A stretch of DNA of 64,000 nt from Planktomarina sp. (GTDB lineage Bacteria; Pseudomonadota; Alphaproteobacteria; Rhodobacterales; Rhodobacteraceae), in assembly GCA_020630015.1 (NCBI GenBank), contig JAHDCF010000007.1:1-64000 (forward strand), written 5' to 3'. The position numbers were made by a program, and so were the translations under genes. The notes under the pieces are model-generated. The model saw only the letters and a list, made by a program, of their open reading frames with translations. It was not told the origin of the DNA and did not search any database. Position 1 is the first letter of the stretch. Each line of letters starts with the position of its first letter. This document shows, piece after piece, positions 1 to 64,000 of this stretch.

Positions 1-1958
1 GGCCAGCCGAGCGTGCCGATGGGCCATAGGCCGGAGGAGAACCATGTGTCGAGGACGTCTGGGTCGCGGTGTGCGACAATGACTGGGGTTCCATCTTCTA
101 GACTCCCGCCCGCAAAGCCTTCGCGGTAGCTTGAGCCGACTTGTTCCGCAATCTCTTTGACTTGTTCAAAATCCCAGTAGCGAACATCACATTCTTGACC
201 AACCATATCTTTAATTTTGGCGGTAGCTTCTTCCTCGGAGGAAGCACAGATTTGAACAGATGTGTAACCGACTTGGTAATCGTCTGGAATTTCGTAGGCG
301 GCGGAATTGGCCACCGCGATACCATTTTCAGCTTCCGCGCCAAATAAGCCGTTTTCGCGTAGAAAATCGTTGTGTTTGCGTGCTTTCTTCAAGTCGTTCG
401 GCAATTTTGCATACCAAACCGGGATCTGATGCCCCCACCAAAGCTGGCGGGAAATGCACCATGGCTCGATATTCTCCAGCCAATGGTCCCAAACCTTTTT
501 CTCACGCTCAGGCAGCAGTTTGATGTCGCCGTTGTTCACGGCGTCCAGCGCGGGGCCGACAACCTGTTCGGCGTCCACAAACCATTGGTCGGTCAGCATG
601 GGTTCAATGACAACTTTGGACCGGTCGCCAAAGGGCTGCATGATCGGTTTGTTTTCGACAAAGGGGATCATTTCGGGATCGGAAGGTGGGTTTTCACCCA
701 CCATACTGTCGTCGTCCGTAGGGTGGGTGGAACCCACCGCTGGCACCATAACCGCCAGACCTTCGGATGTGATCTGATCCACCACGATCTTGCGCGCCTC
801 GAACCGGTCCAACCCGCGAATGTCATCGGGGATCAGGTTAATGGCATCTACCTCATTCTCGGTAAAGCTGGCCCCGTTTGCGTGCGCCTGCGCCTTCGCG
901 GCTTCCTCCGCGTATGGCGCACCGTCGGCCCGCATGTGGCCCTTCATATCCATCAAGCGATACATCGGAATGCCGCCACGCTTGGCGACCTGATAGTCGT
1001 TGAAGTCATGCGCGCCGGTGATCTTCACCGCACCTGACCCGAAGTCGGGATCAGGGTATTCATCAGTGATGATCGGGATCAGGCGGCGGTGTTCCTTCGG
1101 CCCCACCGGAATTTCGCACAGCTTGCCCACGATGGGGGCATAGCGTTCATCATCGGGGTGGACCGCAACCGCGCCGTCGCCCAGCATTGTTTCGGGACGT
1201 GTGGTCGCGATGGAGATATAGTCACGCTCTTCCTCAAGCGTGACATTCCCGTCTTCATCCTTCTCGCGGTACGTATAAGTCACCCCATCCGCCAGCGGGT
1301 ATTTGAAGTGCCACATGTGACCTGCGACTTCGATGTTCTCAACCTCAAGATCGGAAATCGCGGTTTCAAAATGCGGGTCCCAGTTCACCAAGCGTTTGCC
1401 GCGATAAATGAAGCCTTTGTTGTACATATCAACAAAGACCTTGATGACCGCGTCGTGGAAGTTGGGGGAATTCTCGTGCCCAACCCGCGTGTCACCCTGT
1501 GCGCCCGCCATGGTAAAGGCAGTACGATCCCAATCGCAGGATGCGCCCAACCGCTTGAGCTGTGATACAATCGTGCCGCCTGATTGTTCCTTCCAAGCCC
1601 AGACTTTTTTCAGGAATTCTTCGCGGCCCAATTCGGCACGCGATGGTTCCTGATTTTTGGCCAATTCACGTTCCACCACCATCTGCGTGGCGATGCCTGC
1701 GTGGTCAGTGCCCGCTTGCCATAACGTGTCAAACCCCTGCATCCGTTTCCACCGCATCAGGATATCTTGCAAAGTGTTGTTAAAGGCATGGCCCATGTGC
1801 AGCACGCCCGTCACATTCGGGGGCGGGATCATGATCGAATAGGTCGATGTGCTGTTCTTGCCGTGCGCATTTGCGCCGGCTTTAAAGCAACCCGCTTCTT
1901 CCCATTTTGCGTAAATGCGCGCTTCGGCTTCGCCTGCGTCAAATTTTTCAAGTGCCAT
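1..1958 (-). CDS. valS: Valyl-tRNA synthetase, N-terminal part (runs off the window start)
   Basis: Reverse complement from the CAT at 1956-1958 reads MALEKFDAGEAEARIYAKWEEAGCFKAG...IMIPPPNVTGVLHMGHAFNNTLQDILMRWKRMQGFDTLWQAGTDHAGIATQ, the class I ValS signature with HMGH. Absent from the ORF track because it is open-ended. Confidence 0.95.
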   Translation of the reverse strand, partial: MALEKFDAGEAEARIYAKWEEAGCFKAGANAHGKNSTSTYSIMIPPPNVTGVLHMGHAFNNTLQDILMRWKRMQGFDTLWQAGTDHAGIATQMVVERELAKNQEPSRAELGREEFLKKVWAWKEQSGGTIVSQLKRLGASCDWDRTAFTMAGAQGDTRVGHENSPNFHDAVIKVFVDMYNKGFIYRGKRLVNWDPHFETAISDLEVENIEVAGHMWHFKYPLADGVTYTYREKDEDGNVTLEEERDYISIATTRPETMLGDGAVAVHPDDERYAPIVGKLCEIPVGPKEHRRLIPIITDEYPDPDFGSGAVKITGAHDFNDYQVAKRGGIPMYRLMDMKGHMRADGAPYAEEAAKAQAHANGASFTENEVDAINLIPDDIRGLDRFEARKIVVDQITSEGLAVMVPAVGSTHPTDDDSMVGENPPSDPEMIPFVENKPIMQPFGDRSKVVIEPMLTDQWFVDAEQVVGPALDAVNNGDIKLLPEREKKVWDHWLENIEPWCISRQLWWGHQIPVWYAKLPNDLKKARKHNDFLRENGLFGAEAENGIAVANSAAYEIPDDYQVGYTSVQICASSEEEATAKIKDMVGQECDVRYWDFEQVKEIAEQVGSSYREGFAGGSLEDGTPVIVAHRDPDVLDTWFSSGLWPIGTLGW

Positions 1959-2063
1959 GTCGATGATCCCTTGGGTTTGGACACGCTGTACCCAATCCCT
2001 TGTCAAAGGAAAAGATCACAGTTTTGCGTTTTGACAAATATCCAATCGGGAAGATCAGTTGGT

Positions 2064-2660
2064 TCAGGTGGTGAACAATGGTTCGCGGGCTTGGGGCCTT
2101 AAAACCGCCGGGTCATACGGTGTTCTGGCGAAAACCTCATGAACGCGCGCTTCGAAATGTTCCAACGGAAGCGTGTCATATGCAGGGTCAAAGCTGTTTT
2201 GATCCCAACGCTCACAGAATGTTGCGCAATCATCGAAATAGATATGTCCGCGAAATGCCTCGCGCTTATCTTTGTTTCCGCCAACTTTGTCGCCGTAGTA
2301 GACCATTTGGAAATCGCCGTGTTTTTCGACAACCCACGTGCATTGTTCCCGAACAAAGGGGCGCAGGATACTGGCGGCATATTCATCATGGTTATAAGGG
2401 GCAAAGATATCGCCAATGTCGTGCAAAAGGGCGGAAACGATCCAATCTGTATCTGCCCCATCCCGTTCGGCCCGCGTGGCAGATTGCAAAGAATGCCCCA
2501 GTCGCGTGACCTGATAACCAGACAAACCTTCATCTAAGGTGACCAAAGCTTTCAGCAGGCGGTCGGCGGTGCCTTTGGTGTATTCAATTTCATGCTCTGT
2601 CAAAAATGTGTAATCTTCGACATCGCCGTCTTTCATGGCGGTAAATTTTACATGATCCAT
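2064..2660 (-). CDS. HD-domain protein of the PhnZ/TmpB-like oxygenase type
   Basis: 198 aa; HD ligand pattern GHSLQ...LLHDIGD...NHDEYAA...VEKHGDF...FDDCATF; overlaps a 2OG-oxygenase gene end to start. Confidence 0.7.
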   Translation of the reverse strand: MDHVKFTAMKDGDVEDYTFLTEHEIEYTKGTADRLLKALVTLDEGLSGYQVTRLGHSLQSATRAERDGADTDWIVSALLHDIGDIFAPYNHDEYAASILRPFVREQCTWVVEKHGDFQMVYYGDKVGGNKDKREAFRGHIYFDDCATFCERWDQNSFDPAYDTLPLEHFEARVHEVFARTPYDPAVLRPQAREPLFTT

Positions 2661-3535
2661 TAGGAGTACATCTCTGTCTGTGCTTTGGCACCCGCCATCA
2701 TAACCTTGGCTTGTTCGCGCCGCACGTTTTCATAAACTTCCAAGTCGCCTTTGGTGAACAATCCAGATGGGGCTTGGGTCAGTTCATAGTTGCCCGTGTC
2801 ACAGTTGCCGCGCGCGGGAAATCCAAAATCTTTGTGACCACCCGGTTTCACAACATGGGGGCTAAGATATCTGATGACGGCCCCAATGCGTCTGTCGTCA
2901 GTAGAGTTGGGGCCAGACCCGTGGATCATTAATCCGTGATGCAAGCTGATTTGACCCGGGGCCAAAGCTGCGCAAACCTTATCTTCTTCAGCGACGTCGA
3001 CGGCAATTTCCTGACCACGGCTCAATAAATTGTTATCGGCAAATGTATCTTGGTGGGGCACAATCGGGTTTTTGTGTGATCCTTTAACAAAATCCATGCA
3101 TCCGCTTTCTTTGGTGGCGGGCGATAGGGCCAGCCACGCCGTCAAAATCCCATCACTTTCCCCGTATCCCCAATAGGCAAGGTCTTGGTGCATTGTCACA
3201 ATCGCATCGGTTTTGGGTTCTTTGGTTAGGAATTCAACAGAATACAGCAAGATATCGGGGCCCAAAACCCCCTCTACGATATCAAGGATGCCGGGGTGGG
3301 TTCCAATTTCATGGGCCAAGGGCATCACCAAATGGGCATTGACACGCTTGTACGTCATCAGGGGTTTCGACAATCCATTGTCCAACCAATCCGTTTCGAT
3401 CCGTTCTAAATCGGCCCGCCATTTGGTGGTTTGGTCAGGGCTGACAGCCGTCATTGGAAAAAGATAACCGTCTTCCCAATATTGCGACTGTTGCTGGGCA
3501 TCCAATTTACCATCGGTCAGTGACATCTGTGCCAT
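2660..3535 (-). CDS. Phytanoyl-CoA dioxygenase (PhyH)-family Fe(II)/2-oxoglutarate oxygenase, PhnY/TmpA-like
   Basis: 291 aa; MHQDLAYWG (HxD), HHGLMIHGSGPN distal His and RRIGAVIRY motifs; coupled to the HD gene. Confidence 0.8.
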   Translation of the reverse strand: MAQMSLTDGKLDAQQQSQYWEDGYLFPMTAVSPDQTTKWRADLERIETDWLDNGLSKPLMTYKRVNAHLVMPLAHEIGTHPGILDIVEGVLGPDILLYSVEFLTKEPKTDAIVTMHQDLAYWGYGESDGILTAWLALSPATKESGCMDFVKGSHKNPIVPHQDTFADNNLLSRGQEIAVDVAEEDKVCAALAPGQISLHHGLMIHGSGPNSTDDRRIGAVIRYLSPHVVKPGGHKDFGFPARGNCDTGNYELTQAPSGLFTKGDLEVYENVRREQAKVMMAGAKAQTEMYS

Positions 3536-3729
3536 GTTTCATCCTTAAGTCGACACCTGCATTCAACGGTTTCATTGGTGATGGTGCATCCAAAAAAACG
3601 ACACAATCAAACAATTGCGACACATCTGTTATCTCACCATATGCTGGACCAAGGTGGGCAAAGTGTTAGATAGCCAGATATGAATGATACAGATCAACAG
3701 ACCCCATTCAATTCTTGGGACGCGAACGC

Positions 3730-4776
3730 ATGACACCGTTTGGAAAGTTGAGGTCGTGGTTTTTCCAACCAAAGCCTGAGATTTTGCATACCCGTTGTGA
3801 TGACGGGGGCCGGGTTTTGGTGGTGTTGATTGATGGAACTTTGTCTTCGTTGCAGCCGGGTTGGCAAACCAACGTCGGACTGACTTATCAAACCTTGAAG
3901 GATGTTGTGGGCTGCGATCTTCGTATTCATTATCAACCCGGTATTCAGTGGAAGAATGGGTGGTCGGGTTTGTCTGTTTTGACGGGCAACGGGATCAATC
4001 GTCAAATTTGTAACGCGTATGGCGCTTTGGCCACGTGGTACGAACCCGGAGATAAGATTTATTTCTTTGGTTTTTCACGTGGGGCTTACGCCGTACGGTC
4101 GTTGGCGGGGGTCATTGAACATGTTGGGCTTTTGCGCCGCGAACATGCCACAGAACGCAATGTCCGCCAAGCCTATCGCATCTATCGAAACGCCGCTTTT
4201 CGACAAAAGGAACCCTCGTTTCGCAAAACATTTTGCCACGATGATGTTCCAATCCAAGCCATCGGCGTTTGGGATACTGTTAAGGCCTTGGGCGTTCGCT
4301 TGCCTTTGATCTGGCGGGCCTTTGATCATCAACACAGCTTTCACACCGCCAATTTGGGGGCATCAACACGCTCTGGGTTTCAGGCACTGGCATTGGATGA
4401 AACCCGTGTCGCTTATGCACCCGTGATGTGGGAGGGGTCTGATGGGTGGACAGGAACCCTTCAACAGATGTGGTTTCGCGGGACCCACAGCGATGTTGGC
4501 GGTCAGGTGCGCGGGCGGGCCGATGTTCGAACTCTTTCCAACATCCCTCTTGTGTGGGTGTTGGAAAGTTTGGTGGCAGAAGGTTTACCCCTGCCAGATG
4601 GATGGCGTGAAAGGTTTCCGCAAAACGCCGAAGCCCCCGGTGGGGGGGCTTGGACAGGTGGTCAAAAGTTCTTTTTGTCGCGGCGAAGACGCAGGCCTTT
4701 ACGGTTTGCGTCAGAAAGCATTCACCCAACAGCCGATGGCCCGCGCAATCACGCCACTTCGCGCAAAGGCGCGTGA
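3730..4776 (+). CDS. DUF2235 domain protein (alpha/beta-hydrolase-like)
   Basis: VLVVLIDGT...GNGINRQICNAYGALATWYEPGDKIYFFGFSRGAYAVRSLAGVIEHVGLL is typical of DUF2235 (GxSxG-like FGFSRGAY). Start taken as ATG 3730 rather than TTG 3715. Confidence 0.85.
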   Translation: MTPFGKLRSWFFQPKPEILHTRCDDGGRVLVVLIDGTLSSLQPGWQTNVGLTYQTLKDVVGCDLRIHYQPGIQWKNGWSGLSVLTGNGINRQICNAYGALATWYEPGDKIYFFGFSRGAYAVRSLAGVIEHVGLLRREHATERNVRQAYRIYRNAAFRQKEPSFRKTFCHDDVPIQAIGVWDTVKALGVRLPLIWRAFDHQHSFHTANLGASTRSGFQALALDETRVAYAPVMWEGSDGWTGTLQQMWFRGTHSDVGGQVRGRADVRTLSNIPLVWVLESLVAEGLPLPDGWRERFPQNAEAPGGGAWTGGQKFFLSRRRRRPLRFASESIHPTADGPRNHATSRKGA

Positions 4777-5612
4777 TAGGTTAGACCCAAGGCCGCGCAG
4801 ATCGACGCCACTGCATTAACGCGGTTCATGGTGTAAAAATGCAAATGATCCACACCTTCGCGTACCAATTTATCACACATTTCCGTGCCATGGGCGATTG
4901 CCATCATTTCAGATCTGTTTTCACGGTGGGCGCGGGCAAAACCTTCGGCCAAATCACACGAAACAGACGCGCCACATTGTGCAGCCATCTTTGCCGTTCC
5001 AGCCCAGTTAGAAACGGGAAGAATTCCCGGCACTAATTCCAAAGTGATACCGTTTTGCACACATTTATCGCGGAACCGCAGAAAGGTTTCAGCCTCAAAG
5101 AAAAATTGGGTGATTGCGCCAACGGCCCCTGCATCTTGCTTGGCCTTCAAAACATCCAAATCTTGTTGGGCGGTTTCTGCTTTTGGGTGAATTTCGGGAT
5201 ATGCCGCCACATAGGCCCCCAATCCTTGTGCCGCCAATGCCCCCACAAAATCGCTGACCGAAGGAAAGCGGGAGATGTCGGTTTCATGGGGCGCATTGGC
5301 AGGCGTATCACCGCGCAACGCCACGACATGGGTCATGCCTTGGGCGCGATAAGCGGCGGATCGGATCATTATGTCATTTGCGGTTTCTGACCCGCAGGTC
5401 ATGTGCGCAAAAATTGGCACATTGGTTTGCAATTTGATGGCACTGACTGTTTCGTCGGTCAAATTGGCGGAACCACCACCTGTGCCGCAGGTGATCGATA
5501 TGAATTCAGGGGAAAACCCTTTCAGTGCATCCACCGTCGCCGATAAACGAAAGGCGGCGTCGATTGATTTTGGGGCAAAGAATTCGAAGGATATGGCGGG
5601 TTTCATGTTCAT
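4749..5612 (-). CDS. metF: Methylenetetrahydrofolate reductase
   Basis: ISFEFFAPKS...ITCGTGG...HMTC...VVALRGDTP...FFFEAETFLRFRDKC...GILPVSNW; divergent from a LysR regulator. Confidence 0.93.
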   Translation of the reverse strand: MNMKPAISFEFFAPKSIDAAFRLSATVDALKGFSPEFISITCGTGGGSANLTDETVSAIKLQTNVPIFAHMTCGSETANDIMIRSAAYRAQGMTHVVALRGDTPANAPHETDISRFPSVSDFVGALAAQGLGAYVAAYPEIHPKAETAQQDLDVLKAKQDAGAVGAITQFFFEAETFLRFRDKCVQNGITLELVPGILPVSNWAGTAKMAAQCGASVSCDLAEGFARAHRENRSEMMAIAHGTEMCDKLVREGVDHLHFYTMNRVNAVASICAALGLTYHAPLREVA

Positions 5613-5668
5613 TCTCCTGACTTGCTCTCACTTAAACCGCGCTATAAACATTAATCCAATTCATAAAC

Positions 5669-5685
5669 CTCATTCTTATTATGAG
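5669..5685. promoter_or_regulatory. Inverted repeat CTCAT-N7-ATGAG in the metF/metR intergenic region, candidate LysR (MetR) operator
   Basis: ctcattcttattatgag, 12 bp before the metR start and about 57 bp before metF. Confidence 0.4.
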
Positions 5686-5696
5686 AGGATTTCAAC

Positions 5697-6605
5697 ATGT
5701 ATCTTGAGCTAAAACACCTGCGTGCCGTTCGTGCAATTCACACCCAAGGTGGATTAGCGCGCGCAGCAGAAACGCTGAACATGACGCAATCCGCCCTCAG
5801 CCATCAGGTGAAGGCAATGGAAGATCAGGTTGGAATGGATTTGTTTGTGCGTCGATCAAAGCCGCTGAAACTTTCATCTGCGGGACAACGGTTGTTGAAA
5901 GTGGCCAACAAGGTTCTGCCTGAAATTGCTGCCGCAGAAGAGGAATTTCGTGCCCTTCAATCGGGAAAGTCCGGGCGTCTTCACATTGCCATTGAATGCC
6001 ACGCCTGTTTTGAATGGTTGTTTCCTGTGTTGGAAGAATTTCGAAAAGCATGGCCTGATGTGGATGTTGATATTCGTCCCGGTCTTGCCTTCGATGCCCT
6101 GCCTGCGCTTGAACGGGAAGAAGTGGATTTGGTGATCAGTTCGGATCCTGAAAATCGGGAGGAAGTGGATTTCACGCCGTTGTTTGATTACGAACCCGTT
6201 TTTGTTGCCTCAAGCCAGCATCCGTTGGCCGCGAAAAAGTTTATCGAGGCAGAGGACTTTCGCGATGAAACCTTGATTACATATCCAGTGGATCGTCCAA
6301 GGCTTGATGTGTTTAGCCAAGTTCTCATGCCAGCCAAGGTTGAACCGCGGGCCGTTCGGCAAGTGGAACTCACCGCTGTGATTTTGTTGCTGGTTGTATC
6401 CAATCGTGGGGTGTCTGTTTTACCGGATTGGGTGGTGCGCGAGGTGCGTTATAATTCGGACTATGTCACGCGCCCCCTAACAAAATCTGGCGTGACACGC
6501 AGATTGTTTGCCGCCACGCGCTCTGATGAAACAAGTAAGCCCTTTATGGCGCATGTTTTGAAATTGGCCCGTACGATTCCAGTTCAACTGCAACGCGGCG
6601 AATGA
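5697..6605 (+). CDS. metR: LysR-family regulator, MetR-like
   Basis: N-terminal HTH LKHLRAVRAIHTQGGLARAAETLNMTQSALSHQVKAMEDQVGMDLFVRRSKPLKLS; divergent from metF. Confidence 0.88.
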   Translation: MYLELKHLRAVRAIHTQGGLARAAETLNMTQSALSHQVKAMEDQVGMDLFVRRSKPLKLSSAGQRLLKVANKVLPEIAAAEEEFRALQSGKSGRLHIAIECHACFEWLFPVLEEFRKAWPDVDVDIRPGLAFDALPALEREEVDLVISSDPENREEVDFTPLFDYEPVFVASSQHPLAAKKFIEAEDFRDETLITYPVDRPRLDVFSQVLMPAKVEPRAVRQVELTAVILLLVVSNRGVSVLPDWVVREVRYNSDYVTRPLTKSGVTRRLFAATRSDETSKPFMAHVLKLARTIPVQLQRGE

Positions 6606-6673
6606 CAGGCCTTGGCAAGCCGAGGCCGTGGGCGTATAGCCGCCCCCAGACCCACCCCCGGAGCTGAATTATT

Positions 6674-7459
6674 ATGCCAAGCGCAAATATGAACCTGATG
6701 ATCAAAACCGCCCGCAAAGCAGGGCGTTCCCTTGCAAAGGATTTCCGAGAAGTTGAAAATCTTCAGGTCAGCTCGAAAAGTGCTGGGGATTTTGTGTCTT
6801 TGGCTGATATTCGTGCAGAAAAGATCATCAAAGAAGATTTGCTTGAGGCGCGGCCGACATATGGTTTTTTGGCCGAAGAATCGGGTGAGATTGAAGGATC
6901 AGACCCAACCCGGCGCTGGATCGTGGATCCATTGGATGGCACCACCAACTTCTTGCATGGGATACCGCATTTTGCCGTGTCCATCGCATTGGAACACAAG
7001 GGTGAAATCGTTGCCGGTGTGATTTACGACCCATCAAAAGATGAATGCTTTCTTGCAGAAAAAGGGCAGGGTGCCTTCGTGAACGAAGCGCGTTTGCGGG
7101 TATCTGATCGCCGTTCGTTGATTGAATGTGTTTTTGCGACTGGTCTTCCTTTTGCTGGGCGTCCCGATTTGCCACGCACTTTGCGACAGTTGGCGCAACT
7201 TTTGCCCGCTACGGCGGGTGTGCGTCGCTTTGGGGCGGCGGCCCTTGATTTGGCTTATGTGGCGGCTGGCCGATATGATGGGTTTTGGGAAGAAAGCCTA
7301 AATATCTGGGATATTGCCGCAGGCACCATTATCGTGAAAGAGGCAGGTGGTTTCCTTGAGCCAATCTCACCTGACGGAAATATTTTGGAAGACGGTGCAT
7401 TAATTTGCGCCAATGATCCGATTTTTCCAAAATTGGCCAAAATCGTCCGTGAAGCCTGA
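6674..7459 (+). CDS. suhB: Inositol monophosphatase family protein (SuhB)
   Basis: FLAEESGE, WIVDPLDGTTNFLHGIPHFAVSIAL, WDIAAGTIIVKEAGG motifs. Confidence 0.93.
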   Translation: MPSANMNLMIKTARKAGRSLAKDFREVENLQVSSKSAGDFVSLADIRAEKIIKEDLLEARPTYGFLAEESGEIEGSDPTRRWIVDPLDGTTNFLHGIPHFAVSIALEHKGEIVAGVIYDPSKDECFLAEKGQGAFVNEARLRVSDRRSLIECVFATGLPFAGRPDLPRTLRQLAQLLPATAGVRRFGAAALDLAYVAAGRYDGFWEESLNIWDIAAGTIIVKEAGGFLEPISPDGNILEDGALICANDPIFPKLAKIVREA

Positions 7460-7822
7460 TCACGAACGATCTTTGGGATGATTGCGCCCATCCAACCAAG
7501 GAATATCCCCAAAGCTGGCCAAGTGAACGCCAGCTATGGCACCTAAATTCACACCATATTCGTTGGGATTTGATCGCCTTTGATGATGGGTGTAAATCCC
7601 ACAAGTTTTGCAAAAGAAATGCTGTGCGGTGTGACTGCCCCAAGTATACTTGGAGAGATTGTCTTGACCACGCGTGACGGTCAGATCGGCCAAAAGAACA
7701 CTTACGGCGGGGGCGCCGCGTTTTTGACAAAACGAGCAATCACAACGCCGTGCCGTGTTAAACCCGTCGGATAGTTTGATTTGCAGTTCAACCGCCCCAC
7801 AATGGCATGACAAGATGTTCAT
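7460..7822 (-). CDS. GFA family protein (glutathione-dependent formaldehyde-activating-like, CENP-V fold)
   Basis: CHCGAVELQI...RRCDCSFCQKRGAPAV...FFCKTCGIYTHHQRR zinc-site cysteines. Confidence 0.88.
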   Translation of the reverse strand: MNILSCHCGAVELQIKLSDGFNTARRCDCSFCQKRGAPAVSVLLADLTVTRGQDNLSKYTWGSHTAQHFFCKTCGIYTHHQRRSNPNEYGVNLGAIAGVHLASFGDIPWLDGRNHPKDRS

Positions 7823-8625
7823 CGTTTGCCCACCTGTGGGATGCGCGACTTCCCGATCCGGTATTCAGCATCAGGATGTGGGGGATGATAATCCGTTCTT
7901 GTCCAAAATTGTGTTGCCCCTTTGGATAACCAAACAGGAATCACCCCGATCAAGCCGGCCACGAACCCACCCGCATGCGCCCAATAAGCAACGCCACCAC
8001 CGGCACTGTCGACGGCCACGCCGCTGAAGACTTGGATGGCGAACCATATCCCCAACATTACCCAAGCGGGAACCGGGAAAATGCGGATGATGATGACAAG
8101 TATCAACAATATATCGACGCGTGCTTTTGGATACAAAAGAAGATAGCCCCCCAAAACACCGGCAATTGCACCGGAGGCGCCAACGTTTGGGATGGGGGAT
8201 GAAGGGTCCCACATAATTTGCCCTGTGGATGCCAAAACGCCGCAGATCAGATAAAAGGCCAGATACCAAACATGCCCCAAAGCATCTTCGAGGTTATCGC
8301 CAAAAATCCACAAAAACAGCATGTTCCCGATTAAATGCATCCACCCGCCATGCAAAAACATGGAGGTAAAAAGTGTATGCAAATCGGACCCTGCGGTGAC
8401 ATTCGCGGGGATCATCCCCCAAGTCATAAAGAATTCTGACAAGGCTCGTTCACTGCTGGCCAAAGGAAAGTAAAGCAAAAACACCAGAATGTTTGCCCCC
8501 AAAAGGGCATAGGTGACATAAGGGGTTCGGCGGGACGGATTGTGGTCGCGAATTGGAAACATGACACCAAAAACGGTGATTTCGCTGGAAACGTCAAGTC
8601 TTGACTTTGGATCGGTCTGCGTCAC
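7819..8625 (-). CDS. Rhomboid family intramembrane serine protease
   Basis: MFLHGGWMHLIGNMLFLWIFGDNLED, GASGAIAGVLGGY (GxSG), AHAGGFVAGLI. Confidence 0.93.
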   Translation of the reverse strand: MTQTDPKSRLDVSSEITVFGVMFPIRDHNPSRRTPYVTYALLGANILVFLLYFPLASSERALSEFFMTWGMIPANVTAGSDLHTLFTSMFLHGGWMHLIGNMLFLWIFGDNLEDALGHVWYLAFYLICGVLASTGQIMWDPSSPIPNVGASGAIAGVLGGYLLLYPKARVDILLILVIIIRIFPVPAWVMLGIWFAIQVFSGVAVDSAGGGVAYWAHAGGFVAGLIGVIPVWLSKGATQFWTRTDYHPPHPDAEYRIGKSRIPQVGKR

Positions 8626-8634
8626 CCTTGGGTC

Positions 8635-9180
8635 ATGTTGAACCGAACCATCGCTGCCTTCTTCTTCTGTTTCCCCTCAATTCTGGGGGCGCAAACTTGT
8701 CCGGCCAATGTACCTATTGATCCGATCCTTGATCGTATTCACCGACAGTTGGCAATCGCACCAACCGCTGAGATTGCCCAAACTTTGACCCAAGCTTTAT
8801 GGGATCAATGGTTGGTTGCCCCTGATCCTTTGGCGCAGGATATGTTGGACACCGGAATGCGATTGCGGATCGAAGGGGATTTAGCAACGTCGGAAAAGGC
8901 CTTGGATCAGTTGGTGGTTTATTGTCCCGAATATGCTGAGGGGCATAATCAACGGGCGTTCATCCGGTATCTGCGTGGAAATTTCAAAGGTGCTTTACCT
9001 GATTTGGAGCGCGCGCTTGAACTGCGGCCACGTCACCTGGGTGCGATCTCAGGAAAAGGCCTTACACACATGGCGCTGGGCCAATCTGAACTGGCAAAGA
9101 CAGAGTTTCAAAAAACCGTGAATTTGAATCCATGGTCGCCAGATCGGCGTTTTTTGGAACAAGCGGGCGAAGAACTCTGA
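8635..9180 (+). CDS. Tetratricopeptide repeat protein, secreted
   Basis: Signal-like N-terminus then TPR-like LVVYCPEYAEGHNQRAFIRYLRGNFKGALPDLERALELRPRHLGAISGKGLTHMALG. Confidence 0.8.
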   Translation: MLNRTIAAFFFCFPSILGAQTCPANVPIDPILDRIHRQLAIAPTAEIAQTLTQALWDQWLVAPDPLAQDMLDTGMRLRIEGDLATSEKALDQLVVYCPEYAEGHNQRAFIRYLRGNFKGALPDLERALELRPRHLGAISGKGLTHMALGQSELAKTEFQKTVNLNPWSPDRRFLEQAGEEL

Positions 9181-9233
9181 TCCGTGATTGCCCTTCGTGC
9201 CAAAGGGCGTTAGGACCCATCTTGCGTTTGCGT

Positions 9234-9320
9234 GCGGGCGTGATGGAATGGTAGACATATCAGACTTAAAATCTGAAGGGGCGTGTCCCCGTGTGGGTTC
9301 GAGTCCCACCGCCCGCACCA
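9234..9320 (+). tRNA. tRNA-Leu (anticodon TAA), CCA encoded
   Basis: Acceptor gcgggcg/cgcccgc, anticodon loop cttaaaa, T-loop ggttcgagtcc, terminal ACCA. Confidence 0.95.
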
Positions 9321-9325
9321 CGCAT

Positions 9326-10255
9326 TTATGACCCCAAAACAGCCAGCCATACCGTAATTGTAATGACGCCCAATGCCGTTCCAATCAATACCGTTGATGC
9401 GGCAACACGTTTGGCCACCCCGTACATATTCGCAAATATATAAGCGTTGATTCCAGCGGGCATTGCGGCGGTTAAAACCGCCGACTGAAATTCACCGACA
9501 GAGACAGTTCCGATGGGAAAAATTGCCACTAAAACCGGTCTTACAAAAAGGGTGACCGCACAAATGAACAAAATGATGCGCATGTCGCCTTCAGGTCGAT
9601 ACCGAACCAAAATGCCGCCAAGCCCAAAAAGAGCAGCGGGAAGCGCCGCACGGGCCAAAAGCGCCACACCATCATCGACGAATTTTGGCACCGATACATC
9701 AGAAAGGTTTACGGCAAACCCCAGTGCCAACCCAATCACCAGCCCGTTTCGAAACATGGCTTTTGCAACATGACTTGCGATTTGTCTGGCTGGCTTGCCG
9801 GATGCCAAAACAATTTCCATTGTGGTGATCCCCACCAAATAGGCCAAAGGGGCATGAATGGCGATAATCGCATAATTTGGCGCAAGCGCATCAACACCGT
9901 ATGCGCGCTCCATAATGGGCAAACCCAGCAATACGGAATTGGCGAAAAAACAAGCAAATCCGATCGCAACGCTGTCGGTCAGGGGGCGCTTAAAACCCCA
10001 GTGCGACGCCCATATCCCCAAACCAAAGCAGAGAAGTGCAGGCACATAATATCGCACCATCAGGCCTGGATTGGCTGTTGCCCCAAGATCAATCGTACTT
10101 ACCGCTTGAAACAAAAGGCAAGGGATCGCAAATGTTTGGGCGAATTTCATCACCGCATCGATGCCGGCATCAGACATCCAATGCCGGGCGACACATAAAT
10201 ATCCAAAACCGATCACAAGAAAGACCGGGGCAATAATGTCCAGAAGATCCAACAT
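9326..10255 (-). CDS. AEC family (auxin efflux carrier-like) transporter
   Basis: MLDLLDIIAPVFLVIGFGYL... multi-TM with ANSVLLGLPIMERAYG and PAGINAYIFANMY. Confidence 0.88.
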   Translation of the reverse strand: MLDLLDIIAPVFLVIGFGYLCVARHWMSDAGIDAVMKFAQTFAIPCLLFQAVSTIDLGATANPGLMVRYYVPALLCFGLGIWASHWGFKRPLTDSVAIGFACFFANSVLLGLPIMERAYGVDALAPNYAIIAIHAPLAYLVGITTMEIVLASGKPARQIASHVAKAMFRNGLVIGLALGFAVNLSDVSVPKFVDDGVALLARAALPAALFGLGGILVRYRPEGDMRIILFICAVTLFVRPVLVAIFPIGTVSVGEFQSAVLTAAMPAGINAYIFANMYGVAKRVAASTVLIGTALGVITITVWLAVLGS

Positions 10256-10256
10256 C

Positions 10257-11057
10257 CTACAGTGGGATCACAAGGCCATCATAGGCCGGTTCAACCCCTT
10301 CAGGCAGATCCTTTGCTAAGGTCGCAAAATCCAAATCCACATGCATGTTTGTAATCACCGATCTGCGTGGTTTCACCCGTTCGATCCAACCCAATGTTTG
10401 ATCCAGATGGGAATGACTGGGGTGTGGAGTGTATCGAAGGGCATCGACAATCCACAGATCCAAACCCTGTACATGCGGCCACGCATCATCGGGCAAGGTG
10501 GCCACATCCGGCAAATAGACAGCTGCGCCGATGCGAAACCCTAGGGCGTGTATGCCACCATGTGGCACAGTGAACGGGGTAAAATCGATCTCACCGCCCG
10601 GGCCTGGAACGGTGAAGGATCCGTCAATCTGGTTCATTTGCAATATTGGCGGATACGATGACCATTCTGGTTGCGTAAACGCATAGGAAAACCGGTGTTC
10701 CAGATCGGCGCGGGTTGCCGCGTCGGCCCAGACAGGCAGACGTTCCCGCGTGTTTATTACGATCATGCGCAAATCATCCAAACCGTGGGTGTGATCTGCA
10801 TGTGGGTGTGTAAACACCACGCCATCCAGCGTTCCAACATTCGCATTCAACAGCTGATTGCGCATATCCGGCGAAGCATCGACCAAAACGCGCGTTGTCC
10901 CATTTGGGCCATCTTGTTCCACAAGAATTGAACAGCGCTGCCGCCGGTTTTTGGGGTTGTCTGGGTCACAAGCCCCCCAATGCCCCCCCAATCGGGGCAC
11001 CCCGCCGGAGGATCCGCAGCCCAATATGGTGATGCGGCGGTTCAAACGGCTTTCCAA
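10257..11057 (-). CDS. MBL-fold metallohydrolase (PhnP-like)
   Basis: LGCGSSGGVPRLGGHWGACDPDNPKNRRQRCSILV...FTHPHADHTHGLDDLR...LPDVATLPD. Confidence 0.88.
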   Translation of the reverse strand: MESRLNRRITILGCGSSGGVPRLGGHWGACDPDNPKNRRQRCSILVEQDGPNGTTRVLVDASPDMRNQLLNANVGTLDGVVFTHPHADHTHGLDDLRMIVINTRERLPVWADAATRADLEHRFSYAFTQPEWSSYPPILQMNQIDGSFTVPGPGGEIDFTPFTVPHGGIHALGFRIGAAVYLPDVATLPDDAWPHVQGLDLWIVDALRYTPHPSHSHLDQTLGWIERVKPRRSVITNMHVDLDFATLAKDLPEGVEPAYDGLVIPL

Positions 11058-11833
11058 AATAATGTTTCGAAATTCGTTTCGGTCTGGGCGGCGAATTCGG
11101 CCAAGGGCATGCCAAAAACATCTGCCCCTACCTGTGCCGTAAAGGCGGTATAAGCCGGTTCATTGCGTTTGCCACGATGGGGTGGCGGGGCAAGGTATGG
11201 TGCATCCGTTTCCACCAAAATGCGATCAATCGGCGCCGTCGCAAAAATATCGCGCACCTCTTGGGATTTTGGGAACGTGGCCACACCAGACATCGACAAA
11301 TAAAATCCAAGTTCCAATGCTGTTTTGGCCAATTCGGGGCCAGAAGAAAAGCAATGCATCACGCATGTATAAGGCGCATTTTTGTGCTCTGTGGTCAAAA
11401 TGTCTGCCATATCGACGTCCGCATCACGAGAATGAATGATGAGGGGAAGCTTGCTGCGCTGCGCTGCTTCGATGTGAATGCGCAGGCTGTCTTTTTGTAC
11501 ATCAGCACTTTCAACGGTGTAATGATAATCCAAACCGGTTTCGCCGATCGCAACAAATTTTGGATGGTCTGTCAGGGCCAAAAGATCATCAACCGTGCAG
11601 ACTCCATCTTCGGCCACATTCATTGGGTGGGTGCCGGCGGCGTAAAAAACACCGTCATATTGTTCTGCAATCGCACGTATTTTGGGTTCCTGTGTCAAAT
11701 GTGTGCAAATGGTCACCATACGATGCACACCAGCGGCCCGGGCATTTTCCACAACTTGATCGCGATCTTCCTCAAAGTTTGGGAAATCCAAATGGCAATG
11801 ACTGTCCGTTATGCGGGGGGGAAGGTCGGTCAA
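11042..11833 (-). CDS. tatD: TatD family DNase
   Basis: DSHCHLDFPNFEED...GETGLDYHY...IHSRDAD...HCFSSG...ETDAPYLAPPPHRGKRNEPAY. Confidence 0.93.
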   Translation of the reverse strand: MTDLPPRITDSHCHLDFPNFEEDRDQVVENARAAGVHRMVTICTHLTQEPKIRAIAEQYDGVFYAAGTHPMNVAEDGVCTVDDLLALTDHPKFVAIGETGLDYHYTVESADVQKDSLRIHIEAAQRSKLPLIIHSRDADVDMADILTTEHKNAPYTCVMHCFSSGPELAKTALELGFYLSMSGVATFPKSQEVRDIFATAPIDRILVETDAPYLAPPPHRGKRNEPAYTAFTAQVGADVFGMPLAEFAAQTETNFETLFWKAV

Positions 11834-12972
11834 GGTTGATCCTGTCGAATGATGTGTGCGGCGGTTTTTTCAATCTTAAAAAGCGTATCAAGGATGAGGG
11901 CAGAGGGGTCAAGGTTCACTGATTGCCCACGCCTGAGGTCTTGCAAGGTTGAAAGTTGAACCTCGGCCCATGCTTGCGCAGCTTTTGGTGTGGGGCACAG
12001 ACGTGCAAAAACCTCACTTTCGCCGCTGGCAGCTTGCTGAACAACGCCACCCCGCGAAAATACGGACCGCGCCATGCGCGATAAGAACACTTCCAACATA
12101 TTGGTTAAAAGCGCGATATCATCGGGTTTGCTGACATTACTTAGGGTCAGGGATTTGGATCGATCAAATGATGGCATGCCTGACATTAGATTCACGATGC
12201 TTTGATAAATATCTGCACCATTTTGCAGGCCCAAAGATAATGTGGCACCAACAGATCCCGCACCCAATATGAGGGCTTCGCGGGTGGGTGCCAGATCGGG
12301 TGCGGCCTGCGTGATTGCCCGTTCCAAATCTGCATCCGTTAATGGCGACAGGGTTTCAACCCGGCAGCGTGATCGGATGGTGGGCAACAACGCGCTGGGT
12401 TGATGCGCAACCAAAATCAATGTGGCCATTTCAGGCGGTTCTTCCAAAACTTTCAACAGCGCATTGGCCGCGGCTGTGTTTAGTTCATCAGCGGCATCGA
12501 CGATAACCACGCGCCGACCGTTCCCCCCCGCTGAAAGGCCAAAAAAATTGCGTAATTTGCGTACTTCCTCAACGGATATCACCGATTTTAAGCGGCCGGT
12601 TTTTTCATCCACCGGTCGCCTTAAAATAAACAATCCCGGTTCGGATCCTGCACGCATCCGGGTTAGAACAGGATGGTCATAGTCAGGCATTTCATGGTCA
12701 GGGGTGTCACCAAAAAGACCGGGGCCATCTGCCTCTGGCCGCGTCAACAAAAATCCGGCAACCTGATAGGCCAAAGTTGCTTTTCCAATGCCTTTGGGGC
12801 CTGCGAATATCCATCCTTGATGAAATCGCCCCGCTGCAAAGGAAGAAATGATTTTTTCGCGAACCTTGCCGTGACCAAATATTTCGGGCGTTTCGCGCGG
12901 ATGCGGTGCGCCATAAATTTGATCCGGGGTGGGAAGGTCCGTCATTGCAAACGGTCTTTGACGACAGACCAC
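11830..12972 (-). CDS. holB: DNA polymerase III subunit delta'
   Basis: IFAGPKGIGKATLAYQ...VVIVDAADELNTAAANALLKVLEEPP...LLPTIRSRCRVE; between tmk and tatD. Confidence 0.92.
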   Translation of the reverse strand: MVCRQRPFAMTDLPTPDQIYGAPHPRETPEIFGHGKVREKIISSFAAGRFHQGWIFAGPKGIGKATLAYQVAGFLLTRPEADGPGLFGDTPDHEMPDYDHPVLTRMRAGSEPGLFILRRPVDEKTGRLKSVISVEEVRKLRNFFGLSAGGNGRRVVIVDAADELNTAAANALLKVLEEPPEMATLILVAHQPSALLPTIRSRCRVETLSPLTDADLERAITQAAPDLAPTREALILGAGSVGATLSLGLQNGADIYQSIVNLMSGMPSFDRSKSLTLSNVSKPDDIALLTNMLEVFLSRMARSVFSRGGVVQQAASGESEVFARLCPTPKAAQAWAEVQLSTLQDLRRGQSVNLDPSALILDTLFKIEKTAAHIIRQDQP

Positions 12973-13562
12973 ATGCGTTCAAACACTTGGTCTTGTGATC
13001 CGCTGGCATCGATCACCACGCAACGGTCGGCAAAATCATTGGTCAACGCCAGAAAACCATCGCGCAACTTTTGCTGGAAGGCCAAACCAAAATCTTCGAA
13101 CCGATCCTCACCTGAAGATCGCGCCAAACCGCGCTGTAACGCAACCTTGGGATCCATATCAAAAACCAAGGTTAAATCTGGATCAATTCCAATCATTTCG
13201 CGATGCAAAACATCCACGTGTGTACGTAAATCCCCTCGCGTCGCGCCTTGATACACACGGGTGCTGTCGGCGAAACGATCGGTAACGACAACTGCATTTT
13301 TATCAAGATTTGGCTGAATCGTTTTTTCCAAATGGTCTCGGCGGGCTGCAGTAAACAAAAGGATCTCGGTTTCTGCGCTCCACCGATCTGGATCACCTGT
13401 CAAAAGCAGATTTCGGATCTCTTCGGCGCCTTCGGCCCCGCCAGGTTCACGGGTTAAGACGACGTCGCGCCCCAATTCGCGCAAGGCCTGAACACAACGT
13501 TTGGCCTGAGTGGACTTTCCCGAACCGTCGATACCTTCAAAGGAAATGAACATTTCACCCAT
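12942..13562 (-). CDS. tmk: Thymidylate kinase
   Basis: MFISFEGIDGSGKSTQAKRC...VVLTREPGG...DRFADSTRVYQG. Confidence 0.95.
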   Translation of the reverse strand: MGEMFISFEGIDGSGKSTQAKRCVQALRELGRDVVLTREPGGAEGAEEIRNLLLTGDPDRWSAETEILLFTAARRDHLEKTIQPNLDKNAVVVTDRFADSTRVYQGATRGDLRTHVDVLHREMIGIDPDLTLVFDMDPKVALQRGLARSSGEDRFEDFGLAFQQKLRDGFLALTNDFADRCVVIDASGSQDQVFERMWSVVKDRLQ

Positions 13563-13591
13563 CCCCCAGATGGTGCAGTGTGTGTCGACAA

Positions 13592-14767
13592 TCAGGATGC
13601 GCCGGCCAAACCGCCATTCAATTTTGTCAAAATAACTTGGGCGGCTGTGCGCAGACGTGGTAAAATTCCGCCACGCCCAACGTCTTCGGTGGCAACAAGC
13701 GGCACCCGCGTGTCAGGAATGCCAGGCGTTTCGATCACCAGTTCACCCAATTTGTCGCCTTTAGTGATTGGGGCTTCGATTGGGCCTTGGTATTCTATGG
13801 ATGTTTTCATTTTATCGGCCGCGGCGACGGGCACCAGAATTTTGGGTTCTCCATCGATGGTCATCCCAACCGTGCGTTGCTCCCCCATCCACACTTGGGC
13901 CTTTGCAATTTCGGTGCCTTCAACCCCAAAAGATTTTTGCGCAAATTGGCGAAATGCCCACGCAACGATACGTTCCGATTCCTCGGCCCGCGCAGCAGCG
14001 GAATCAAGTCCGGTTATTGCAAAAATTACGCGACGGTCCCCTTTCTTCGCGGAACCCACCAATCCGAAACCGGCCTCTTTGGTATGTCCGGTTTTCAATC
14101 CATCTGCACCAATCCCCAGTGACAACAATGGATTGCGGTTTTGTGTGTTGCTGGGTGCGCGGCCATCAAATTCAAACTCGCGTTCGGCAAACATCGGATA
14201 ATAGGTTGGGAAATCGCGAATGATACCGTCGGCCAAAGTTACTAAGTCACGCATCGACATGCGTTGCCGCGGATTTGGCCAACCATTGGAATTGGCAAAG
14301 CTTGAATTTTCCATTCCCAAGACAGCAGCCCGATCATTCATCATCTGCGCAAAACCGGCCTCTGATCCGTCAAAGGCCATCGCTTCGGCCAGAACGGCGC
14401 TGGCATCATTGCCTGACAATACGATGACACCACGAACCAGATCCTCCACGGTGACACGATCTGTTGTGTCCAAGAACATGGTCGACCCGCCATAGTTCAT
14501 CGCGTGTTGCGAAACGCGCAACTTTTCATTCCATTGTAACCGCCCATCGCGAATGGCCTCAAACGTCATGAAAAGTGTCATCAATTTTGACATGGATGCC
14601 GGTGGAACGGGTTCATCACCTTGTTTATTCAACAAAACCGTGCCGGTCGATTGATCCAAAACAAAGGCGGCGCGTGCTTTGGTTTCAAAGGCGGCTGCGC
14701 CGCTGCCCACCCATAGGATCGCCATGCAAACGCATGCGAAAGATCTTGCCACCCATGATGCCATCAC
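13592..14767 (-). CDS. dacC: D-alanyl-D-alanine carboxypeptidase
   Basis: VPPASMSKLMT (SxxK), VLSGNDASAVLAE (SxN), DGLKTGHTKEAGFG (KTG). Confidence 0.93.
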   Translation of the reverse strand: MMASWVARSFACVCMAILWVGSGAAAFETKARAAFVLDQSTGTVLLNKQGDEPVPPASMSKLMTLFMTFEAIRDGRLQWNEKLRVSQHAMNYGGSTMFLDTTDRVTVEDLVRGVIVLSGNDASAVLAEAMAFDGSEAGFAQMMNDRAAVLGMENSSFANSNGWPNPRQRMSMRDLVTLADGIIRDFPTYYPMFAEREFEFDGRAPSNTQNRNPLLSLGIGADGLKTGHTKEAGFGLVGSAKKGDRRVIFAITGLDSAAARAEESERIVAWAFRQFAQKSFGVEGTEIAKAQVWMGEQRTVGMTIDGEPKILVPVAAADKMKTSIEYQGPIEAPITKGDKLGELVIETPGIPDTRVPLVATEDVGRGGILPRLRTAAQVILTKLNGGLAGAS

Positions 14768-14785
14768 ATTCTCCGTTGTTGGCCG

Positions 14786-15595
14786 TTATCCAGATACGAA
14801 ATATGCATCGGAAAACCCTTGGCCTTTGATCTGCTGCAAAAGTCGGTTCTTTTCAGACTCAGATTTAGCAGGCCCAGCGATAACGCGCCAGAAGGGTTTG
14901 CCGTTGATTTCCATTTTCACGATTTTTGCCGGGATACCTTTGCCAACCAAAGTGGCAACGGTGGCCTGCGCATTGGCTTGGACACTGAAAATTCCCAATT
15001 GGACATATGGCTTGCTGGGCAAATTTATGTTGTCAGGTGCAGGCTGAGGTGTGGAAACTTCTGGTTGCGTCGGCGTTTCAAGCCCAAGCGGGGCAGGGCC
15101 CTCAGATGTGGTCTCTTGAGGGGTATTCCCGACGTTGGTTGAAGGCGCTTCACGGGCCGGATCAACTTCTGCGGCGGATTCCGGGCGCAAAGCGGTCACA
15201 TCAAGGCGCTGCACCGCGCCAGCGGGAATGCCCAAAGCCAAAGCTGCCTCAGCGGAGACTTGGAAAGGTGCTGATCCATCCTCATCTCGGGGATACAACG
15301 CCCCAACAACAAACTGACCGTTGGAGGTGTTGCGAATGATCACCCGTTCGGGCTGGGAAACATCAGTATGCGCCACCCAAACACCACCCAAAGTAGGGCG
15401 CCCGTCCCATCGGCCGGATTCTGTTTTTCGAAACACCTCTGGCGCCTCCACGTCGCGGGCCACGATTGTCACTGTTTCACTGTTGGTGGGTGGGTTTTGA
15501 TTTTGATTTGCAAAAGGAAAATTCGCCGGATCACATCCGGTTATCATCATTACCAAAACACCAATGCCCAAACCATAAAAGGGATTGCCTGTCAT
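14786..15595 (-). CDS. SPOR-domain lipoprotein
   Basis: Start reassigned to MTGNPFYGLGIGVLVMMITGCDPAN (lipobox-like); C-terminal SPOR YVQLGIFSVQANAQATVATLVGKGIPAKIVK...FWRVIAGPAKSESEKNRLLQQIKGQGFSDAYFV. Confidence 0.85.
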   Translation of the reverse strand: MTGNPFYGLGIGVLVMMITGCDPANFPFANQNQNPPTNSETVTIVARDVEAPEVFRKTESGRWDGRPTLGGVWVAHTDVSQPERVIIRNTSNGQFVVGALYPRDEDGSAPFQVSAEAALALGIPAGAVQRLDVTALRPESAAEVDPAREAPSTNVGNTPQETTSEGPAPLGLETPTQPEVSTPQPAPDNINLPSKPYVQLGIFSVQANAQATVATLVGKGIPAKIVKMEINGKPFWRVIAGPAKSESEKNRLLQQIKGQGFSDAYFVSG

Positions 15596-15744
15596 ATCAC
15601 TCGTCCTGCTTATCCGCGTTGCGGTTGGAGTTTTCTCCGTTAGGCGTCTCAATAACAAAAAATGAAGCGGGTGCATAGTCTTTGTAAAAATCACGGGCTT
15701 TATGCATTGCAAATTCTTTTTGGCCCGACTAAACCGCCCCTGAC

Positions 15745-15834
15745 GGAGACTTGGCAGAGTGGTCGAATGCACCGGTCTTGAAAACCGACGAGGGTGAAAG
15801 TCCTCCCAGGGTTCGAATCCCTGAGTCTCCGCCA
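15745..15834 (+). tRNA. tRNA-Ser (anticodon TGA), CCA encoded
   Basis: ggagact/agtctcc acceptor, long variable arm, loop cttgaaa, gggttcgaatccc T-arm, GCCA end. Confidence 0.95.
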
Positions 15835-15994
15835 CAACCTAAGTGGTTGTTATTAAAAAATTTTACAACGATGAATTACCTCGGACATTCCCGATGCTTA
15901 GCTTGGATTGGCCACCAAAGAGAATGCATCCTAGAGGTCCAATCTAGCCGCTTGATCGCAAACGTCTCTTTGGCCAATTTTTGACGGGACGGTT

Positions 15995-16044
15995 TTTGGA
16001 ATAATTTACGACCTCAAATTTGACTTTGGGAATAACTCACGAAC
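15995..16044. repeat. Imperfect direct repeat TTTGG(G)AATAA(T/C)T(T/C)ACGA(A)C x2
   Basis: tttggaataatttacgac (15995) and tttgggaataactcacgaac (16025), just downstream of tRNA-Ser. Confidence 0.4.
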
Positions 16045-16213
16045 GTTTTGTTCGGGCGTTCTATTCGTTCTGTTTCAACTGAAGGCGCAAATTTTGGGGT
16101 GTCAGTCGACGATGTTGCCAAGGCAAAACGCAGTTACACTTGCAAAAATATTCGAGCGAGCCTTAGTCGGAATCCCGTATCATAACTCGGATTTTCGTAA
16201 CGAATTTTGAGTT

Positions 16214-16801
16214 TTAAAGTACTGCGATGTTGTCTCTGTGCTTGTTCCAATTGGCGGTCTCTGGGTTATGCTTGACCAATTGCGAGGTAAAGGCAATCGG
16301 CTGGCTGCCGTCGAGGACAGTTTGCAAAGTATCAGGAGCGAAGAATGCCAAGTCAATCATTTGGCGTAGTCCACTTTGTCGGAAGCTGTTGTCGTCTGCG
16401 ATTTGTTTTAAATTCCATCCTTGGCGAAGGGCCGCGTATCAATTCTGCGCGGCGTATATATTCTTGATCAAAACCATGTCCCTAGACGGCTTAACTTTGC
16501 CAAGAATAACTTTCGATTCAACTCCGCGTTTGTGTTGCTGGAAGGGTGCTAAGAATGTTCGGGTTTGGTTGTTGATACGCTTGACGCCCTTGGGCAAGAA
16601 GGATGGAGGTGCTGCATTTTGGGTGTTTTCTGCGACAAACTGACGTTTCCGGACCTGCTTAGAAAGGTCAAAAAAATCGGCGAAGAAATCGATATCGACT
16701 GATGCGCACAGAAGACCACAAACGGTCTGATCAAAAATGCAAAAACAAGAACTGCTTTGATCCAGACCCTGAGAGAGGAGCGTGTAGCGTCTACAAATCA
16801 A
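16214..16801 (-). pseudogene. Decayed serine site-specific recombinase, C-terminal part, interrupted by an in-frame TGA
   Basis: Reverse strand: KGVKRINNQTRTFLAPFQQHKRGVESKVILGKVKPSRDMVLIKNIYAAQN*YAALRQGWNLKQIADDNSFRQSGLRQMIDLAFFAPDTLQTVLDGSQPIAFTSQLVKHNPETANWNKHRDNIAVL*. This resembles the resolvase tail (RRGVE...DPxLIxxIxxAxxW...IA...LRLAFLAPDIVxxILxGxQP). No catalytic N-terminal domain is visible. Confidence 0.65.
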
Positions 16802-16886
16802 AGGACTTTTCAGCGGCGTCTATCAAAGTGCCACTCTAACAGGCGAAGGATTGGCATATTTTCGCCACTTTTCCCGCATAAGGAGA

Positions 16887-16917
16887 AAAAGTGTAGAAAA
16901 TCTATACAAAAGTGTAG
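16887..16917. promoter_or_regulatory. Operator-like repeats AAAAGTGTAG-N11-AAAAGTGTAG with an intervening inverted CTATAC
   Basis: aaaagtgtagaaaatctatacaaaagtgtag; identical 10-mers 21 bp apart, about 50-80 bp before the next CDS. Confidence 0.4.
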
Positions 16918-16968
16918 CAATATACCTATGTGACGAAGTGCTTGTGGTTTAGGAGTGTGGGCAGTGCC

Positions 16969-18009
16969 ATGCTAGAAGTTGTGGGAAAGTTGAGCCGTTT
17001 TGCGTGTGGCTCAGTGGCATTAATGGCTTTGACGACAGGCGCAAATGCGCAGTCATCTGGTGATACAAAAATTGTACCCGGTTTGATCGACGCAGAATTG
17101 CAAACGTCGGTGGATTTTCGGGATTTGGTTTTCCAAAGCTGTTACGAGCGGAGCAGTTGCGAGGTTGGAAACTTTTCGATTTCTGCAACCAGACTTGATG
17201 CCCAATCAGGGGAATGGATCCCTGCGAAAATTTACTGGGATCCGATTGATGGATTTGGGGTTCTTGAAGGCGGTCAAGATGATGAAATCGACATCGATGA
17301 ACGCTTAACCGTAAATTTTGCCAAAGCAAAAGTTGTCAGAGCTATTTGGTACAGCGATTTGTTCGCAAAAGAGCATGTTCGCTATCAAAAATTGGCGCGA
17401 TCTCGAAGCGTTGAAGGGACAGCATCGGCCAAAGTAAGCCGAAATTATGAAACCGCTTTCGCGACATTTTCAAAAGTCGTGGGGCAAGAAGAGACGTTTT
17501 TGACAACGGGTGTTGTGGATCTACCCGACCGGGAATTCAACGAAATTGTTGATGCATCCATCTTTGATACGGGTGGTGATTTGCGAAAGCGTTTGTTGCT
17601 TGAAGCCGAAGAGCCGAAAATTTTGGCCGGCACGCAAGAAGCAGTTGGACAATCGAATGACCGGGCCGTTTTGACCCTTGCGGTGGATCCGTCAGCCAAC
17701 AAGGCAAAAAATGTCCAATTAGATAATGAACCGTACGCCTTGGCTTTTTCAGCGCGGTCACCGCTGCCTTGGACGAGTGGGCAAACATCAAACAGTAAAA
17801 AGTTCGATAAGCACATTGGAGATCACTCCAAATTGCAGGAATTGTTTTCCTATTCCGGCGCTTTGCGATTGGCCGGTGACGTGTCCAATGGCGAAATTTC
17901 ACAAACTGTGAGCCCGGGTATCTGGACAAAGCAAATTGTTTTTTCCGCGGCTTCGGCGACAAGCAACGACTATTCGATCGCTGGGTTGGTTTTTCAAAGT
18001 GAAGAGTAA
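16969..18009 (+). CDS. Secreted protein of unknown function
   Basis: ATG 16969 gives signal peptide MLEVVGKLSRFACGSVALMALTTGANAQSS; no recognisable family. Confidence 0.65.
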   Translation: MLEVVGKLSRFACGSVALMALTTGANAQSSGDTKIVPGLIDAELQTSVDFRDLVFQSCYERSSCEVGNFSISATRLDAQSGEWIPAKIYWDPIDGFGVLEGGQDDEIDIDERLTVNFAKAKVVRAIWYSDLFAKEHVRYQKLARSRSVEGTASAKVSRNYETAFATFSKVVGQEETFLTTGVVDLPDREFNEIVDASIFDTGGDLRKRLLLEAEEPKILAGTQEAVGQSNDRAVLTLAVDPSANKAKNVQLDNEPYALAFSARSPLPWTSGQTSNSKKFDKHIGDHSKLQELFSYSGALRLAGDVSNGEISQTVSPGIWTKQIVFSAASATSNDYSIAGLVFQSEE

Positions 18010-18037
18010 GTAGCAACGTTTTGTGCAGGAGTGGTAA

Positions 18038-18613
18038 ATGAAAAACTGGCGTACATCAGCGATTATCGCAAGTTTCTTGGGTGCAATTTTTCCAAGCCTT
18101 TCTGCGACACCGACGAAGGCAGCGGTATTGCCGCCTGCGACCTCTCAACAAATGGAGCTGCTAAAAAGATGGAGCAGTATTCGTGAAGGGATTTCTGGCG
18201 CACAGCCGCTGGTTCAATTGAACCCAAATCTTAAAGACGTGGTTTTGAGCGCACCTTTGGATGCGGGCTTGCAAAATCATGTGCGTCACAGCTACGCCTT
18301 GGCTCAGCCCGAAGAAATCGAGAGCCTGGACGAATTTTGGCTTGAGCTTCTCGTTGCACATGGTGACTCAACCCTGATTTCCGTATTTCTTTCAACACGC
18401 TCGCAAATTTCGACCTCCGCTCCCTTGGATGGGGACGCATATTTGGAACACTGGTTGTGGAAAGTGATGGGTGGTGGAAATTGTGATGGCGGGTGTGATG
18501 ATGGCGGAAACGCCGGCAATGGCCAAGGTTGCGGCAACGGCGACGGAAACAATGGTAACGGCGACGGGAGCAACGGCGGCGGTGGTAACGGCAACGGTGG
18601 TGGCAAAAAGTAG
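18038..18613 (+). CDS. Secreted protein with C-terminal Gly/Asn-rich low-complexity tail
   Basis: Signal peptide MKNWRTSAIIASFLGAIFPSLSATPTKAA; tail GGGNCDGGCDDGGNAGNGQGCGNGDGNNGNGDGSNGGGGNGNGGGKK. Confidence 0.65.
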   Translation: MKNWRTSAIIASFLGAIFPSLSATPTKAAVLPPATSQQMELLKRWSSIREGISGAQPLVQLNPNLKDVVLSAPLDAGLQNHVRHSYALAQPEEIESLDEFWLELLVAHGDSTLISVFLSTRSQISTSAPLDGDAYLEHWLWKVMGGGNCDGGCDDGGNAGNGQGCGNGDGNNGNGDGSNGGGGNGNGGGKK

Positions 18614-18672
18614 AGGCCTGCACCAATCTGATTTCGATCTTCAATCCTTTTGAATGTTTTGAACGGAATTCT

Positions 18673-19230
18673 TTAAGGCTGTTTCCAAATCAATTGACTT
18701 GTCACCAGGTCCCTGATTTCGGTCATCCCAAACCTGTGATTTAACCGTTCGCCGAATTCAAACGGTGTGCGTGTTCCGAGGAATTCATACGCGAACTCAT
18801 ATCGCCCCAATAATGGCACCAACCGCAAGGATTCGCACAGGAACAAAAAACGTGCGAACGGCTTTGAATGGTGAATTGCAACCAAGGCACCCAAACCCGC
18901 GCGAATATCGTCTGGTTTAGCATCGGGGCAAAAAATCCCAACAATGGGCAGTGTTTCAGGGGCATGGTGCCATGCGACCGTGCCCAATGGAATGTCCAGC
19001 CGAGGCAGCTGTGCCAATTCGACGGCTGAATCTAAACCGGGCAGGTCAATGTCCGGCGCCGGATCATTCGGGAAATCTATTGAAAGATCAAAAACGTTCG
19101 CGCTTCCCAATTCTGCGGTAAGTGTATTGTACTCATGCTGCGCCAATTTTCGACCTAGATCTTGGTTGTCCCGCAAAAGCTTGCGAACGATCGCGGGCGT
19201 GACGGGGAAATGATCGGGTTGCGAGGCCAT
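18673..19230 (-). CDS. Hypothetical protein next to glycosyltransferase genes
   Basis: 185 aa ORF co-oriented with and 2 bp downstream of the GT gene; no family recognised. Confidence 0.65.
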   Translation of the reverse strand: MASQPDHFPVTPAIVRKLLRDNQDLGRKLAQHEYNTLTAELGSANVFDLSIDFPNDPAPDIDLPGLDSAVELAQLPRLDIPLGTVAWHHAPETLPIVGIFCPDAKPDDIRAGLGALVAIHHSKPFARFLFLCESLRLVPLLGRYEFAYEFLGTRTPFEFGERLNHRFGMTEIRDLVTSQLIWKQP

Positions 19231-19232
19231 GC

Positions 19233-20987
19233 TTAGATCCTAAACTTTTGGTATCGTTGAAATATCTTGGAAATCGGCTCGCTCAGGGTTTTGTCAGGGC
19301 TGTTCACCTCGGGGCGCTTCGTATTTCGCGTGCGGCTGCGCACTTGGTCCATAAAATCTTCTATGATCGCACCTTGAGTTTCGATTTCGTCCACCAGCAC
19401 AACGTGTGCCCAACCTTTTGATTCAGCGTATTGCGCGCGCGCCACCTGATCATCCAATCTGACATTATTCGTGGGCACAAACATAATAGGTTTGTCGTAG
19501 CCGATCAGAAGTTCATGGAAACTGTTGTAACCTGTTGCTGTAATCACGCCGTCAAATGCTGCTAAATACCGGTTCAATGGGTAAAATCTGCGTTCTGTTA
19601 TGTTAGGGTCTTGTACCAACAAAGGAGGGGCGAGCGGGGATTTCGCCCACACAATCTTAATTCTTCTTTTTGACGCCGCGGTTGCGATCATCCTGCGCAG
19701 TTCCACCCAGTTTCCAAAAGCGCCACCCAAAGAGATTAATATGTGCCGACCCATCCCCATCTTCAGCTTTTTTTTCGCCTCACGAGATGTGTAAGCTGGC
19801 AGATAGGGCCGAAGCGTCACGGGTTCGCATTCAATGTGTTCGGCAAATCCTTGTAGGTTCGGTCGTTTTTTGCGTGTCGGCCCAATATCAACTTCCGATG
19901 CCAAATCGCCCGGTTCTATGACAAGGTCACAATACTGTTCGGCTTCTAACATTTGAGGGTCTGCATCAGGTCGCATCATTCCGCGCCGGACCCAAACAAC
20001 GCCGGTTTTCCCGCAGCCGGGGCTTGCCAAAGCGTCTACGAGAAACTTGTCGAAGGTGCCCCCATCATAGAACACAATTCGCGCATCGAGAGCTTGCAAG
20101 GTTCTTGCAAATTCCTTTGTTTCCCATTTGCGCCAACTGGGGGGATGGGTTTTGAGGTGTACTGCATTTTGACGTAAAATTACTTTGAATCCCGCTGCCC
20201 TCAAGATTTCGACCGCTCTAGAATAGCTCCAAAAAACCATATTGATATTGAACGAGTTTTTAAGAGCGTGCCCGATGCCCATCATTCGAGTGATATGACC
20301 TAAGCCAACCCCGTTTGGAACCACGACCACGACTGTTGTTTCTCCGTCTGTTTGTCGAACAACTTGGTTTGTGGGCGTGCCAACAGAAAACGCCACCAAA
20401 TCCGCCATGTCTTCGTCATCGCTTTTTAAAACGATCGGACGGGCCAATCGTCGGAGGCGTGCCCAGTTCATGGTCGTTATGTCAATTTTGCGCGTCTCTC
20501 GCGGCTTCCCTGGGATCACAGTGCTAAACGAACAGATGGGAACATCTCGTTCTATCACCACTTTTGGCAAATCCCCGACAATCGTATGCGGCTTTTGTAG
20601 CGTCGTCACATCCTTGTTTAACATTTCCCCAATCGCGGCGGCTGCAAGGTCTGACAAGGCGGCCAATCTAATGTGGGCACTGTTTTCAGTATTCAGGCCC
20701 ATGCCCAACAATGTGATACCATTTTCCCATTCTAAAAACTTATCAGGCGACCCATTGTGCCGACGCATCAAAATTGTGATCGGGCGCGTAGTTTGCAAAA
20801 TTGAATTCAAATGTGCGATCGCTTCTTGTTGGGAAACGACAAATACAGAATCCATATGTTCAATATCGGCTTCAGGATTGCGCAACTCAAAAAAATGCGC
20901 GTTCGCGTATTCCGGCACGTCTTCCAGAAGTTGTGCAATTGGGTCGGTCCAGAGCCCCAATATCCCGATCTTTTTCGATGCGGTCAT
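19233..20987 (-). CDS. GT-B glycosyltransferase with MurG-like C-terminal half and an extra N-terminal region
   Basis: VVVVVPNGVGLGHITRMMGIGHAL ... HILISLGGAFGNWVELRRMI ... FDGVITATGYNSFHELLIGYDKPIMFVPTNNVRLDDQVARAQYAESKGWAHVV. Confidence 0.75.
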   Translation of the reverse strand: MTASKKIGILGLWTDPIAQLLEDVPEYANAHFFELRNPEADIEHMDSVFVVSQQEAIAHLNSILQTTRPITILMRRHNGSPDKFLEWENGITLLGMGLNTENSAHIRLAALSDLAAAAIGEMLNKDVTTLQKPHTIVGDLPKVVIERDVPICSFSTVIPGKPRETRKIDITTMNWARLRRLARPIVLKSDDEDMADLVAFSVGTPTNQVVRQTDGETTVVVVVPNGVGLGHITRMMGIGHALKNSFNINMVFWSYSRAVEILRAAGFKVILRQNAVHLKTHPPSWRKWETKEFARTLQALDARIVFYDGGTFDKFLVDALASPGCGKTGVVWVRRGMMRPDADPQMLEAEQYCDLVIEPGDLASEVDIGPTRKKRPNLQGFAEHIECEPVTLRPYLPAYTSREAKKKLKMGMGRHILISLGGAFGNWVELRRMIATAASKRRIKIVWAKSPLAPPLLVQDPNITERRFYPLNRYLAAFDGVITATGYNSFHELLIGYDKPIMFVPTNNVRLDDQVARAQYAESKGWAHVVLVDEIETQGAIIEDFMDQVRSRTRNTKRPEVNSPDKTLSEPISKIFQRYQKFRI

Positions 20988-23305
20988 ACTGGTATTCTTT
21001 CTGATCCGCAATAAAAACTGGTGACTTGTTCAGCGATAAAACCTGGTTGAAAACGACGTTCAACGAACGTTCGTCGTGCTCTTTGACCGCGCAACAAAGC
21101 TTGAGGCAGCCATTGCGCAATTTCTTTGGCAGCTTCCATTATGTCAGGGTAGGGATCAAGCAACAAAGCCCCGCCTGCACCTGTTTTTTGTACCGCGTCA
21201 GACACGCCGCCGACATTTGTTGCAACGACCGGCAGCCCAAAGGCCTGCGCTTCGATCAACGCGTTTGGCGTTCCTTCAACTTGGCTGGTCAAAAGCGTCG
21301 CGTCCAAATCTGAAAAAAGCTCCATCGGATCGGATTTATCCGTTTCAACCAACAAATTCTTAACACCGACGCTTGCGGCGTGATCTTCAATCATTGCTTG
21401 CAATGGACCGCGGCCGCGCAAAACGGGTTCAATTTTTTGATCCGAAATGGTTTGCAATGCTGCCATGATATCTAGCCAAAGCAGAGGTCGTTTATTTGTG
21501 GCGAACCTGAATAGGCCGCCCAAACGAATGGATTTGCGTGCTTTGGGTTGTGGCAGCACTTTGGGGAATTGAGCGGGATCGAAGCAATTTCGAACAACCT
21601 CTACCTGTTTTTCATCAACGTCCAGCCAGTTCGAATAATCCGTGCGTGCCGGGGCAGAATTAACCGAAAACTTGAAATTTGGCTGGTTAAAAAAGTCCTT
21701 GTACAAGGCTTTGAAACGCATCAGTTTGAGATCTTTTCGGGTAAGGGGCGACATGTTTCGGGCGCTAAATATGACCCGTTTGGTTTCTAAAAGTTGCCCA
21801 ACAATGCCGGCGGCCAAGCCCGCCCGGTCTTGCCACCCATGCAGTACGTCGGGGGTCAAAGCATCAACCAAGTGCCACAATGAAGAAACGTCGGATTGCA
21901 TTTCCTTTGGCAAAGTTGAACAAACCATGTCGGCCGCGTCCGGCAATTTCTTTTTGGCGAAAATAGGGCTTTCAAGATCATGAATTTTCACGCCCAAACT
22001 TTGCAAAATAGGTAGAAAACGGTCTGCGCCCCGATCCGTGCTGAGGCTAAACAAAGCGCAATGAATACTGTCTTTGTCGATCCCTTGGGTTAATAGGGCG
22101 CGAACCAGCTCAACAAACTGACGCTCTGCTCCGCCGGTTCCCAATGAAGCATTCACAAGCAAAACAACCCCTGGTGTGGGGCTAATACCCGGCCACCCGT
22201 CTGGTTTTGCGGGGCGTTCCAAAAGATCTGCAAGGGGCAAGAATATATCTGGGCTGCGAATGTCGCGGGCTTCTTCGATAGTGTCTGGTAAAGCGCGCGT
22301 TCCCACGTCGTCGAACCCGGTTTGCTGCAAAACTTGTTTTGTTGTTTCGCTAATACTTATGCGTTGCCGCCTTAGCCAAACCACCAACCCCAAATCGCCT
22401 TCATCCATCAAAAGTGTCGTGAAACGACGTTGGGCGTTGCCCGTGAAATCGGCGTCTGCGTTCGGGGCGTTTCCAGCAAGTTTGACGATCGAATGCTTCA
22501 TATCATCCTGACGGGTCAAAATAGCGAGGCGCAGGCGATCCACATATGAAAGCGATCTTTGCAACAATTCCGCAGCAATGGCGTTGCTTTGATGGAACAT
22601 CGAAAGCGACCGCAGCAATTGGATTAGTTTGAAACGAGCTTCGACATTTTGATCGGGCACCGTTTTTGAAATATGCCGCCAAACGCGGATGGCCCGCAAA
22701 GGATCACGCTTCGCCTCAAATATACGCGCAGCACGCGTCAGGAAATGCGAATGATCTGGGTACTTGCGAATTGCGCTTTGGTTGCGTTGTTCAGCGCGTG
22801 TTAAAGCTCCCGTCAATCGGAGCAAATCAATCATCGTCATCGCTTCTTGTGGGGTTTTGGGATCGTAGCCTGCATCCAACGCAAAAACACGCTCTTGGTC
22901 TATGGCTTTAAGAGCTTCCGATCCTCTTGCTTGTTCCAATAGGCAGCGCGCCAAAATGTGTTTCGCTTTCTGGTTTTCTGGATTTTCACCGAAAACTGTC
23001 GAAATCATAAAAATTGCAGCTTCTGGATCGCCATCTTCCAGAAGTTGTTCAGCTTCTTTAAGCGTCGTGTCTTGGCTGCGGCTCCCAGCGTGCCATAAAC
23101 TGCGCCGTATCTTCTGGGAAATAACGCCGTTTCCCGTGCCTGAAGCCGCCCGCGCCACGTGGGCCCAAAGGCTTTGGTATTGGCTGGCCGGTAAACCCGA
23201 TCCAGTGAGATACATATGTGCTGCCGCGAAACGCCCTTTTTCGCACAACAAAAGGATCTGTTTCCTTGCTTGAATCAAATCAGTGAGGGCACTACCATCG
23301 GCCAT
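20984..23305 (-). CDS. GT4-type glycosyltransferase with long TPR-like N-terminal region
   Basis: LVNASLGTGGAERQFVELVRALL ... DVLHGWQDRAGLAAGIVG ... GGLFRFATNKRPLLWLDIMAAL ... LTSQVEGTPNALIEAQAFGLPVVATNVGGVSDAV. Start set at MADGSALTDL to limit overlap with the divergent gene. Confidence 0.82.
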   Translation of the reverse strand: MADGSALTDLIQARKQILLLCEKGRFAAAHMYLTGSGLPASQYQSLWAHVARAASGTGNGVISQKIRRSLWHAGSRSQDTTLKEAEQLLEDGDPEAAIFMISTVFGENPENQKAKHILARCLLEQARGSEALKAIDQERVFALDAGYDPKTPQEAMTMIDLLRLTGALTRAEQRNQSAIRKYPDHSHFLTRAARIFEAKRDPLRAIRVWRHISKTVPDQNVEARFKLIQLLRSLSMFHQSNAIAAELLQRSLSYVDRLRLAILTRQDDMKHSIVKLAGNAPNADADFTGNAQRRFTTLLMDEGDLGLVVWLRRQRISISETTKQVLQQTGFDDVGTRALPDTIEEARDIRSPDIFLPLADLLERPAKPDGWPGISPTPGVVLLVNASLGTGGAERQFVELVRALLTQGIDKDSIHCALFSLSTDRGADRFLPILQSLGVKIHDLESPIFAKKKLPDAADMVCSTLPKEMQSDVSSLWHLVDALTPDVLHGWQDRAGLAAGIVGQLLETKRVIFSARNMSPLTRKDLKLMRFKALYKDFFNQPNFKFSVNSAPARTDYSNWLDVDEKQVEVVRNCFDPAQFPKVLPQPKARKSIRLGGLFRFATNKRPLLWLDIMAALQTISDQKIEPVLRGRGPLQAMIEDHAASVGVKNLLVETDKSDPMELFSDLDATLLTSQVEGTPNALIEAQAFGLPVVATNVGGVSDAVQKTGAGGALLLDPYPDIMEAAKEIAQWLPQALLRGQRARRTFVERRFQPGFIAEQVTSFYCGSERIPV

Positions 23306-23337
23306 AATTCCAACTCTCGCATTGTGTTTCGAATAGT

Positions 23338-24738
23338 ATGGCAGGTCGTTTTCAAACGCACAACTCGTCTGCAAGTGAAGACAACACCGTCAATATCTTG
23401 CGCATGGCGGGCCAAAGCGACGTCGACTTAATCTCGGCTGTCGGTGGTCTTATTGAACCTGACGGACACATAATTGAATTCGGCCCTTGGTTGGGTGGTC
23501 TGACCGTATTGCTTGCGGAATTTGGACCGGTAAGTGTGGTGGATCGGTTCGAATGGTCAGAGCAAAATGCAGAGTCGTATCCTGAAATCGCGCAAGTCGG
23601 TGAAAACTTTCGTCCAATCTTTGAACGTAACTTGGAGGGTCAGGGGGTCAAAGCCCAGATTTTCGAATGCGACTTCAAAGACTTTCAATGGCCTGGCGGC
23701 AACGTATCGATGGTGTTTTTGGACGCGCCTCGCGACGGACCCGGATTCCAAGCTTGCTTGAACAGCATTTGGACCCATTGTCATGACACGACAAAGATTT
23801 TACTCAAAAACGGACTTAACCCGAAATATCCGGCGCTTGCGGCAGCGGTGGAGGTATTATTGACCCGCAAGATTGTCGAATTATTTCCAGTCAAACAGCC
23901 CGTTTGGAACCATACTGCCGTATTGAAGCCAGGTAAGAATTGGTCGGATTTAGAGGCCTTTGACTTGAGTACGCAGAATTTGGCTTCCCACCCACCTGGT
24001 GCCAACACGTTGGACCCTTGGGGGGGAAGGCGGCTGACAGCCGCGCGTTGCGCTGAAAGGATCCAAGACCGTGATTGGAAAGGCGCTTTGCAGTTACTTT
24101 CTGCCTTCCCAAAGGATCCCGCATGTCTGTATGCGTGGGACGCACAGGAAATCGCTCTCGAAATTCTCGATGAAGACGCGGCTTGGGCCGCTTCTTTTAG
24201 TGATTTATTGATGGAACAAACCGACCCAGAACCTTTTCCCCCCGACGCGAGAGGTAGCATTTCGTGGACATTCAGGGCATGGTGGAGGTCGAATTCCGGA
24301 AGACAACAACAATTCGAAGGGTTTAATGTCGAATTGCTGGAACGGGCTTTTATGGCCGGGAAATTTGAACAACCTCTAGAAGCCTTAAAACTGGACCCCC
24401 ATTCAAATATCTTCGAAATTGGGCCAAACTTGGCACTTCAAGCGACGACATTCGCAAGTGCCGGTGTCGCGAGCTATTGTGGTGTGGAAACGGAACGTCT
24501 GTCTGCAGAGATGATGAAAGAAGAAGCGCATCTGTTGAACGTGCGTTATTTGCCAATCGAAAGTATTCAATCGGGGATGCAACCCGATGTCTCTCATATT
24601 TTGATACATCAAGCTGCTGGCAAAGAGGTTTTGCCAATTTTGATCAAAGCTTTTGGAGAAGATAGACAGGTTTTTTGGTTGGATTCTGATAATATGGTGC
24701 CTCAATTGAAAAAATTGGCCGCCTTGGAAGAATTATAG
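23338..24738 (+). CDS. Large protein with two class I SAM-methyltransferase-like regions
   Basis: LIEPDGHIIEFGPWLGGLTVLLAEFGPVSVVDRFEW...VSMVFLDAPRDG and a second, weaker HSNIFEIGPNLALQATTFASAGVASYCGVETE. Confidence 0.6.
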   Translation: MAGRFQTHNSSASEDNTVNILRMAGQSDVDLISAVGGLIEPDGHIIEFGPWLGGLTVLLAEFGPVSVVDRFEWSEQNAESYPEIAQVGENFRPIFERNLEGQGVKAQIFECDFKDFQWPGGNVSMVFLDAPRDGPGFQACLNSIWTHCHDTTKILLKNGLNPKYPALAAAVEVLLTRKIVELFPVKQPVWNHTAVLKPGKNWSDLEAFDLSTQNLASHPPGANTLDPWGGRRLTAARCAERIQDRDWKGALQLLSAFPKDPACLYAWDAQEIALEILDEDAAWAASFSDLLMEQTDPEPFPPDARGSISWTFRAWWRSNSGRQQQFEGFNVELLERAFMAGKFEQPLEALKLDPHSNIFEIGPNLALQATTFASAGVASYCGVETERLSAEMMKEEAHLLNVRYLPIESIQSGMQPDVSHILIHQAAGKEVLPILIKAFGEDRQVFWLDSDNMVPQLKKLAALEEL

Positions 24739-24787
24739 TGTATGAACAATCCTAAGGCGTAATAAGTTCGAGTAAGGAAAACAAAAG

Positions 24788-25429
24788 ATGACAAAATTTG
24801 ACTTGGTAACAGAGTTGTTTCCGGACGTCCCGTATATGAAGCTTGGCCAAGCTCAAAAACTACGAGAGCTCATCATCGCGGAAGGTGCGGAAGACATCAT
24901 TGAAGTCGGATTTTACCAAGGCAAAAGCAGTTCCTACATCGCGGCCATTTTGGAGGATCAGGGTAAGGGGCATTTGTCGACTTTCGATAAATCCAGTGCT
25001 CAAAACCATTCACCAAATATTGAAAACTTGTTGGAAAAAACAGGACTCGGTCACCGCGTTACGCCATATTATTGCAAAAGGTCATACACGTGGGAGCTTC
25101 AGCGTTTGATTTCAGCTGACGAAAGACCGCAGTTTGATTTTTGCTATTTTGATGGAGGCCACACGTGGGACACATCTGGGTTTGGTGTGATTTTGATCGA
25201 CATGTTGTTGCGCCCCGGGGGCGTTATTTTGTTGGATGACATGGATTGGTCTATTTCGAAGTCACCACACTACAAAAAGAACCCAAAGCTCAGCAAACAA
25301 TATGATCAAGATGAGCAAGATGCGGCGCCCGTTCGGTTGATCTGGGATACGATCTTACCCCACTTTGGATATGAACAAGTCGCTGAGTATCCAAGTGAAG
25401 GATGGGGGCTCGCACGAAAGCCGCTTTGA
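24788..25429 (+). CDS. Class I SAM-dependent methyltransferase (Methyltransf_24-like)
   Basis: AEDIIEVGFYQGKSSSYIAAILEDQGKGHLSTFD...FDFCYFDGGHTWDTSGFGVILIDMLLRPGGVILLDDMDW. Confidence 0.78.
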   Translation: MTKFDLVTELFPDVPYMKLGQAQKLRELIIAEGAEDIIEVGFYQGKSSSYIAAILEDQGKGHLSTFDKSSAQNHSPNIENLLEKTGLGHRVTPYYCKRSYTWELQRLISADERPQFDFCYFDGGHTWDTSGFGVILIDMLLRPGGVILLDDMDWSISKSPHYKKNPKLSKQYDQDEQDAAPVRLIWDTILPHFGYEQVAEYPSEGWGLARKPL

Positions 25430-25444
25430 CTTCCTGTTGTGCGC

Positions 25445-25465
25445 CGCCGTGTGGCGGCCACGGCG
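25445..25465 (+). terminator. Possible terminator hairpin
   Basis: CGCCGTG-tggcggc-CACGGCG then tttgtc, just after the methyltransferase stop; short T-run. Confidence 0.4.
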
Positions 25466-25631
25466 TTTGTCAAAAGTAATCAAAAAAATGGGCGTAGGTT
25501 GTGAAAGTCGACGTCCGCGAAATTATTCTTCCGATGTTCAAACCGTTGCCTGATCATTGGATGCGCAATTTTATGCGCAAAATATTTTGAAGCCTAGCGA
25601 ATTAATTTGGTTGCTGGCATATTGATTTCAC

Positions 25632-27077
25632 GTGTATTTCTGTTTTGAATTGGTTTCGCTCATGAGATGTCCCAAGTTTTTCAAGGTCTTTGCGATTGCG
25701 CTTGCCCTTGTTGCCACAGGTCCTGTTTTTGCAAATGAAACGGCCGGTGAGGTTTACCTAAAGGCGGAAGCTTTACGTTTGAATGCGACTTCCGACGAAG
25801 ATTTGACAACCGCGTTAAAGCTCTTCCGAAAAGCCGCTGATATGGGTAAGGGGGGCGCCTATTACCGCATCGGCGCTATCGAACTCCATTTTGGGCGCAA
25901 ACAAGAGGCCATGAAAGCCTGGGAAAAAGCATCCGGAATTGGGAGCGCATCAGCGAAAATTTTGCTTGCAAAAACCCATGCAACTGGTGGTTTTGGAGAA
26001 CATAGCGATCCGTCGAAAGGCGTTCCTGTTTTGGAAGGTCTCGCAAATGATCCCGCCCAGAAGCGTGCAATTTTTGCATTGGCTGAGCTTTTGGAAACAG
26101 GATCAGGAACAAAAAAAGACGCACCGCGCGCTGTCTCTTTGTTTCAAGCGCTGGCAGAAACCGGCGATCCGCGCGCGCAACGTAAAGTGGGTCGGTATTA
26201 CTTGCGTGGTTTTCCCGCAGGTGGAATTACCATGAATTTGGAAACGGCCGAGAATTGGATGAAAAGGGCGGCCGCCGGTGGTTCCAAAAGTGCGCAAAAG
26301 GATCTTGGTCAAGTTTATATTTTGATGGGCCAATCTTCGAACGCTTTTGAGGCCCTTCAAACATCCGTCGCACAAGGTGTGCCTGGTGCTGAAGCTGATT
26401 TAGCCAATGGGCATTATCGCAAACTCTTCGCCGAACAGTCTGACGTAAACAAAGGTCGGCGAGATCTGAAAACCTTGGCGGAGGGCGGGGATGTTTACGC
26501 GGCCCGGCATGCCCTGCGTCATCATGAGCGGAAGTCCCGCCGCTTGAAAGAGCTGGATCATGAGTTGGTGGTCCAGAAATTATGGGCAGCGTCAAAAGCC
26601 GGTGATCGCATTGCTCCAACTGTTTTAAGCCGATTTTATCGTCGTCTCGATTGGATGTTTGCTGATGAAAAAGAAAAATTGGCGGAACTTGTCGAACAAT
26701 TCCCGGCGCAACTGGGGCCGTCGGGCGTTGCTGCGGACAAGATCACGATCATGTATGACAAAGACGATCATCGAACTTCGCGACGGGCAGCCGTCGATTT
26801 TATTCAAGATTTAAAAGGCCCAGAATATGTTGCCGCTGCTTTGCGCCTAAGATCGATAGAACGGACATCGTTTGTTTATCTTGTGCAATCAGAACTCAAA
26901 AAATTGGGCTACTATAATGCCCAAGTTTCTGGTGTCGCAGGTCGGAAGACGTTGCAAGCGATGTTGGATTATTGTGCAGCGAATGGCGCACTAAGTGAAT
27001 GCTTGCATGGCCCGTTGTTATTTAGCACATCCAAACTGGTTGCCGAGTTTTTGGCTGATGACGAAAGGCGGCTCTGA
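25632..27077 (+). CDS. Secreted Sel1-repeat protein (paralog A)
   Basis: ALKLFRKAADMGKGGAYYRIGAIEL...AVSLFQALAETGDPRAQRKVGRYYLRG...AENWMKRAAAGGSKSAQKDLG; near full-length match to 44528..45931. Confidence 0.8.
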   Translation: MYFCFELVSLMRCPKFFKVFAIALALVATGPVFANETAGEVYLKAEALRLNATSDEDLTTALKLFRKAADMGKGGAYYRIGAIELHFGRKQEAMKAWEKASGIGSASAKILLAKTHATGGFGEHSDPSKGVPVLEGLANDPAQKRAIFALAELLETGSGTKKDAPRAVSLFQALAETGDPRAQRKVGRYYLRGFPAGGITMNLETAENWMKRAAAGGSKSAQKDLGQVYILMGQSSNAFEALQTSVAQGVPGAEADLANGHYRKLFAEQSDVNKGRRDLKTLAEGGDVYAARHALRHHERKSRRLKELDHELVVQKLWAASKAGDRIAPTVLSRFYRRLDWMFADEKEKLAELVEQFPAQLGPSGVAADKITIMYDKDDHRTSRRAAVDFIQDLKGPEYVAAALRLRSIERTSFVYLVQSELKKLGYYNAQVSGVAGRKTLQAMLDYCAANGALSECLHGPLLFSTSKLVAEFLADDERRL

Positions 27078-27625
27078 CAGCTTTCGTTTCCACGCCAAAG
27101 TTTGACGCGGAAGAAGCCAGAATATTCACCTGTGCACTTGAACTTGTTGAAAGTTCTAAACCCGATGCGTCGCGGTTCATAACTTCTTCAAAAGACAAGG
27201 CCCAATATTTTGAAAACTTTTAAATGCGCCATGAAACATTCTTTTGATCGCGCTGAACCGTGCAAAGTTTCACTTGGCTTATGGCAAGTCGAAAACAATT
27301 TGTGGAGGCGGTGCACCGATAACTGTGCTCCCTGCTAGATTCAAAATTTGTGCGTGATTTTTTGGCTCGTGTATTTTTTGTGATCTGCGTGGAGTCGCAC
27401 ATCTTTGGAGGAGGATGGATGTTTAAGCCAAATGTACACCTCGTAGACGAAAATCAGCGATCAGCATTTCGGGTACGCCCAATGGTTTTGCTATTCAGTC
27501 TTTAATTTCAGCGTCAAATCTTTTGAGTGATGGTGAAGAAAACATGGCGCAGTATTTACGAAATTTAACATGTGTAATACTCTGGCCTAGAGTGATCATC
27601 CTGCTTTGACCAAGGGCCGAACCGC

Positions 27626-29560
27626 ATGCAATATCATTTGAATGGATTTAAACCCGGAAACTATCAGGTTCCGGATGCGGCCCGTAAACCTTATCCTGAT
27701 CCCCCGATTGAGGATTTGCCCTCCAAAGTGGATGTGTTGATTGTGGGCACGGGGCCTGCGGGCCTGACTATGGCGCGCCAAATGGCTGAATTTCACGACA
27801 TAAAAACCTGCATCGTTGATAAGTCTTCCGGGCCTTTGCTTTTTGGGCGGGCCGATGGGATTTCATGCCGAACCATCGAAATAATGGAGGCGTTCAACAG
27901 CAGCGATATGGTGGTCAAAGAGACCTATCAACTGATGCAAAACACGTTTTGGGAGCCGAACCCAGACAACCCGCAACACATTCGGCGCAAAGAAAAGATC
28001 GCCGATGCACGGATTGGCCTGTCAGAGTTCACCCATGGAATCGTTAATCAGGCGCGTTTGCATGAATTGTTGTTGGATGGGATGGAAAATTCAGTGTCGG
28101 CATTGCGCCCGCATTACAGCCGCGAATTTGTGTCATTGGACATTGATGAAAACCTGACACAAGATTTGGATGCTTATCCCATTACAGCCACGTTTCGTCG
28201 TGTGGATGCAGAAGGGCAGGGCAGGTCTGAAACCGTCAAAGCACGCTTTATCATCGGAAGTGACGGTGGGCACAGTCAGGTCCGCCGAAGTCTTGGGATT
28301 GAATTGCAAGGGGATTCCGCGAACAAATCCTGGGGTGTTATGGATATTCTTTTGAATACCGATTTCCCTGACATCCGCGTGAAAAGTTTTATTCAATCCA
28401 AGGATCATGGCGCCGTCATGACAATCCCACGTGAGGGGGGATATCTGATCCGCTTCTATGTCGAAATGGATATGATAGAAGAGGGGAAGCGCGCCACCGA
28501 ATTAGAAGTTACAGAAAAAGATCTGATCGCAAAGGCGCAAAAGATTTTCCATCCGTATACTTTGGATGTGAAAGAGGTTGCCTGGTGGTCGATCTATTCG
28601 GTGGGTCAGCGTATTGCTGACAGATTTGATAACCGCCCGGCAGACAGCCCGGAAAGTGTTATGCCGCGCGCGTTTCTTGCTGGTGACGCATGCCATACCC
28701 ACAGCCCAAAAGGGGGGTGGGGCCTGAACACGTCGTTGCCTGATACGTTCAATCTGGGATGGAAGCTTGCATCGGTGCTTTTGCGGAAAAGCGATCCCAA
28801 ATTGCTGGCCACATACGGGACGGAACGCCGCAAGGTCGCTCAACATCTGATCAACGCCGACAAAGAGCTTTCGAAACTAGTGGCAACACGCCCGGCGGCC
28901 AGTGATACATCCGAAAAGGCCCGGGTGGATACCGCAGAAATCGAAGCTTTTATGAAACGTCAAAGCGGATTTGTAAGCGGGACTTCGATTGAATACTTCC
29001 CATCTTACATTTGCACCGGTCATGAAAATCAGAGACTGGCGCCGGGCTTTAAAATTGGTCAGCGATTCCATTCCGCCCTGGCCACACGAATGGCGGACGG
29101 CAAGCATCAACATCTTGGGCATTTGGTGAAGGCCGACGGGCGGTGGCGTATTTTCCTTTTTGCCGGGGCTGAAGATCCTACAGACGTGGCGTCAGAGGCT
29201 TACAAGTTTGTCGATTTCTTGGCCAATGATGCGGCTTCGCCCTTGCGAAGATATACCCCCAAAGGCCGGGATCCGGACTCAGTGATCGATACTTATGCCG
29301 TGTTTCAGCAAAAGGATCTTTCCATGCATGATCTGCATGATTTTCTTTGGCCCGCAAAAGGCAAATATGGTTTGCGCGACTATGAAAAGGTCTTTCACCC
29401 GCAAGACGGCAATGATGCGTATGATTTACGCGGTATTGATCGACACGCCGGATGTGTGGTTGTTGTGCGCCCCGATCAACACGTGGCGACAATTTTGCCC
29501 GTTTCCGATCACGATGCGCTGTCCGCCTTTTTTGATTGTTTTATGCTGCCGCATCTATAG
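27626..29560 (+). CDS. FAD-dependent aromatic monooxygenase (phenol 2-monooxygenase / 3-hydroxybenzoate 4-monooxygenase-like)
   Basis: VDVLIVGTGPAGLTMARQMAEF...ADGISCRTIEI...FIIGSDGGHSQVRRSLGIEL...RAFLAGDACHTHSPKGGWGLNTSLPDTFNLGWKLA. Confidence 0.88.
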   Translation: MQYHLNGFKPGNYQVPDAARKPYPDPPIEDLPSKVDVLIVGTGPAGLTMARQMAEFHDIKTCIVDKSSGPLLFGRADGISCRTIEIMEAFNSSDMVVKETYQLMQNTFWEPNPDNPQHIRRKEKIADARIGLSEFTHGIVNQARLHELLLDGMENSVSALRPHYSREFVSLDIDENLTQDLDAYPITATFRRVDAEGQGRSETVKARFIIGSDGGHSQVRRSLGIELQGDSANKSWGVMDILLNTDFPDIRVKSFIQSKDHGAVMTIPREGGYLIRFYVEMDMIEEGKRATELEVTEKDLIAKAQKIFHPYTLDVKEVAWWSIYSVGQRIADRFDNRPADSPESVMPRAFLAGDACHTHSPKGGWGLNTSLPDTFNLGWKLASVLLRKSDPKLLATYGTERRKVAQHLINADKELSKLVATRPAASDTSEKARVDTAEIEAFMKRQSGFVSGTSIEYFPSYICTGHENQRLAPGFKIGQRFHSALATRMADGKHQHLGHLVKADGRWRIFLFAGAEDPTDVASEAYKFVDFLANDAASPLRRYTPKGRDPDSVIDTYAVFQQKDLSMHDLHDFLWPAKGKYGLRDYEKVFHPQDGNDAYDLRGIDRHAGCVVVVRPDQHVATILPVSDHDALSAFFDCFMLPHL

Positions 29561-29811
29561 GCACAGTTTCGGTCCACGACTGCGACCTGAACAATCCATT
29601 CATTCGTGGGCAAAGCGCTTGATGCCCGCCGAACATACCAAGGCGGAACCGACTGAAACAGATCGCACCACTTTCCTCGCTCAACCCTTTGGATTTTAAG
29701 CCTGCTTCAATAAATCTGGAATTGTGTTGCTTTTACACCCGTGTCTTGAAATCCTGCGGTCAGACCAACGCACGATCATCGTAGCGAGACCTTTGGGGGA
29801 GGGATGGATCC

Positions 29812-31995
29812 ATGACCAATCAAAACGCGCCGACATATGTTTTAAATTATGACGCCGAACACGGGGTGGCATCGACATGGTTGATGGATGTAACCGCGCC
29901 CAACCTTTTTATACCCGTTCCCGGTTCAGCACCTGAAACCACCTTGGTGGGGCAGAAATTCTGTGCCGTCGGAAACTATCTTTTGCAATATGATTTGGGG
30001 ACATTGCAAAATGATCCTGCGGTTGTGGAATATTCTTTGTATCCATTGGATCCGGGTTCCCCTTTGGGACAGACTCCGGTGAAAAAAGGTGTCTGGGATA
30101 AGAACAAATTTTGGCTTTATCGCGATCATTATACCTGGGACACAAGTGAAGTGAATTTCTTGGAACTGGTCCCCATGACCGGGTACGTGATGTGTTTCAT
30201 GCCAACCGAAACGCGCGGTTCATTTAAGTTGTTCAGCTTTGATGCGGCTGAGGATTGTTCTTCCATCACAGATCCATTGTCCAAAGGCATGGCACCACAA
30301 GATGTGTTCGCCGAAATTGGCAAAGGCAGTCATTTGGTGCCCATGGGCAATTATGTATTGGAATGGATCCCAGCCAAGACAACCTATCGTCTTTGGAACT
30401 TTGACCCGCAATGCACACATCCGCTCAGCATGCCAGCTTTGGCCACAATCCAAAGCATGGTGATAGGGCAAAACAGCAAGCTGATCCCAATGGGGGATTA
30501 TATTTTGGAAACCATACCAGATGGTGCAGGGTTAAAATTTCGGTTGTGGGGCTTTGATCCCACCGAACCAGACCCGCTGACTGGCCCATTGAGCTTGGGG
30601 TCATTGCCGTCAGAATTCAGCCCGGATACAGATATAACCTCATTCCAACCTTTGGTTCCTATTGACAAGGAAAATGCAGCGACACCCGGCACAATGGATT
30701 TTATGCGCGACACAGTGGATCACGTGGTGGTGTATATGTTGGAAAGCCGAACCTTGGATAATGTTCTGGGTTGGCTGTATGAAAACAACTCCGCGACAAT
30801 CAATTACGTTAACGCCGAGGCCCCTTATAAAGGGAACTCACTTTCCAACAAAAATTTTGATGCCCAAGGGAAAGCATACCCAGTTTATAAATTCGAAGGT
30901 GGAAAACTGAGTACGGAATTTGAACTTTCATCGCCCAAAATAGATCCGTTTCACGCCACATCCGATTGCGTATTCCAACAATTCAGCGGCGGGTTTCAAA
31001 GCTATCTCAACGGGGATGCCGCCGATATGGGTGGGTTTGTTATAAACAACGCCAGCGCAGAGCCGATGGCAAGCTTTTCCCCCGAACAATTGCCCGTCTT
31101 AAATGGATTGGCGGCCAGTTATGGTGTGTGTGATGAGTGGTTTTCACCGATGCCAGGCGGCACCGTGGCAAACCGAGGATTTGCGGCGTCGGGATCGAAT
31201 TACAATGTTGTTGTGAACTATGAAAGTGATCCCCAGTACAGCCTTCTGGCCGACAATCCCCAACGGCAATCGGTTTGGAAAGTCCTCAGCAACAATGGGG
31301 TGACAGATTGGAAAATCTATTACTCCGTTGAATGGCAAAACGCAGTCTTTACTTATCACTTGTACATGCGCAACCAACTGCCCAGTGTCGATGCCGCCAA
31401 GGATAACTATGTGCAGACACTGGATCAGTTTTATGCGGATGTGACCAATGGCACTTTGCCGAAATTCAGCTTTGTTGAACCCGCTTGGATCGCGCCGAAT
31501 GGGGCAACATCTTATCATCCCGGGGCCAGTGGCGATATGGTTCCGGCGGAAAAGGCCCTGAAGGATCTTTATGATGCCCTGCGCGCATCCCCAAAATGGG
31601 ATCGCACAGCCTTGGTTATTACGTTTTCAAAGGGTGGCGGAATGTATGATCACGTTTCAACTCCAAAGGCCACACCCGGTTGGCCCCGCGATAAGGCCGA
31701 TGGTTTCAATTACGATGTCTTTGGTCCAAGGGTTCCCACAATCATTGTGTCATCACGGGTGCCTGAAAACACCGTTTTCCGAAGCGGCATTGCCAACCCA
31801 TTTGAGGCCTCTTCGATCCTATCAACCGTATTAGAATGGCAAGGCATTCCAAGGGCGCGATGGGGGCTTGGGGATCGGGTGCCAACGGCACCTACTTTTG
31901 AAACGGTTTTCCAATTGGACAAGCCGCGAACGGATAAACCGCAATACAAGCTGCCATATGACAGCAAATTTCCACCAAATAATGGGAAGGCATAA
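29812..31995 (+). CDS. PF04185-type phosphoesterase (acid phosphatase/phospholipase C-like) with repeat-containing N-terminal domain
   Basis: VDHVVVYMLESRTLDNVLGWLYE (variant of ENRSFDH), PMPGGTVANRGFAASGSN, LVITFSKGGGMYDHV, FGPRVPTIIVSS. Confidence 0.8.
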   Translation: MTNQNAPTYVLNYDAEHGVASTWLMDVTAPNLFIPVPGSAPETTLVGQKFCAVGNYLLQYDLGTLQNDPAVVEYSLYPLDPGSPLGQTPVKKGVWDKNKFWLYRDHYTWDTSEVNFLELVPMTGYVMCFMPTETRGSFKLFSFDAAEDCSSITDPLSKGMAPQDVFAEIGKGSHLVPMGNYVLEWIPAKTTYRLWNFDPQCTHPLSMPALATIQSMVIGQNSKLIPMGDYILETIPDGAGLKFRLWGFDPTEPDPLTGPLSLGSLPSEFSPDTDITSFQPLVPIDKENAATPGTMDFMRDTVDHVVVYMLESRTLDNVLGWLYENNSATINYVNAEAPYKGNSLSNKNFDAQGKAYPVYKFEGGKLSTEFELSSPKIDPFHATSDCVFQQFSGGFQSYLNGDAADMGGFVINNASAEPMASFSPEQLPVLNGLAASYGVCDEWFSPMPGGTVANRGFAASGSNYNVVVNYESDPQYSLLADNPQRQSVWKVLSNNGVTDWKIYYSVEWQNAVFTYHLYMRNQLPSVDAAKDNYVQTLDQFYADVTNGTLPKFSFVEPAWIAPNGATSYHPGASGDMVPAEKALKDLYDALRASPKWDRTALVITFSKGGGMYDHVSTPKATPGWPRDKADGFNYDVFGPRVPTIIVSSRVPENTVFRSGIANPFEASSILSTVLEWQGIPRARWGLGDRVPTAPTFETVFQLDKPRTDKPQYKLPYDSKFPPNNGKA

Positions 31996-31998
31996 ACA

Positions 31999-33312
31999 AT
32001 GGGTTTGTACGAATATTTCTTAGGGGCCCAAAGCGATCTTGAAAAGTTCTTTCCAGCGCCCAACCTTTTGAACCCTGACCTCGGTTTGCATTCATTTGCG
32101 GATGTTGTTGGCCACTTCACCAATCAATCGTTGAAGGCAGACGGATTTATAGATGCATCTGCGAAGGTAGAGCTGAACGCCGGACAAGTGATCGTCGCGC
32201 TGCATAATATGCCCGACGAAGACACGGCCGCGATTTTCAGTGATTTGCATCAACAATTCTTCAGTGCTGAAAATGCGGGAATGGCCCTGAATGGGAAAGC
32301 CTTGCTTGAACAGCTGAATGTATGGAACCCGATGGAAGGCTATCCCGTGAATGGAAATCCGGCGGATGGTGATTGCAAATGGCACCTTTTTCCGCCGCTG
32401 GGTTTGAATGTGATGGGTCAGATGGGCATGTTGTTGATGCACTACCCGCCCTGGCAAGCATTGGAAAACGCAACCTTTATCGATTGCATGACCGTGCATC
32501 GTTGGAACACGATCTTACATGCGGTTGGAATCCCCACAGACCAAGTCAGCTTTTATCGCACGATCGTGGATGTGAATCCCATTGCGGCCCCCGGTTCAGG
32601 GCAAAGCGAATACCCCAATGATTATTTTCCCATCATGATGGCATCAGCATTTTTCGATGGCGCGCCTGATCGCAATTACATTCGTGGAATGTTGGGGTTC
32701 TACTTGAACGGGCCGAATGCCGCGGGAGAAGAGTACACGTTGCCATTGTTGGTGTGTGGATCCCCCCTTTATGACCCGCAAGCCCCCGGGTGGTTTCGAA
32801 CGGCTTTCAAAGAAGAAATGCCCACCGATGAAAACGGAACTCCGGTATCGAACGTGTTGCAAACCGGAAGTGTACAGATCAATCCGGCCTATCCCAGAAA
32901 GACACCGTACATGATCGCCAATCACATGATTGCGGCAGGGGTGACGGGCCGCTGTACCGATGATCCATCAAAAATTCCTGACATCCGCATGTATGAGGCG
33001 CAAGACTGTACCGCCGCATCATTTCTTTATGAATATGTGCAAAACCCCAATATTGATCCGGCCGAAGCAAAGGCACGCGCGGCAACGCGGTGGTTTGGCA
33101 ATCCCGAAGGTATCGGGCCGCCAACACCGCCTGACCCAAAGGATGCGCAGATTTTATGTGCCTTGGCCCAAATGGATCTTTACTTTAGCCCGACACCGAC
33201 ACCCCATCCCACCTATACCTTTGAAGAGGCGATGGAACGTTGCGCGGGGGCCGACAACAAAACTTGCGGCTGTAAAATCGGGCCGGGCAGTGGGGATGAC
33301 GGCGCGCCTTAA
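31999..33312 (+). CDS. 437-aa protein of unknown function, translationally close to the phosphoesterase
   Basis: Starts 3 bp after the phosphoesterase stop; long ORF with high coding quality; C-terminal Cys cluster CAGADNKTCGCKIG; no recognised family. Confidence 0.75.
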   Translation: MGLYEYFLGAQSDLEKFFPAPNLLNPDLGLHSFADVVGHFTNQSLKADGFIDASAKVELNAGQVIVALHNMPDEDTAAIFSDLHQQFFSAENAGMALNGKALLEQLNVWNPMEGYPVNGNPADGDCKWHLFPPLGLNVMGQMGMLLMHYPPWQALENATFIDCMTVHRWNTILHAVGIPTDQVSFYRTIVDVNPIAAPGSGQSEYPNDYFPIMMASAFFDGAPDRNYIRGMLGFYLNGPNAAGEEYTLPLLVCGSPLYDPQAPGWFRTAFKEEMPTDENGTPVSNVLQTGSVQINPAYPRKTPYMIANHMIAAGVTGRCTDDPSKIPDIRMYEAQDCTAASFLYEYVQNPNIDPAEAKARAATRWFGNPEGIGPPTPPDPKDAQILCALAQMDLYFSPTPTPHPTYTFEEAMERCAGADNKTCGCKIGPGSGDDGAP

Positions 33313-36300
33313 TCCAGAACTTGGAATGTTGGCACCGCCTCTTTGATCCCCTTAAGCTGCAACGGATCGCGCGGTGTGCATGGGATGTGATCTTTGATCA
33401 GTTCAAATGTGTCTTTGGACACCAAAATTGTTCCGGGGGCCGCGGCGGTTTCCAAACGCGCGGCCAAATTCACCGCGCGCCCGATTATGGTGTAATCCAT
33501 GCGGGCGCGACTGCCGAAATTCCCCACGGCACAAACCCCTGTGTGAATGCCGGTGCGGGCTTGCAGCTTTACGCCGTAATCCCTTTCCCATTCGCCTTGC
33601 AAATGTGACAAACGGGTGCGCATTTCTTTGGCCATTTCCACACAGGCCAAGGCATCTTGTTGGGTGCCACGGGTTTCCGGATCACCAAAGAAAATCAAAA
33701 TTGCATCGCCCACAAACTTGTCAATGGTGGCGCCATGGGCAAGTGCGACATCCGACATTTCCGAGAGATACGCATTCAAAACCGTTTTCAACGTATTGGC
33801 GTCCAAGTTTTCTGCGATTTCGGTAAAACCCACCAAATCCGAAAAGAAAACCGTCAAGGTTTTCCGTTCGGACTGCACGCCCACGTCTTGGTCTTGATGA
33901 AACATCGATCGATAGACCTGAGGGGAAAGATATTTTGACAGCTTATTTGCAACGGCGGCCAACGCCTCTGACTTCGCAGACAGTTCCTGCGTGCGATCTG
34001 CGATCTCTCGTTCCAGACCTTCGTAAAGCTGCGCGTTTTCCATTGAAATCGCTGTTTGCGCCGCCAACATTTCGGCAATGCCCAGATGATCTGTTACAAA
34101 TGCACCGGGTGTTAGATTATTTTCAAGATACACAATCCCGACAACGGAATCTGCACGCTGTATTGGCAGGCACAGGGCGGACTTGGTGGCACGCGTTTTG
34201 AAAAATGGATCTTGACCAAACCTTGGATCTTGAACCGCGTGATCCAAACAGACAGCCGTTTTGGTCTGATAAACATAATTGATAAGGGACAATGGCAAAT
34301 CCAATGGGCTTGCTATCAGGGCATTTTGGGGGGTGATCTTGTCACCAGTCTGCGCATCATAATCCGTTTCGATGCGATACCCATCTTCATCATGGTTCAA
34401 GAATACACCGCGCTGCGCGCCCGTGTTTTGAAGCAAAATTAGCATGGACCGTTGCAACAGCTTTTCTTGCGAGACCTCACCCGAAATGGCCCGTGCAGCT
34501 GACATGACTGCCTCAAGATTCATGGCGTCTTGTGTGGTGCCGGAATCGCCGTGTTTGGATTGGGATGTTGGGATTGCCCCACCCATTTGCGAGACCTTGC
34601 CCTGCGCGCCCCACCGGTCAAACAGCGCACGTGCCGCATCCATGTGGGCTTTGGCGGCGATGATCAGGCCTGCACCAGTGCAGATGGAAGCAGCCATTTC
34701 ATGGGCTTTGGCTTGATCGCGGATATACCCACGATTGCCCGCCGCATCTATTGCGCATTCGAACTGTTGCAATGCGGTGGTGATGTCACCGTTCAGGGCC
34801 GCATATTGCCCGTTCATCATCATCGCCAAATGGCCATAATTTTCGGGGTTGTGGTTCGCCCAAAGGGTCATCTTTGCCAGATGCCCATCCATCTTGGTGC
34901 GCAACTTTTTGGCCTTTGCGGGCGTGGCGGTTTGTAATTGATGGGCATAGGTTAAAAACGCCAAAAGGCGGAACCGCACCGATTGGGGCAGGGACATCAC
35001 ACTGTCGATCAGCGGTTCTTGCGCCTCAATAAAGGGCTGTGCGCCCTCGTAATCATCATACATGCAATGCACTTCGGCTTTGTAGATATTGTAATTTGCT
35101 ACTCCTGTCAGGAAGGATCGATCCTTCATTCCGGCCAAACATTCGGCTTCGTCAAACCCATCATCACTCAGTGAGAATTGATCATGGGTGGCGCCGGCAA
35201 AGTTTTTGAGCAATTGCAAAAACAATGTGCCGGAATCCAAACTGTCGCGATATTGGCAGTCACGCACGATTTCCATGTAATCTGAGTGCTGCGAAATGGC
35301 TGACGGAATATCAAGCCTCGGATCCCAAATAATGCAATCTTGGGCGTTATAGGCCAGATACAAAAGATCCCCTGAATGATATCCAGATTCAATTCCGCGT
35401 TTGAACCAATCCGTCAGGCTGCCCCAATGATGGGTCCAGTGGTGAATGAACATGCCATAAACGTAAATGATCCGGGATTTCAGCCCGATATCTTCGAATG
35501 TATCATTCATCTTCAAAGCCAATTTGCCGTATTCAAGCCCCTTGGCGGGATCATCCAACCCCCCACACAGCAACATTCCATAAGCAGCAAAAGCAAAGGC
35601 AGTTTCGGCTGAATTTCCGTGTAGCAACGACAGATTGACGGATTTCAAAACCACATAGTAGAACATGTTGCCCGCGCCAGATAAGAACGCTGCGGGGAAG
35701 ATTTCCATCAGCAATTCGACAGAAACGGTTATCGTTTCATCATCCATCCGTTGGGAAAAAGCCAAGTCGGCAACGCTGCGATCGCCTAAATTTTTGGCCA
35801 CGGCTTTGATTTCGGCCTGCAGCTGTGCATCGCTGATTGATTGCTTGATTGGAATGCCCAAAAGGGACAACCCCTGCAAGGCGGCATCAATACTTTGCTT
35901 CATCCGCCCCAAGGTCGAATACTGCCGCGTGCGCATGGCTAAGATTTTCGCCTTCTCCAGCGGTGAAGCAACATGTTCCAAAGCGCGAGTCAATTCTGCG
36001 TCCGCGGTGTCATGTTGGCCCGTCAAATACGTGGCCTGCGCCAAGGACATGGACACATCTTTTGCCAATTCATATGTATTGGCCCAAGCGTCTTCTGCCA
36101 AAAATTTCTGCGCATTTTGCGCATAATGAAGCGCCGCCGGATATGCCGCTGAATTATGCGCCGACCGTGCTGCCATCAGATTGAAACTGGCAAGACCTTC
36201 TTGTTCTTTCGGATCCGCAATCAATGCGCTGCCATCATTGAGATGGCGCACAATGATCATCAATTGGTCCAAAGCGGGCGGGCCAGAGATATTTTGCAAC

Positions 36301-38459
36301 AAGGTTTGCCCGACTTTTAAATGCAGTTTGGGTCGATCTTTTTGTTCAACCAGCTCATAGGCGGCTTGGTGCAAGCGATCGTGCTGGAATTTAAACTTTG
36401 GACTAAGCCCGGTTTCATCCGTCACCGTGACTTGTGATCCCGCTGTATCATAAAGTTGATAGCCATCGTCCAAGGGCAAAATCAAATTACGAGCGATGGC
36501 CGGCATCAAAGCTTTGCCCAAGGCAGATTTGTCTTCGCCCGACAGCAAAACCAATGTGTCCATGTCAAAGCTGTGCCCGATGCAGGCCGCGAACTTAAGC
36601 ACATCGGTTGTGGCTTTGGGGAATTGCCCTAGAATACCCATCAAAAAATCGACGACATTTTCGCTGATTTCGGCGCGCTTGACCTTGAAAAGGTCACAGG
36701 TCCAATACCCTTTATCCATATCCAAGTGGATGATCCCATTATCGGCGAATGTTTCCAGAATTTCGCGTACAAAAAATGGATTTCCGTCGGTTCGATCATA
36801 GATCGTTTTGGCCAATTCGCGGCCTTCGGGCCCATCATGCAACAACGCATCAACCACAAATTGCTCAACATCAATTTGGCCAAGGGGGGATAGGGATATT
36901 TCGTCAACCGGTCGGTGCTTAGCAATTTCGGTTCGTGTCAAAGTGACCAAATGGTTCCCGTCCACTTCGTCACTGCGATAAGCGCCAAGGATAAATAGGT
37001 TTGAAATGTCACGCGAACTGCCCAAGCTTTGCACCAGGCTCATCGTTGGCGCATCGCTCCATTGAAGATCATCTAGATAAAGGATCAATGGTCGTCCGGC
37101 CTGTGAAAAGACACGCACCAAATTTAAAAAGCACAACTGCAGGCGGTTTTGCGCCTCGGTTGGGGGCAATGGCAACAGCGGGGGTTGTGGGCCAACGATC
37201 AATTCAAGATCTGGCAACACCTCCACCAAGGCTTGAAGATTTGCGCCCACGGAATTTTCAATCTGGCTTTTCCATTTTGCCAGACGGCTTGGCGGTTCCA
37301 GCAACAGTTCATGAACCAATCCCGAAAATGCCGCTGTAATCCCGGCATAGGGTTTTGCCCTTTCGAATTGGTCAAATTTGCCGCGCAAAAGATATCCTTT
37401 GGATCGCAAAACAGATCTGTCCAAGGCATCCACCAAGGCTGATTTCCCCACACCAGAACGCCCAGCGATCAGGCAAATCCGCGTATCGTTTGAGATGGCA
37501 TCTTCAAACAATGCTTCAAGCTGCGCCAGTTCAGCATCGCGTCCATAAAGAACTTGCGGGATATGAAAGATGGAGGAGACATCTTTTTGGCCCACGTCAA
37601 ATTCGGCGATGTGTCCGTGGTGTTCGAAGGCTTGCAAGGCTTGGTTCAAGTCTTGCAGCAGTCCAAAGGCACTTTGGTACCGATCCGCTGGATTTTTTTC
37701 CAACAGACGTTTCACAATTGCCGTCAAAGCCGTGGGAACGCGGGCTGCGGCATCATCTGGGAATTGCGGTTTTTGGGCGATGTGGGCATGGGCCCATTCC
37801 CGACTGTTGTGCGCTGTAAATGGCCGTTGTCCATAAAGCAGTTCAAAAAACACAACGCCAAGTGAATATAGGTCTGATCGATGGTCCATATCATGGGCAA
37901 CACGCCCCGTTTGTTCCGGAGAGATATAGGCAAGTGACCCCAACAATGGCCGTGCCCGTCGCTGATATTGATATTCGCGCGATAAGGTTGAGGCATTGTC
38001 AAAGTTCATCAACGATGCCGTCCAATCACCGTCGTTGATCAAAATATTCGCAGGTGCGATATTTTTGTGAAGGATATCCCGTCCATGAACGGTCACCAAC
38101 GCCTGCGTGATCTGGGCGACGAGGCCCATCACCCGATCCAAAGGCCAAGTTCGATGGCGCCCAGCATCGATGAAGTTTGATAAAGGCAGGCCATTCACAG
38201 GGGAAACAATGATGGGTGAGCCGCCCCCATCTTGGGCCAGATCCGTAACCGGCAGAATTCCAGGTTGATCCCGAAGACTGTTTAAAAGCCTGAATTCACG
38301 TTCAAGCCGCCGTATGTCCGATGCATCTGGATCAGAACCATTCAATACTTTCAGCAAAACGGGTTGATCTGCTGTGATATCACGTCCCAACAAAAGCGTG
38401 CAGTCAGAGAAAGCCTCTATTTTTTGGTCAATTTCAAATCCAGGAAGGTCCGAGGTCAT
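33309..38459 (-). CDS. 1716-aa multidomain protein: kinase-like domain, AAA/ORC-type ATPase, TPR-like region, GAF, class III adenylate/guanylate cyclase
   Basis: Kinase-like LLKVLNG...HKNIAPANILI...GSLAYISPEQTGRVAHDMDHRSDLYSLGVVFFELL; AAA CLIAGRSGVGKSALVDAL...LILYLDDLQWSD; GAF ALCLPIQRADSVVGIVYLEN; cyclase LTVFFSDLVGFTEIAE...IDKFVGDAILIFFGDP...GRAVNLAARLE. Confidence 0.92.
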   Translation of the reverse strand: MTSDLPGFEIDQKIEAFSDCTLLLGRDITADQPVLLKVLNGSDPDASDIRRLEREFRLLNSLRDQPGILPVTDLAQDGGGSPIIVSPVNGLPLSNFIDAGRHRTWPLDRVMGLVAQITQALVTVHGRDILHKNIAPANILINDGDWTASLMNFDNASTLSREYQYQRRARPLLGSLAYISPEQTGRVAHDMDHRSDLYSLGVVFFELLYGQRPFTAHNSREWAHAHIAQKPQFPDDAAARVPTALTAIVKRLLEKNPADRYQSAFGLLQDLNQALQAFEHHGHIAEFDVGQKDVSSIFHIPQVLYGRDAELAQLEALFEDAISNDTRICLIAGRSGVGKSALVDALDRSVLRSKGYLLRGKFDQFERAKPYAGITAAFSGLVHELLLEPPSRLAKWKSQIENSVGANLQALVEVLPDLELIVGPQPPLLPLPPTEAQNRLQLCFLNLVRVFSQAGRPLILYLDDLQWSDAPTMSLVQSLGSSRDISNLFILGAYRSDEVDGNHLVTLTRTEIAKHRPVDEISLSPLGQIDVEQFVVDALLHDGPEGRELAKTIYDRTDGNPFFVREILETFADNGIIHLDMDKGYWTCDLFKVKRAEISENVVDFLMGILGQFPKATTDVLKFAACIGHSFDMDTLVLLSGEDKSALGKALMPAIARNLILPLDDGYQLYDTAGSQVTVTDETGLSPKFKFQHDRLHQAAYELVEQKDRPKLHLKVGQTLLQNISGPPALDQLMIIVRHLNDGSALIADPKEQEGLASFNLMAARSAHNSAAYPAALHYAQNAQKFLAEDAWANTYELAKDVSMSLAQATYLTGQHDTADAELTRALEHVASPLEKAKILAMRTRQYSTLGRMKQSIDAALQGLSLLGIPIKQSISDAQLQAEIKAVAKNLGDRSVADLAFSQRMDDETITVSVELLMEIFPAAFLSGAGNMFYYVVLKSVNLSLLHGNSAETAFAFAAYGMLLCGGLDDPAKGLEYGKLALKMNDTFEDIGLKSRIIYVYGMFIHHWTHHWGSLTDWFKRGIESGYHSGDLLYLAYNAQDCIIWDPRLDIPSAISQHSDYMEIVRDCQYRDSLDSGTLFLQLLKNFAGATHDQFSLSDDGFDEAECLAGMKDRSFLTGVANYNIYKAEVHCMYDDYEGAQPFIEAQEPLIDSVMSLPQSVRFRLLAFLTYAHQLQTATPAKAKKLRTKMDGHLAKMTLWANHNPENYGHLAMMMNGQYAALNGDITTALQQFECAIDAAGNRGYIRDQAKAHEMAASICTGAGLIIAAKAHMDAARALFDRWGAQGKVSQMGGAIPTSQSKHGDSGTTQDAMNLEAVMSAARAISGEVSQEKLLQRSMLILLQNTGAQRGVFLNHDEDGYRIETDYDAQTGDKITPQNALIASPLDLPLSLINYVYQTKTAVCLDHAVQDPRFGQDPFFKTRATKSALCLPIQRADSVVGIVYLENNLTPGAFVTDHLGIAEMLAAQTAISMENAQLYEGLEREIADRTQELSAKSEALAAVANKLSKYLSPQVYRSMFHQDQDVGVQSERKTLTVFFSDLVGFTEIAENLDANTLKTVLNAYLSEMSDVALAHGATIDKFVGDAILIFFGDPETRGTQQDALACVEMAKEMRTRLSHLQGEWERDYGVKLQARTGIHTGVCAVGNFGSRARMDYTIIGRAVNLAARLETAAAPGTILVSKDTFELIKDHIPCTPRDPLQLKGIKEAVPTFQVLD

Positions 38460-38472
38460 TTTACCTTGTCTT

Positions 38473-38488
38473 TGTGTCCTAGGTCACA
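38473..38488. promoter_or_regulatory. CRP-like palindrome TGTGT-N6-TCACA (9/10)
   Basis: tgtgtcctaggtcaca, 14 bp upstream of the giant cyclase start codon and about 60 bp from the divergent gene. Confidence 0.6.
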
Positions 38489-38549
38489 GAAATGACTGTC
38501 ACACCCGTTGTATCATTGCAATTATAAACCACCAGGGGATGAAAAGGTG

Positions 38550-39362
38550 ATGGGGACGTTTCGGTATTTTGGGTATGGATCGAACATGGATTTTGCCGCC
38601 TTGCGCGCAAAAGGTGTGGTTCCCATTGCTTCGTTCAGGGCGCGATTGCCGGGATGGCGGTTGCGATTTAATGTTGAACATTTTTTTCGCCACGAAGGTG
38701 GCGTGGGAAACATCGAACGCACCAACAATCCCTGTGATGCTGTTTTGGGTGTCATACATTTATGCGAAAATGCAGATCTTGCGGCTTTGGACAAGTTGGA
38801 AGGGTTCGGGATTGGATATGACCGGATCACCGTTGATGTTTTAACAGAAACTGGAAATGCATCGGCACAAACTTATGTGGGGTTGCCTGCGTATATATGC
38901 GACACCGATCTTCCAACGGCCCGGTATCGCAATATTTTGGTGCGTGGCGCGCGATCTGTGGGATTGGATCCTGACTATGTCGAACGTTTGGAAACGATGA
39001 CCGTGATGCCAAAACAATCTCATCCACCTTTTGCAGCACCCAAGGAGGCGTTGCTTATGGATCATACCCAGCTGGAACACCATCAAACTGTTTTGGCCGG
39101 TCATGTTTTTTGTATGAAGGACGTTCGCTTTGCGCATGAATTGGCCCGTGACTGGTTCGGTGGCAAAGAAGTGACGCAATTTCATTTACGCCGGATGGAC
39201 ACCAGCACCGGAAATGAGATGCTGCATGAATTTTTGTCGGATGATTTGCACCGTGATCAACGCGACTTTTTAAACACGTATCTGCATGCTTTTGCCGAAG
39301 AATACAGGCACATTGCGAAATTCAACTATGCAGGGTGTCCAGAACAGATGATTTTAAGCTGA
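38550..39362 (+). CDS. Gamma-glutamylcyclotransferase-like (AIG2/GGCT fold) protein
   Basis: FRYFGYGSNMDFAALRAKG...RLRFNVEHFFRHEGGVGNIERTNNPCDAVLGVIHLCENADLAALDKLEGFG. Confidence 0.8.
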   Translation: MGTFRYFGYGSNMDFAALRAKGVVPIASFRARLPGWRLRFNVEHFFRHEGGVGNIERTNNPCDAVLGVIHLCENADLAALDKLEGFGIGYDRITVDVLTETGNASAQTYVGLPAYICDTDLPTARYRNILVRGARSVGLDPDYVERLETMTVMPKQSHPPFAAPKEALLMDHTQLEHHQTVLAGHVFCMKDVRFAHELARDWFGGKEVTQFHLRRMDTSTGNEMLHEFLSDDLHRDQRDFLNTYLHAFAEEYRHIAKFNYAGCPEQMILS

Positions 39363-39384
39363 CATACAACGACAGGGAACCAAC

Positions 39385-40101
39385 ATGTGTAACAACCACG
39401 CAGACGCTTTGCCCCACGGGCAAATAACCGAACCACTGAAAGATATCTTCTTTGTCGCAGGCACGCGCAAGTGGCATTTTATGGATTTGGATTGGCAGTT
39501 CAGCCGCAACATGACCATCGTGCGCGAAGGGGAGGACTTGACCCTGTTTAATGCTGTGCGTCTGACGGATGAAGGGTTGGCGGATATCGCAAAGTTAGGC
39601 ACCATCAAAAACGTTGTTCAAGTGGGCGGTCTGCACGGCGTGGACGACGCGTTTTACAAGGATACTTTCGGCGCAGCATATTGGGCGCAACCCGGCGCAG
39701 GCCAGGCCGGCGTGGCGGTTGATAAAACATTGGTTGAAGGTGGCGAAATGCCAGTGAAAGGGGCAGAGCTGTTTCAGTTCAAAACCACCAAAGTTCCTGA
39801 AACCGTGCTGCGATTGGATCGTGATGGTGGGGTTTTGATCGCCTGTGATGCGCTTCAAAATTACTTGGCGCCTGATGAATTTTTCTCTGACCAATCCGCA
39901 CAAGTGATGACCGGCATGGGTTTCTTTACGCCCGCGAATGTTGGCCCGGTTTGGATGCAGGCCGCCGAACCCAAAGCGGATGATTTCGCGGCTCTCAAAA
40001 ATTGGACGTTTGAGCATGTGTTTTGTGGGCATGGCGCCCCGATGTTGGGCAATGCATCCCAGGCCTATGGCGATACCTTCAAACGATTGTTTGACGTTTG
40101 A
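39385..40101 (+). CDS. DUF4336/MBL-like protein apparently lacking the HxHxDH metal motif
   Basis: MTIVREGEDLTLFNAVRLTDEGLADIAKLGTIKNVVQVGGLHGVDDAFY...GGVLIACDALQNY...FEHVFCGHGAPM. Confidence 0.55.
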   Translation: MCNNHADALPHGQITEPLKDIFFVAGTRKWHFMDLDWQFSRNMTIVREGEDLTLFNAVRLTDEGLADIAKLGTIKNVVQVGGLHGVDDAFYKDTFGAAYWAQPGAGQAGVAVDKTLVEGGEMPVKGAELFQFKTTKVPETVLRLDRDGGVLIACDALQNYLAPDEFFSDQSAQVMTGMGFFTPANVGPVWMQAAEPKADDFAALKNWTFEHVFCGHGAPMLGNASQAYGDTFKRLFDV

Positions 40102-40260
40102 TGACATAAATCCTTTGGGCGGATCTCCCTGCCGCCCTGGGAAAACCCCAACCTTTGTGTCGGATCTTGATACCCACACCGGCAAAAAGGGGCGGGCTTG
40201 CGGCGGCATCTTTTCCCTTGGATGCCGCTGCTTGAGGTTTGGCACAAAGCTTGGCCCGAT

Positions 40261-40276
40261 TGTGATCTGGATCACA
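40261..40276. promoter_or_regulatory. Perfect CRP-type palindrome TGTGA-N6-TCACA
   Basis: tgtgatctggatcaca, about 40 bp upstream of the MBL-fold gene. Confidence 0.75.
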
Positions 40277-40325
40277 GAACCACCCATTTGACCAAGTTAC
40301 AAATGGGGGAAAAGTGATATGTGGC

Positions 40326-41150
40326 GTGAACATCCAGTTTGAAATCCTTGGCGCAAGAGGGGGCATTCCCGTTTCAGGCCCCCACTTTCAAGAGTTCGGC
40401 GGCGCGACATCGTGTTATAAGATCGCAACCGATCAAGGTTTCATGATTTTAGACGCAGGCACCGGAATTGTGCCATTTGGCCAAGATTTGGTGGCCAGGG
40501 GTACAGGGGAATTCTGTGTCGACATTCTTTTTACCCATGCGCATCTGGATCACATGCAAGGGTTGCCGTTTTTTGCACCCCTTTATGATCCAAGATTTGA
40601 TATCCGGCTGTGGGCCTGTGAAGAGGTGCTGGACCAACCTTTGGTTGCGGTTCTGGATCGCATTTTGGACAGCCCGGTTTGCCCCATTCGTCGCGATCAC
40701 TTTAAAGCGTGTGTGTCGTTTCATGCCATCCCGCTTGCGGCGTGTTTCGCGCCACGTCCAGGGTTCAAGGTTCAGGCGATGGAACTGACGCATCCGGGGG
40801 GCAACGTGGCCCTGAAGGTAAATTGCGCAGGGGCATCCGTGGTTTACAGCGGCGATTTCGAACATGGGAAAAATGCCGTCGACACTGCGTTTTCGACGTG
40901 GTTGAGGGGTGTGGATTTGGCCGTTCTGGATTGCACCTATGATCCTGATACTTATGTGCCCGCCCGTGGGTTTGGCCATGCCCATTGGCGGGCTGTTGGT
41001 GATATCGCATCGGAATGTAAGCGGTGGGTCGGGGTGCATCACCATCACCTTTGTGATGATGCAAAATTAACGGCGGTTGAAAGGGATATCATGACGACCT
41101 TTCCCAATGGTGGTCTTGGCCGCGAAGGGGCTGTCTTTCAATTGGAGTAA
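40326..41150 (+). CDS. MBL-fold metallohydrolase
   Basis: FEILGARGGIPVSGPHFQEFGGATSCY...ILDAGTG...FTHAHLDHMQGLPFF...VVYSGDFEH...HHHHLCDD. ORF track starts at 40314; internal start near MQFEI-type position possible. Confidence 0.82.
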   Translation: MNIQFEILGARGGIPVSGPHFQEFGGATSCYKIATDQGFMILDAGTGIVPFGQDLVARGTGEFCVDILFTHAHLDHMQGLPFFAPLYDPRFDIRLWACEEVLDQPLVAVLDRILDSPVCPIRRDHFKACVSFHAIPLAACFAPRPGFKVQAMELTHPGGNVALKVNCAGASVVYSGDFEHGKNAVDTAFSTWLRGVDLAVLDCTYDPDTYVPARGFGHAHWRAVGDIASECKRWVGVHHHHLCDDAKLTAVERDIMTTFPNGGLGREGAVFQLE

Positions 41151-41193
41151 CCCCCAACAGATCCCTGTTGTGTTTGAATTTCCCAAAAAAACA

Positions 41194-41221
41194 AAGGCCC
41201 CAGTGTTTTTCCTGGGGCCTT
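41194..41221. terminator. Bidirectional terminator between convergent genes
   Basis: AAGGCCCCAG-tgtttttc-CTGGGGCCTT flanked by cccaaaaaaac and tcattgtgttt. Confidence 0.85.
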
Positions 41222-41248
41222 CATTGTGTTTACTGCCAAAGAGCCTTT

Positions 41249-41932
41249 TCAAGCTGCGCCGGCTTGGTTGCTGGCGACCAGTTTCCCTTGCAAATCCCCT
41301 GCAAAGCTTAGGTCCAGTGCCTGTTTGAAATTTGGGTCACGTTTGGTCAGGGTTTTTAACTCTTCCACATGGACCCGCATAAATTTGGATGGAACGCTCA
41401 GGATCACTGTTGCTGAAGCCGGATCACCGGAAAAACAAGTCATTTCACCGATGAAGCTGCCGGGCTGTACAGTCGCAATAACTTGGTCATTGACGATAAC
41501 ATCCGCCTGTCCTTCGGCCAAATAGAACAAGTTTTCATTGGCACGGCCCTGTTGTGTTAATTCGGTGCCCGCGGCCCCTTGCATCCAATGGCTGCGACGC
41601 ATCAATTGCTTGGCCTCCATTTTGGGCAGTTGCGGTAATTTTGCGCGCAGGAACGCATCTTCTTCTGGTGAAAACTTGATGGTGCGGGTGATCAACCACC
41701 GCCGTGTCATGCCGAAAACAGAAAGGCTGGCCATGCTGATCTGAATAACCAAACTTGCAATGTTAAACGCGTGATAAAGGCTGATGGTCACCATCAAAGC
41801 GGCCGTCAAATTCATCAACGTATAGGTCAGGGATTCCCCGCGAATAAGTCCTGCCTGCAAAAGCAGATAAGACAGGACGTAAAACATGGCGCCGCCGATA
41901 CCAATAATGGATGTGATTTGTTCTGGTGACAT
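41249..41932 (-). CDS. Three-TM membrane protein with C-terminal cyclic-nucleotide-binding-like domain (Popeye-like architecture)
   Basis: TMs ITSIIGIGGAMFYVLSYLLLQAGLI / TYTLMNLTAALMVTISLYHAF / IASLVIQISMASLSVFGM then NENLFYLAEGQADVIVNDQVIATVQPGSFIGEMTCFSGDPASATVIL. Confidence 0.75.
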   Translation of the reverse strand: MSPEQITSIIGIGGAMFYVLSYLLLQAGLIRGESLTYTLMNLTAALMVTISLYHAFNIASLVIQISMASLSVFGMTRRWLITRTIKFSPEEDAFLRAKLPQLPKMEAKQLMRRSHWMQGAAGTELTQQGRANENLFYLAEGQADVIVNDQVIATVQPGSFIGEMTCFSGDPASATVILSVPSKFMRVHVEELKTLTKRDPNFKQALDLSFAGDLQGKLVASNQAGAA

Positions 41933-41989
41933 GGTACTTGCTTTCGTTTGGTTGTTTTGAAAGCGATACCCCGTAAATCCACCCAGAAC

Positions 41990-42005
41990 TGTGACGTCAT
42001 TCACA
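41990..42005. promoter_or_regulatory. Perfect CRP-type palindrome TGTGA-N6-TCACA
   Basis: tgtgacgtcattcaca, between the Crp-type gene stop and the 3-TM cNMP-binding gene start. Confidence 0.75.
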
Positions 42006-42010
42006 AAAGA

Positions 42011-42673
42011 TCAAAAATATTCAGATCCGATGATCGTGGCCAAATCGTCGGGTTGGCGGATTTTTATATGCCGTCTTTGCAATTCAATGGTATCAGAATT
42101 GCGCCAATCCGACAGGATGCGTGACACGGCTTCGCGACTGCCGCCTACAAATTCGGCAATATCTGCGTGGGACATGCGTATGATCCCATCTGGTTCCATC
42201 GCCGCCAATTGCAAAACCTTGCTTGCCAATCTTTGCTCTAGGTTCAAAAAATTTGCGGCATGCAATTGTTCTGACATTAGCCGCATCCGGCGCGCCAAAA
42301 GTTGCAATAATTCCATGGCAAGGGCGGGCGCGCGCGCAAATATACTTTCCAGATCGGCGCGCGATACAGACCGCAAAACGCAATCTGTTTTGGCATGCAC
42401 AGTTGCGGTGCGCAGACCACCGTCTAACAATCCAATCTCACCCACACTGTCACCCGTTGCTAAAATATCCAGCGCCCTTCGCCGTCCATCTTCGGTCAAG
42501 ACAGACACCTGCAATTGCCCAAACTCAACCATATACATGTGATCAGATGCATCACCTTGATCGAACAAATTTTCCCCCGCCGACAGGATTTGTTTTTGGG
42601 CGATTTTTTGAATTTCTTCCTTCAGCCCGTCAGAGGCATCTTGGAACAATCCTTTGAAGGTGGGGGAAATCAT
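42011..42673 (-). CDS. Crp/Fnr family transcriptional regulator, Crp-like (no N-terminal Fe-S cysteines)
   Basis: MYMVEFGQLQVSVLTEDGRRRALDILATGDSVGEIGLLDGGLRTATVHA cNMP cassette; HTH MSHADIAEFVGGSREAVSRILSDW. Confidence 0.88.
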   Translation of the reverse strand: MISPTFKGLFQDASDGLKEEIQKIAQKQILSAGENLFDQGDASDHMYMVEFGQLQVSVLTEDGRRRALDILATGDSVGEIGLLDGGLRTATVHAKTDCVLRSVSRADLESIFARAPALAMELLQLLARRMRLMSEQLHAANFLNLEQRLASKVLQLAAMEPDGIIRMSHADIAEFVGGSREAVSRILSDWRNSDTIELQRRHIKIRQPDDLATIIGSEYF

Positions 42674-42759
42674 GCTGGGCCTTTAATCGTTTGGCGCAGC
42701 ATGAACCAATTTTGACCTTAGGTCTATCATTTACGCCGATTGGTTGGGCCCCAATAACG

Positions 42760-44115
42760 TCAAATCGCCAGACTGTGGGGATGTTCAAATGATCTGCATT
42801 GATCAATCTCAGCCGCGATCAGGCGGGCCGCGGCCAAGAAGTTTTCCTTGATCTGCAAAACACCGTTTTCCTTAATCAATAGATCGGCAAATTTGGTCGT
42901 CAGGCGATTGTGTATTTGTTCAAGATCGTTTGTGAAATCGGGAAACCGCCGGGCCATTTCGGGGATGTTTACAGCACCATCACACATAATGGCATTGATC
43001 AAGGCGGCGAGGAAGCAATCATCCTTCGACAAGACAATCCCTTTGTGACCAGCCAAGCCAGTTGTTCTGACCCTGTCAGTATAAGCGGCGGTAGAGACTG
43101 CGTTTTGCACATATCCTTGCGCAAACTGCGAAATGGCTGAGGCCCCCATTCCCAACAGTGTGGGGCAGGGATCATCAGTGTATCCCTGAAAATTGCGTCG
43201 CATTGTGCCTTGGGTCCATGCCCGTGTCAGGCTGTCACTGGGAAGGGCGAAGTGATCAATTCCCAACGGGGTATATCCATGGGATGTCAGCCGCACTTTT
43301 GCCAATTGCGCCATTTTGTATCGGCTTTCAGGATCAGGAAGTGTTTCATCCGGGATCATCACCTGCCGTTTCGAAACATGCGGCACATGGGCATAACCAT
43401 AAAGCGCCAATCGATCCGGCCGCAGGGATATAATGCGATCAATTGTGTCGCTGATGCTTTGGTTTGTTTGAAACGGCAAACCATACAACAGGTCAATGTT
43501 CAGACTATTGACCCCATTTTGACGCAACGCACCAATCACATCTGCCGTTTGTTCAAAGCTTTGTTCGCGGCCAATGGCCGTTTGCACCTGATTGTTAAAA
43601 TCTTGCACACCAACACTGGCGCGGGTCATGTTGTGATCGGCCAAAACTTTCAGCACTTTTGGGTTGGCTTCTGTCGGATCTATTTCAACGGAAAACTCAA
43701 AATCCGAGACAGGCTGAAATCTTTCAAATACACGATCCAATAATCGGGTCATCAGGTCTGCGGTTAACAAGGTTGGCGTGCCACCCCCCAGATGCAACCG
43801 GCGCATGCCCAGCCCTTTGGGCAAGCAGGTGTCATAGGCCTCAAGCTCTTGCAAAAGGACGTCCACGTAAGCCTCAACCGGGTTAAGGGTTTGTGTCCCC
43901 TGTGTTCGGCATGCGCAAAACCAACAAAGGCGGCGGCAAAATGGAATGTGAATATAAATCGAAACCGCTTCATCCGGGGAAATCGTTTTCAACCAATCTT
44001 TTTGCATCGGGTCACCCAACCCGTTTTCAAACCGATTGGCCGGAGGATAGCTGGTATAACGCGGCACCTTGGCATCAAAAAGCCCATGCGCGCGAAGTAT
44101 ATCGATATGTTCCAT
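42760..44115 (-). CDS. hemN: Oxygen-independent coproporphyrinogen III oxidase
   Basis: PRYTSYPPANRF...VSIYIHIPFCRRLCWFCACRT...LHLGGGTPTLL...FSVEIDPTEA...GVQDFNNQVQTAIGR...NIDLLYGLPFQT. Confidence 0.93.
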   Translation of the reverse strand: MEHIDILRAHGLFDAKVPRYTSYPPANRFENGLGDPMQKDWLKTISPDEAVSIYIHIPFCRRLCWFCACRTQGTQTLNPVEAYVDVLLQELEAYDTCLPKGLGMRRLHLGGGTPTLLTADLMTRLLDRVFERFQPVSDFEFSVEIDPTEANPKVLKVLADHNMTRASVGVQDFNNQVQTAIGREQSFEQTADVIGALRQNGVNSLNIDLLYGLPFQTNQSISDTIDRIISLRPDRLALYGYAHVPHVSKRQVMIPDETLPDPESRYKMAQLAKVRLTSHGYTPLGIDHFALPSDSLTRAWTQGTMRRNFQGYTDDPCPTLLGMGASAISQFAQGYVQNAVSTAAYTDRVRTTGLAGHKGIVLSKDDCFLAALINAIMCDGAVNIPEMARRFPDFTNDLEQIHNRLTTKFADLLIKENGVLQIKENFLAAARLIAAEIDQCRSFEHPHSLAI

Positions 44116-44148
44116 TCCGGCTGCATACAAAACTCAGAAAAGCAGGTT

Positions 44149-44162
44149 TTGACACAGATCAA
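44149..44162. promoter_or_regulatory. FNR-type box TTGAC-N4-ATCAA
   Basis: ttgacacagatcaa (9/10 to TTGAT-N4-ATCAA), 34 bp upstream of hemN start. Confidence 0.65.
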
Positions 44163-44169
44163 AGTATGA

Positions 44170-44379
44170 TGGCTTTGGTTGGCCGACGGGCGCGGATTTC
44201 GAACAATAATCGCAGATGCCCTTGCCGATGATATCCCCGTGTTGGTGGGTTTGAATACGCTGAATTTGCAACCTTTCAAAGACTTTGTTGGCGATGTTGC
44301 CCAGCAAATTGATCCCAACCCAACGGCCCTTTTATCATGGTGCAAAACGGCCATGCGTGATTTGCAAACCGCAGCCTGA
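44170..44379 (+). pseudogene. C-terminal fragment of a DUF2478-like protein
   Basis: ADGRGFRTIIADALADDIPVLVGLNTLNLQPFKDFVGDVAQQIDPNPTALLSWC resembles the DUF2478 C-terminus; in-frame TGA immediately upstream, no N-terminal part. Confidence 0.5.
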
Positions 44380-44527
44380 CCTATTCATTGCACCCTGTGC
44401 GATCAACGCACTTTGCGAAAAACACCAAAGGCCGGCCCACTTCGTTCGGATGGCAATCTATCCATCAGGATAGGTATTATTCTGTCGCCGAAACAGTACC
44501 TAGGGGACAGTCTTAAATAGGTGGGTT

Positions 44528-45931
44528 TTGGTGATGGTACTGGGTAGAATTGGAATAACACTTCTTTTTGTGGGGATTGCTGGATGGTCCGCGGCGCAAG
44601 AAACCGCCGGGTCTCTTTACAAAAAGGCAGAGGCGCTGCGCATCCACGCAAAAACACCTGCGGATTATCAAACGGCCATGGATCTTTATCAGCAATCGGC
44701 GGACATGGGCAAAGGGGGCGCATATTATCGCATTGGCGCGATTGAATTGCGCTTGGGCGAGCCGGAAAAGGCTTTGGTGTCTTGGGGAAAAGCTGCCGAA
44801 AGTGGCAGTAAATCAGCCCCAATTGCGCTGGCCAAAGGCCATGCCGCCGGGATATTTGGAGGACGCAGCGATCCCTCCAAAGGCGTGCCTGTTTTGGAAC
44901 ACCTTGCCCAGGATCCAACCCAAGATCGTGCAGTTTATGCTTTGGCCGAACTTTTGGAAAAAGGGACGGGCACAAAACCCGATCCCAAGCGGGCGGTGGA
45001 TCTGTTCAAAGGGTTGGCAGAGGCCGGAAATGCACGTGGTCAACGAAAATTTGGTCGGTATTTCATCAAAGGTTTTGACGCAGCGGGCTTGCCCAAAGAT
45101 CTAAACCAAGCGGCCTTTTGGTTGGAAAAAAGTGCCGCCCAAGGATACGGAAGCGCCTTCAAAGATTTGGGGTCCGTTTACGGGCAAATGGGACAGGCGC
45201 AAAAGGCAATTTCTGCCCTTGAAACCGCAGTGGAAAAGGATGTGTCAGGTGCCAAGGCAGAATTGGCCAACGGTCATTATCGCGGGCATTTTGGGGCATT
45301 GTCAGATATTGCCAAGGGCCGAAAAGATTTGAAAACCATGGCTGAGGCGGGCAATATCTATGCGACCCGTTATGCGATGCGCCATCACGAACGCAGATCA
45401 CGACGTCTTAAGGATATGGATTTTGATCTGGTGGTCTCCAACCTTTGGTCCGCGGCTGAAACCGGTGACAGGAATGCCGTGCGAACCCTCAGCCGAATGT
45501 ATCGCAGGCTGTCTTGGCTGTTCACCGATGAGAAAGACAAATTGAAGGTTTTGGTCGACACATACCCACAGCACTTGGGGCCTGAAGGTGTCGTCGCCGA
45601 CACGGTTTCCATTCTCTATGACCCCAATCATCATCGCACGTCACGCAAAGTGGTCGCCCAATACCTTGAAAGCCTGACAGGGCCGGGATTTGCGGCAGGT
45701 GCACTGCGGCTTCGATCCATCGAACGCACGTCCTTTGTATATCTAGTGCAACGGCAATTGCGGAACTTGGGTTTGTACAATGGCCCCGCTGACGCAAAGA
45801 TGGGGCGCGGCACCATTCGGGCGATTTCAAAGCTCTGCCGTGCAAACGGTGTCGGAGATGTCTGCAAACATGGGCCGCTTTTGTATTCGACCTCTCTCAA
45901 CGTTGCCAATATTTTGGAGGCCCAGCGTTAA
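44528..45931 (+). CDS. Secreted Sel1-repeat protein (paralog B)
   Basis: AMDLYQQSADMGKGGAYYRIGAIELRLG...SALRLRSIERTSFVYLVQRQLRNLG-type C-terminus; aligns end to end with 25632..27077. Confidence 0.82.
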   Translation: MVMVLGRIGITLLFVGIAGWSAAQETAGSLYKKAEALRIHAKTPADYQTAMDLYQQSADMGKGGAYYRIGAIELRLGEPEKALVSWGKAAESGSKSAPIALAKGHAAGIFGGRSDPSKGVPVLEHLAQDPTQDRAVYALAELLEKGTGTKPDPKRAVDLFKGLAEAGNARGQRKFGRYFIKGFDAAGLPKDLNQAAFWLEKSAAQGYGSAFKDLGSVYGQMGQAQKAISALETAVEKDVSGAKAELANGHYRGHFGALSDIAKGRKDLKTMAEAGNIYATRYAMRHHERRSRRLKDMDFDLVVSNLWSAAETGDRNAVRTLSRMYRRLSWLFTDEKDKLKVLVDTYPQHLGPEGVVADTVSILYDPNHHRTSRKVVAQYLESLTGPGFAAGALRLRSIERTSFVYLVQRQLRNLGLYNGPADAKMGRGTIRAISKLCRANGVGDVCKHGPLLYSTSLNVANILEAQR

Positions 45932-45947
45932 ACTTGCCAAGCTTTTG

Positions 45948-46622
45948 TCAAAGATATCGAAGCTTGAGCTTGGCCAAAAGATCCACCAAAACCGTTTTTG
46001 CCTGTTGGCGGTGGCTGCGGTGAATTTGACGCGCGGCTTTTGCATTACCGTTCAAAATGGCGGTGAATACCAATCGGTGATCTTCGTTTGATTGCCGGGG
46101 CAGGGGGCGAAGATACAATGTTGTCATGCGCGCGCGCCGCACCTGATCTTGCATCATGGTAACAATCGATTTGATGCGCCGATTGCCGCCAAGGCGCACC
46201 AATTCTGTGTGGAAGTGTTCATCGGCCTTTGCCCAAGCTTCCAAATCTGATTGTGCCAATGCCTCTTCCATCGCATCAATGGCACTGGCCAGATCCAACA
46301 ATTCCTGATCGGTATATCCCATAGATGCGGCGCTTTCTGCGGCATGGCTTTCCAGTTCGGTCAGGATGTCATAAATCTCTGCCATATCGTCGGGGGAAAG
46401 GGGCAGAATACGCACCCCTTTTCGCGGACGCATTTCCAGCAAACCTTGGCTTTCCAGAGTTAAAACAGCCTCACGCACCGGGGTTCGAGACATGTTCAAC
46501 TTGCGGGCCAGTTCTGTTTCCAAATGATCTGATCCTGCTGGAAGGGCCCCCGAAAATATCATAGCGCGCAAATCCCGCACGGCACGATGCGTGTTGGATA
46601 GGGTGGGATTGCTCATGTCCAT
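45948..46622 (-). CDS. GntR-family (FCD/FadR subfamily) regulator
   Basis: AVRDLRAMIFSGALPAGSDHLETELARKLNMSRTPVREAVLTLESQGLLEMRPRKGVRIL. Confidence 0.92.
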   Translation of the reverse strand: MDMSNPTLSNTHRAVRDLRAMIFSGALPAGSDHLETELARKLNMSRTPVREAVLTLESQGLLEMRPRKGVRILPLSPDDMAEIYDILTELESHAAESAASMGYTDQELLDLASAIDAMEEALAQSDLEAWAKADEHFHTELVRLGGNRRIKSIVTMMQDQVRRARMTTLYLRPLPRQSNEDHRLVFTAILNGNAKAARQIHRSHRQQAKTVLVDLLAKLKLRYL

Positions 46623-47644
46623 TCCTTTAACGCCAAGTGAACTTTTTGACCCCGATCAGCAGAGGCATAAATCGCTGCTTCGATGCGTTGGACCTGCAAA
46701 TAGTCCAACGCCTTGGTTTCCAGCGGGGCACCGTCAAGGATTGCCGCAACCACATGGGATTGAAACGCATGCACACAATCGCCACCAAACCCTTCCAATG
46801 AATCGGGTGGCAATATCTGCGACATGCCTGATTGCCCAAATGGCCGCAAATGCACCGCGCCATCCCCCGACAGGGATAAGGTGCCCTTGGTGCCTTCGAT
46901 CCATGCCTCACCCATGGTGCGGCGCAGATTGTCTGAACCGTGATCCAAATGGCGGTTGCCATCAAACATGCTTTGAACGCCGTTGGGGTGATCAAAAAGG
47001 ATCACGCCCGCGTCTTCACCCGCGATGTGGGGGTTGATCCGGCGCAGATCCGCATAAACCGACGTCGGATCACCAAATAAATATCGAAACGTATCCACCC
47101 AATGAACAGCGGTTTCATGCACCAAAAAGCGATCCATCTTTTGAAAATAGGGTTGTCGGTTCAAATAGGCTTCTCGCCCTTGACCATCCCCCGGGCGCAG
47201 TCGAAACGTGGCTTGCAAAACCTTCCCCACATCCCCCCGATCAATGGATGCTTTGATCGCCCGATACCAAGGTTGAAAGCGGAAATTTTCATGCACCAAA
47301 AGGGTTGCCCCCGCGGTTTCGGCTGCTTGGGTAATTTCCTGGGCCTCTTCCAACGTTGTGCAAAATGGTTTTTGACAGATAATCCAACGCACACCCATGT
47401 TAAGCGCCGTTTGGATCGCAGGCGCATGGGCCTGTGGGGGTAAGATGATATCCATCACATCCGGTGAGGTGTCCGAAATCATCTTTGCGAGATCGTCAAA
47501 GGCCGGCAAACCAGTGGCCTGTGCCTTACCCACGTCCTGATCACAAACCCCCACCAGCGATACCCGTTCCATCCGGGCCCAACTGTTATGGTGAAATTGA
47601 CTGAAATACCCGGCCCCGGCACAGGCCACTTTTAGCTTTGTCAT
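46613..47644 (-). CDS. Gfo/Idh/MocA family oxidoreductase
   Basis: KVACAGAGYFSQFHHNSW...VCDQDVGKAQATGL...WIICQKPFCTTLEEA...LVHENFRFQPWYRAIK. Confidence 0.9.
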   Translation of the reverse strand: MTKLKVACAGAGYFSQFHHNSWARMERVSLVGVCDQDVGKAQATGLPAFDDLAKMISDTSPDVMDIILPPQAHAPAIQTALNMGVRWIICQKPFCTTLEEAQEITQAAETAGATLLVHENFRFQPWYRAIKASIDRGDVGKVLQATFRLRPGDGQGREAYLNRQPYFQKMDRFLVHETAVHWVDTFRYLFGDPTSVYADLRRINPHIAGEDAGVILFDHPNGVQSMFDGNRHLDHGSDNLRRTMGEAWIEGTKGTLSLSGDGAVHLRPFGQSGMSQILPPDSLEGFGGDCVHAFQSHVVAAILDGAPLETKALDYLQVQRIEAAIYASADRGQKVHLALKEWT

Positions 47645-48732
47645 GACCCGGCCCCAAACAGGATTTGTGCAACGGCATGGGCGGCCTGTTGCGTGGTGGA
47701 CACCCCACCCAAATCACGGGTCAGGGCCGTACCGGTGCCCACAACATGATCCACTGCTTGGCGCAGGTTTTGGGCGTCGTTGATCATGGCATCATTGGAA
47801 TGCCTGATCCCCAGCCAATCCAACATCATCGCCGCCGACAGGATCATCGCAAAGGGGTTTGCCAACCCTTGCCCGGCGATATCTGGGGCCGATCCATGGC
47901 ATGGCTGAAAAACCGCGTGGTGCAATCCGATATCCGCTGATGGTGCCAGCCCAAGCCCACCCATCAAACCAGCGCCCAAATCGGACAGGATATCCCCGAA
48001 CATGTTCTCGGTCACCATGACATCAAAATCCCATGGTTTCTGGACCATCCAAAGGGCGGTGGCATCCACATAGGCATGATCGCTTTGCAGATCAGGGTGT
48101 TCGGCGGCCTCTGCATCAAAAATGTCGCGGAAAAAGGCAAAGGCGCGAAACACATTTGCCTTGTCCACACAGGTGACACGCCCGATACCGCGCCCGGCCT
48201 TTTTGCGGGTATGTGCCAAATCAAAGGCAAAGCGAAACAGTTTTTCAGAAATATCGCGCGTAATCAGCAGGGTTTCACGCGCCTCATCTTGCGTCACCTC
48301 TCCGCGCCCTTGGGTATGAAACAATCCCTCCGTGCTTTCGCGGATCAAAACAAAATCGATTTCTTTGCCCGGTGGTATTTTCAAAGGTGTTGGCTGTCCC
48401 CGCCGAACCGTCACGGGGCGCACCCCGGCAAATAGGGTCAATTCTTTGCGCAAATCAATTTGCGGCGAAATCTCGGTTCCATCTGCATACCGGATGTCGG
48501 GTAATCCCATTGCCGACAATAAAATGGCATCTGCCTTTTTTGCGATTTCAATCGATTGTGCGGGCAGGGCGTCACCTGTCTGGGCATAATGGGTGGCACC
48601 TGCCGGCGCATCTTGAAAGTTTAAGTCATAGGCATCTGTGCGATCCGCAAGTCGTTTAAGGATGGCAAGCGCGGGGGCCATAATCTCGGGCCCGATCCCA
48701 TCCCCATGAAACACTGCAATGGAATGGATCAT
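47641..48732 (-). CDS. Isocitrate/isopropylmalate dehydrogenase family protein (tartrate dehydrogenase-like)
   Basis: IAVFHGDGIGPEIMAPAL...LILRESTEGL-type VLIRESTEGLFHTQ...VTENMFGDILSDLGAGLMGGLGLAPSADIG...HGSAPDIAGQGLANPFAMILSAAMML. Confidence 0.9.
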   Translation of the reverse strand: MIHSIAVFHGDGIGPEIMAPALAILKRLADRTDAYDLNFQDAPAGATHYAQTGDALPAQSIEIAKKADAILLSAMGLPDIRYADGTEISPQIDLRKELTLFAGVRPVTVRRGQPTPLKIPPGKEIDFVLIRESTEGLFHTQGRGEVTQDEARETLLITRDISEKLFRFAFDLAHTRKKAGRGIGRVTCVDKANVFRAFAFFRDIFDAEAAEHPDLQSDHAYVDATALWMVQKPWDFDVMVTENMFGDILSDLGAGLMGGLGLAPSADIGLHHAVFQPCHGSAPDIAGQGLANPFAMILSAAMMLDWLGIRHSNDAMINDAQNLRQAVDHVVGTGTALTRDLGGVSTTQQAAHAVAQILFGAGS

Positions 48733-48911
48733 GGTTGGTGGCCCCTTTGGTGATCAAAATAATGTATAAAACAATGTATACATAAATAGTCTGTGTTGCA
48801 AAGGCGTGGCTGATATCGGCGGGTGTTTGTTTTTGAACCCTTTGGGCCCCAACATTGCCATACCGCCATCCAACGGCTTTAAGGGCGTGGAACAAACAGG
48901 AAAGAACCGCC

Positions 48912-49706
48912 ATGCCCGCGCCGCACAACACATTCAAACACGCGTTAAAAAACCATGTCTTGCAGATCGGCTGTTGGTTGGGGCTTGCCGATGCCTATGC
49001 CGCAGAAATTAGCGCCAGCGCCGGGTTTGATTGGGTGGTGGTCGATGGCGAACATGCGCCCAATGATTTGCGTTCGATCACCGCCCAGTTGCAGGTGATT
49101 GCCGCCCGGGCGTGCCATCCAGTGGTGCGTGTGCCGGTGGGGGAAACATGGATTTTGAAACAGGTTTTGGATGCAGGGGCCCAAACCGTTTTGGTGCCCA
49201 TGGTTGAAAGTGCGGCCCAAGCGCAGGGATTGGTGGATGCGGTAACTTATCCCCCGCATGGTATTCGTGGCGTCGGTGCGGCCCTTGCCCGCGCGTCCGA
49301 TTTTTCGGGGATTGACGATTATCTGACAACGGCCCGTGATCAAATTTGCCTGCTGGTACAGGTGGAAAATCGCGCAGGTCTGAATGCCTTGGATGATATT
49401 TTGGCCGTGGAGGGTGTGGATGGCGTATTCATCGGGCCGGCTGATCTGGCCGCCGATATGGGGTTTTTGGGCAATGCGAACCACCCGGATGTCAAGGCAA
49501 CGATTTTGAATGCGATTGAACGCATTGTTGATGCGGGTAAGGCCGCTGGGATTTTAACCTTGGATCCCCAATTGCAAACGCAATGTCGCGACCTCGGTGC
49601 CACCTTCATCGCGACAGAGATCGATGTGACGCTTTTTGCCAAACAAATGCGCGCGTCTGCGGCGGATGCCCATGCCCATCTGGATCCGGCGACGCATGGG
49701 GGGTGA
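48912..49706 (+). CDS. HpcH/HpaI family aldolase
   Basis: QIGCWLGLADAYAAEISASAGFDWVVVDGEHAPNDL...ILKQVLDAGAQTVLVPMVESAAQAQ...VQVENRAGLNALDDILAVEGVDGVFIGPADLAADMG. Confidence 0.93.
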   Translation: MPAPHNTFKHALKNHVLQIGCWLGLADAYAAEISASAGFDWVVVDGEHAPNDLRSITAQLQVIAARACHPVVRVPVGETWILKQVLDAGAQTVLVPMVESAAQAQGLVDAVTYPPHGIRGVGAALARASDFSGIDDYLTTARDQICLLVQVENRAGLNALDDILAVEGVDGVFIGPADLAADMGFLGNANHPDVKATILNAIERIVDAGKAAGILTLDPQLQTQCRDLGATFIATEIDVTLFAKQMRASAADAHAHLDPATHGG

Positions 49707-49783
49707 ACATCCAGATTCACTTGATGTTAAGAATTTGCCGCGCGCTGTTAACCAAATTGCGAAACTGCCCGATTTTAGGGGCG

Positions 49784-49826
49784 GTGTACGTTCGGTGTAC
49801 AGGTTGTGTACGGTTTGTGTACAGGT
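49784..49826 (+). repeat. Four direct repeats of (G/T)GTGTAC-type units with exact 11-bp period
   Basis: TGTAC at 49785, 49796, 49807 and 49818: ggtgtacgttcggtgtacaggttgtgtacggtttgtgtacaggt. Confidence 0.8.
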
Positions 49827-49931
49827 TGTGCCATCAGGATCTGGCCGCTTTTGGAAACGGTTAACGATGCGTGCGGTGGTGCCAATCGCCCTTGTGACGG
49901 CGTTCATTTCGCGACAGATATTGGATTTTTG

Positions 49932-50381
49932 ATGCCGAATTATATCCTCGTTTTGGCCCTGTTGCCCTTTGCATTTTGGATCGTGATTTCAGATTTGAAA
50001 CAGCGCATTATTCCAAATCTTGCGGTCGTTGCCACCGCTATGATTGGCCTGCTGTGGGCGGGTATGGCTGAGCTGACGACTGCAGTTGTTCACTTGATTG
50101 CGGCCGGTGTGGTGACCGTGTTCTTTGTGACAATTTCACACCTTTCGAACCGCCAAAATTCGGGGGGTGGTTTTGGGATGGGGGACGCCAAATTATTTGG
50201 GGCAGGGGCCATGGTTTCAGGCCCGTGGCAGGTGCCAGAGCTGATCCTTATTCCCAGCTGTTTGGCGGTGCTTTTTCTTGTGCTCACCAAATATCAAGGG
50301 CGGTTGCCCTTTGGTGTTTTTATTGCCCCGTCGATCCTGATGATCTGTCTTCTGCCACCTTTGATTTTGGGGTTACATTAA
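49932..50381 (+). CDS. A24-type prepilin peptidase (TadV/CpaA-like)
   Basis: FWIVISDLKQRIIPNLAV (first Asp) and GGGFGMGDAKLFGAGAM (GxGD). Confidence 0.85.
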   Translation: MPNYILVLALLPFAFWIVISDLKQRIIPNLAVVATAMIGLLWAGMAELTTAVVHLIAAGVVTVFFVTISHLSNRQNSGGGFGMGDAKLFGAGAMVSGPWQVPELILIPSCLAVLFLVLTKYQGRLPFGVFIAPSILMICLLPPLILGLH

Positions 50382-50984
50382 GATTGGATAAAGGGTCAGA
50401 ACCAATAGGAGCGCCATGATAAAGTTGAATATTCTCAACCTCTTAGGCGTATTCAAGACCCGACGAACTTGTTTGCCCATCCAGGCCCAAAGGGTGATGC
50501 ACGGAATATTCACCGCCCCAAACACAAAGGCCACAAGCAAGGTGCCCCAAATGCGTTGGTCGGCGGCCACATAAAATGTGATGGCGGTAATCGCCATTGT
50601 CCATGCTTTGGGGTTCACCCATTGAAAAGCAGCCGCCTGCAAAAAGGTGAAAGGTTTACCTGTTTCTTCCACGGTGTTTATCTTTGGGGCGGCTGTTGCG
50701 ATTTTCCATGCCAACCACAAAAGATACGCAACAGAAACGACCTTCAGCACCGTGTGCAAAATCGGGAATTGTTCAAACAATCCGGCCAGCCCAAGCCCAA
50801 CCAAAATTACCATAAAAACAAAGCCCAGGCCCACACCCATCATATGTGGCATCGTGCGGCGCATTCCGAAATTTGCGCCACTGGCCATCAACATCAGGTT
50901 GTTCGGCCCCGGTGTGATCGAACTGACAAAGGAAAATCCCAAAAGGGACAAGAAAAGCTCAAAACTCATGCCCTTCATTCCCAT
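50373..50984 (-). CDS. LysE family translocator
   Basis: SSITPGPNNLMLMASGANFGMRRTMPHMMGVGLGF...QWVNPKAWTMAI. Confidence 0.9.
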   Translation of the reverse strand: MGMKGMSFELFLSLLGFSFVSSITPGPNNLMLMASGANFGMRRTMPHMMGVGLGFVFMVILVGLGLAGLFEQFPILHTVLKVVSVAYLLWLAWKIATAAPKINTVEETGKPFTFLQAAAFQWVNPKAWTMAITAITFYVAADQRIWGTLLVAFVFGAVNIPCITLWAWMGKQVRRVLNTPKRLRIFNFIMALLLVLTLYPILM

Positions 50985-51022
50985 GATTTGCGCAGGGATG
51001 AAATCGGAAATTAGGCAGTTCC

Positions 51023-51103
51023 AAATAAAAACGGCGCCACACCGGGAGGAGGTGCATGACGCCGTTTATTTCAAAACCCAAGAAGGGGAGGACGGGTTTG
51101 AAA
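51023..51103 (-). ncRNA. Cuckoo/CcsR-like sRNA: two consecutive hairpins with CCUCCUCCC / CCUCCCC loops
   Basis: Minus strand CAAACCC-gtcctccccttctt-GGGTTTTG then AAACGGCG-tcatgcaCCTCCTCCCggtgtgg-CGCCGTTTTTATTT, directly downstream of a DUF1127 gene. Confidence 0.65.
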
Positions 51104-51110
51104 GAAATTC

Positions 51111-51326
51111 TTAAGCTGTCTGTGACACTTCTTTTGCGATCCGCTTGATTTCACAGCGATTGATGCCAAGATCGCCCAAATCGCGGTCCGACAGTTGTGA
51201 AAGTTCGGCAACCGTTGTGCGATACACTTTGCGGCGCTGCGCGGCTTCGATAAAGTTGGTCAACCAACCTGTTGCGCGGGCCTTAAGTGGGGCAGTAAGT
51301 GTTACAGTTTCGTTCGTAATAGCCAT
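51111..51326 (-). CDS. DUF1127 domain protein
   Basis: WLTNFIEAAQRRKVYRTTVAELSQLSDRDLGDLGINRCEIKRIAKEV. Confidence 0.9.
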   Translation of the reverse strand: MAITNETVTLTAPLKARATGWLTNFIEAAQRRKVYRTTVAELSQLSDRDLGDLGINRCEIKRIAKEVSQTA

Positions 51327-51542
51327 TTCATCTACCTCAAGTCTTTAGCCGGGGGTCCAATTGTCCCGCTGACACCGCTAACATGATGCTAATGCTGCGA
51401 CTGCACAATAACTGAATTTGAAATGCCGCTATGCAGAAAATGCATGGGTTTCTGGTGGTTGGTTTGATGGAGTCTGCGACAAAGCCGCCCTTGCGCAAAG
51501 GCAAGGTGCGTGGCACTTCACCCAGAAGAGAAGGAGCGCGCC

Positions 51543-52601
51543 ATGGCCATCACCCGAGACGACATTCTTGCAAAGCTAAGCCTGCTGGAATTGCCAGATG
51601 GTGGAAACTTGGTCAGCCGTGATTTCGTCCGTGCGCTTACAGTTGAAGGTGGCAACGTCCGATACGTCATCGAAGCCCCATCACCCGCCATCGCCCAAAA
51701 GATGGAGGCGATCCGCGCCGCGTCTGAAGATCTGGTCAAAGGTATTGACGGTGTTTCATCCGTATCCGCCTTGTTGACGGCCCACGAAGACAAAGGGCCG
51801 CCACCCAGTTTGAAAGTTGGTAAGCATCCAACCCCACAAGCGGGGCCACAGGCCATCCCGGGCGTGAAACGCATCATCCCCGTTGCGTCTGGTAAAGGGG
51901 GCGTTGGCAAATCCACAGTTTCTGCAAATCTGGCGGTTGCTTTGGCGCAAAAGGGTTGGAAAGTCGGTCTTTTGGATGCAGATATCTATGGGCCCAGTCA
52001 GCCGCGCATGATGGGGGTGAACCAACGCCCGGCCAGTCCTGATGGCAAAACGATTATTCCACTTAAGGCACACGGCGTGACGTTCATGTCCATCGGCCTG
52101 ATGTTAGAGGCAAACAAAGCCGTGGTGTGGCGCGGACCAATGTTGATGGGCGCGTTACAACAGATGTTGCTGCAGGTGGAGTGGGGCGAACTTGATGCCC
52201 TGATTGTTGATTTGCCGCCCGGCACTGGGGACGTACAGTTAACCCTTTGTCAAAAGGTTCCTGTCACTGGTGCGGTCATTGTTTCCACGCCCCAAGACGT
52301 TGCCTTGATTGATGCGCGCAAAGCGTTGGATATGTTCGCCACTTTAAAAACGCCCATCCTTGGGTTCATTGAAAACATGAGCCAGTATATTTGTCCAAAT
52401 TGCGGGCATGAGGCGCATATTTTCGGAAATGGCGGCGTTCAATCCGAAGCAGAGTCATTGGACCTTCCGTTTCTTGGTGCATTGCCGTTGGATCTGTCCG
52501 TTCGATTGGCTGCGGATAACGGTGAGCCAGTTGTGTTGGAAGGCGGCCCCGTGTCTGACGCTTATGGCAACCTAGCTCAAGCCATCATGGATCGGGCCTG
52601 A
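51543..52601 (+). CDS. mrp: Mrp/NBP35-type Fe-S carrier P-loop ATPase
   Basis: IIPVASGKGGVGKSTVSANLAVALAQKGWKVGLLDADIYGPSQPRMMG...DLPPGTGDVQLTLCQKVPVTGAVIVSTPQDVALIDARKALDMF...CPNCG. Confidence 0.95.
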   Translation: MAITRDDILAKLSLLELPDGGNLVSRDFVRALTVEGGNVRYVIEAPSPAIAQKMEAIRAASEDLVKGIDGVSSVSALLTAHEDKGPPPSLKVGKHPTPQAGPQAIPGVKRIIPVASGKGGVGKSTVSANLAVALAQKGWKVGLLDADIYGPSQPRMMGVNQRPASPDGKTIIPLKAHGVTFMSIGLMLEANKAVVWRGPMLMGALQQMLLQVEWGELDALIVDLPPGTGDVQLTLCQKVPVTGAVIVSTPQDVALIDARKALDMFATLKTPILGFIENMSQYICPNCGHEAHIFGNGGVQSEAESLDLPFLGALPLDLSVRLAADNGEPVVLEGGPVSDAYGNLAQAIMDRA

Positions 52602-52624
52602 ACGCAAAGCCGAATTCCAACCTT

Positions 52625-52776
52625 ACGGGAATTCGTGGGATAGATTCGAAAAATCAGGATATTGTGCCTGATGGGCGGGTGGATTTGATAAATTCCTAGC
52701 CGAAAAACTGCCATTTTCCTCAATAAATTAGGTATTTTCTCAAAAATACGGGATTTTATGGGAAAAATTTGGGAAA
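52625..52776. promoter_or_regulatory. Phased GGGA boxes (MraZ-box-like), forward orientation
   Basis: CGGGA 52626, TGGGA 52636; CGGGA 52750, TGGGA 52760, TGGGA 52771 (10-11 bp phasing within each group). Confidence 0.5.
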
Positions 52777-52880
52777 AACTTAACATACTATATGTAGTGT
52801 TTAATCCTCGCTATGGGTGGTACATTTATTTCATTGTTCTCTTTGTGTTCTGGTGATGTGTCGATCTAAGTTATTGAAAC

Positions 52881-52935
52881 TTCCCAATATTTCCCGTAAT
52901 TCCCCAAAAATTCTATTGATTACCACGATTTCCCA
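52881..52935. promoter_or_regulatory. Phased TCCC boxes (MraZ-box-like), reverse orientation
   Basis: ttcccaatatttcccgtaattcccc: TCCC at 52882, 52892, 52901; another TCCCA near 52930. Confidence 0.5.
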
Positions 52936-52944
52936 TGGCATACC

Positions 52945-53160
52945 GTCTTCATCGGATCGAGACTAACAAGATCAATAAGCGGCGCTAAGACCGCAAAGGC
53001 GAAAAGCAGGTTTTATACAGGCACCTCGAATTCGATCAAAGAGATCCGGCGCGCATGCGAGCAGACATCCCCCCAGGTGGCGCGCGCAGCTGGACATCCC
53101 GCAAGGGACGAGGGCGGCGGATTGATCAGTGGCAGCAGATCAATCCGCCGTTTTTATTTG
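52945..53160 (+). ncRNA. Probable UpsM-like leader-derived sRNA upstream of mraZ (5' end approximate)
   Basis: Long non-coding leader between mrp and mraZ ending in a strong intrinsic terminator, the same position as UpsM in the R. sphaeroides dcw leader. Confidence 0.5.
53116..53158 (+). terminator. Strong intrinsic terminator in the mraZ leader
   Basis: GGCGGATTGATC-agtggcagca-GATCAATCCGCC-gtttttattt, perfect 12-bp stem. Confidence 0.9.
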
Positions 53161-53201
53161 ACGGGGCTGCGCGCCCCAAAACGTGAGTGAGGACCGCCCA
53201 A

Positions 53202-53720
53202 GTGGCAAGACGGTTCAGAGGTGAAAGCCACCATAAGGTGGATGGGAAAGGTCGGGTTTCGGTTCCGGCCTCCTTTCGCCGTGTGCTTGAGGCGGGCGAT
53301 CCAAACTGGCGCGATGGCGACAATCCAGAGCTGGTAATTGTTTATGGCGATCATCGCCGGGCTTTCCTAGAGTGTTACACAATGGAAGCGATCGAAGAGG
53401 TTGATGCCAAAATTGCCGCCCTTCCGCGTGGATCCATGCAGCGTAAAATGCTGGAAAGATTGTTTTCAGGCCAATCCTTTCCAACAACGGTGGATGAAAC
53501 CGGGCGTCTGGTTCTTCCTGCAAAGTTACGCAAGAAAATCGATCTTGAAGCAGAGGCGTTTTTCATTGCTGCTGGGGATACTTTTCAAATTTGGAAGCCT
53601 GAAACCTATGAGGCGGAAGAACAAGCAAAAACAGAGGCTTGGCTTGATGAGTTGCCAGAGGATTTTGATCCATTAATCTATTTGGATGAAGGGCCTGCAG
53701 TGGGTGAAGGCGGTGACTGA
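53202..53720 (+). CDS. mraZ: Transcriptional regulator MraZ (GTG start favoured)
   Basis: [27 protein letters not shown]...[39 protein letters not shown]. Confidence 0.92.
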
Positions 53721-54678
53721 AATCCCGCACATCCCAGTGCTTATCGATCCGTTGATCGAGGCTGTGACACCCGTGAAAGGGGTTTGGATTGACGCAACTT
53801 TTGGCGCCGGTGGTTACACACGGCGCCTTTTGGCTGCTGGGGCAGAGCGTGTCATCGGCATCGATCGCGACCCAACTGTGCGTGAATTGAACGCCGATTG
53901 GATGGATGACCGGGTTTCATTGGTAACAGATACATTTTCCAACTTAGACAAAGTGGTGGGTGTGGCGGACGGTGTCGTTCTGGATTTGGGCGTTTCATCC
54001 ATGCAAATCGATCAAGCCGACCGAGGGTTTTCTTTTCAAAAAGATGGTCCTTTGGATATGCGGATGGGCGATAATGGGCCAACGGCCGCAGATTTGGTAA
54101 ACAGCCTAGGAGAGGTAGAGCTTGCCGAAATCCTCTATGTATTTGGCGAAGAACGCGCATCGCGCCGCGTCGCCAAAGCAATCATAAAGGCACGCCAAGA
54201 CTCTGAAATCACACGCACCTTGCAATTGGCGGAAATCATCAGTGGTGTTTTACCACGCCAAAAGCCAGGTCAATCCCACCCCGCAACCCGCAGTTTTCAA
54301 GCCATTCGCATTGCGGTGAATGCGGAGTACGATCAGTTATCACAGGGTCTTAATGCGGCCGAACGCGTTTTGTCACCGGGTGGGTTTTTGGCCGTTGTCA
54401 CCTTTCATTCTGTCGAAGATCGCATTGTTAAACGCTTCTTCCAAAATCGAGGTGATAGCAAAGCCGGAAGTCGACATGCGCCAGAGGTGGAGGCTGTGAA
54501 AGGCACCTTCGCGCCGATCACGCGCAAAGCGATCAGTGCATCAGAGCGAGAGGTTCAATCCAACCCTCGGGCGCGGTCCGCCCGCCTTCGGGTTGGGCAA
54601 CGGACCAATCAACCCATTGAAAAACAAGATAATTCTAGAATTGGTGTGCCGGAACTTCGGCAAAGGGGGGCGGCATGA
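53686..54678 (+). CDS. rsmH: 16S rRNA (cytosine(1402)-N(4))-methyltransferase
   Basis: [35 protein letters not shown]...[28 protein letters not shown]...[17 protein letters not shown]. Confidence 0.95.
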
Positions 54679-55010
54679 AAGGTGTGATCCTAAGCCTTGT
54701 GGTGGCGTTTGTGATGGTTTTGGCGGTGTGGGCTTATTCTGAAAATTACACCACGCAGCAATCCTTGGATGAGGTAAGTGCATTAAACCGCGACATTGCC
54801 AGCGCCAAGGCCCGCCTTCGGGTTTTAAATGCTGAATGGGCATGGCTAAACCGGCCTGAAAGATTATCCGAATTGGCACGTATCAATTTTGAAGCACTGG
54901 AATTGTTGCACCTTAACCCCAATCACTTCGCCAAAATTGATGACATTCCCATGGCCCCCGCTGGTTTGCAGGGCGTGACTGATATTATGGCCCGTGAGGT
55001 GCAGGAATGA
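54675..55010 (+). CDS. ftsL: Cell division protein FtsL
   Basis: Single TM then [37 protein letters not shown]; between rsmH and ftsI. Confidence 0.85.
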
Positions 55011-56788
55011 TCAGAAAGCCCCTTCGCCCTTTGGCGGCGGTATTTTCCGCCCGCGCCGCCGGTCAAAACCCAGATGAGATTGAGGCAGCCAACACCAAAG
55101 AACGCGCTTTGGCCCTACAAGAGAGCCTTTTGACGACGACGCGCCGTCGGCTGTGGCTTTTGACGGGAATGTTTTTGTTCGCTTATGTCTTGATTGCCGT
55201 GCAAATGGTCAGCCTTTCCGTGTCTGATCCAGTTGAACCACGCGCCCGCGCGACGGGATCCCCGATCTTGGCCAGCCGCGCGGATATCATCGATCGTAAT
55301 GGGCGCGTATTGGCGACCAACATTGATACCTTTTCGGTTTATGCCCATCCGCAACAAATCATCGACAAACCTTTTGCAGCCCAACGATTGGCCGAGATTT
55401 TTCCAGATTTGGAAGGCCCTAAACTTTTGGAACGCTTTAACGGAAGCCAAAAGTTTATGTGGATCAAAGGCCACATCAGCCCCGAAGAAAAACAAGCAGT
55501 GCATGATATCGGTGATCCCGGCCTTCTTTTTGGGCCTCGTGAAATGCGCTTGTATCCCAACGAAGCGATTGCAGCACATGTTTTGGGCGGGGCAACCTTT
55601 GGGGAACAAGGCACACATTCCGCCGAAGTTGTGGGTGTTGCAGGCGTTGAAAAATCATTTGACGAATTTCTTCGCGATCCAGCGCATTCGGGTAAACCGC
55701 TTCAGCTGTCGTTGGATTTGACAGTTCAAGCCGCCCTTGAAGACGTGTTGTACGGCGGCATGAATATTATGAACGCCAAAGGCGCATCAGCCGTATTGAT
55801 GGATGCAAACACAGGGGAAATTGTGGCATTATCTTCTATCCCCGATTTTGATCCTAATAAGCGACCGCAGGTTTTGACGGAAGGGGCCCAAGACGATAGC
55901 CCGTTGTTCAATAGGGCCATTCAAGGGATGTATGAGCTTGGGTCTGCATTGAAAATTTTCACGGTTGCACAGGCGCTTGAGCTTAACTTGGTGAACTCGA
56001 ACACCAAAATTGACACCCGTGGCCCTTTGCGTTGGGGACGGCACAAAATCAAAGATTTCTCGAACTATGGGCCCAGTTTGTCGACCAAGAAGGTGATCGT
56101 CAAATCATCCAACATCGGAACCGCGCGGATTGCGATGATGATTGGGGGCAAGCGTCAAAAGGCGTTTTTGGAAGAACTTGGTTTTTTAACCCACACCCCA
56201 ATTGAAACAATAGAAGGGCCCACAGGGCGCCCGCAGTTTCCTAAAACGTGGTCAGAGATTTCTACAATGACCATTTCATATGGTCACGGGATTTCAACGT
56301 CACCGGTTCATCTAGCAGCGGCCTATGCCTCTGTCACCAATGGGGGGACGTTGGTTCGTCCGACTCTGATCAAACAAACCGATTATCAGCGCGGACCGCG
56401 CGTTGTGTCTGAACAGGTGTCTATGCAGGTGCGTGATATGTTACGCGCTGTCGTGACTGAGGGCACCGCAAGTTTTGGCGAAGTTCCGGGGTATGCTGTT
56501 GGTGGAAAAACTGGGACAGCTGACAAACCAAAACCAAGTGGTGGATATTACGATGACAAAGTCATCGCGACATTCGCCAGTATATTTCCAAGCCATGACC
56601 CGAAATATGTACTGATACTCAGCCTTGATGAGCCTGAGGATCGCACTGGGCCAAAGGTGCGACGAACAGCCGGTTGGACGGCGGTCCCCGTCGCGGCAGA
56701 GGCCATTCGCAGGGTTGCGCCCCTGTTGGGCGTGGCGCCAGATGTTGATCCAAGTGCCAAAGGCGGTGTAACGCTGGCGTCGCACTGA
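55007..56788 (+). CDS. ftsI: Peptidoglycan transpeptidase FtsI (PBP3)
   Basis: ADIIDRNGRVLATNIDTFSVYAHP...YELGSALKIFTVAQALEL...KSSNIGTARIA...VGGKTGTADKP (SxxK as SALK). Confidence 0.95.
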   Translation: MIRKPLRPLAAVFSARAAGQNPDEIEAANTKERALALQESLLTTTRRRLWLLTGMFLFAYVLIAVQMVSLSVSDPVEPRARATGSPILASRADIIDRNGRVLATNIDTFSVYAHPQQIIDKPFAAQRLAEIFPDLEGPKLLERFNGSQKFMWIKGHISPEEKQAVHDIGDPGLLFGPREMRLYPNEAIAAHVLGGATFGEQGTHSAEVVGVAGVEKSFDEFLRDPAHSGKPLQLSLDLTVQAALEDVLYGGMNIMNAKGASAVLMDANTGEIVALSSIPDFDPNKRPQVLTEGAQDDSPLFNRAIQGMYELGSALKIFTVAQALELNLVNSNTKIDTRGPLRWGRHKIKDFSNYGPSLSTKKVIVKSSNIGTARIAMMIGGKRQKAFLEELGFLTHTPIETIEGPTGRPQFPKTWSEISTMTISYGHGISTSPVHLAAAYASVTNGGTLVRPTLIKQTDYQRGPRVVSEQVSMQVRDMLRAVVTEGTASFGEVPGYAVGGKTGTADKPKPSGGYYDDKVIATFASIFPSHDPKYVLILSLDEPEDRTGPKVRRTAGWTAVPVAAEAIRRVAPLLGVAPDVDPSAKGGVTLASH

Positions 56789-56818
56789 TTGGGTGACTCG
56801 AACAGCTTGGGGGCGTTC

Positions 56819-58294
56819 ATGGAAAAGATGTTGTCAGATCTTGGCCTTACGCCAACGCGCGGGGCAAATGTGCCTGTCACAGGATTGGCCGTCGACAGCC
56901 GCGAAGTCGAAAATGGTTTTCTATTTGCGGCACTTCCGGGAAGTCGAGTTCACGGGGGTGAGTTCATTCAATATGCGTTGCGGCAAGGCGCTGGCGTCAT
57001 TTTAACGGATGCCACTGGCGCCGATATCGCGAAAGAACAACTGGATCAAAGCGAAGCAACATTATGTATTGCTGAAGATCCACGCCAAGCGCTTGCATTT
57101 GCGGCTGCGTTGTTCTTTGGGTCCCAGCCCAAAACAATGGTGGCGGTGACAGGGACGAATGGAAAGACGTCGATCTCTACGTTCTGTCGCCAGATATGGG
57201 AGGAGATGGAGCTTCAAGCCGTGAACCTGGGTACCACCGGTGTTGAGGGCAGCTGGACGGCACCCCTCAGCCATACAACACCAGAGCCCATCACATTGCA
57301 CAGAACCTTGGCCGCCGCGGCCGAAGCGGGTGTTACACATGCAGCCATGGAAGCTTCGTCCCATGGTCTGGAACAAAGTCGATTAGATGGTGTGTCCTTG
57401 ATGGCGGCTGGATTTTCCAATTTCACCCAAGATCACCTTGATTATCACAAAACCTTCGAAGCCTATTTTGAAGCCAAGATGGGGCTGTTCCGCCGCGTTT
57501 TGGCCGTTGACGGGGTGGCGGTCGTCAATGTGGACGATCCAAAAGGGAAGGAAGTTGTGAAAATCGCGCAATCCGCTGGCCACTCCGTTTTGCGGGTGGG
57601 GCGGTCATTGGATGCCGATTTAAAGCTCTCTGCACAACGATTTGATGCCACGGGGCAAGATCTTTTGTTTTCTTGGAATGATCGCCCCTATCAGGCACGT
57701 CTGCCGTTGGTTGGGGGCTTTCAAGGTGAAAATGTTTTGTTGGCGGCTGGTTTGGTCATCGCATCCGGCGGCGCGGCAACAGAAGTTTTTGATGCCCTGC
57801 AAGCGGTTCGCCCGGTGCGTGGCCGAATGGAACTGGCGGCAACGCGTAAAAATGGCGCTGCTGTCTATGTTGATTATGCCCACACACCCGATGCAGTTGA
57901 AACAGCGCTTAAGGCGTTACGGCCGCATGTTATGGGGCGGCTGATTGTCGTTGTTGGTGCCGGGGGAGATCGAGATCCCGGAAAACGCAAACTGATGGGG
58001 CAGGCGGCAACCGAAAAAGCCGATGTGGTGTTCGTGACAGATGACAACCCGCGCACCGAAAACCCAAATGATATCCGCGCCATGGTGTTGTCTGGTGCCC
58101 CTGAAGCAACTGAAGTTGCAGATAGGGCCGAAGCGATTTTGCGTGCGGTCGATACGCTTGGCCCCGGTGATACACTTTTGATTGCGGGCAAAGGACATGA
58201 AACGGGACAGATCGTGGGTACAGATGTCTTGCCTTTTGATGATGTGGAACAAGCCAGCATCTCTGTTGCGGCCTTGGATGGAGATTTGGCATGA
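56819..58294 (+). CDS. murE: UDP-MurNAc-tripeptide synthetase MurE
   Basis: VAVTGTNGKTSISTFCRQIW...GTTGVEGSW...DYAHTPDAVETALKALRPHVMGRLIVVVGAGGDRDPGKRKLMG...DDNPRTENP. Confidence 0.95.
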   Translation: MEKMLSDLGLTPTRGANVPVTGLAVDSREVENGFLFAALPGSRVHGGEFIQYALRQGAGVILTDATGADIAKEQLDQSEATLCIAEDPRQALAFAAALFFGSQPKTMVAVTGTNGKTSISTFCRQIWEEMELQAVNLGTTGVEGSWTAPLSHTTPEPITLHRTLAAAAEAGVTHAAMEASSHGLEQSRLDGVSLMAAGFSNFTQDHLDYHKTFEAYFEAKMGLFRRVLAVDGVAVVNVDDPKGKEVVKIAQSAGHSVLRVGRSLDADLKLSAQRFDATGQDLLFSWNDRPYQARLPLVGGFQGENVLLAAGLVIASGGAATEVFDALQAVRPVRGRMELAATRKNGAAVYVDYAHTPDAVETALKALRPHVMGRLIVVVGAGGDRDPGKRKLMGQAATEKADVVFVTDDNPRTENPNDIRAMVLSGAPEATEVADRAEAILRAVDTLGPGDTLLIAGKGHETGQIVGTDVLPFDDVEQASISVAALDGDLA

Positions 58295-59685
58295 CACTTT
58301 GGACATCTTCAGATGCCGTCGCTGCAACCGGTGGAACAACCAATCAAGAATGGTCAGCCAACGGTGTTTCAATCGATACACGCACCCTTGAAAAAGGGGA
58401 TTTATTTGTTGCCCTCAAGGATGTTCGGGATGGGCACGATTTCGTTGCACAAGCCTTGGCCAAAGGGGCATGTGCGGCGATGGTAACGCATAAGCCCGAT
58501 GATGTATCAAATGATGCCCCCCTTTTAATTGTGGACGATGTTTTGGCGGGATTGGAACGATTGGGGGCTGCTGCACGTGCGCGCACCACCGCTCGAATCG
58601 TGGCCGTCACGGGATCGGTTGGGAAAACCACGACCAAAGAAATGTTGCGCACGGTTTTGTCGTTTCAGGGGCGAACACATGCATCCGTGGCAAGTTACAA
58701 TAATCATTGGGGTGTGCCTTTGACTTTGGCCCGTATGCCAAAAGAAACAGAATTCGGTGTGTTTGAAATCGGTATGAACCATCCCGGTGAGATCGCACCC
58801 CTGTCAGAACAAGTACGTCCCCATGTTGGAATGATCACGACGGTTGCTGCGGCCCATCTTGAGGCTTTCGGCAATATAGAGGGGATTGCTGCTGAAAAGG
58901 CTGAAATTGTTGCAGGTCTTGAACCGGGCGGGGCCGCAGTTTTACCGGCTGATGTAGATACCGCCCAGATTTTGGTGGATCGCGCCCAGCAAGCAGGCGC
59001 AACAATGATTGGTTTCGGGGAAAAAGCTGACGCGTTCAAATTGCTGGACGTCCAAATCAACGACAGTGTCACAATTATTCGGGCCGTTTTAAGAGGCCAG
59101 CCGGCCATGTTTAAACTTTCGACACCCGGCCGGCATTTTGCATTGAATGCATTGGGTGTTTTGGGGGTGGTAGAGGCGTTGGGCGCAGATCCGGGGCGTG
59201 CGACAGTCGATCTTGCACGTTGGCGACCCTTTGCAGGCCGCGGTCAACGTGAAACGGTGGATCTTGATGTTGCAAACGGACTTTCATTTGAATTGATTGA
59301 TGATGCCTATAACGCAAACCCAACGTCATTGGCCGCCGCGCTTGAGGTGCTTGCATCTGCGAATGTCGAAGGAAAAGGACGTAAGATTGCAATTTTAGGC
59401 GACATGCTGGAATTGGGTGCGGATGAATTGGAAATTCACGCAACAATGGCGAAGAACGCGCATTTGCAACTTTTGGATCAAGTACATTGCGTTGGTGAAC
59501 GCATGAAGGCATTGTTTGATGCCCTTCCATCCGATTTGCGCGGAACATGCGCCGCCACCAGCCAAGATATGGATGCCGTCCTTAAAGACATGGTTGGCCC
59601 CGGCGATATTGTGCTGGTGAAGGGGTCAAATGGGTCGAAGGTCTCTAGGCTTGTTGACGGGCTGCGAAATCTGGGGCATCGGTAG
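58291..59685 (+). CDS. murF: UDP-MurNAc-tripeptide-D-Ala-D-Ala ligase MurF
   Basis: [16 protein letters not shown]...[17 protein letters not shown]...[10 protein letters not shown]...[15 protein letters not shown]...ILGDMLELG. Confidence 0.95.
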
Positions 59686-59711
59686 CAGGGCTTAAGGCAA
59701 AGGAACGCAAG

Positions 59712-60794
59712 ATGTTGTATTGGTTGACCCTCCTGTCTGATGGTGGGGATTTCTTTAATTTGTTTCGCTACATCACGTTTCGCGCCGGCGGTGCATTTAT
59801 CACAGCTTTGATTTTTGGGTTTGTTTTTGGAAAACCTTTGATCAACATGATGCGCCGGACCCAAGGCAAAGGGCAGCCAATTCGTGACGATGGCCCAGAA
59901 AGCCATTTTTCCAAAGCCGGTACCCCAACCATGGGGGGGGCCTTGATCCTTGGGGCATTGGTGGTTTCAACTCTGCTTTGGGCGCGCCTTGATAATGGGT
60001 ATGTCTGGGTTGTTTTGTTGGTCACTTTGGGGTTTGCGGCGATTGGCTTTGCCGATGATTATGCCAAGGTCAGCAAACAAAATACCGCTGGTGTGTCTGG
60101 ACGTGTGCGTTTGGGACTTGGGTTTTTGATCGCACTGGCGGCGGGGATTGCGGCGTCTTATTTGCATCCTGAAAATTTGACGAACACAATTGCATTGCCT
60201 GTTTTGAAAGATACCCTGTTGCCCATTGGCATCCTGTTTTTCCCTTGGGCAATGCTGGTGATCGTTGGTTCGGCCAATGCCGTAAATTTGACAGATGGTT
60301 TGGATGGGCTGGCGATCATGCCCGTCATGATCGCGGCTGGTGCACTTGGGGTTTTGGCTTATGCCGTGGGCCGTGTGGATTTCACCCAATATTTGGACGT
60401 TGCATATGTTCCCGGCACTGGGGAAATCTTTGTATTCACGATGGCCTTGGTTGGCGGTGGTCTTGGATTTTTGTGGTACAACGCGCCACCCGCCGCAATT
60501 TTTATGGGCGACACAGGGTCATTGGCCTTGGGTGGTGGTCTTGGTGCCATTGCTGTTGTCACCAAGCACGAGATTGTTTGGGCCGTGATCGGCGGTGTTT
60601 TTGTGGTTGAGGCGCTGAGCGTGATCATCCAGGTGTTTTGGTACCAACGCACCGGAAACCGCGTATTCTTGATGGCCCCGATCCATCACCATTTTGAAAA
60701 GAAGGGGTGGCCTGAAAGCCAGATTGTCATTCGATTTTGGATTATCGCCTTGATCTTGGCGATGATTGGGTTGGCCACATTGAAAGTTCGCTAA
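59712..60794 (+). CDS. mraY: Phospho-MurNAc-pentapeptide transferase MraY
   Basis: [28 protein letters not shown]...GFADDYAKV...[13 protein letters not shown]...[12 protein letters not shown]...[22 protein letters not shown]. Confidence 0.95.
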
Positions 60795-60848
60795 AAGTAC
60801 ATCCGCAGCGCATGCATGTTAAATTCAAATGGCAGAAAGGCGATTTAG

Positions 60849-62237
60849 ATGATCCCTGTTCAAGGCGTTTCCGGGCTTAAGGTTCTTGTGCTTGGTATGG
60901 GGCGATCTGGATTGGTTGCGGCTAAGGCGCTTGTCGCTGGTGGTGCAGATGTGGTGTGTTGGGACGACAGTGCACCGGGTCGCGCGCGTGCAGAAGAAGA
61001 AGGATTGGTTTGCGCAGATCCTTTGAAGGGCGGTTTGACAGGTGCGGCCATGTTGATCACGTCACCGGGGATCGCGCATCTTTATCCCGCGCCACATCCA
61101 GCCATCGCAGAGGCGTTGAAGATCGGGGTGCCCGTCGACAATGACATCGGGCTGTTTTTTCGATCTTTTGCGACACGGGCTTGGGATCATTTTGATACGC
61201 CGCCTCGGGTTGTGGCTGTGACAGGATCGAACGGGAAATCGACGACCTCTGCATTGATTGATCATTTGTTACGCCATGCAGGGCACCAAAGTCAGCTTGC
61301 GGGCAATATCGGGCGTGGGGTTTTGGATTTGGATCCTGCCGAGGATGGCGATGTTGTAGTGCTAGAACTTTCTTCTTATCAGACCGAATTGGCCCGTTGC
61401 CTGACGCCTGACATAGCGGTTTTCACAAATTTGTCGCCTGATCATTTGGATCGGCATGCGGGGCCGGGTGGCTATTTTGCCGCCAAAAGACGCCTGTTCG
61501 CAGAGGGTGGACCAGATCGCGCCGTCATCGGAGTGGATGAAATTGAAGGTCAGTTCATGGCCGGTCAACTGGCCGATAGTTTGGTTGATGACAGGGTCAT
61601 CCGAATATCCGTGTCACAAAAGCCAGCCGACAGCGGGTGGTGGGTTACAGTTAAGAAGGGTTTCTTGGCTGAAACGCGCAAAGGCAAACAAGTTGCATCC
61701 ATTGATCTGCGCGGCGTGGCAGGATTGCCGGGTGCACATAACCACCAAAATGCCTGTGCGGCTTATGCAGTTCTGCGCAGTTTGCATGTCGCCCCAAAGG
61801 TGATCGAGGCGGGAATGCACAGCTTTACGGGTCTTCCACATCGCAGCCAAACAGTACGTGAATTAAATGGCGTCACTTTCGTCAACGATTCAAAGGCCAC
61901 CAATGTGGACAGCGCTGCCAAGGCGTTGGGTGCCTTCAAGAATATTCGTTGGATTTGCGGCGGGTTACAAAAAGAGGGTGGCCTTTCGGGATTGGGTGAT
62001 GGAACCGCCAATGTTCGCAAAGCCTATGTCATTGGCCGCGAAGCGGAAGATTTTGCCCGACAGCTTCCTATGGACAGTGCGATTTGTTCCACAATGGATG
62101 CAGCCGTGTCGCAGGCCCATGCCGACGCAGAGCCGGGGGACGTGGTCCTTTTGGCGCCCGCTGCGGCAAGTTTTGATCAGTACAACAGCTTTGAAGCGCG
62201 TGGCGACGATTTTATCGCCTTGGTAAACGCCCTTTAA
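60849..62237 (+). CDS. murD: UDP-MurNAc-L-Ala-D-Glu ligase MurD
   Basis: [26 protein letters not shown]...[16 protein letters not shown]...[10 protein letters not shown]...[17 protein letters not shown]...[22 protein letters not shown]. Confidence 0.95.
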
Positions 62238-63424
62238 AGACGGGATTTGATGGTTTGGGCGGCAACCCAGCCCGACGACCAAGCCCACTGAAAATTGTAT
62301 CCCCCCAACCACCCAGTGACATCCACGCATTCACCAATGAAAAACAGATTTGGAATGTCCCGGGATTCCATTGTTTGAGAAGAAAGCGCATCGGTGTCCA
62401 CACCGCCGACCATGACTTCGGCTGTGCGATACCCTTCTGTGCCGGATGGGGTAAGTTGCCATCGGGTTAAGCGATTTGAAAGTTTGCTTAAGTTGTCAGT
62501 TGAAAAATCTGCGATCCGATCGGGAAGGGATAAATCATCCAAAATAACTGGGATAAGCCGACTGGGCAGATATCCCGCCAAGACACCTGCGGCTGATTTG
62601 CGCGGTGTATCGCGGCGCGCAGTGGATATTATGGTTGCAATGTCAGCGGGTGCCATAAGCGAAATTTCAATGGGGTACCCTTCGGTCCAATAGCTTGATG
62701 TTTGAAGGCTTGCCGGACCAGAAAGACCCCGATGCGTAAACAGCAGCGCTTCTTCAAATTGCTTTTGGTTGGCAATCATTTTGCAGGGGGCTGAGACACC
62801 CGCAAGCGATTTGCACATCTCAAGCTTTTCGCCAGAAAAGGTGTAAGGCACCAATCCCGCACGGGTTTGTGTGACGGGAAGGCCGAATTGTTGCGCCAAT
62901 CGTAATCCAAAATCCGTGGCACCCATTTTGGGTATGGGTTTTCCACCGGTTGCCACAACCAAATTGGAGGCGGTGACGCCCAATAATTTCCCATTGGAGT
63001 TCAGGGTGACCCGAAAGCCCTTTTCGATTTTTTCAACTTTGGTGATGGCAGTATTCGTTTTGATCTGCCCACCTGACGTTTCGATGGGCCGCACAAGCAT
63101 AGAAATAATGTCCTTGGCGGAATGATCGCAGAAAAGCTGACCAAGCGTTTTTTCGTGATACGGAATCTCTGATCGTGCCACCCAATCTATGAAATCCCAC
63201 TGGGTGTATCGGGCCAGCGCCGATTTCGCAAAATGCGGGTTATTTGAAATGAAGTTTTCCGCGCTAGCGTAAAGATTGGTGAAATTACAGCGACCGCCAC
63301 CTGAAATCCGGATCTTTTCACCGACGGCCTTGGCATGATCAACAACCAAGCAACGTCCCGGTGTATGCGCGGCGCACATTAACCCTGCCGCACCCCCGCC
63401 CAAAATAATTGTATCAAAGTCCAT
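62234..63424 (-). CDS. HI0933/BaiN-family NAD(P)/FAD-dependent oxidoreductase within the dcw cluster
   Basis: [19 protein letters not shown]...[16 protein letters not shown]...[50 protein letters not shown]. Confidence 0.92.
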
Positions 63425-63548
63425 ATCGTGGCGGTTTGGCCGCTTTTGCCCGAAAGGCAAGGGTAAACAGACTGGAAACGTCAAAAAAAGTTTGATATAC
63501 CATCTCTTAAGCACCCGAAAATGGGGCAGTAGAACAGGCATTTTCACG

Positions 63549-64000
63549 ATGGCCGATTTGGCATTCGCCCACCCGGATGAGGTGGAACGTGACGCGATTA
63601 TACCGCGCTGGTGGCGTACAGTGGATCACTGGACGTTGATGAGCGTTCTTTGTCTTTTTGCTTTGGGAATGATCCTTGCGATGGCGGCTTCGCCACCCTT
63701 GGCCGCGAAAAATGGGTTGCCAGCTTTTCACTATGTGGAACGTCAAGCAATATTTGGTGGTGCGGCCTTGGTCGTGATGTTTCTAACCTCCATGATGGAT
63801 CCGCGATCAGTCAGGCGTTGGGCAACCATAGGGTTTGTTTTCAGCTTGGCGGCTGTGATCCTGTTACCAGTTTTTGGCACAGATTTCGGCAAAGGTGCGA
63901 CGCGTTGGTATTCTTTGGGGTTTGCTTCCGTGCAACCGTCAGAGTTTTTGAAGCCTGCTTTTGTTGTTTTCGCTGCTTGGATGTTGTCAACAATACAAGA
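63549..64000 (+). CDS. ftsW: Cell division lipid II polymerase FtsW, N-terminal part (runs off the window end)
   Basis: ATG 63549: MADLAFAHPDEVERDAIIPRWWRTVDHWTLMSVLCLFALGMILAMAASPPLAAKN...GFASVQPSEFLKPAFVVFAAW (SEDS motif). Confidence 0.93.
   Translation, partial: MADLAFAHPDEVERDAIIPRWWRTVDHWTLMSVLCLFALGMILAMAASPPLAAKNGLPAFHYVERQAIFGGAALVVMFLTSMMDPRSVRRWATIGFVFSLAAVILLPVFGTDFGKGATRWYSLGFASVQPSEFLKPAFVVFAAWMLSTIQ

What the first reader, a model, noticed from the sequence alone, without database searches (positions are those of the whole stretch)
33309..42673. Self-contained cAMP signalling neighbourhood: giant cyclase, Popeye-like cNMP sensor, Crp regulator, MBL hydrolase and three CRP-type palindromes
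Within 9.4 kb lie a class III cyclase with apparently intact catalytic motifs, a Crp-type regulator whose cassette keeps the Arg (GEIGLLDGGLRTATV), a 3-TM protein ending in a cNMP-binding-like domain, and an MBL-fold hydrolase. TGTGA-N6-TCACA palindromes stand before the cyclase (38473, 9/10), the MBL gene (40261, 10/10) and the 3-TM gene (41990, 10/10). Sequence shows the genes and sites. Class III cyclase and CRP consensus are established knowledge. That they form one circuit (make, sense, transcribe, perhaps degrade cAMP) is inference.
Basis: partly seen in the sequence, partly recalled or inferred. Interest (0 to 1): 0.82.

Follow-up and report, generated by a model that had tools for sequence, protein, structure and literature searches.

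The report
Single-cyclase cAMP–Crp gene neighbourhood

Summary
The genes and palindromes are there as described. The circuit idea is largely supported by comparison, with corrections. (1) The cyclase is the only class III cyclase found in the genome; its nearest solved relative is CyaB. (2) The site 3' of crp (41990) is a conserved element: 38 of 44 related crp loci carry TGTGA-N6-TCACA (27 exact) within 260 nt of the crp stop, against 10 (0 exact) in 531 kb of background. A -10-like GGCATANT follows at class II spacing. (3) Homologues of the 3-TM gene lie near a cyclase far more often than chance (8/18, expected 0.23), as do MBL homologues (4/7 in the family; 10/40 in the class, expected 1.4). 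One relative has cyclase, 3-TM and crp in a row. (4) The MBL model's best solved match is YhfI, the template used for the cAMP phosphodiesterase Rv1339.

Corrections: "Popeye-like cNMP sensor" is not supported: no Popeye match, and all 19 homologues lack the phosphate-binding Arg. Genome-wide, the palindrome is no commoner than in congeners without a close Crp homologue. The 38473 site fits activation of the divergent gene, or repression of the cyclase, better than cyclase activation. The four genes are not co-conserved as a block. Nothing biochemical was tested.

The parts
33309..38459 (-). Class III adenylate cyclase, 1716 aa: kinase-like domain (catalytic motifs HKN and NFD, probable pseudokinase), AAA_16/STAND ATPase, TPR-like, GAF, Guanylate_cyc domain; only PF00211 cyclase found in the genome
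   Evidence: Pfam; nearest PDB CyaB 3r5g with KFVGD and MDYTIIGR motifs aligned; one match in genome; kinase motifs read by eye
38473..38488 (+). TGTGTCCTAGGTCACA, CRP-type site with 1 mismatch between cyclase and divergent GGCT gene; TATCAT at 38511-38516 fits class II activation of GGCT; 14 nt from the cyclase ATG
   Evidence: geometry is inference
38550..39362 (+). AIG2/GGCT-like gene (likely true start ATG 38550), divergent from the cyclase
   Evidence: start by eye
39385..40101 (+). 238-aa protein, no Pfam match
40261..40276 (+). TGTGATCTGGATCACA, exact CRP-type site; TACAAA at 40298-40303 at class II spacing, directed to the MBL gene
   Evidence: full score in top 7% of window positions in this orientation
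40314..41150 (+). MBL-fold hydrolase (Lactamase_B_2), residues H75 H77 D79 H80 H160 D181 (metal-ligand pattern) invariant among 9 homologues; probable cyclic nucleotide phosphodiesterase
41249..41932 (-). 3-TM protein with C-terminal cNMP-binding-like domain lacking the phosphate Arg (GEMTCFSGDPASATV)
41990..42005 (-). TGTGAATGACGTCACA, exact CRP-type site 5 nt after the crp stop, directed to the 3-TM gene; TATCGC at 41968-41963 at class II spacing
   Evidence: full score in top 4% of window positions
42011..42673 (-). Crp-type regulator: cassette GEIGLLDGGLRTATV with Arg; recognition helix SREAVSR

Best explanation
This is a locally wired cAMP module. The large cyclase, gated by its STAND/TPR/GAF part, makes cAMP (inferred from catalytic motifs). 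The adjacent Crp binds cAMP and TGTGA-N6-TCACA (inferred). Bound at -41.5 it activates, as a class II activator, the 3-TM gene and the MBL gene, and probably the GGCT gene divergent from the cyclase; at that last site it may also block the cyclase's own promoter. The MBL enzyme would hydrolyse cAMP, giving negative feedback. The 3-TM protein is a membrane partner of cyclase systems whose degenerate cNMP domain probably does not bind cAMP in the normal way. Shown: gene content, single cyclase, recurrent linkage, conserved site and -10-like element beside crp. Inferred: all activities and the direction of regulation.
For: Single PF00211 cyclase found in the genome, CyaB-like. 3-TM homologues near a cyclase in 8/18 loci, expected 0.23, p 1.8e-12; MBL 4/7 (p 7e-7) and 10/40 (p 6e-7); Crp 2/4 (p 0.002); 0/20 control stretches. 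G617 has cyclase, 3-TM and Crp in tandem. TGTGA-N6-TCACA within 260 nt 3' of crp in 38/44 loci, 27 exact, versus 0 exact in 531 kb of background. The 37 aligned sites show GGCATANT at -14 to -7. Crp keeps the cassette Arg and an RE..SR helix. The MBL model matches YhfI 6kns best, and Apyc1; YhfI is the template that PMC9293780 used for the cAMP phosphodiesterase Rv1339.
Against: No genome-wide enrichment of sites beyond congeners without a close Crp homologue. In the other crp loci the conserved promoter drives other cargo and no cyclase is near in most. The 38473 site has one mismatch and a weak -10 score. The MBL superfamily also holds RNase Z, PhnP and PqqB, nearly as close. Loci in one sample share ancestry, so the p values are optimistic. 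4 of 12 other Crp/Fnr genes also had a site within 300 nt on either side, 1 exact. No expression or binding data.
Confidence: 0.64

Rival explanations
1. The regulator and its sites are a real Crp circuit, but cyclase, MBL and 3-TM are neighbours for other reasons; Crp may answer to cGMP or to no nucleotide, and the MBL hydrolyses some other phosphodiester.
For: Across the family most crp loci with the conserved site have no cyclase or MBL nearby; cassette RTA and loss of the T127 equivalent (by eye) do not fix nucleotide choice, and the Crp-like Clr answers to both cAMP and cGMP (PMC10127613); MBL is equally an RNase Z/PhnP relative.
Against: Cyclase linkage of the MBL and 3-TM families is far above chance, and this is the only class III cyclase found in the genome.
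Confidence: 0.22
2. A Pycsar-like anti-phage module: cyclase plus a membrane effector with a cyclic-nucleotide domain, with the MBL as an Apyc1-like off switch.
For: PADLOC PycC models hit the cyclase (4.5e-29) and PycTIR models hit the 3-TM protein's cNMP domain (3e-15); the MBL fold resembles Apyc1; PycTM effectors are described as receptors with a transmembrane domain (PMC11224242).
Against: The cyclase has adenylate-type Lys/Asp and is closest to CyaB; no PycTM model hit; the 3-TM domain lacks the Arg that PycTIR uses (against PMC11224242); a Crp regulator and its sites are integral; linked cyclases are CHASE2, AAA and response-regulator fusions. The PADLOC hits are to shared domains: Crp itself hits PycTIR.
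Confidence: 0.05
3. Chance: palindromes at background frequency beside unrelated genes.
For: Genome totals equal those of congeners.
Against: Positional conservation beside crp and the aligned -10-like element; 2 of 3 exact genome copies here.
Confidence: 0.05

Closest known systems
Sinorhizobium meliloti Clr / Cya cAMP circuits (PMC10127613, PMC10463352)
   Same: Adenylate cyclases feeding a Crp-type regulator acting at class I/II-like promoters in an alphaproteobacterium
   Different: Clr core site is GTNNCNNNNGNNAC and there are several cyclases; here TGTGA-N6-TCACA, one class III cyclase, genes adjacent, plus MBL and 3-TM
Pseudomonas aeruginosa CyaB (3r5g)
   Same: Catalytic domain aligned along its length with the adenylate motifs
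   Different: Front end here is pseudokinase-AAA-TPR-GAF; that CyaB's front end differs is from own knowledge, not tested
Rv1339 / YhfI atypical class II phosphodiesterases (PMC9293780)
   Same: Lactamase_B_2 fold; YhfI is the top structural match
   Different: Weak family score (NF041851, 21 bits against cut-off 400); activity untested
Popeye (POPDC) proteins
   Same: Three TM segments followed by a domain of cNMP-binding fold
   Different: No PF04831 match; the domain matches CRP/PKG-like cNMP domains; likeness is architectural only
CBU_0592-type membrane proteins (NF047864)
   Same: N-terminal TM domain matches above cut-off
   Different: Here joined to a cNMP-like domain

Membership tests
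Class III adenylate cyclase | PF00211 domain with two metal Asp, adenine-selecting Lys and Asp, transition-state Asn/Arg | tested here: met
   residues read from the CyaB alignment
cAMP-Crp regulators | cNMP domain with Gly-Glu and Arg, plus Crp HTH | tested here: met
cAMP-Crp regulators | Curated CRP equivalog score (NF008732) | tested here: not met
   91.7 bits against cut-off 266: Crp-like, not filed as an equivalog of E. coli CRP
cAMP-Crp regulators | TGTGA-N6-TCACA operator at class I/II position | tested here: met
   comparative only:
cAMP-Crp regulators | cAMP-dependent DNA binding | not testable with these tools
   needs EMSA
Popeye domain proteins | PF04831 domain | tested here: not met
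   no match at E 0.01
Canonical cNMP sensor (3-TM protein) | Phosphate-binding cassette Arg | tested here: not met
   absent in 19/19 sequences, Gly-Glu kept
Rv1339-type cyclic nucleotide phosphodiesterase | NF041851 curated score | tested here: not met
   21.3 bits against cut-off 400; fold and metal-ligand pattern fit
Rv1339-type cyclic nucleotide phosphodiesterase | cAMP hydrolysis | not testable with these tools
   needs assay
Pycsar | PycC cyclase with pyrimidine-specific residues plus PycTM or PycTIR effector | tested here: not met
   adenylate-type motifs; no PycTM hit; effector Arg absent

The most novel reading that the evidence does not exclude
A Crp regulator found in about a sixth of the family genomes sampled keeps a class II promoter immediately downstream of its gene, and that slot carries interchangeable cargo: in this genome a cyclase-linked 3-TM protein with a cNMP domain that has lost its phosphate Arg, in relatives a putative small RNA without an Rfam match or a small protein. 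Crp would thus directly couple its signal to a swappable effector.
Probability: 0.5. Interest if true: 0.68.

Novelty: new variant of a known kind. Interest (0 to 1): 0.55.

Why it matters
cAMP–Crp wiring in this family is thinly described in the open literature searched (searches found nothing on point; PMC4344238 states that R. sphaeroides is not predicted to have an analogue of CRP). A genome with one class III cyclase, a Crp, its sites and a candidate phosphodiesterase side by side is a tractable minimal system. It also singles out a cyclase-linked 3-TM family whose cNMP domain has uniformly lost its key Arg, and a conserved crp-adjacent promoter that seems to drive a small RNA in relatives.

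Tried and rejected
Genome-wide counts of the palindrome as evidence of a regulon: rejected, since congeners without a close Crp homologue have similar counts. Popeye membership: rejected. Pycsar membership: rejected. A control set of other Crp/Fnr genes had a site with at most one mismatch within 300 nt on either side in 4/12, 1 exact, so some proximity may be common to Crp-like genes; that control is looser (two flanks) than the crp test. The cyclase query was typed by hand with a few non-native residues at its start; the aligned region is native.

Full report
OBSERVATION. The 3-TM gene probably starts at ATG 41932; the GTG at 42004 would put the palindrome inside the gene. The genome (2.88 Mb) holds three exact TGTGA-N6-TCACA copies. 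Two are here, and the third lies inside an ORF resembling a phage tail tape measure by eye. From half-site frequencies 2.4-2.9 exact copies are expected genome-wide, so the total is at chance, but two of three in 9.4 kb is not (p about 3e-5). The one-mismatch excess over the reversed pattern (110 vs 26) is shared by congeners that have no close Crp homologue, so it is not evidence for a regulon.

THE CYCLASE. 1716 aa: kinase-like, AAA_16, TPR-like, GAF, Guanylate_cyc. Its catalytic domain is closest among solved structures to P. aeruginosa CyaB, with the adenylate-type Lys and Asp conserved. The kinase motifs HKN and NFD, read by eye, suggest a pseudokinase. It is the only class III cyclase found in this genome, which is 96.6% complete.

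THE CRP AND ITS SITES. Profile searches gave 51 of 298 family genomes with this Crp type. In 44 loci other than the window, 38 have the palindrome with at most one mismatch within 260 nt 3' of the crp stop, 27 of them exact. The background is 10 sites, none exact, in 531 kb. In the window the same slot is filled by the 41990 site, 5 nt after the crp stop. Alignment of 37 of these sites shows TGTGA-N6-TCACAGA and, at fixed distance, GGCATANT at -14 to -7 if the site is centred at -41.5. That is class II activator geometry. Applied to the window, the model favours 41990 towards the 3-TM gene (top 4% of positions) and 40261 towards MBL (top 7%). The 38473 site scores better towards the divergent GGCT gene (top 14%, TATCAT one base off) than towards the cyclase (top 44%). 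A class II start for the cyclase would fall inside its coding sequence, so repression or no effect on the cyclase is more likely than activation.

LINKAGE. Homologues of the 3-TM protein lie within about 8-9 kb of a class III cyclase in 8 of 18 loci, where cyclase counts and genome sizes predict 0.23; all eight are in single-cyclase genomes. The linked cyclases checked carry different sensor parts, AAA or CHASE2. G617 has cyclase, 3-TM and Crp in a row. MBL homologues are near a cyclase in 4 of 7 family loci and 10 of 40 class-wide loci, and near a cNMP-binding protein in 6 of 7 family loci; control stretches 0 of 20. The four genes as a set were seen only in the window.

THE 3-TM PROTEIN. Confident model (pLDDT 92); the C-terminal domain matches CRP and PKG cNMP domains. 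In all 19 sequences Gly-Glu is kept and the phosphate Arg is replaced, while the Crp proteins, the SulP-type protein and most other cNMP proteins listed from such loci keep an Arg. It is therefore unlikely to bind cAMP in the canonical way. No Popeye match.

THE MBL PROTEIN. Confident model (pLDDT 91). Top structural match YhfI; RNase Z, PhnP, PqqB and Apyc1 also match. Paper PMC9293780 used YhfI as template for Rv1339, a cAMP phosphodiesterase. Phosphodiesterase activity on cAMP is a fair guess from linkage and fold, but not shown.

VERDICT. A plausible, partly corrected local cAMP circuit: a new variant of a known kind. The strongest new evidence is comparative conservation of the crp-adjacent promoter. 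The weakest links are nucleotide specificity, MBL substrate and the role of the 3-TM protein.

Noticed in passing
L183, L184, L186, L188, L192, L194, L200, L208 and others, 3' of crp: The Crp-type promoter beside crp is followed by a putative small RNA with a conserved GAGCCAUGUG...CACAUGGCUC terminator-like hairpin and C-rich segments; no Rfam match in the 8 loci searched.
   Followed up: partly
L079, L185, L187, L199, L202, L204, L210, L212: In other loci the same slot holds a small ORF of about 45-70 aa with a W[IV]..DR.FR.AQ-like motif; in L078 and L182 a different small protein resembling DUF1127 by eye.
   Followed up: partly
L108:8908-11136: SulP-type transporter with STAS and cNMP-binding domains between a cyclase and a 3-TM homologue; proteins of similar size with cNMP domains lie near 3-TM homologues in L110, L113 and L114.
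   Followed up: partly
L077:8824-14402: Crp and an AAA-type cyclase next to YcaO and TfuA genes, with a one-mismatch CRP-type site at 14415 and a like one in L078 at 14714.
   Followed up: no
L103 and L105 (congeners G046, G121): Congeners without a close homologue of this Crp carry a distant MBL homologue, a stand-alone 113-117 aa cNMP-binding protein and a cyclase together.
   Followed up: partly
window 42760-44130: hemN upstream of crp is also missing in nearly all congeners (a close match in 2 of 20 genomes, own included), so this stretch may be accessory.
   Followed up: no
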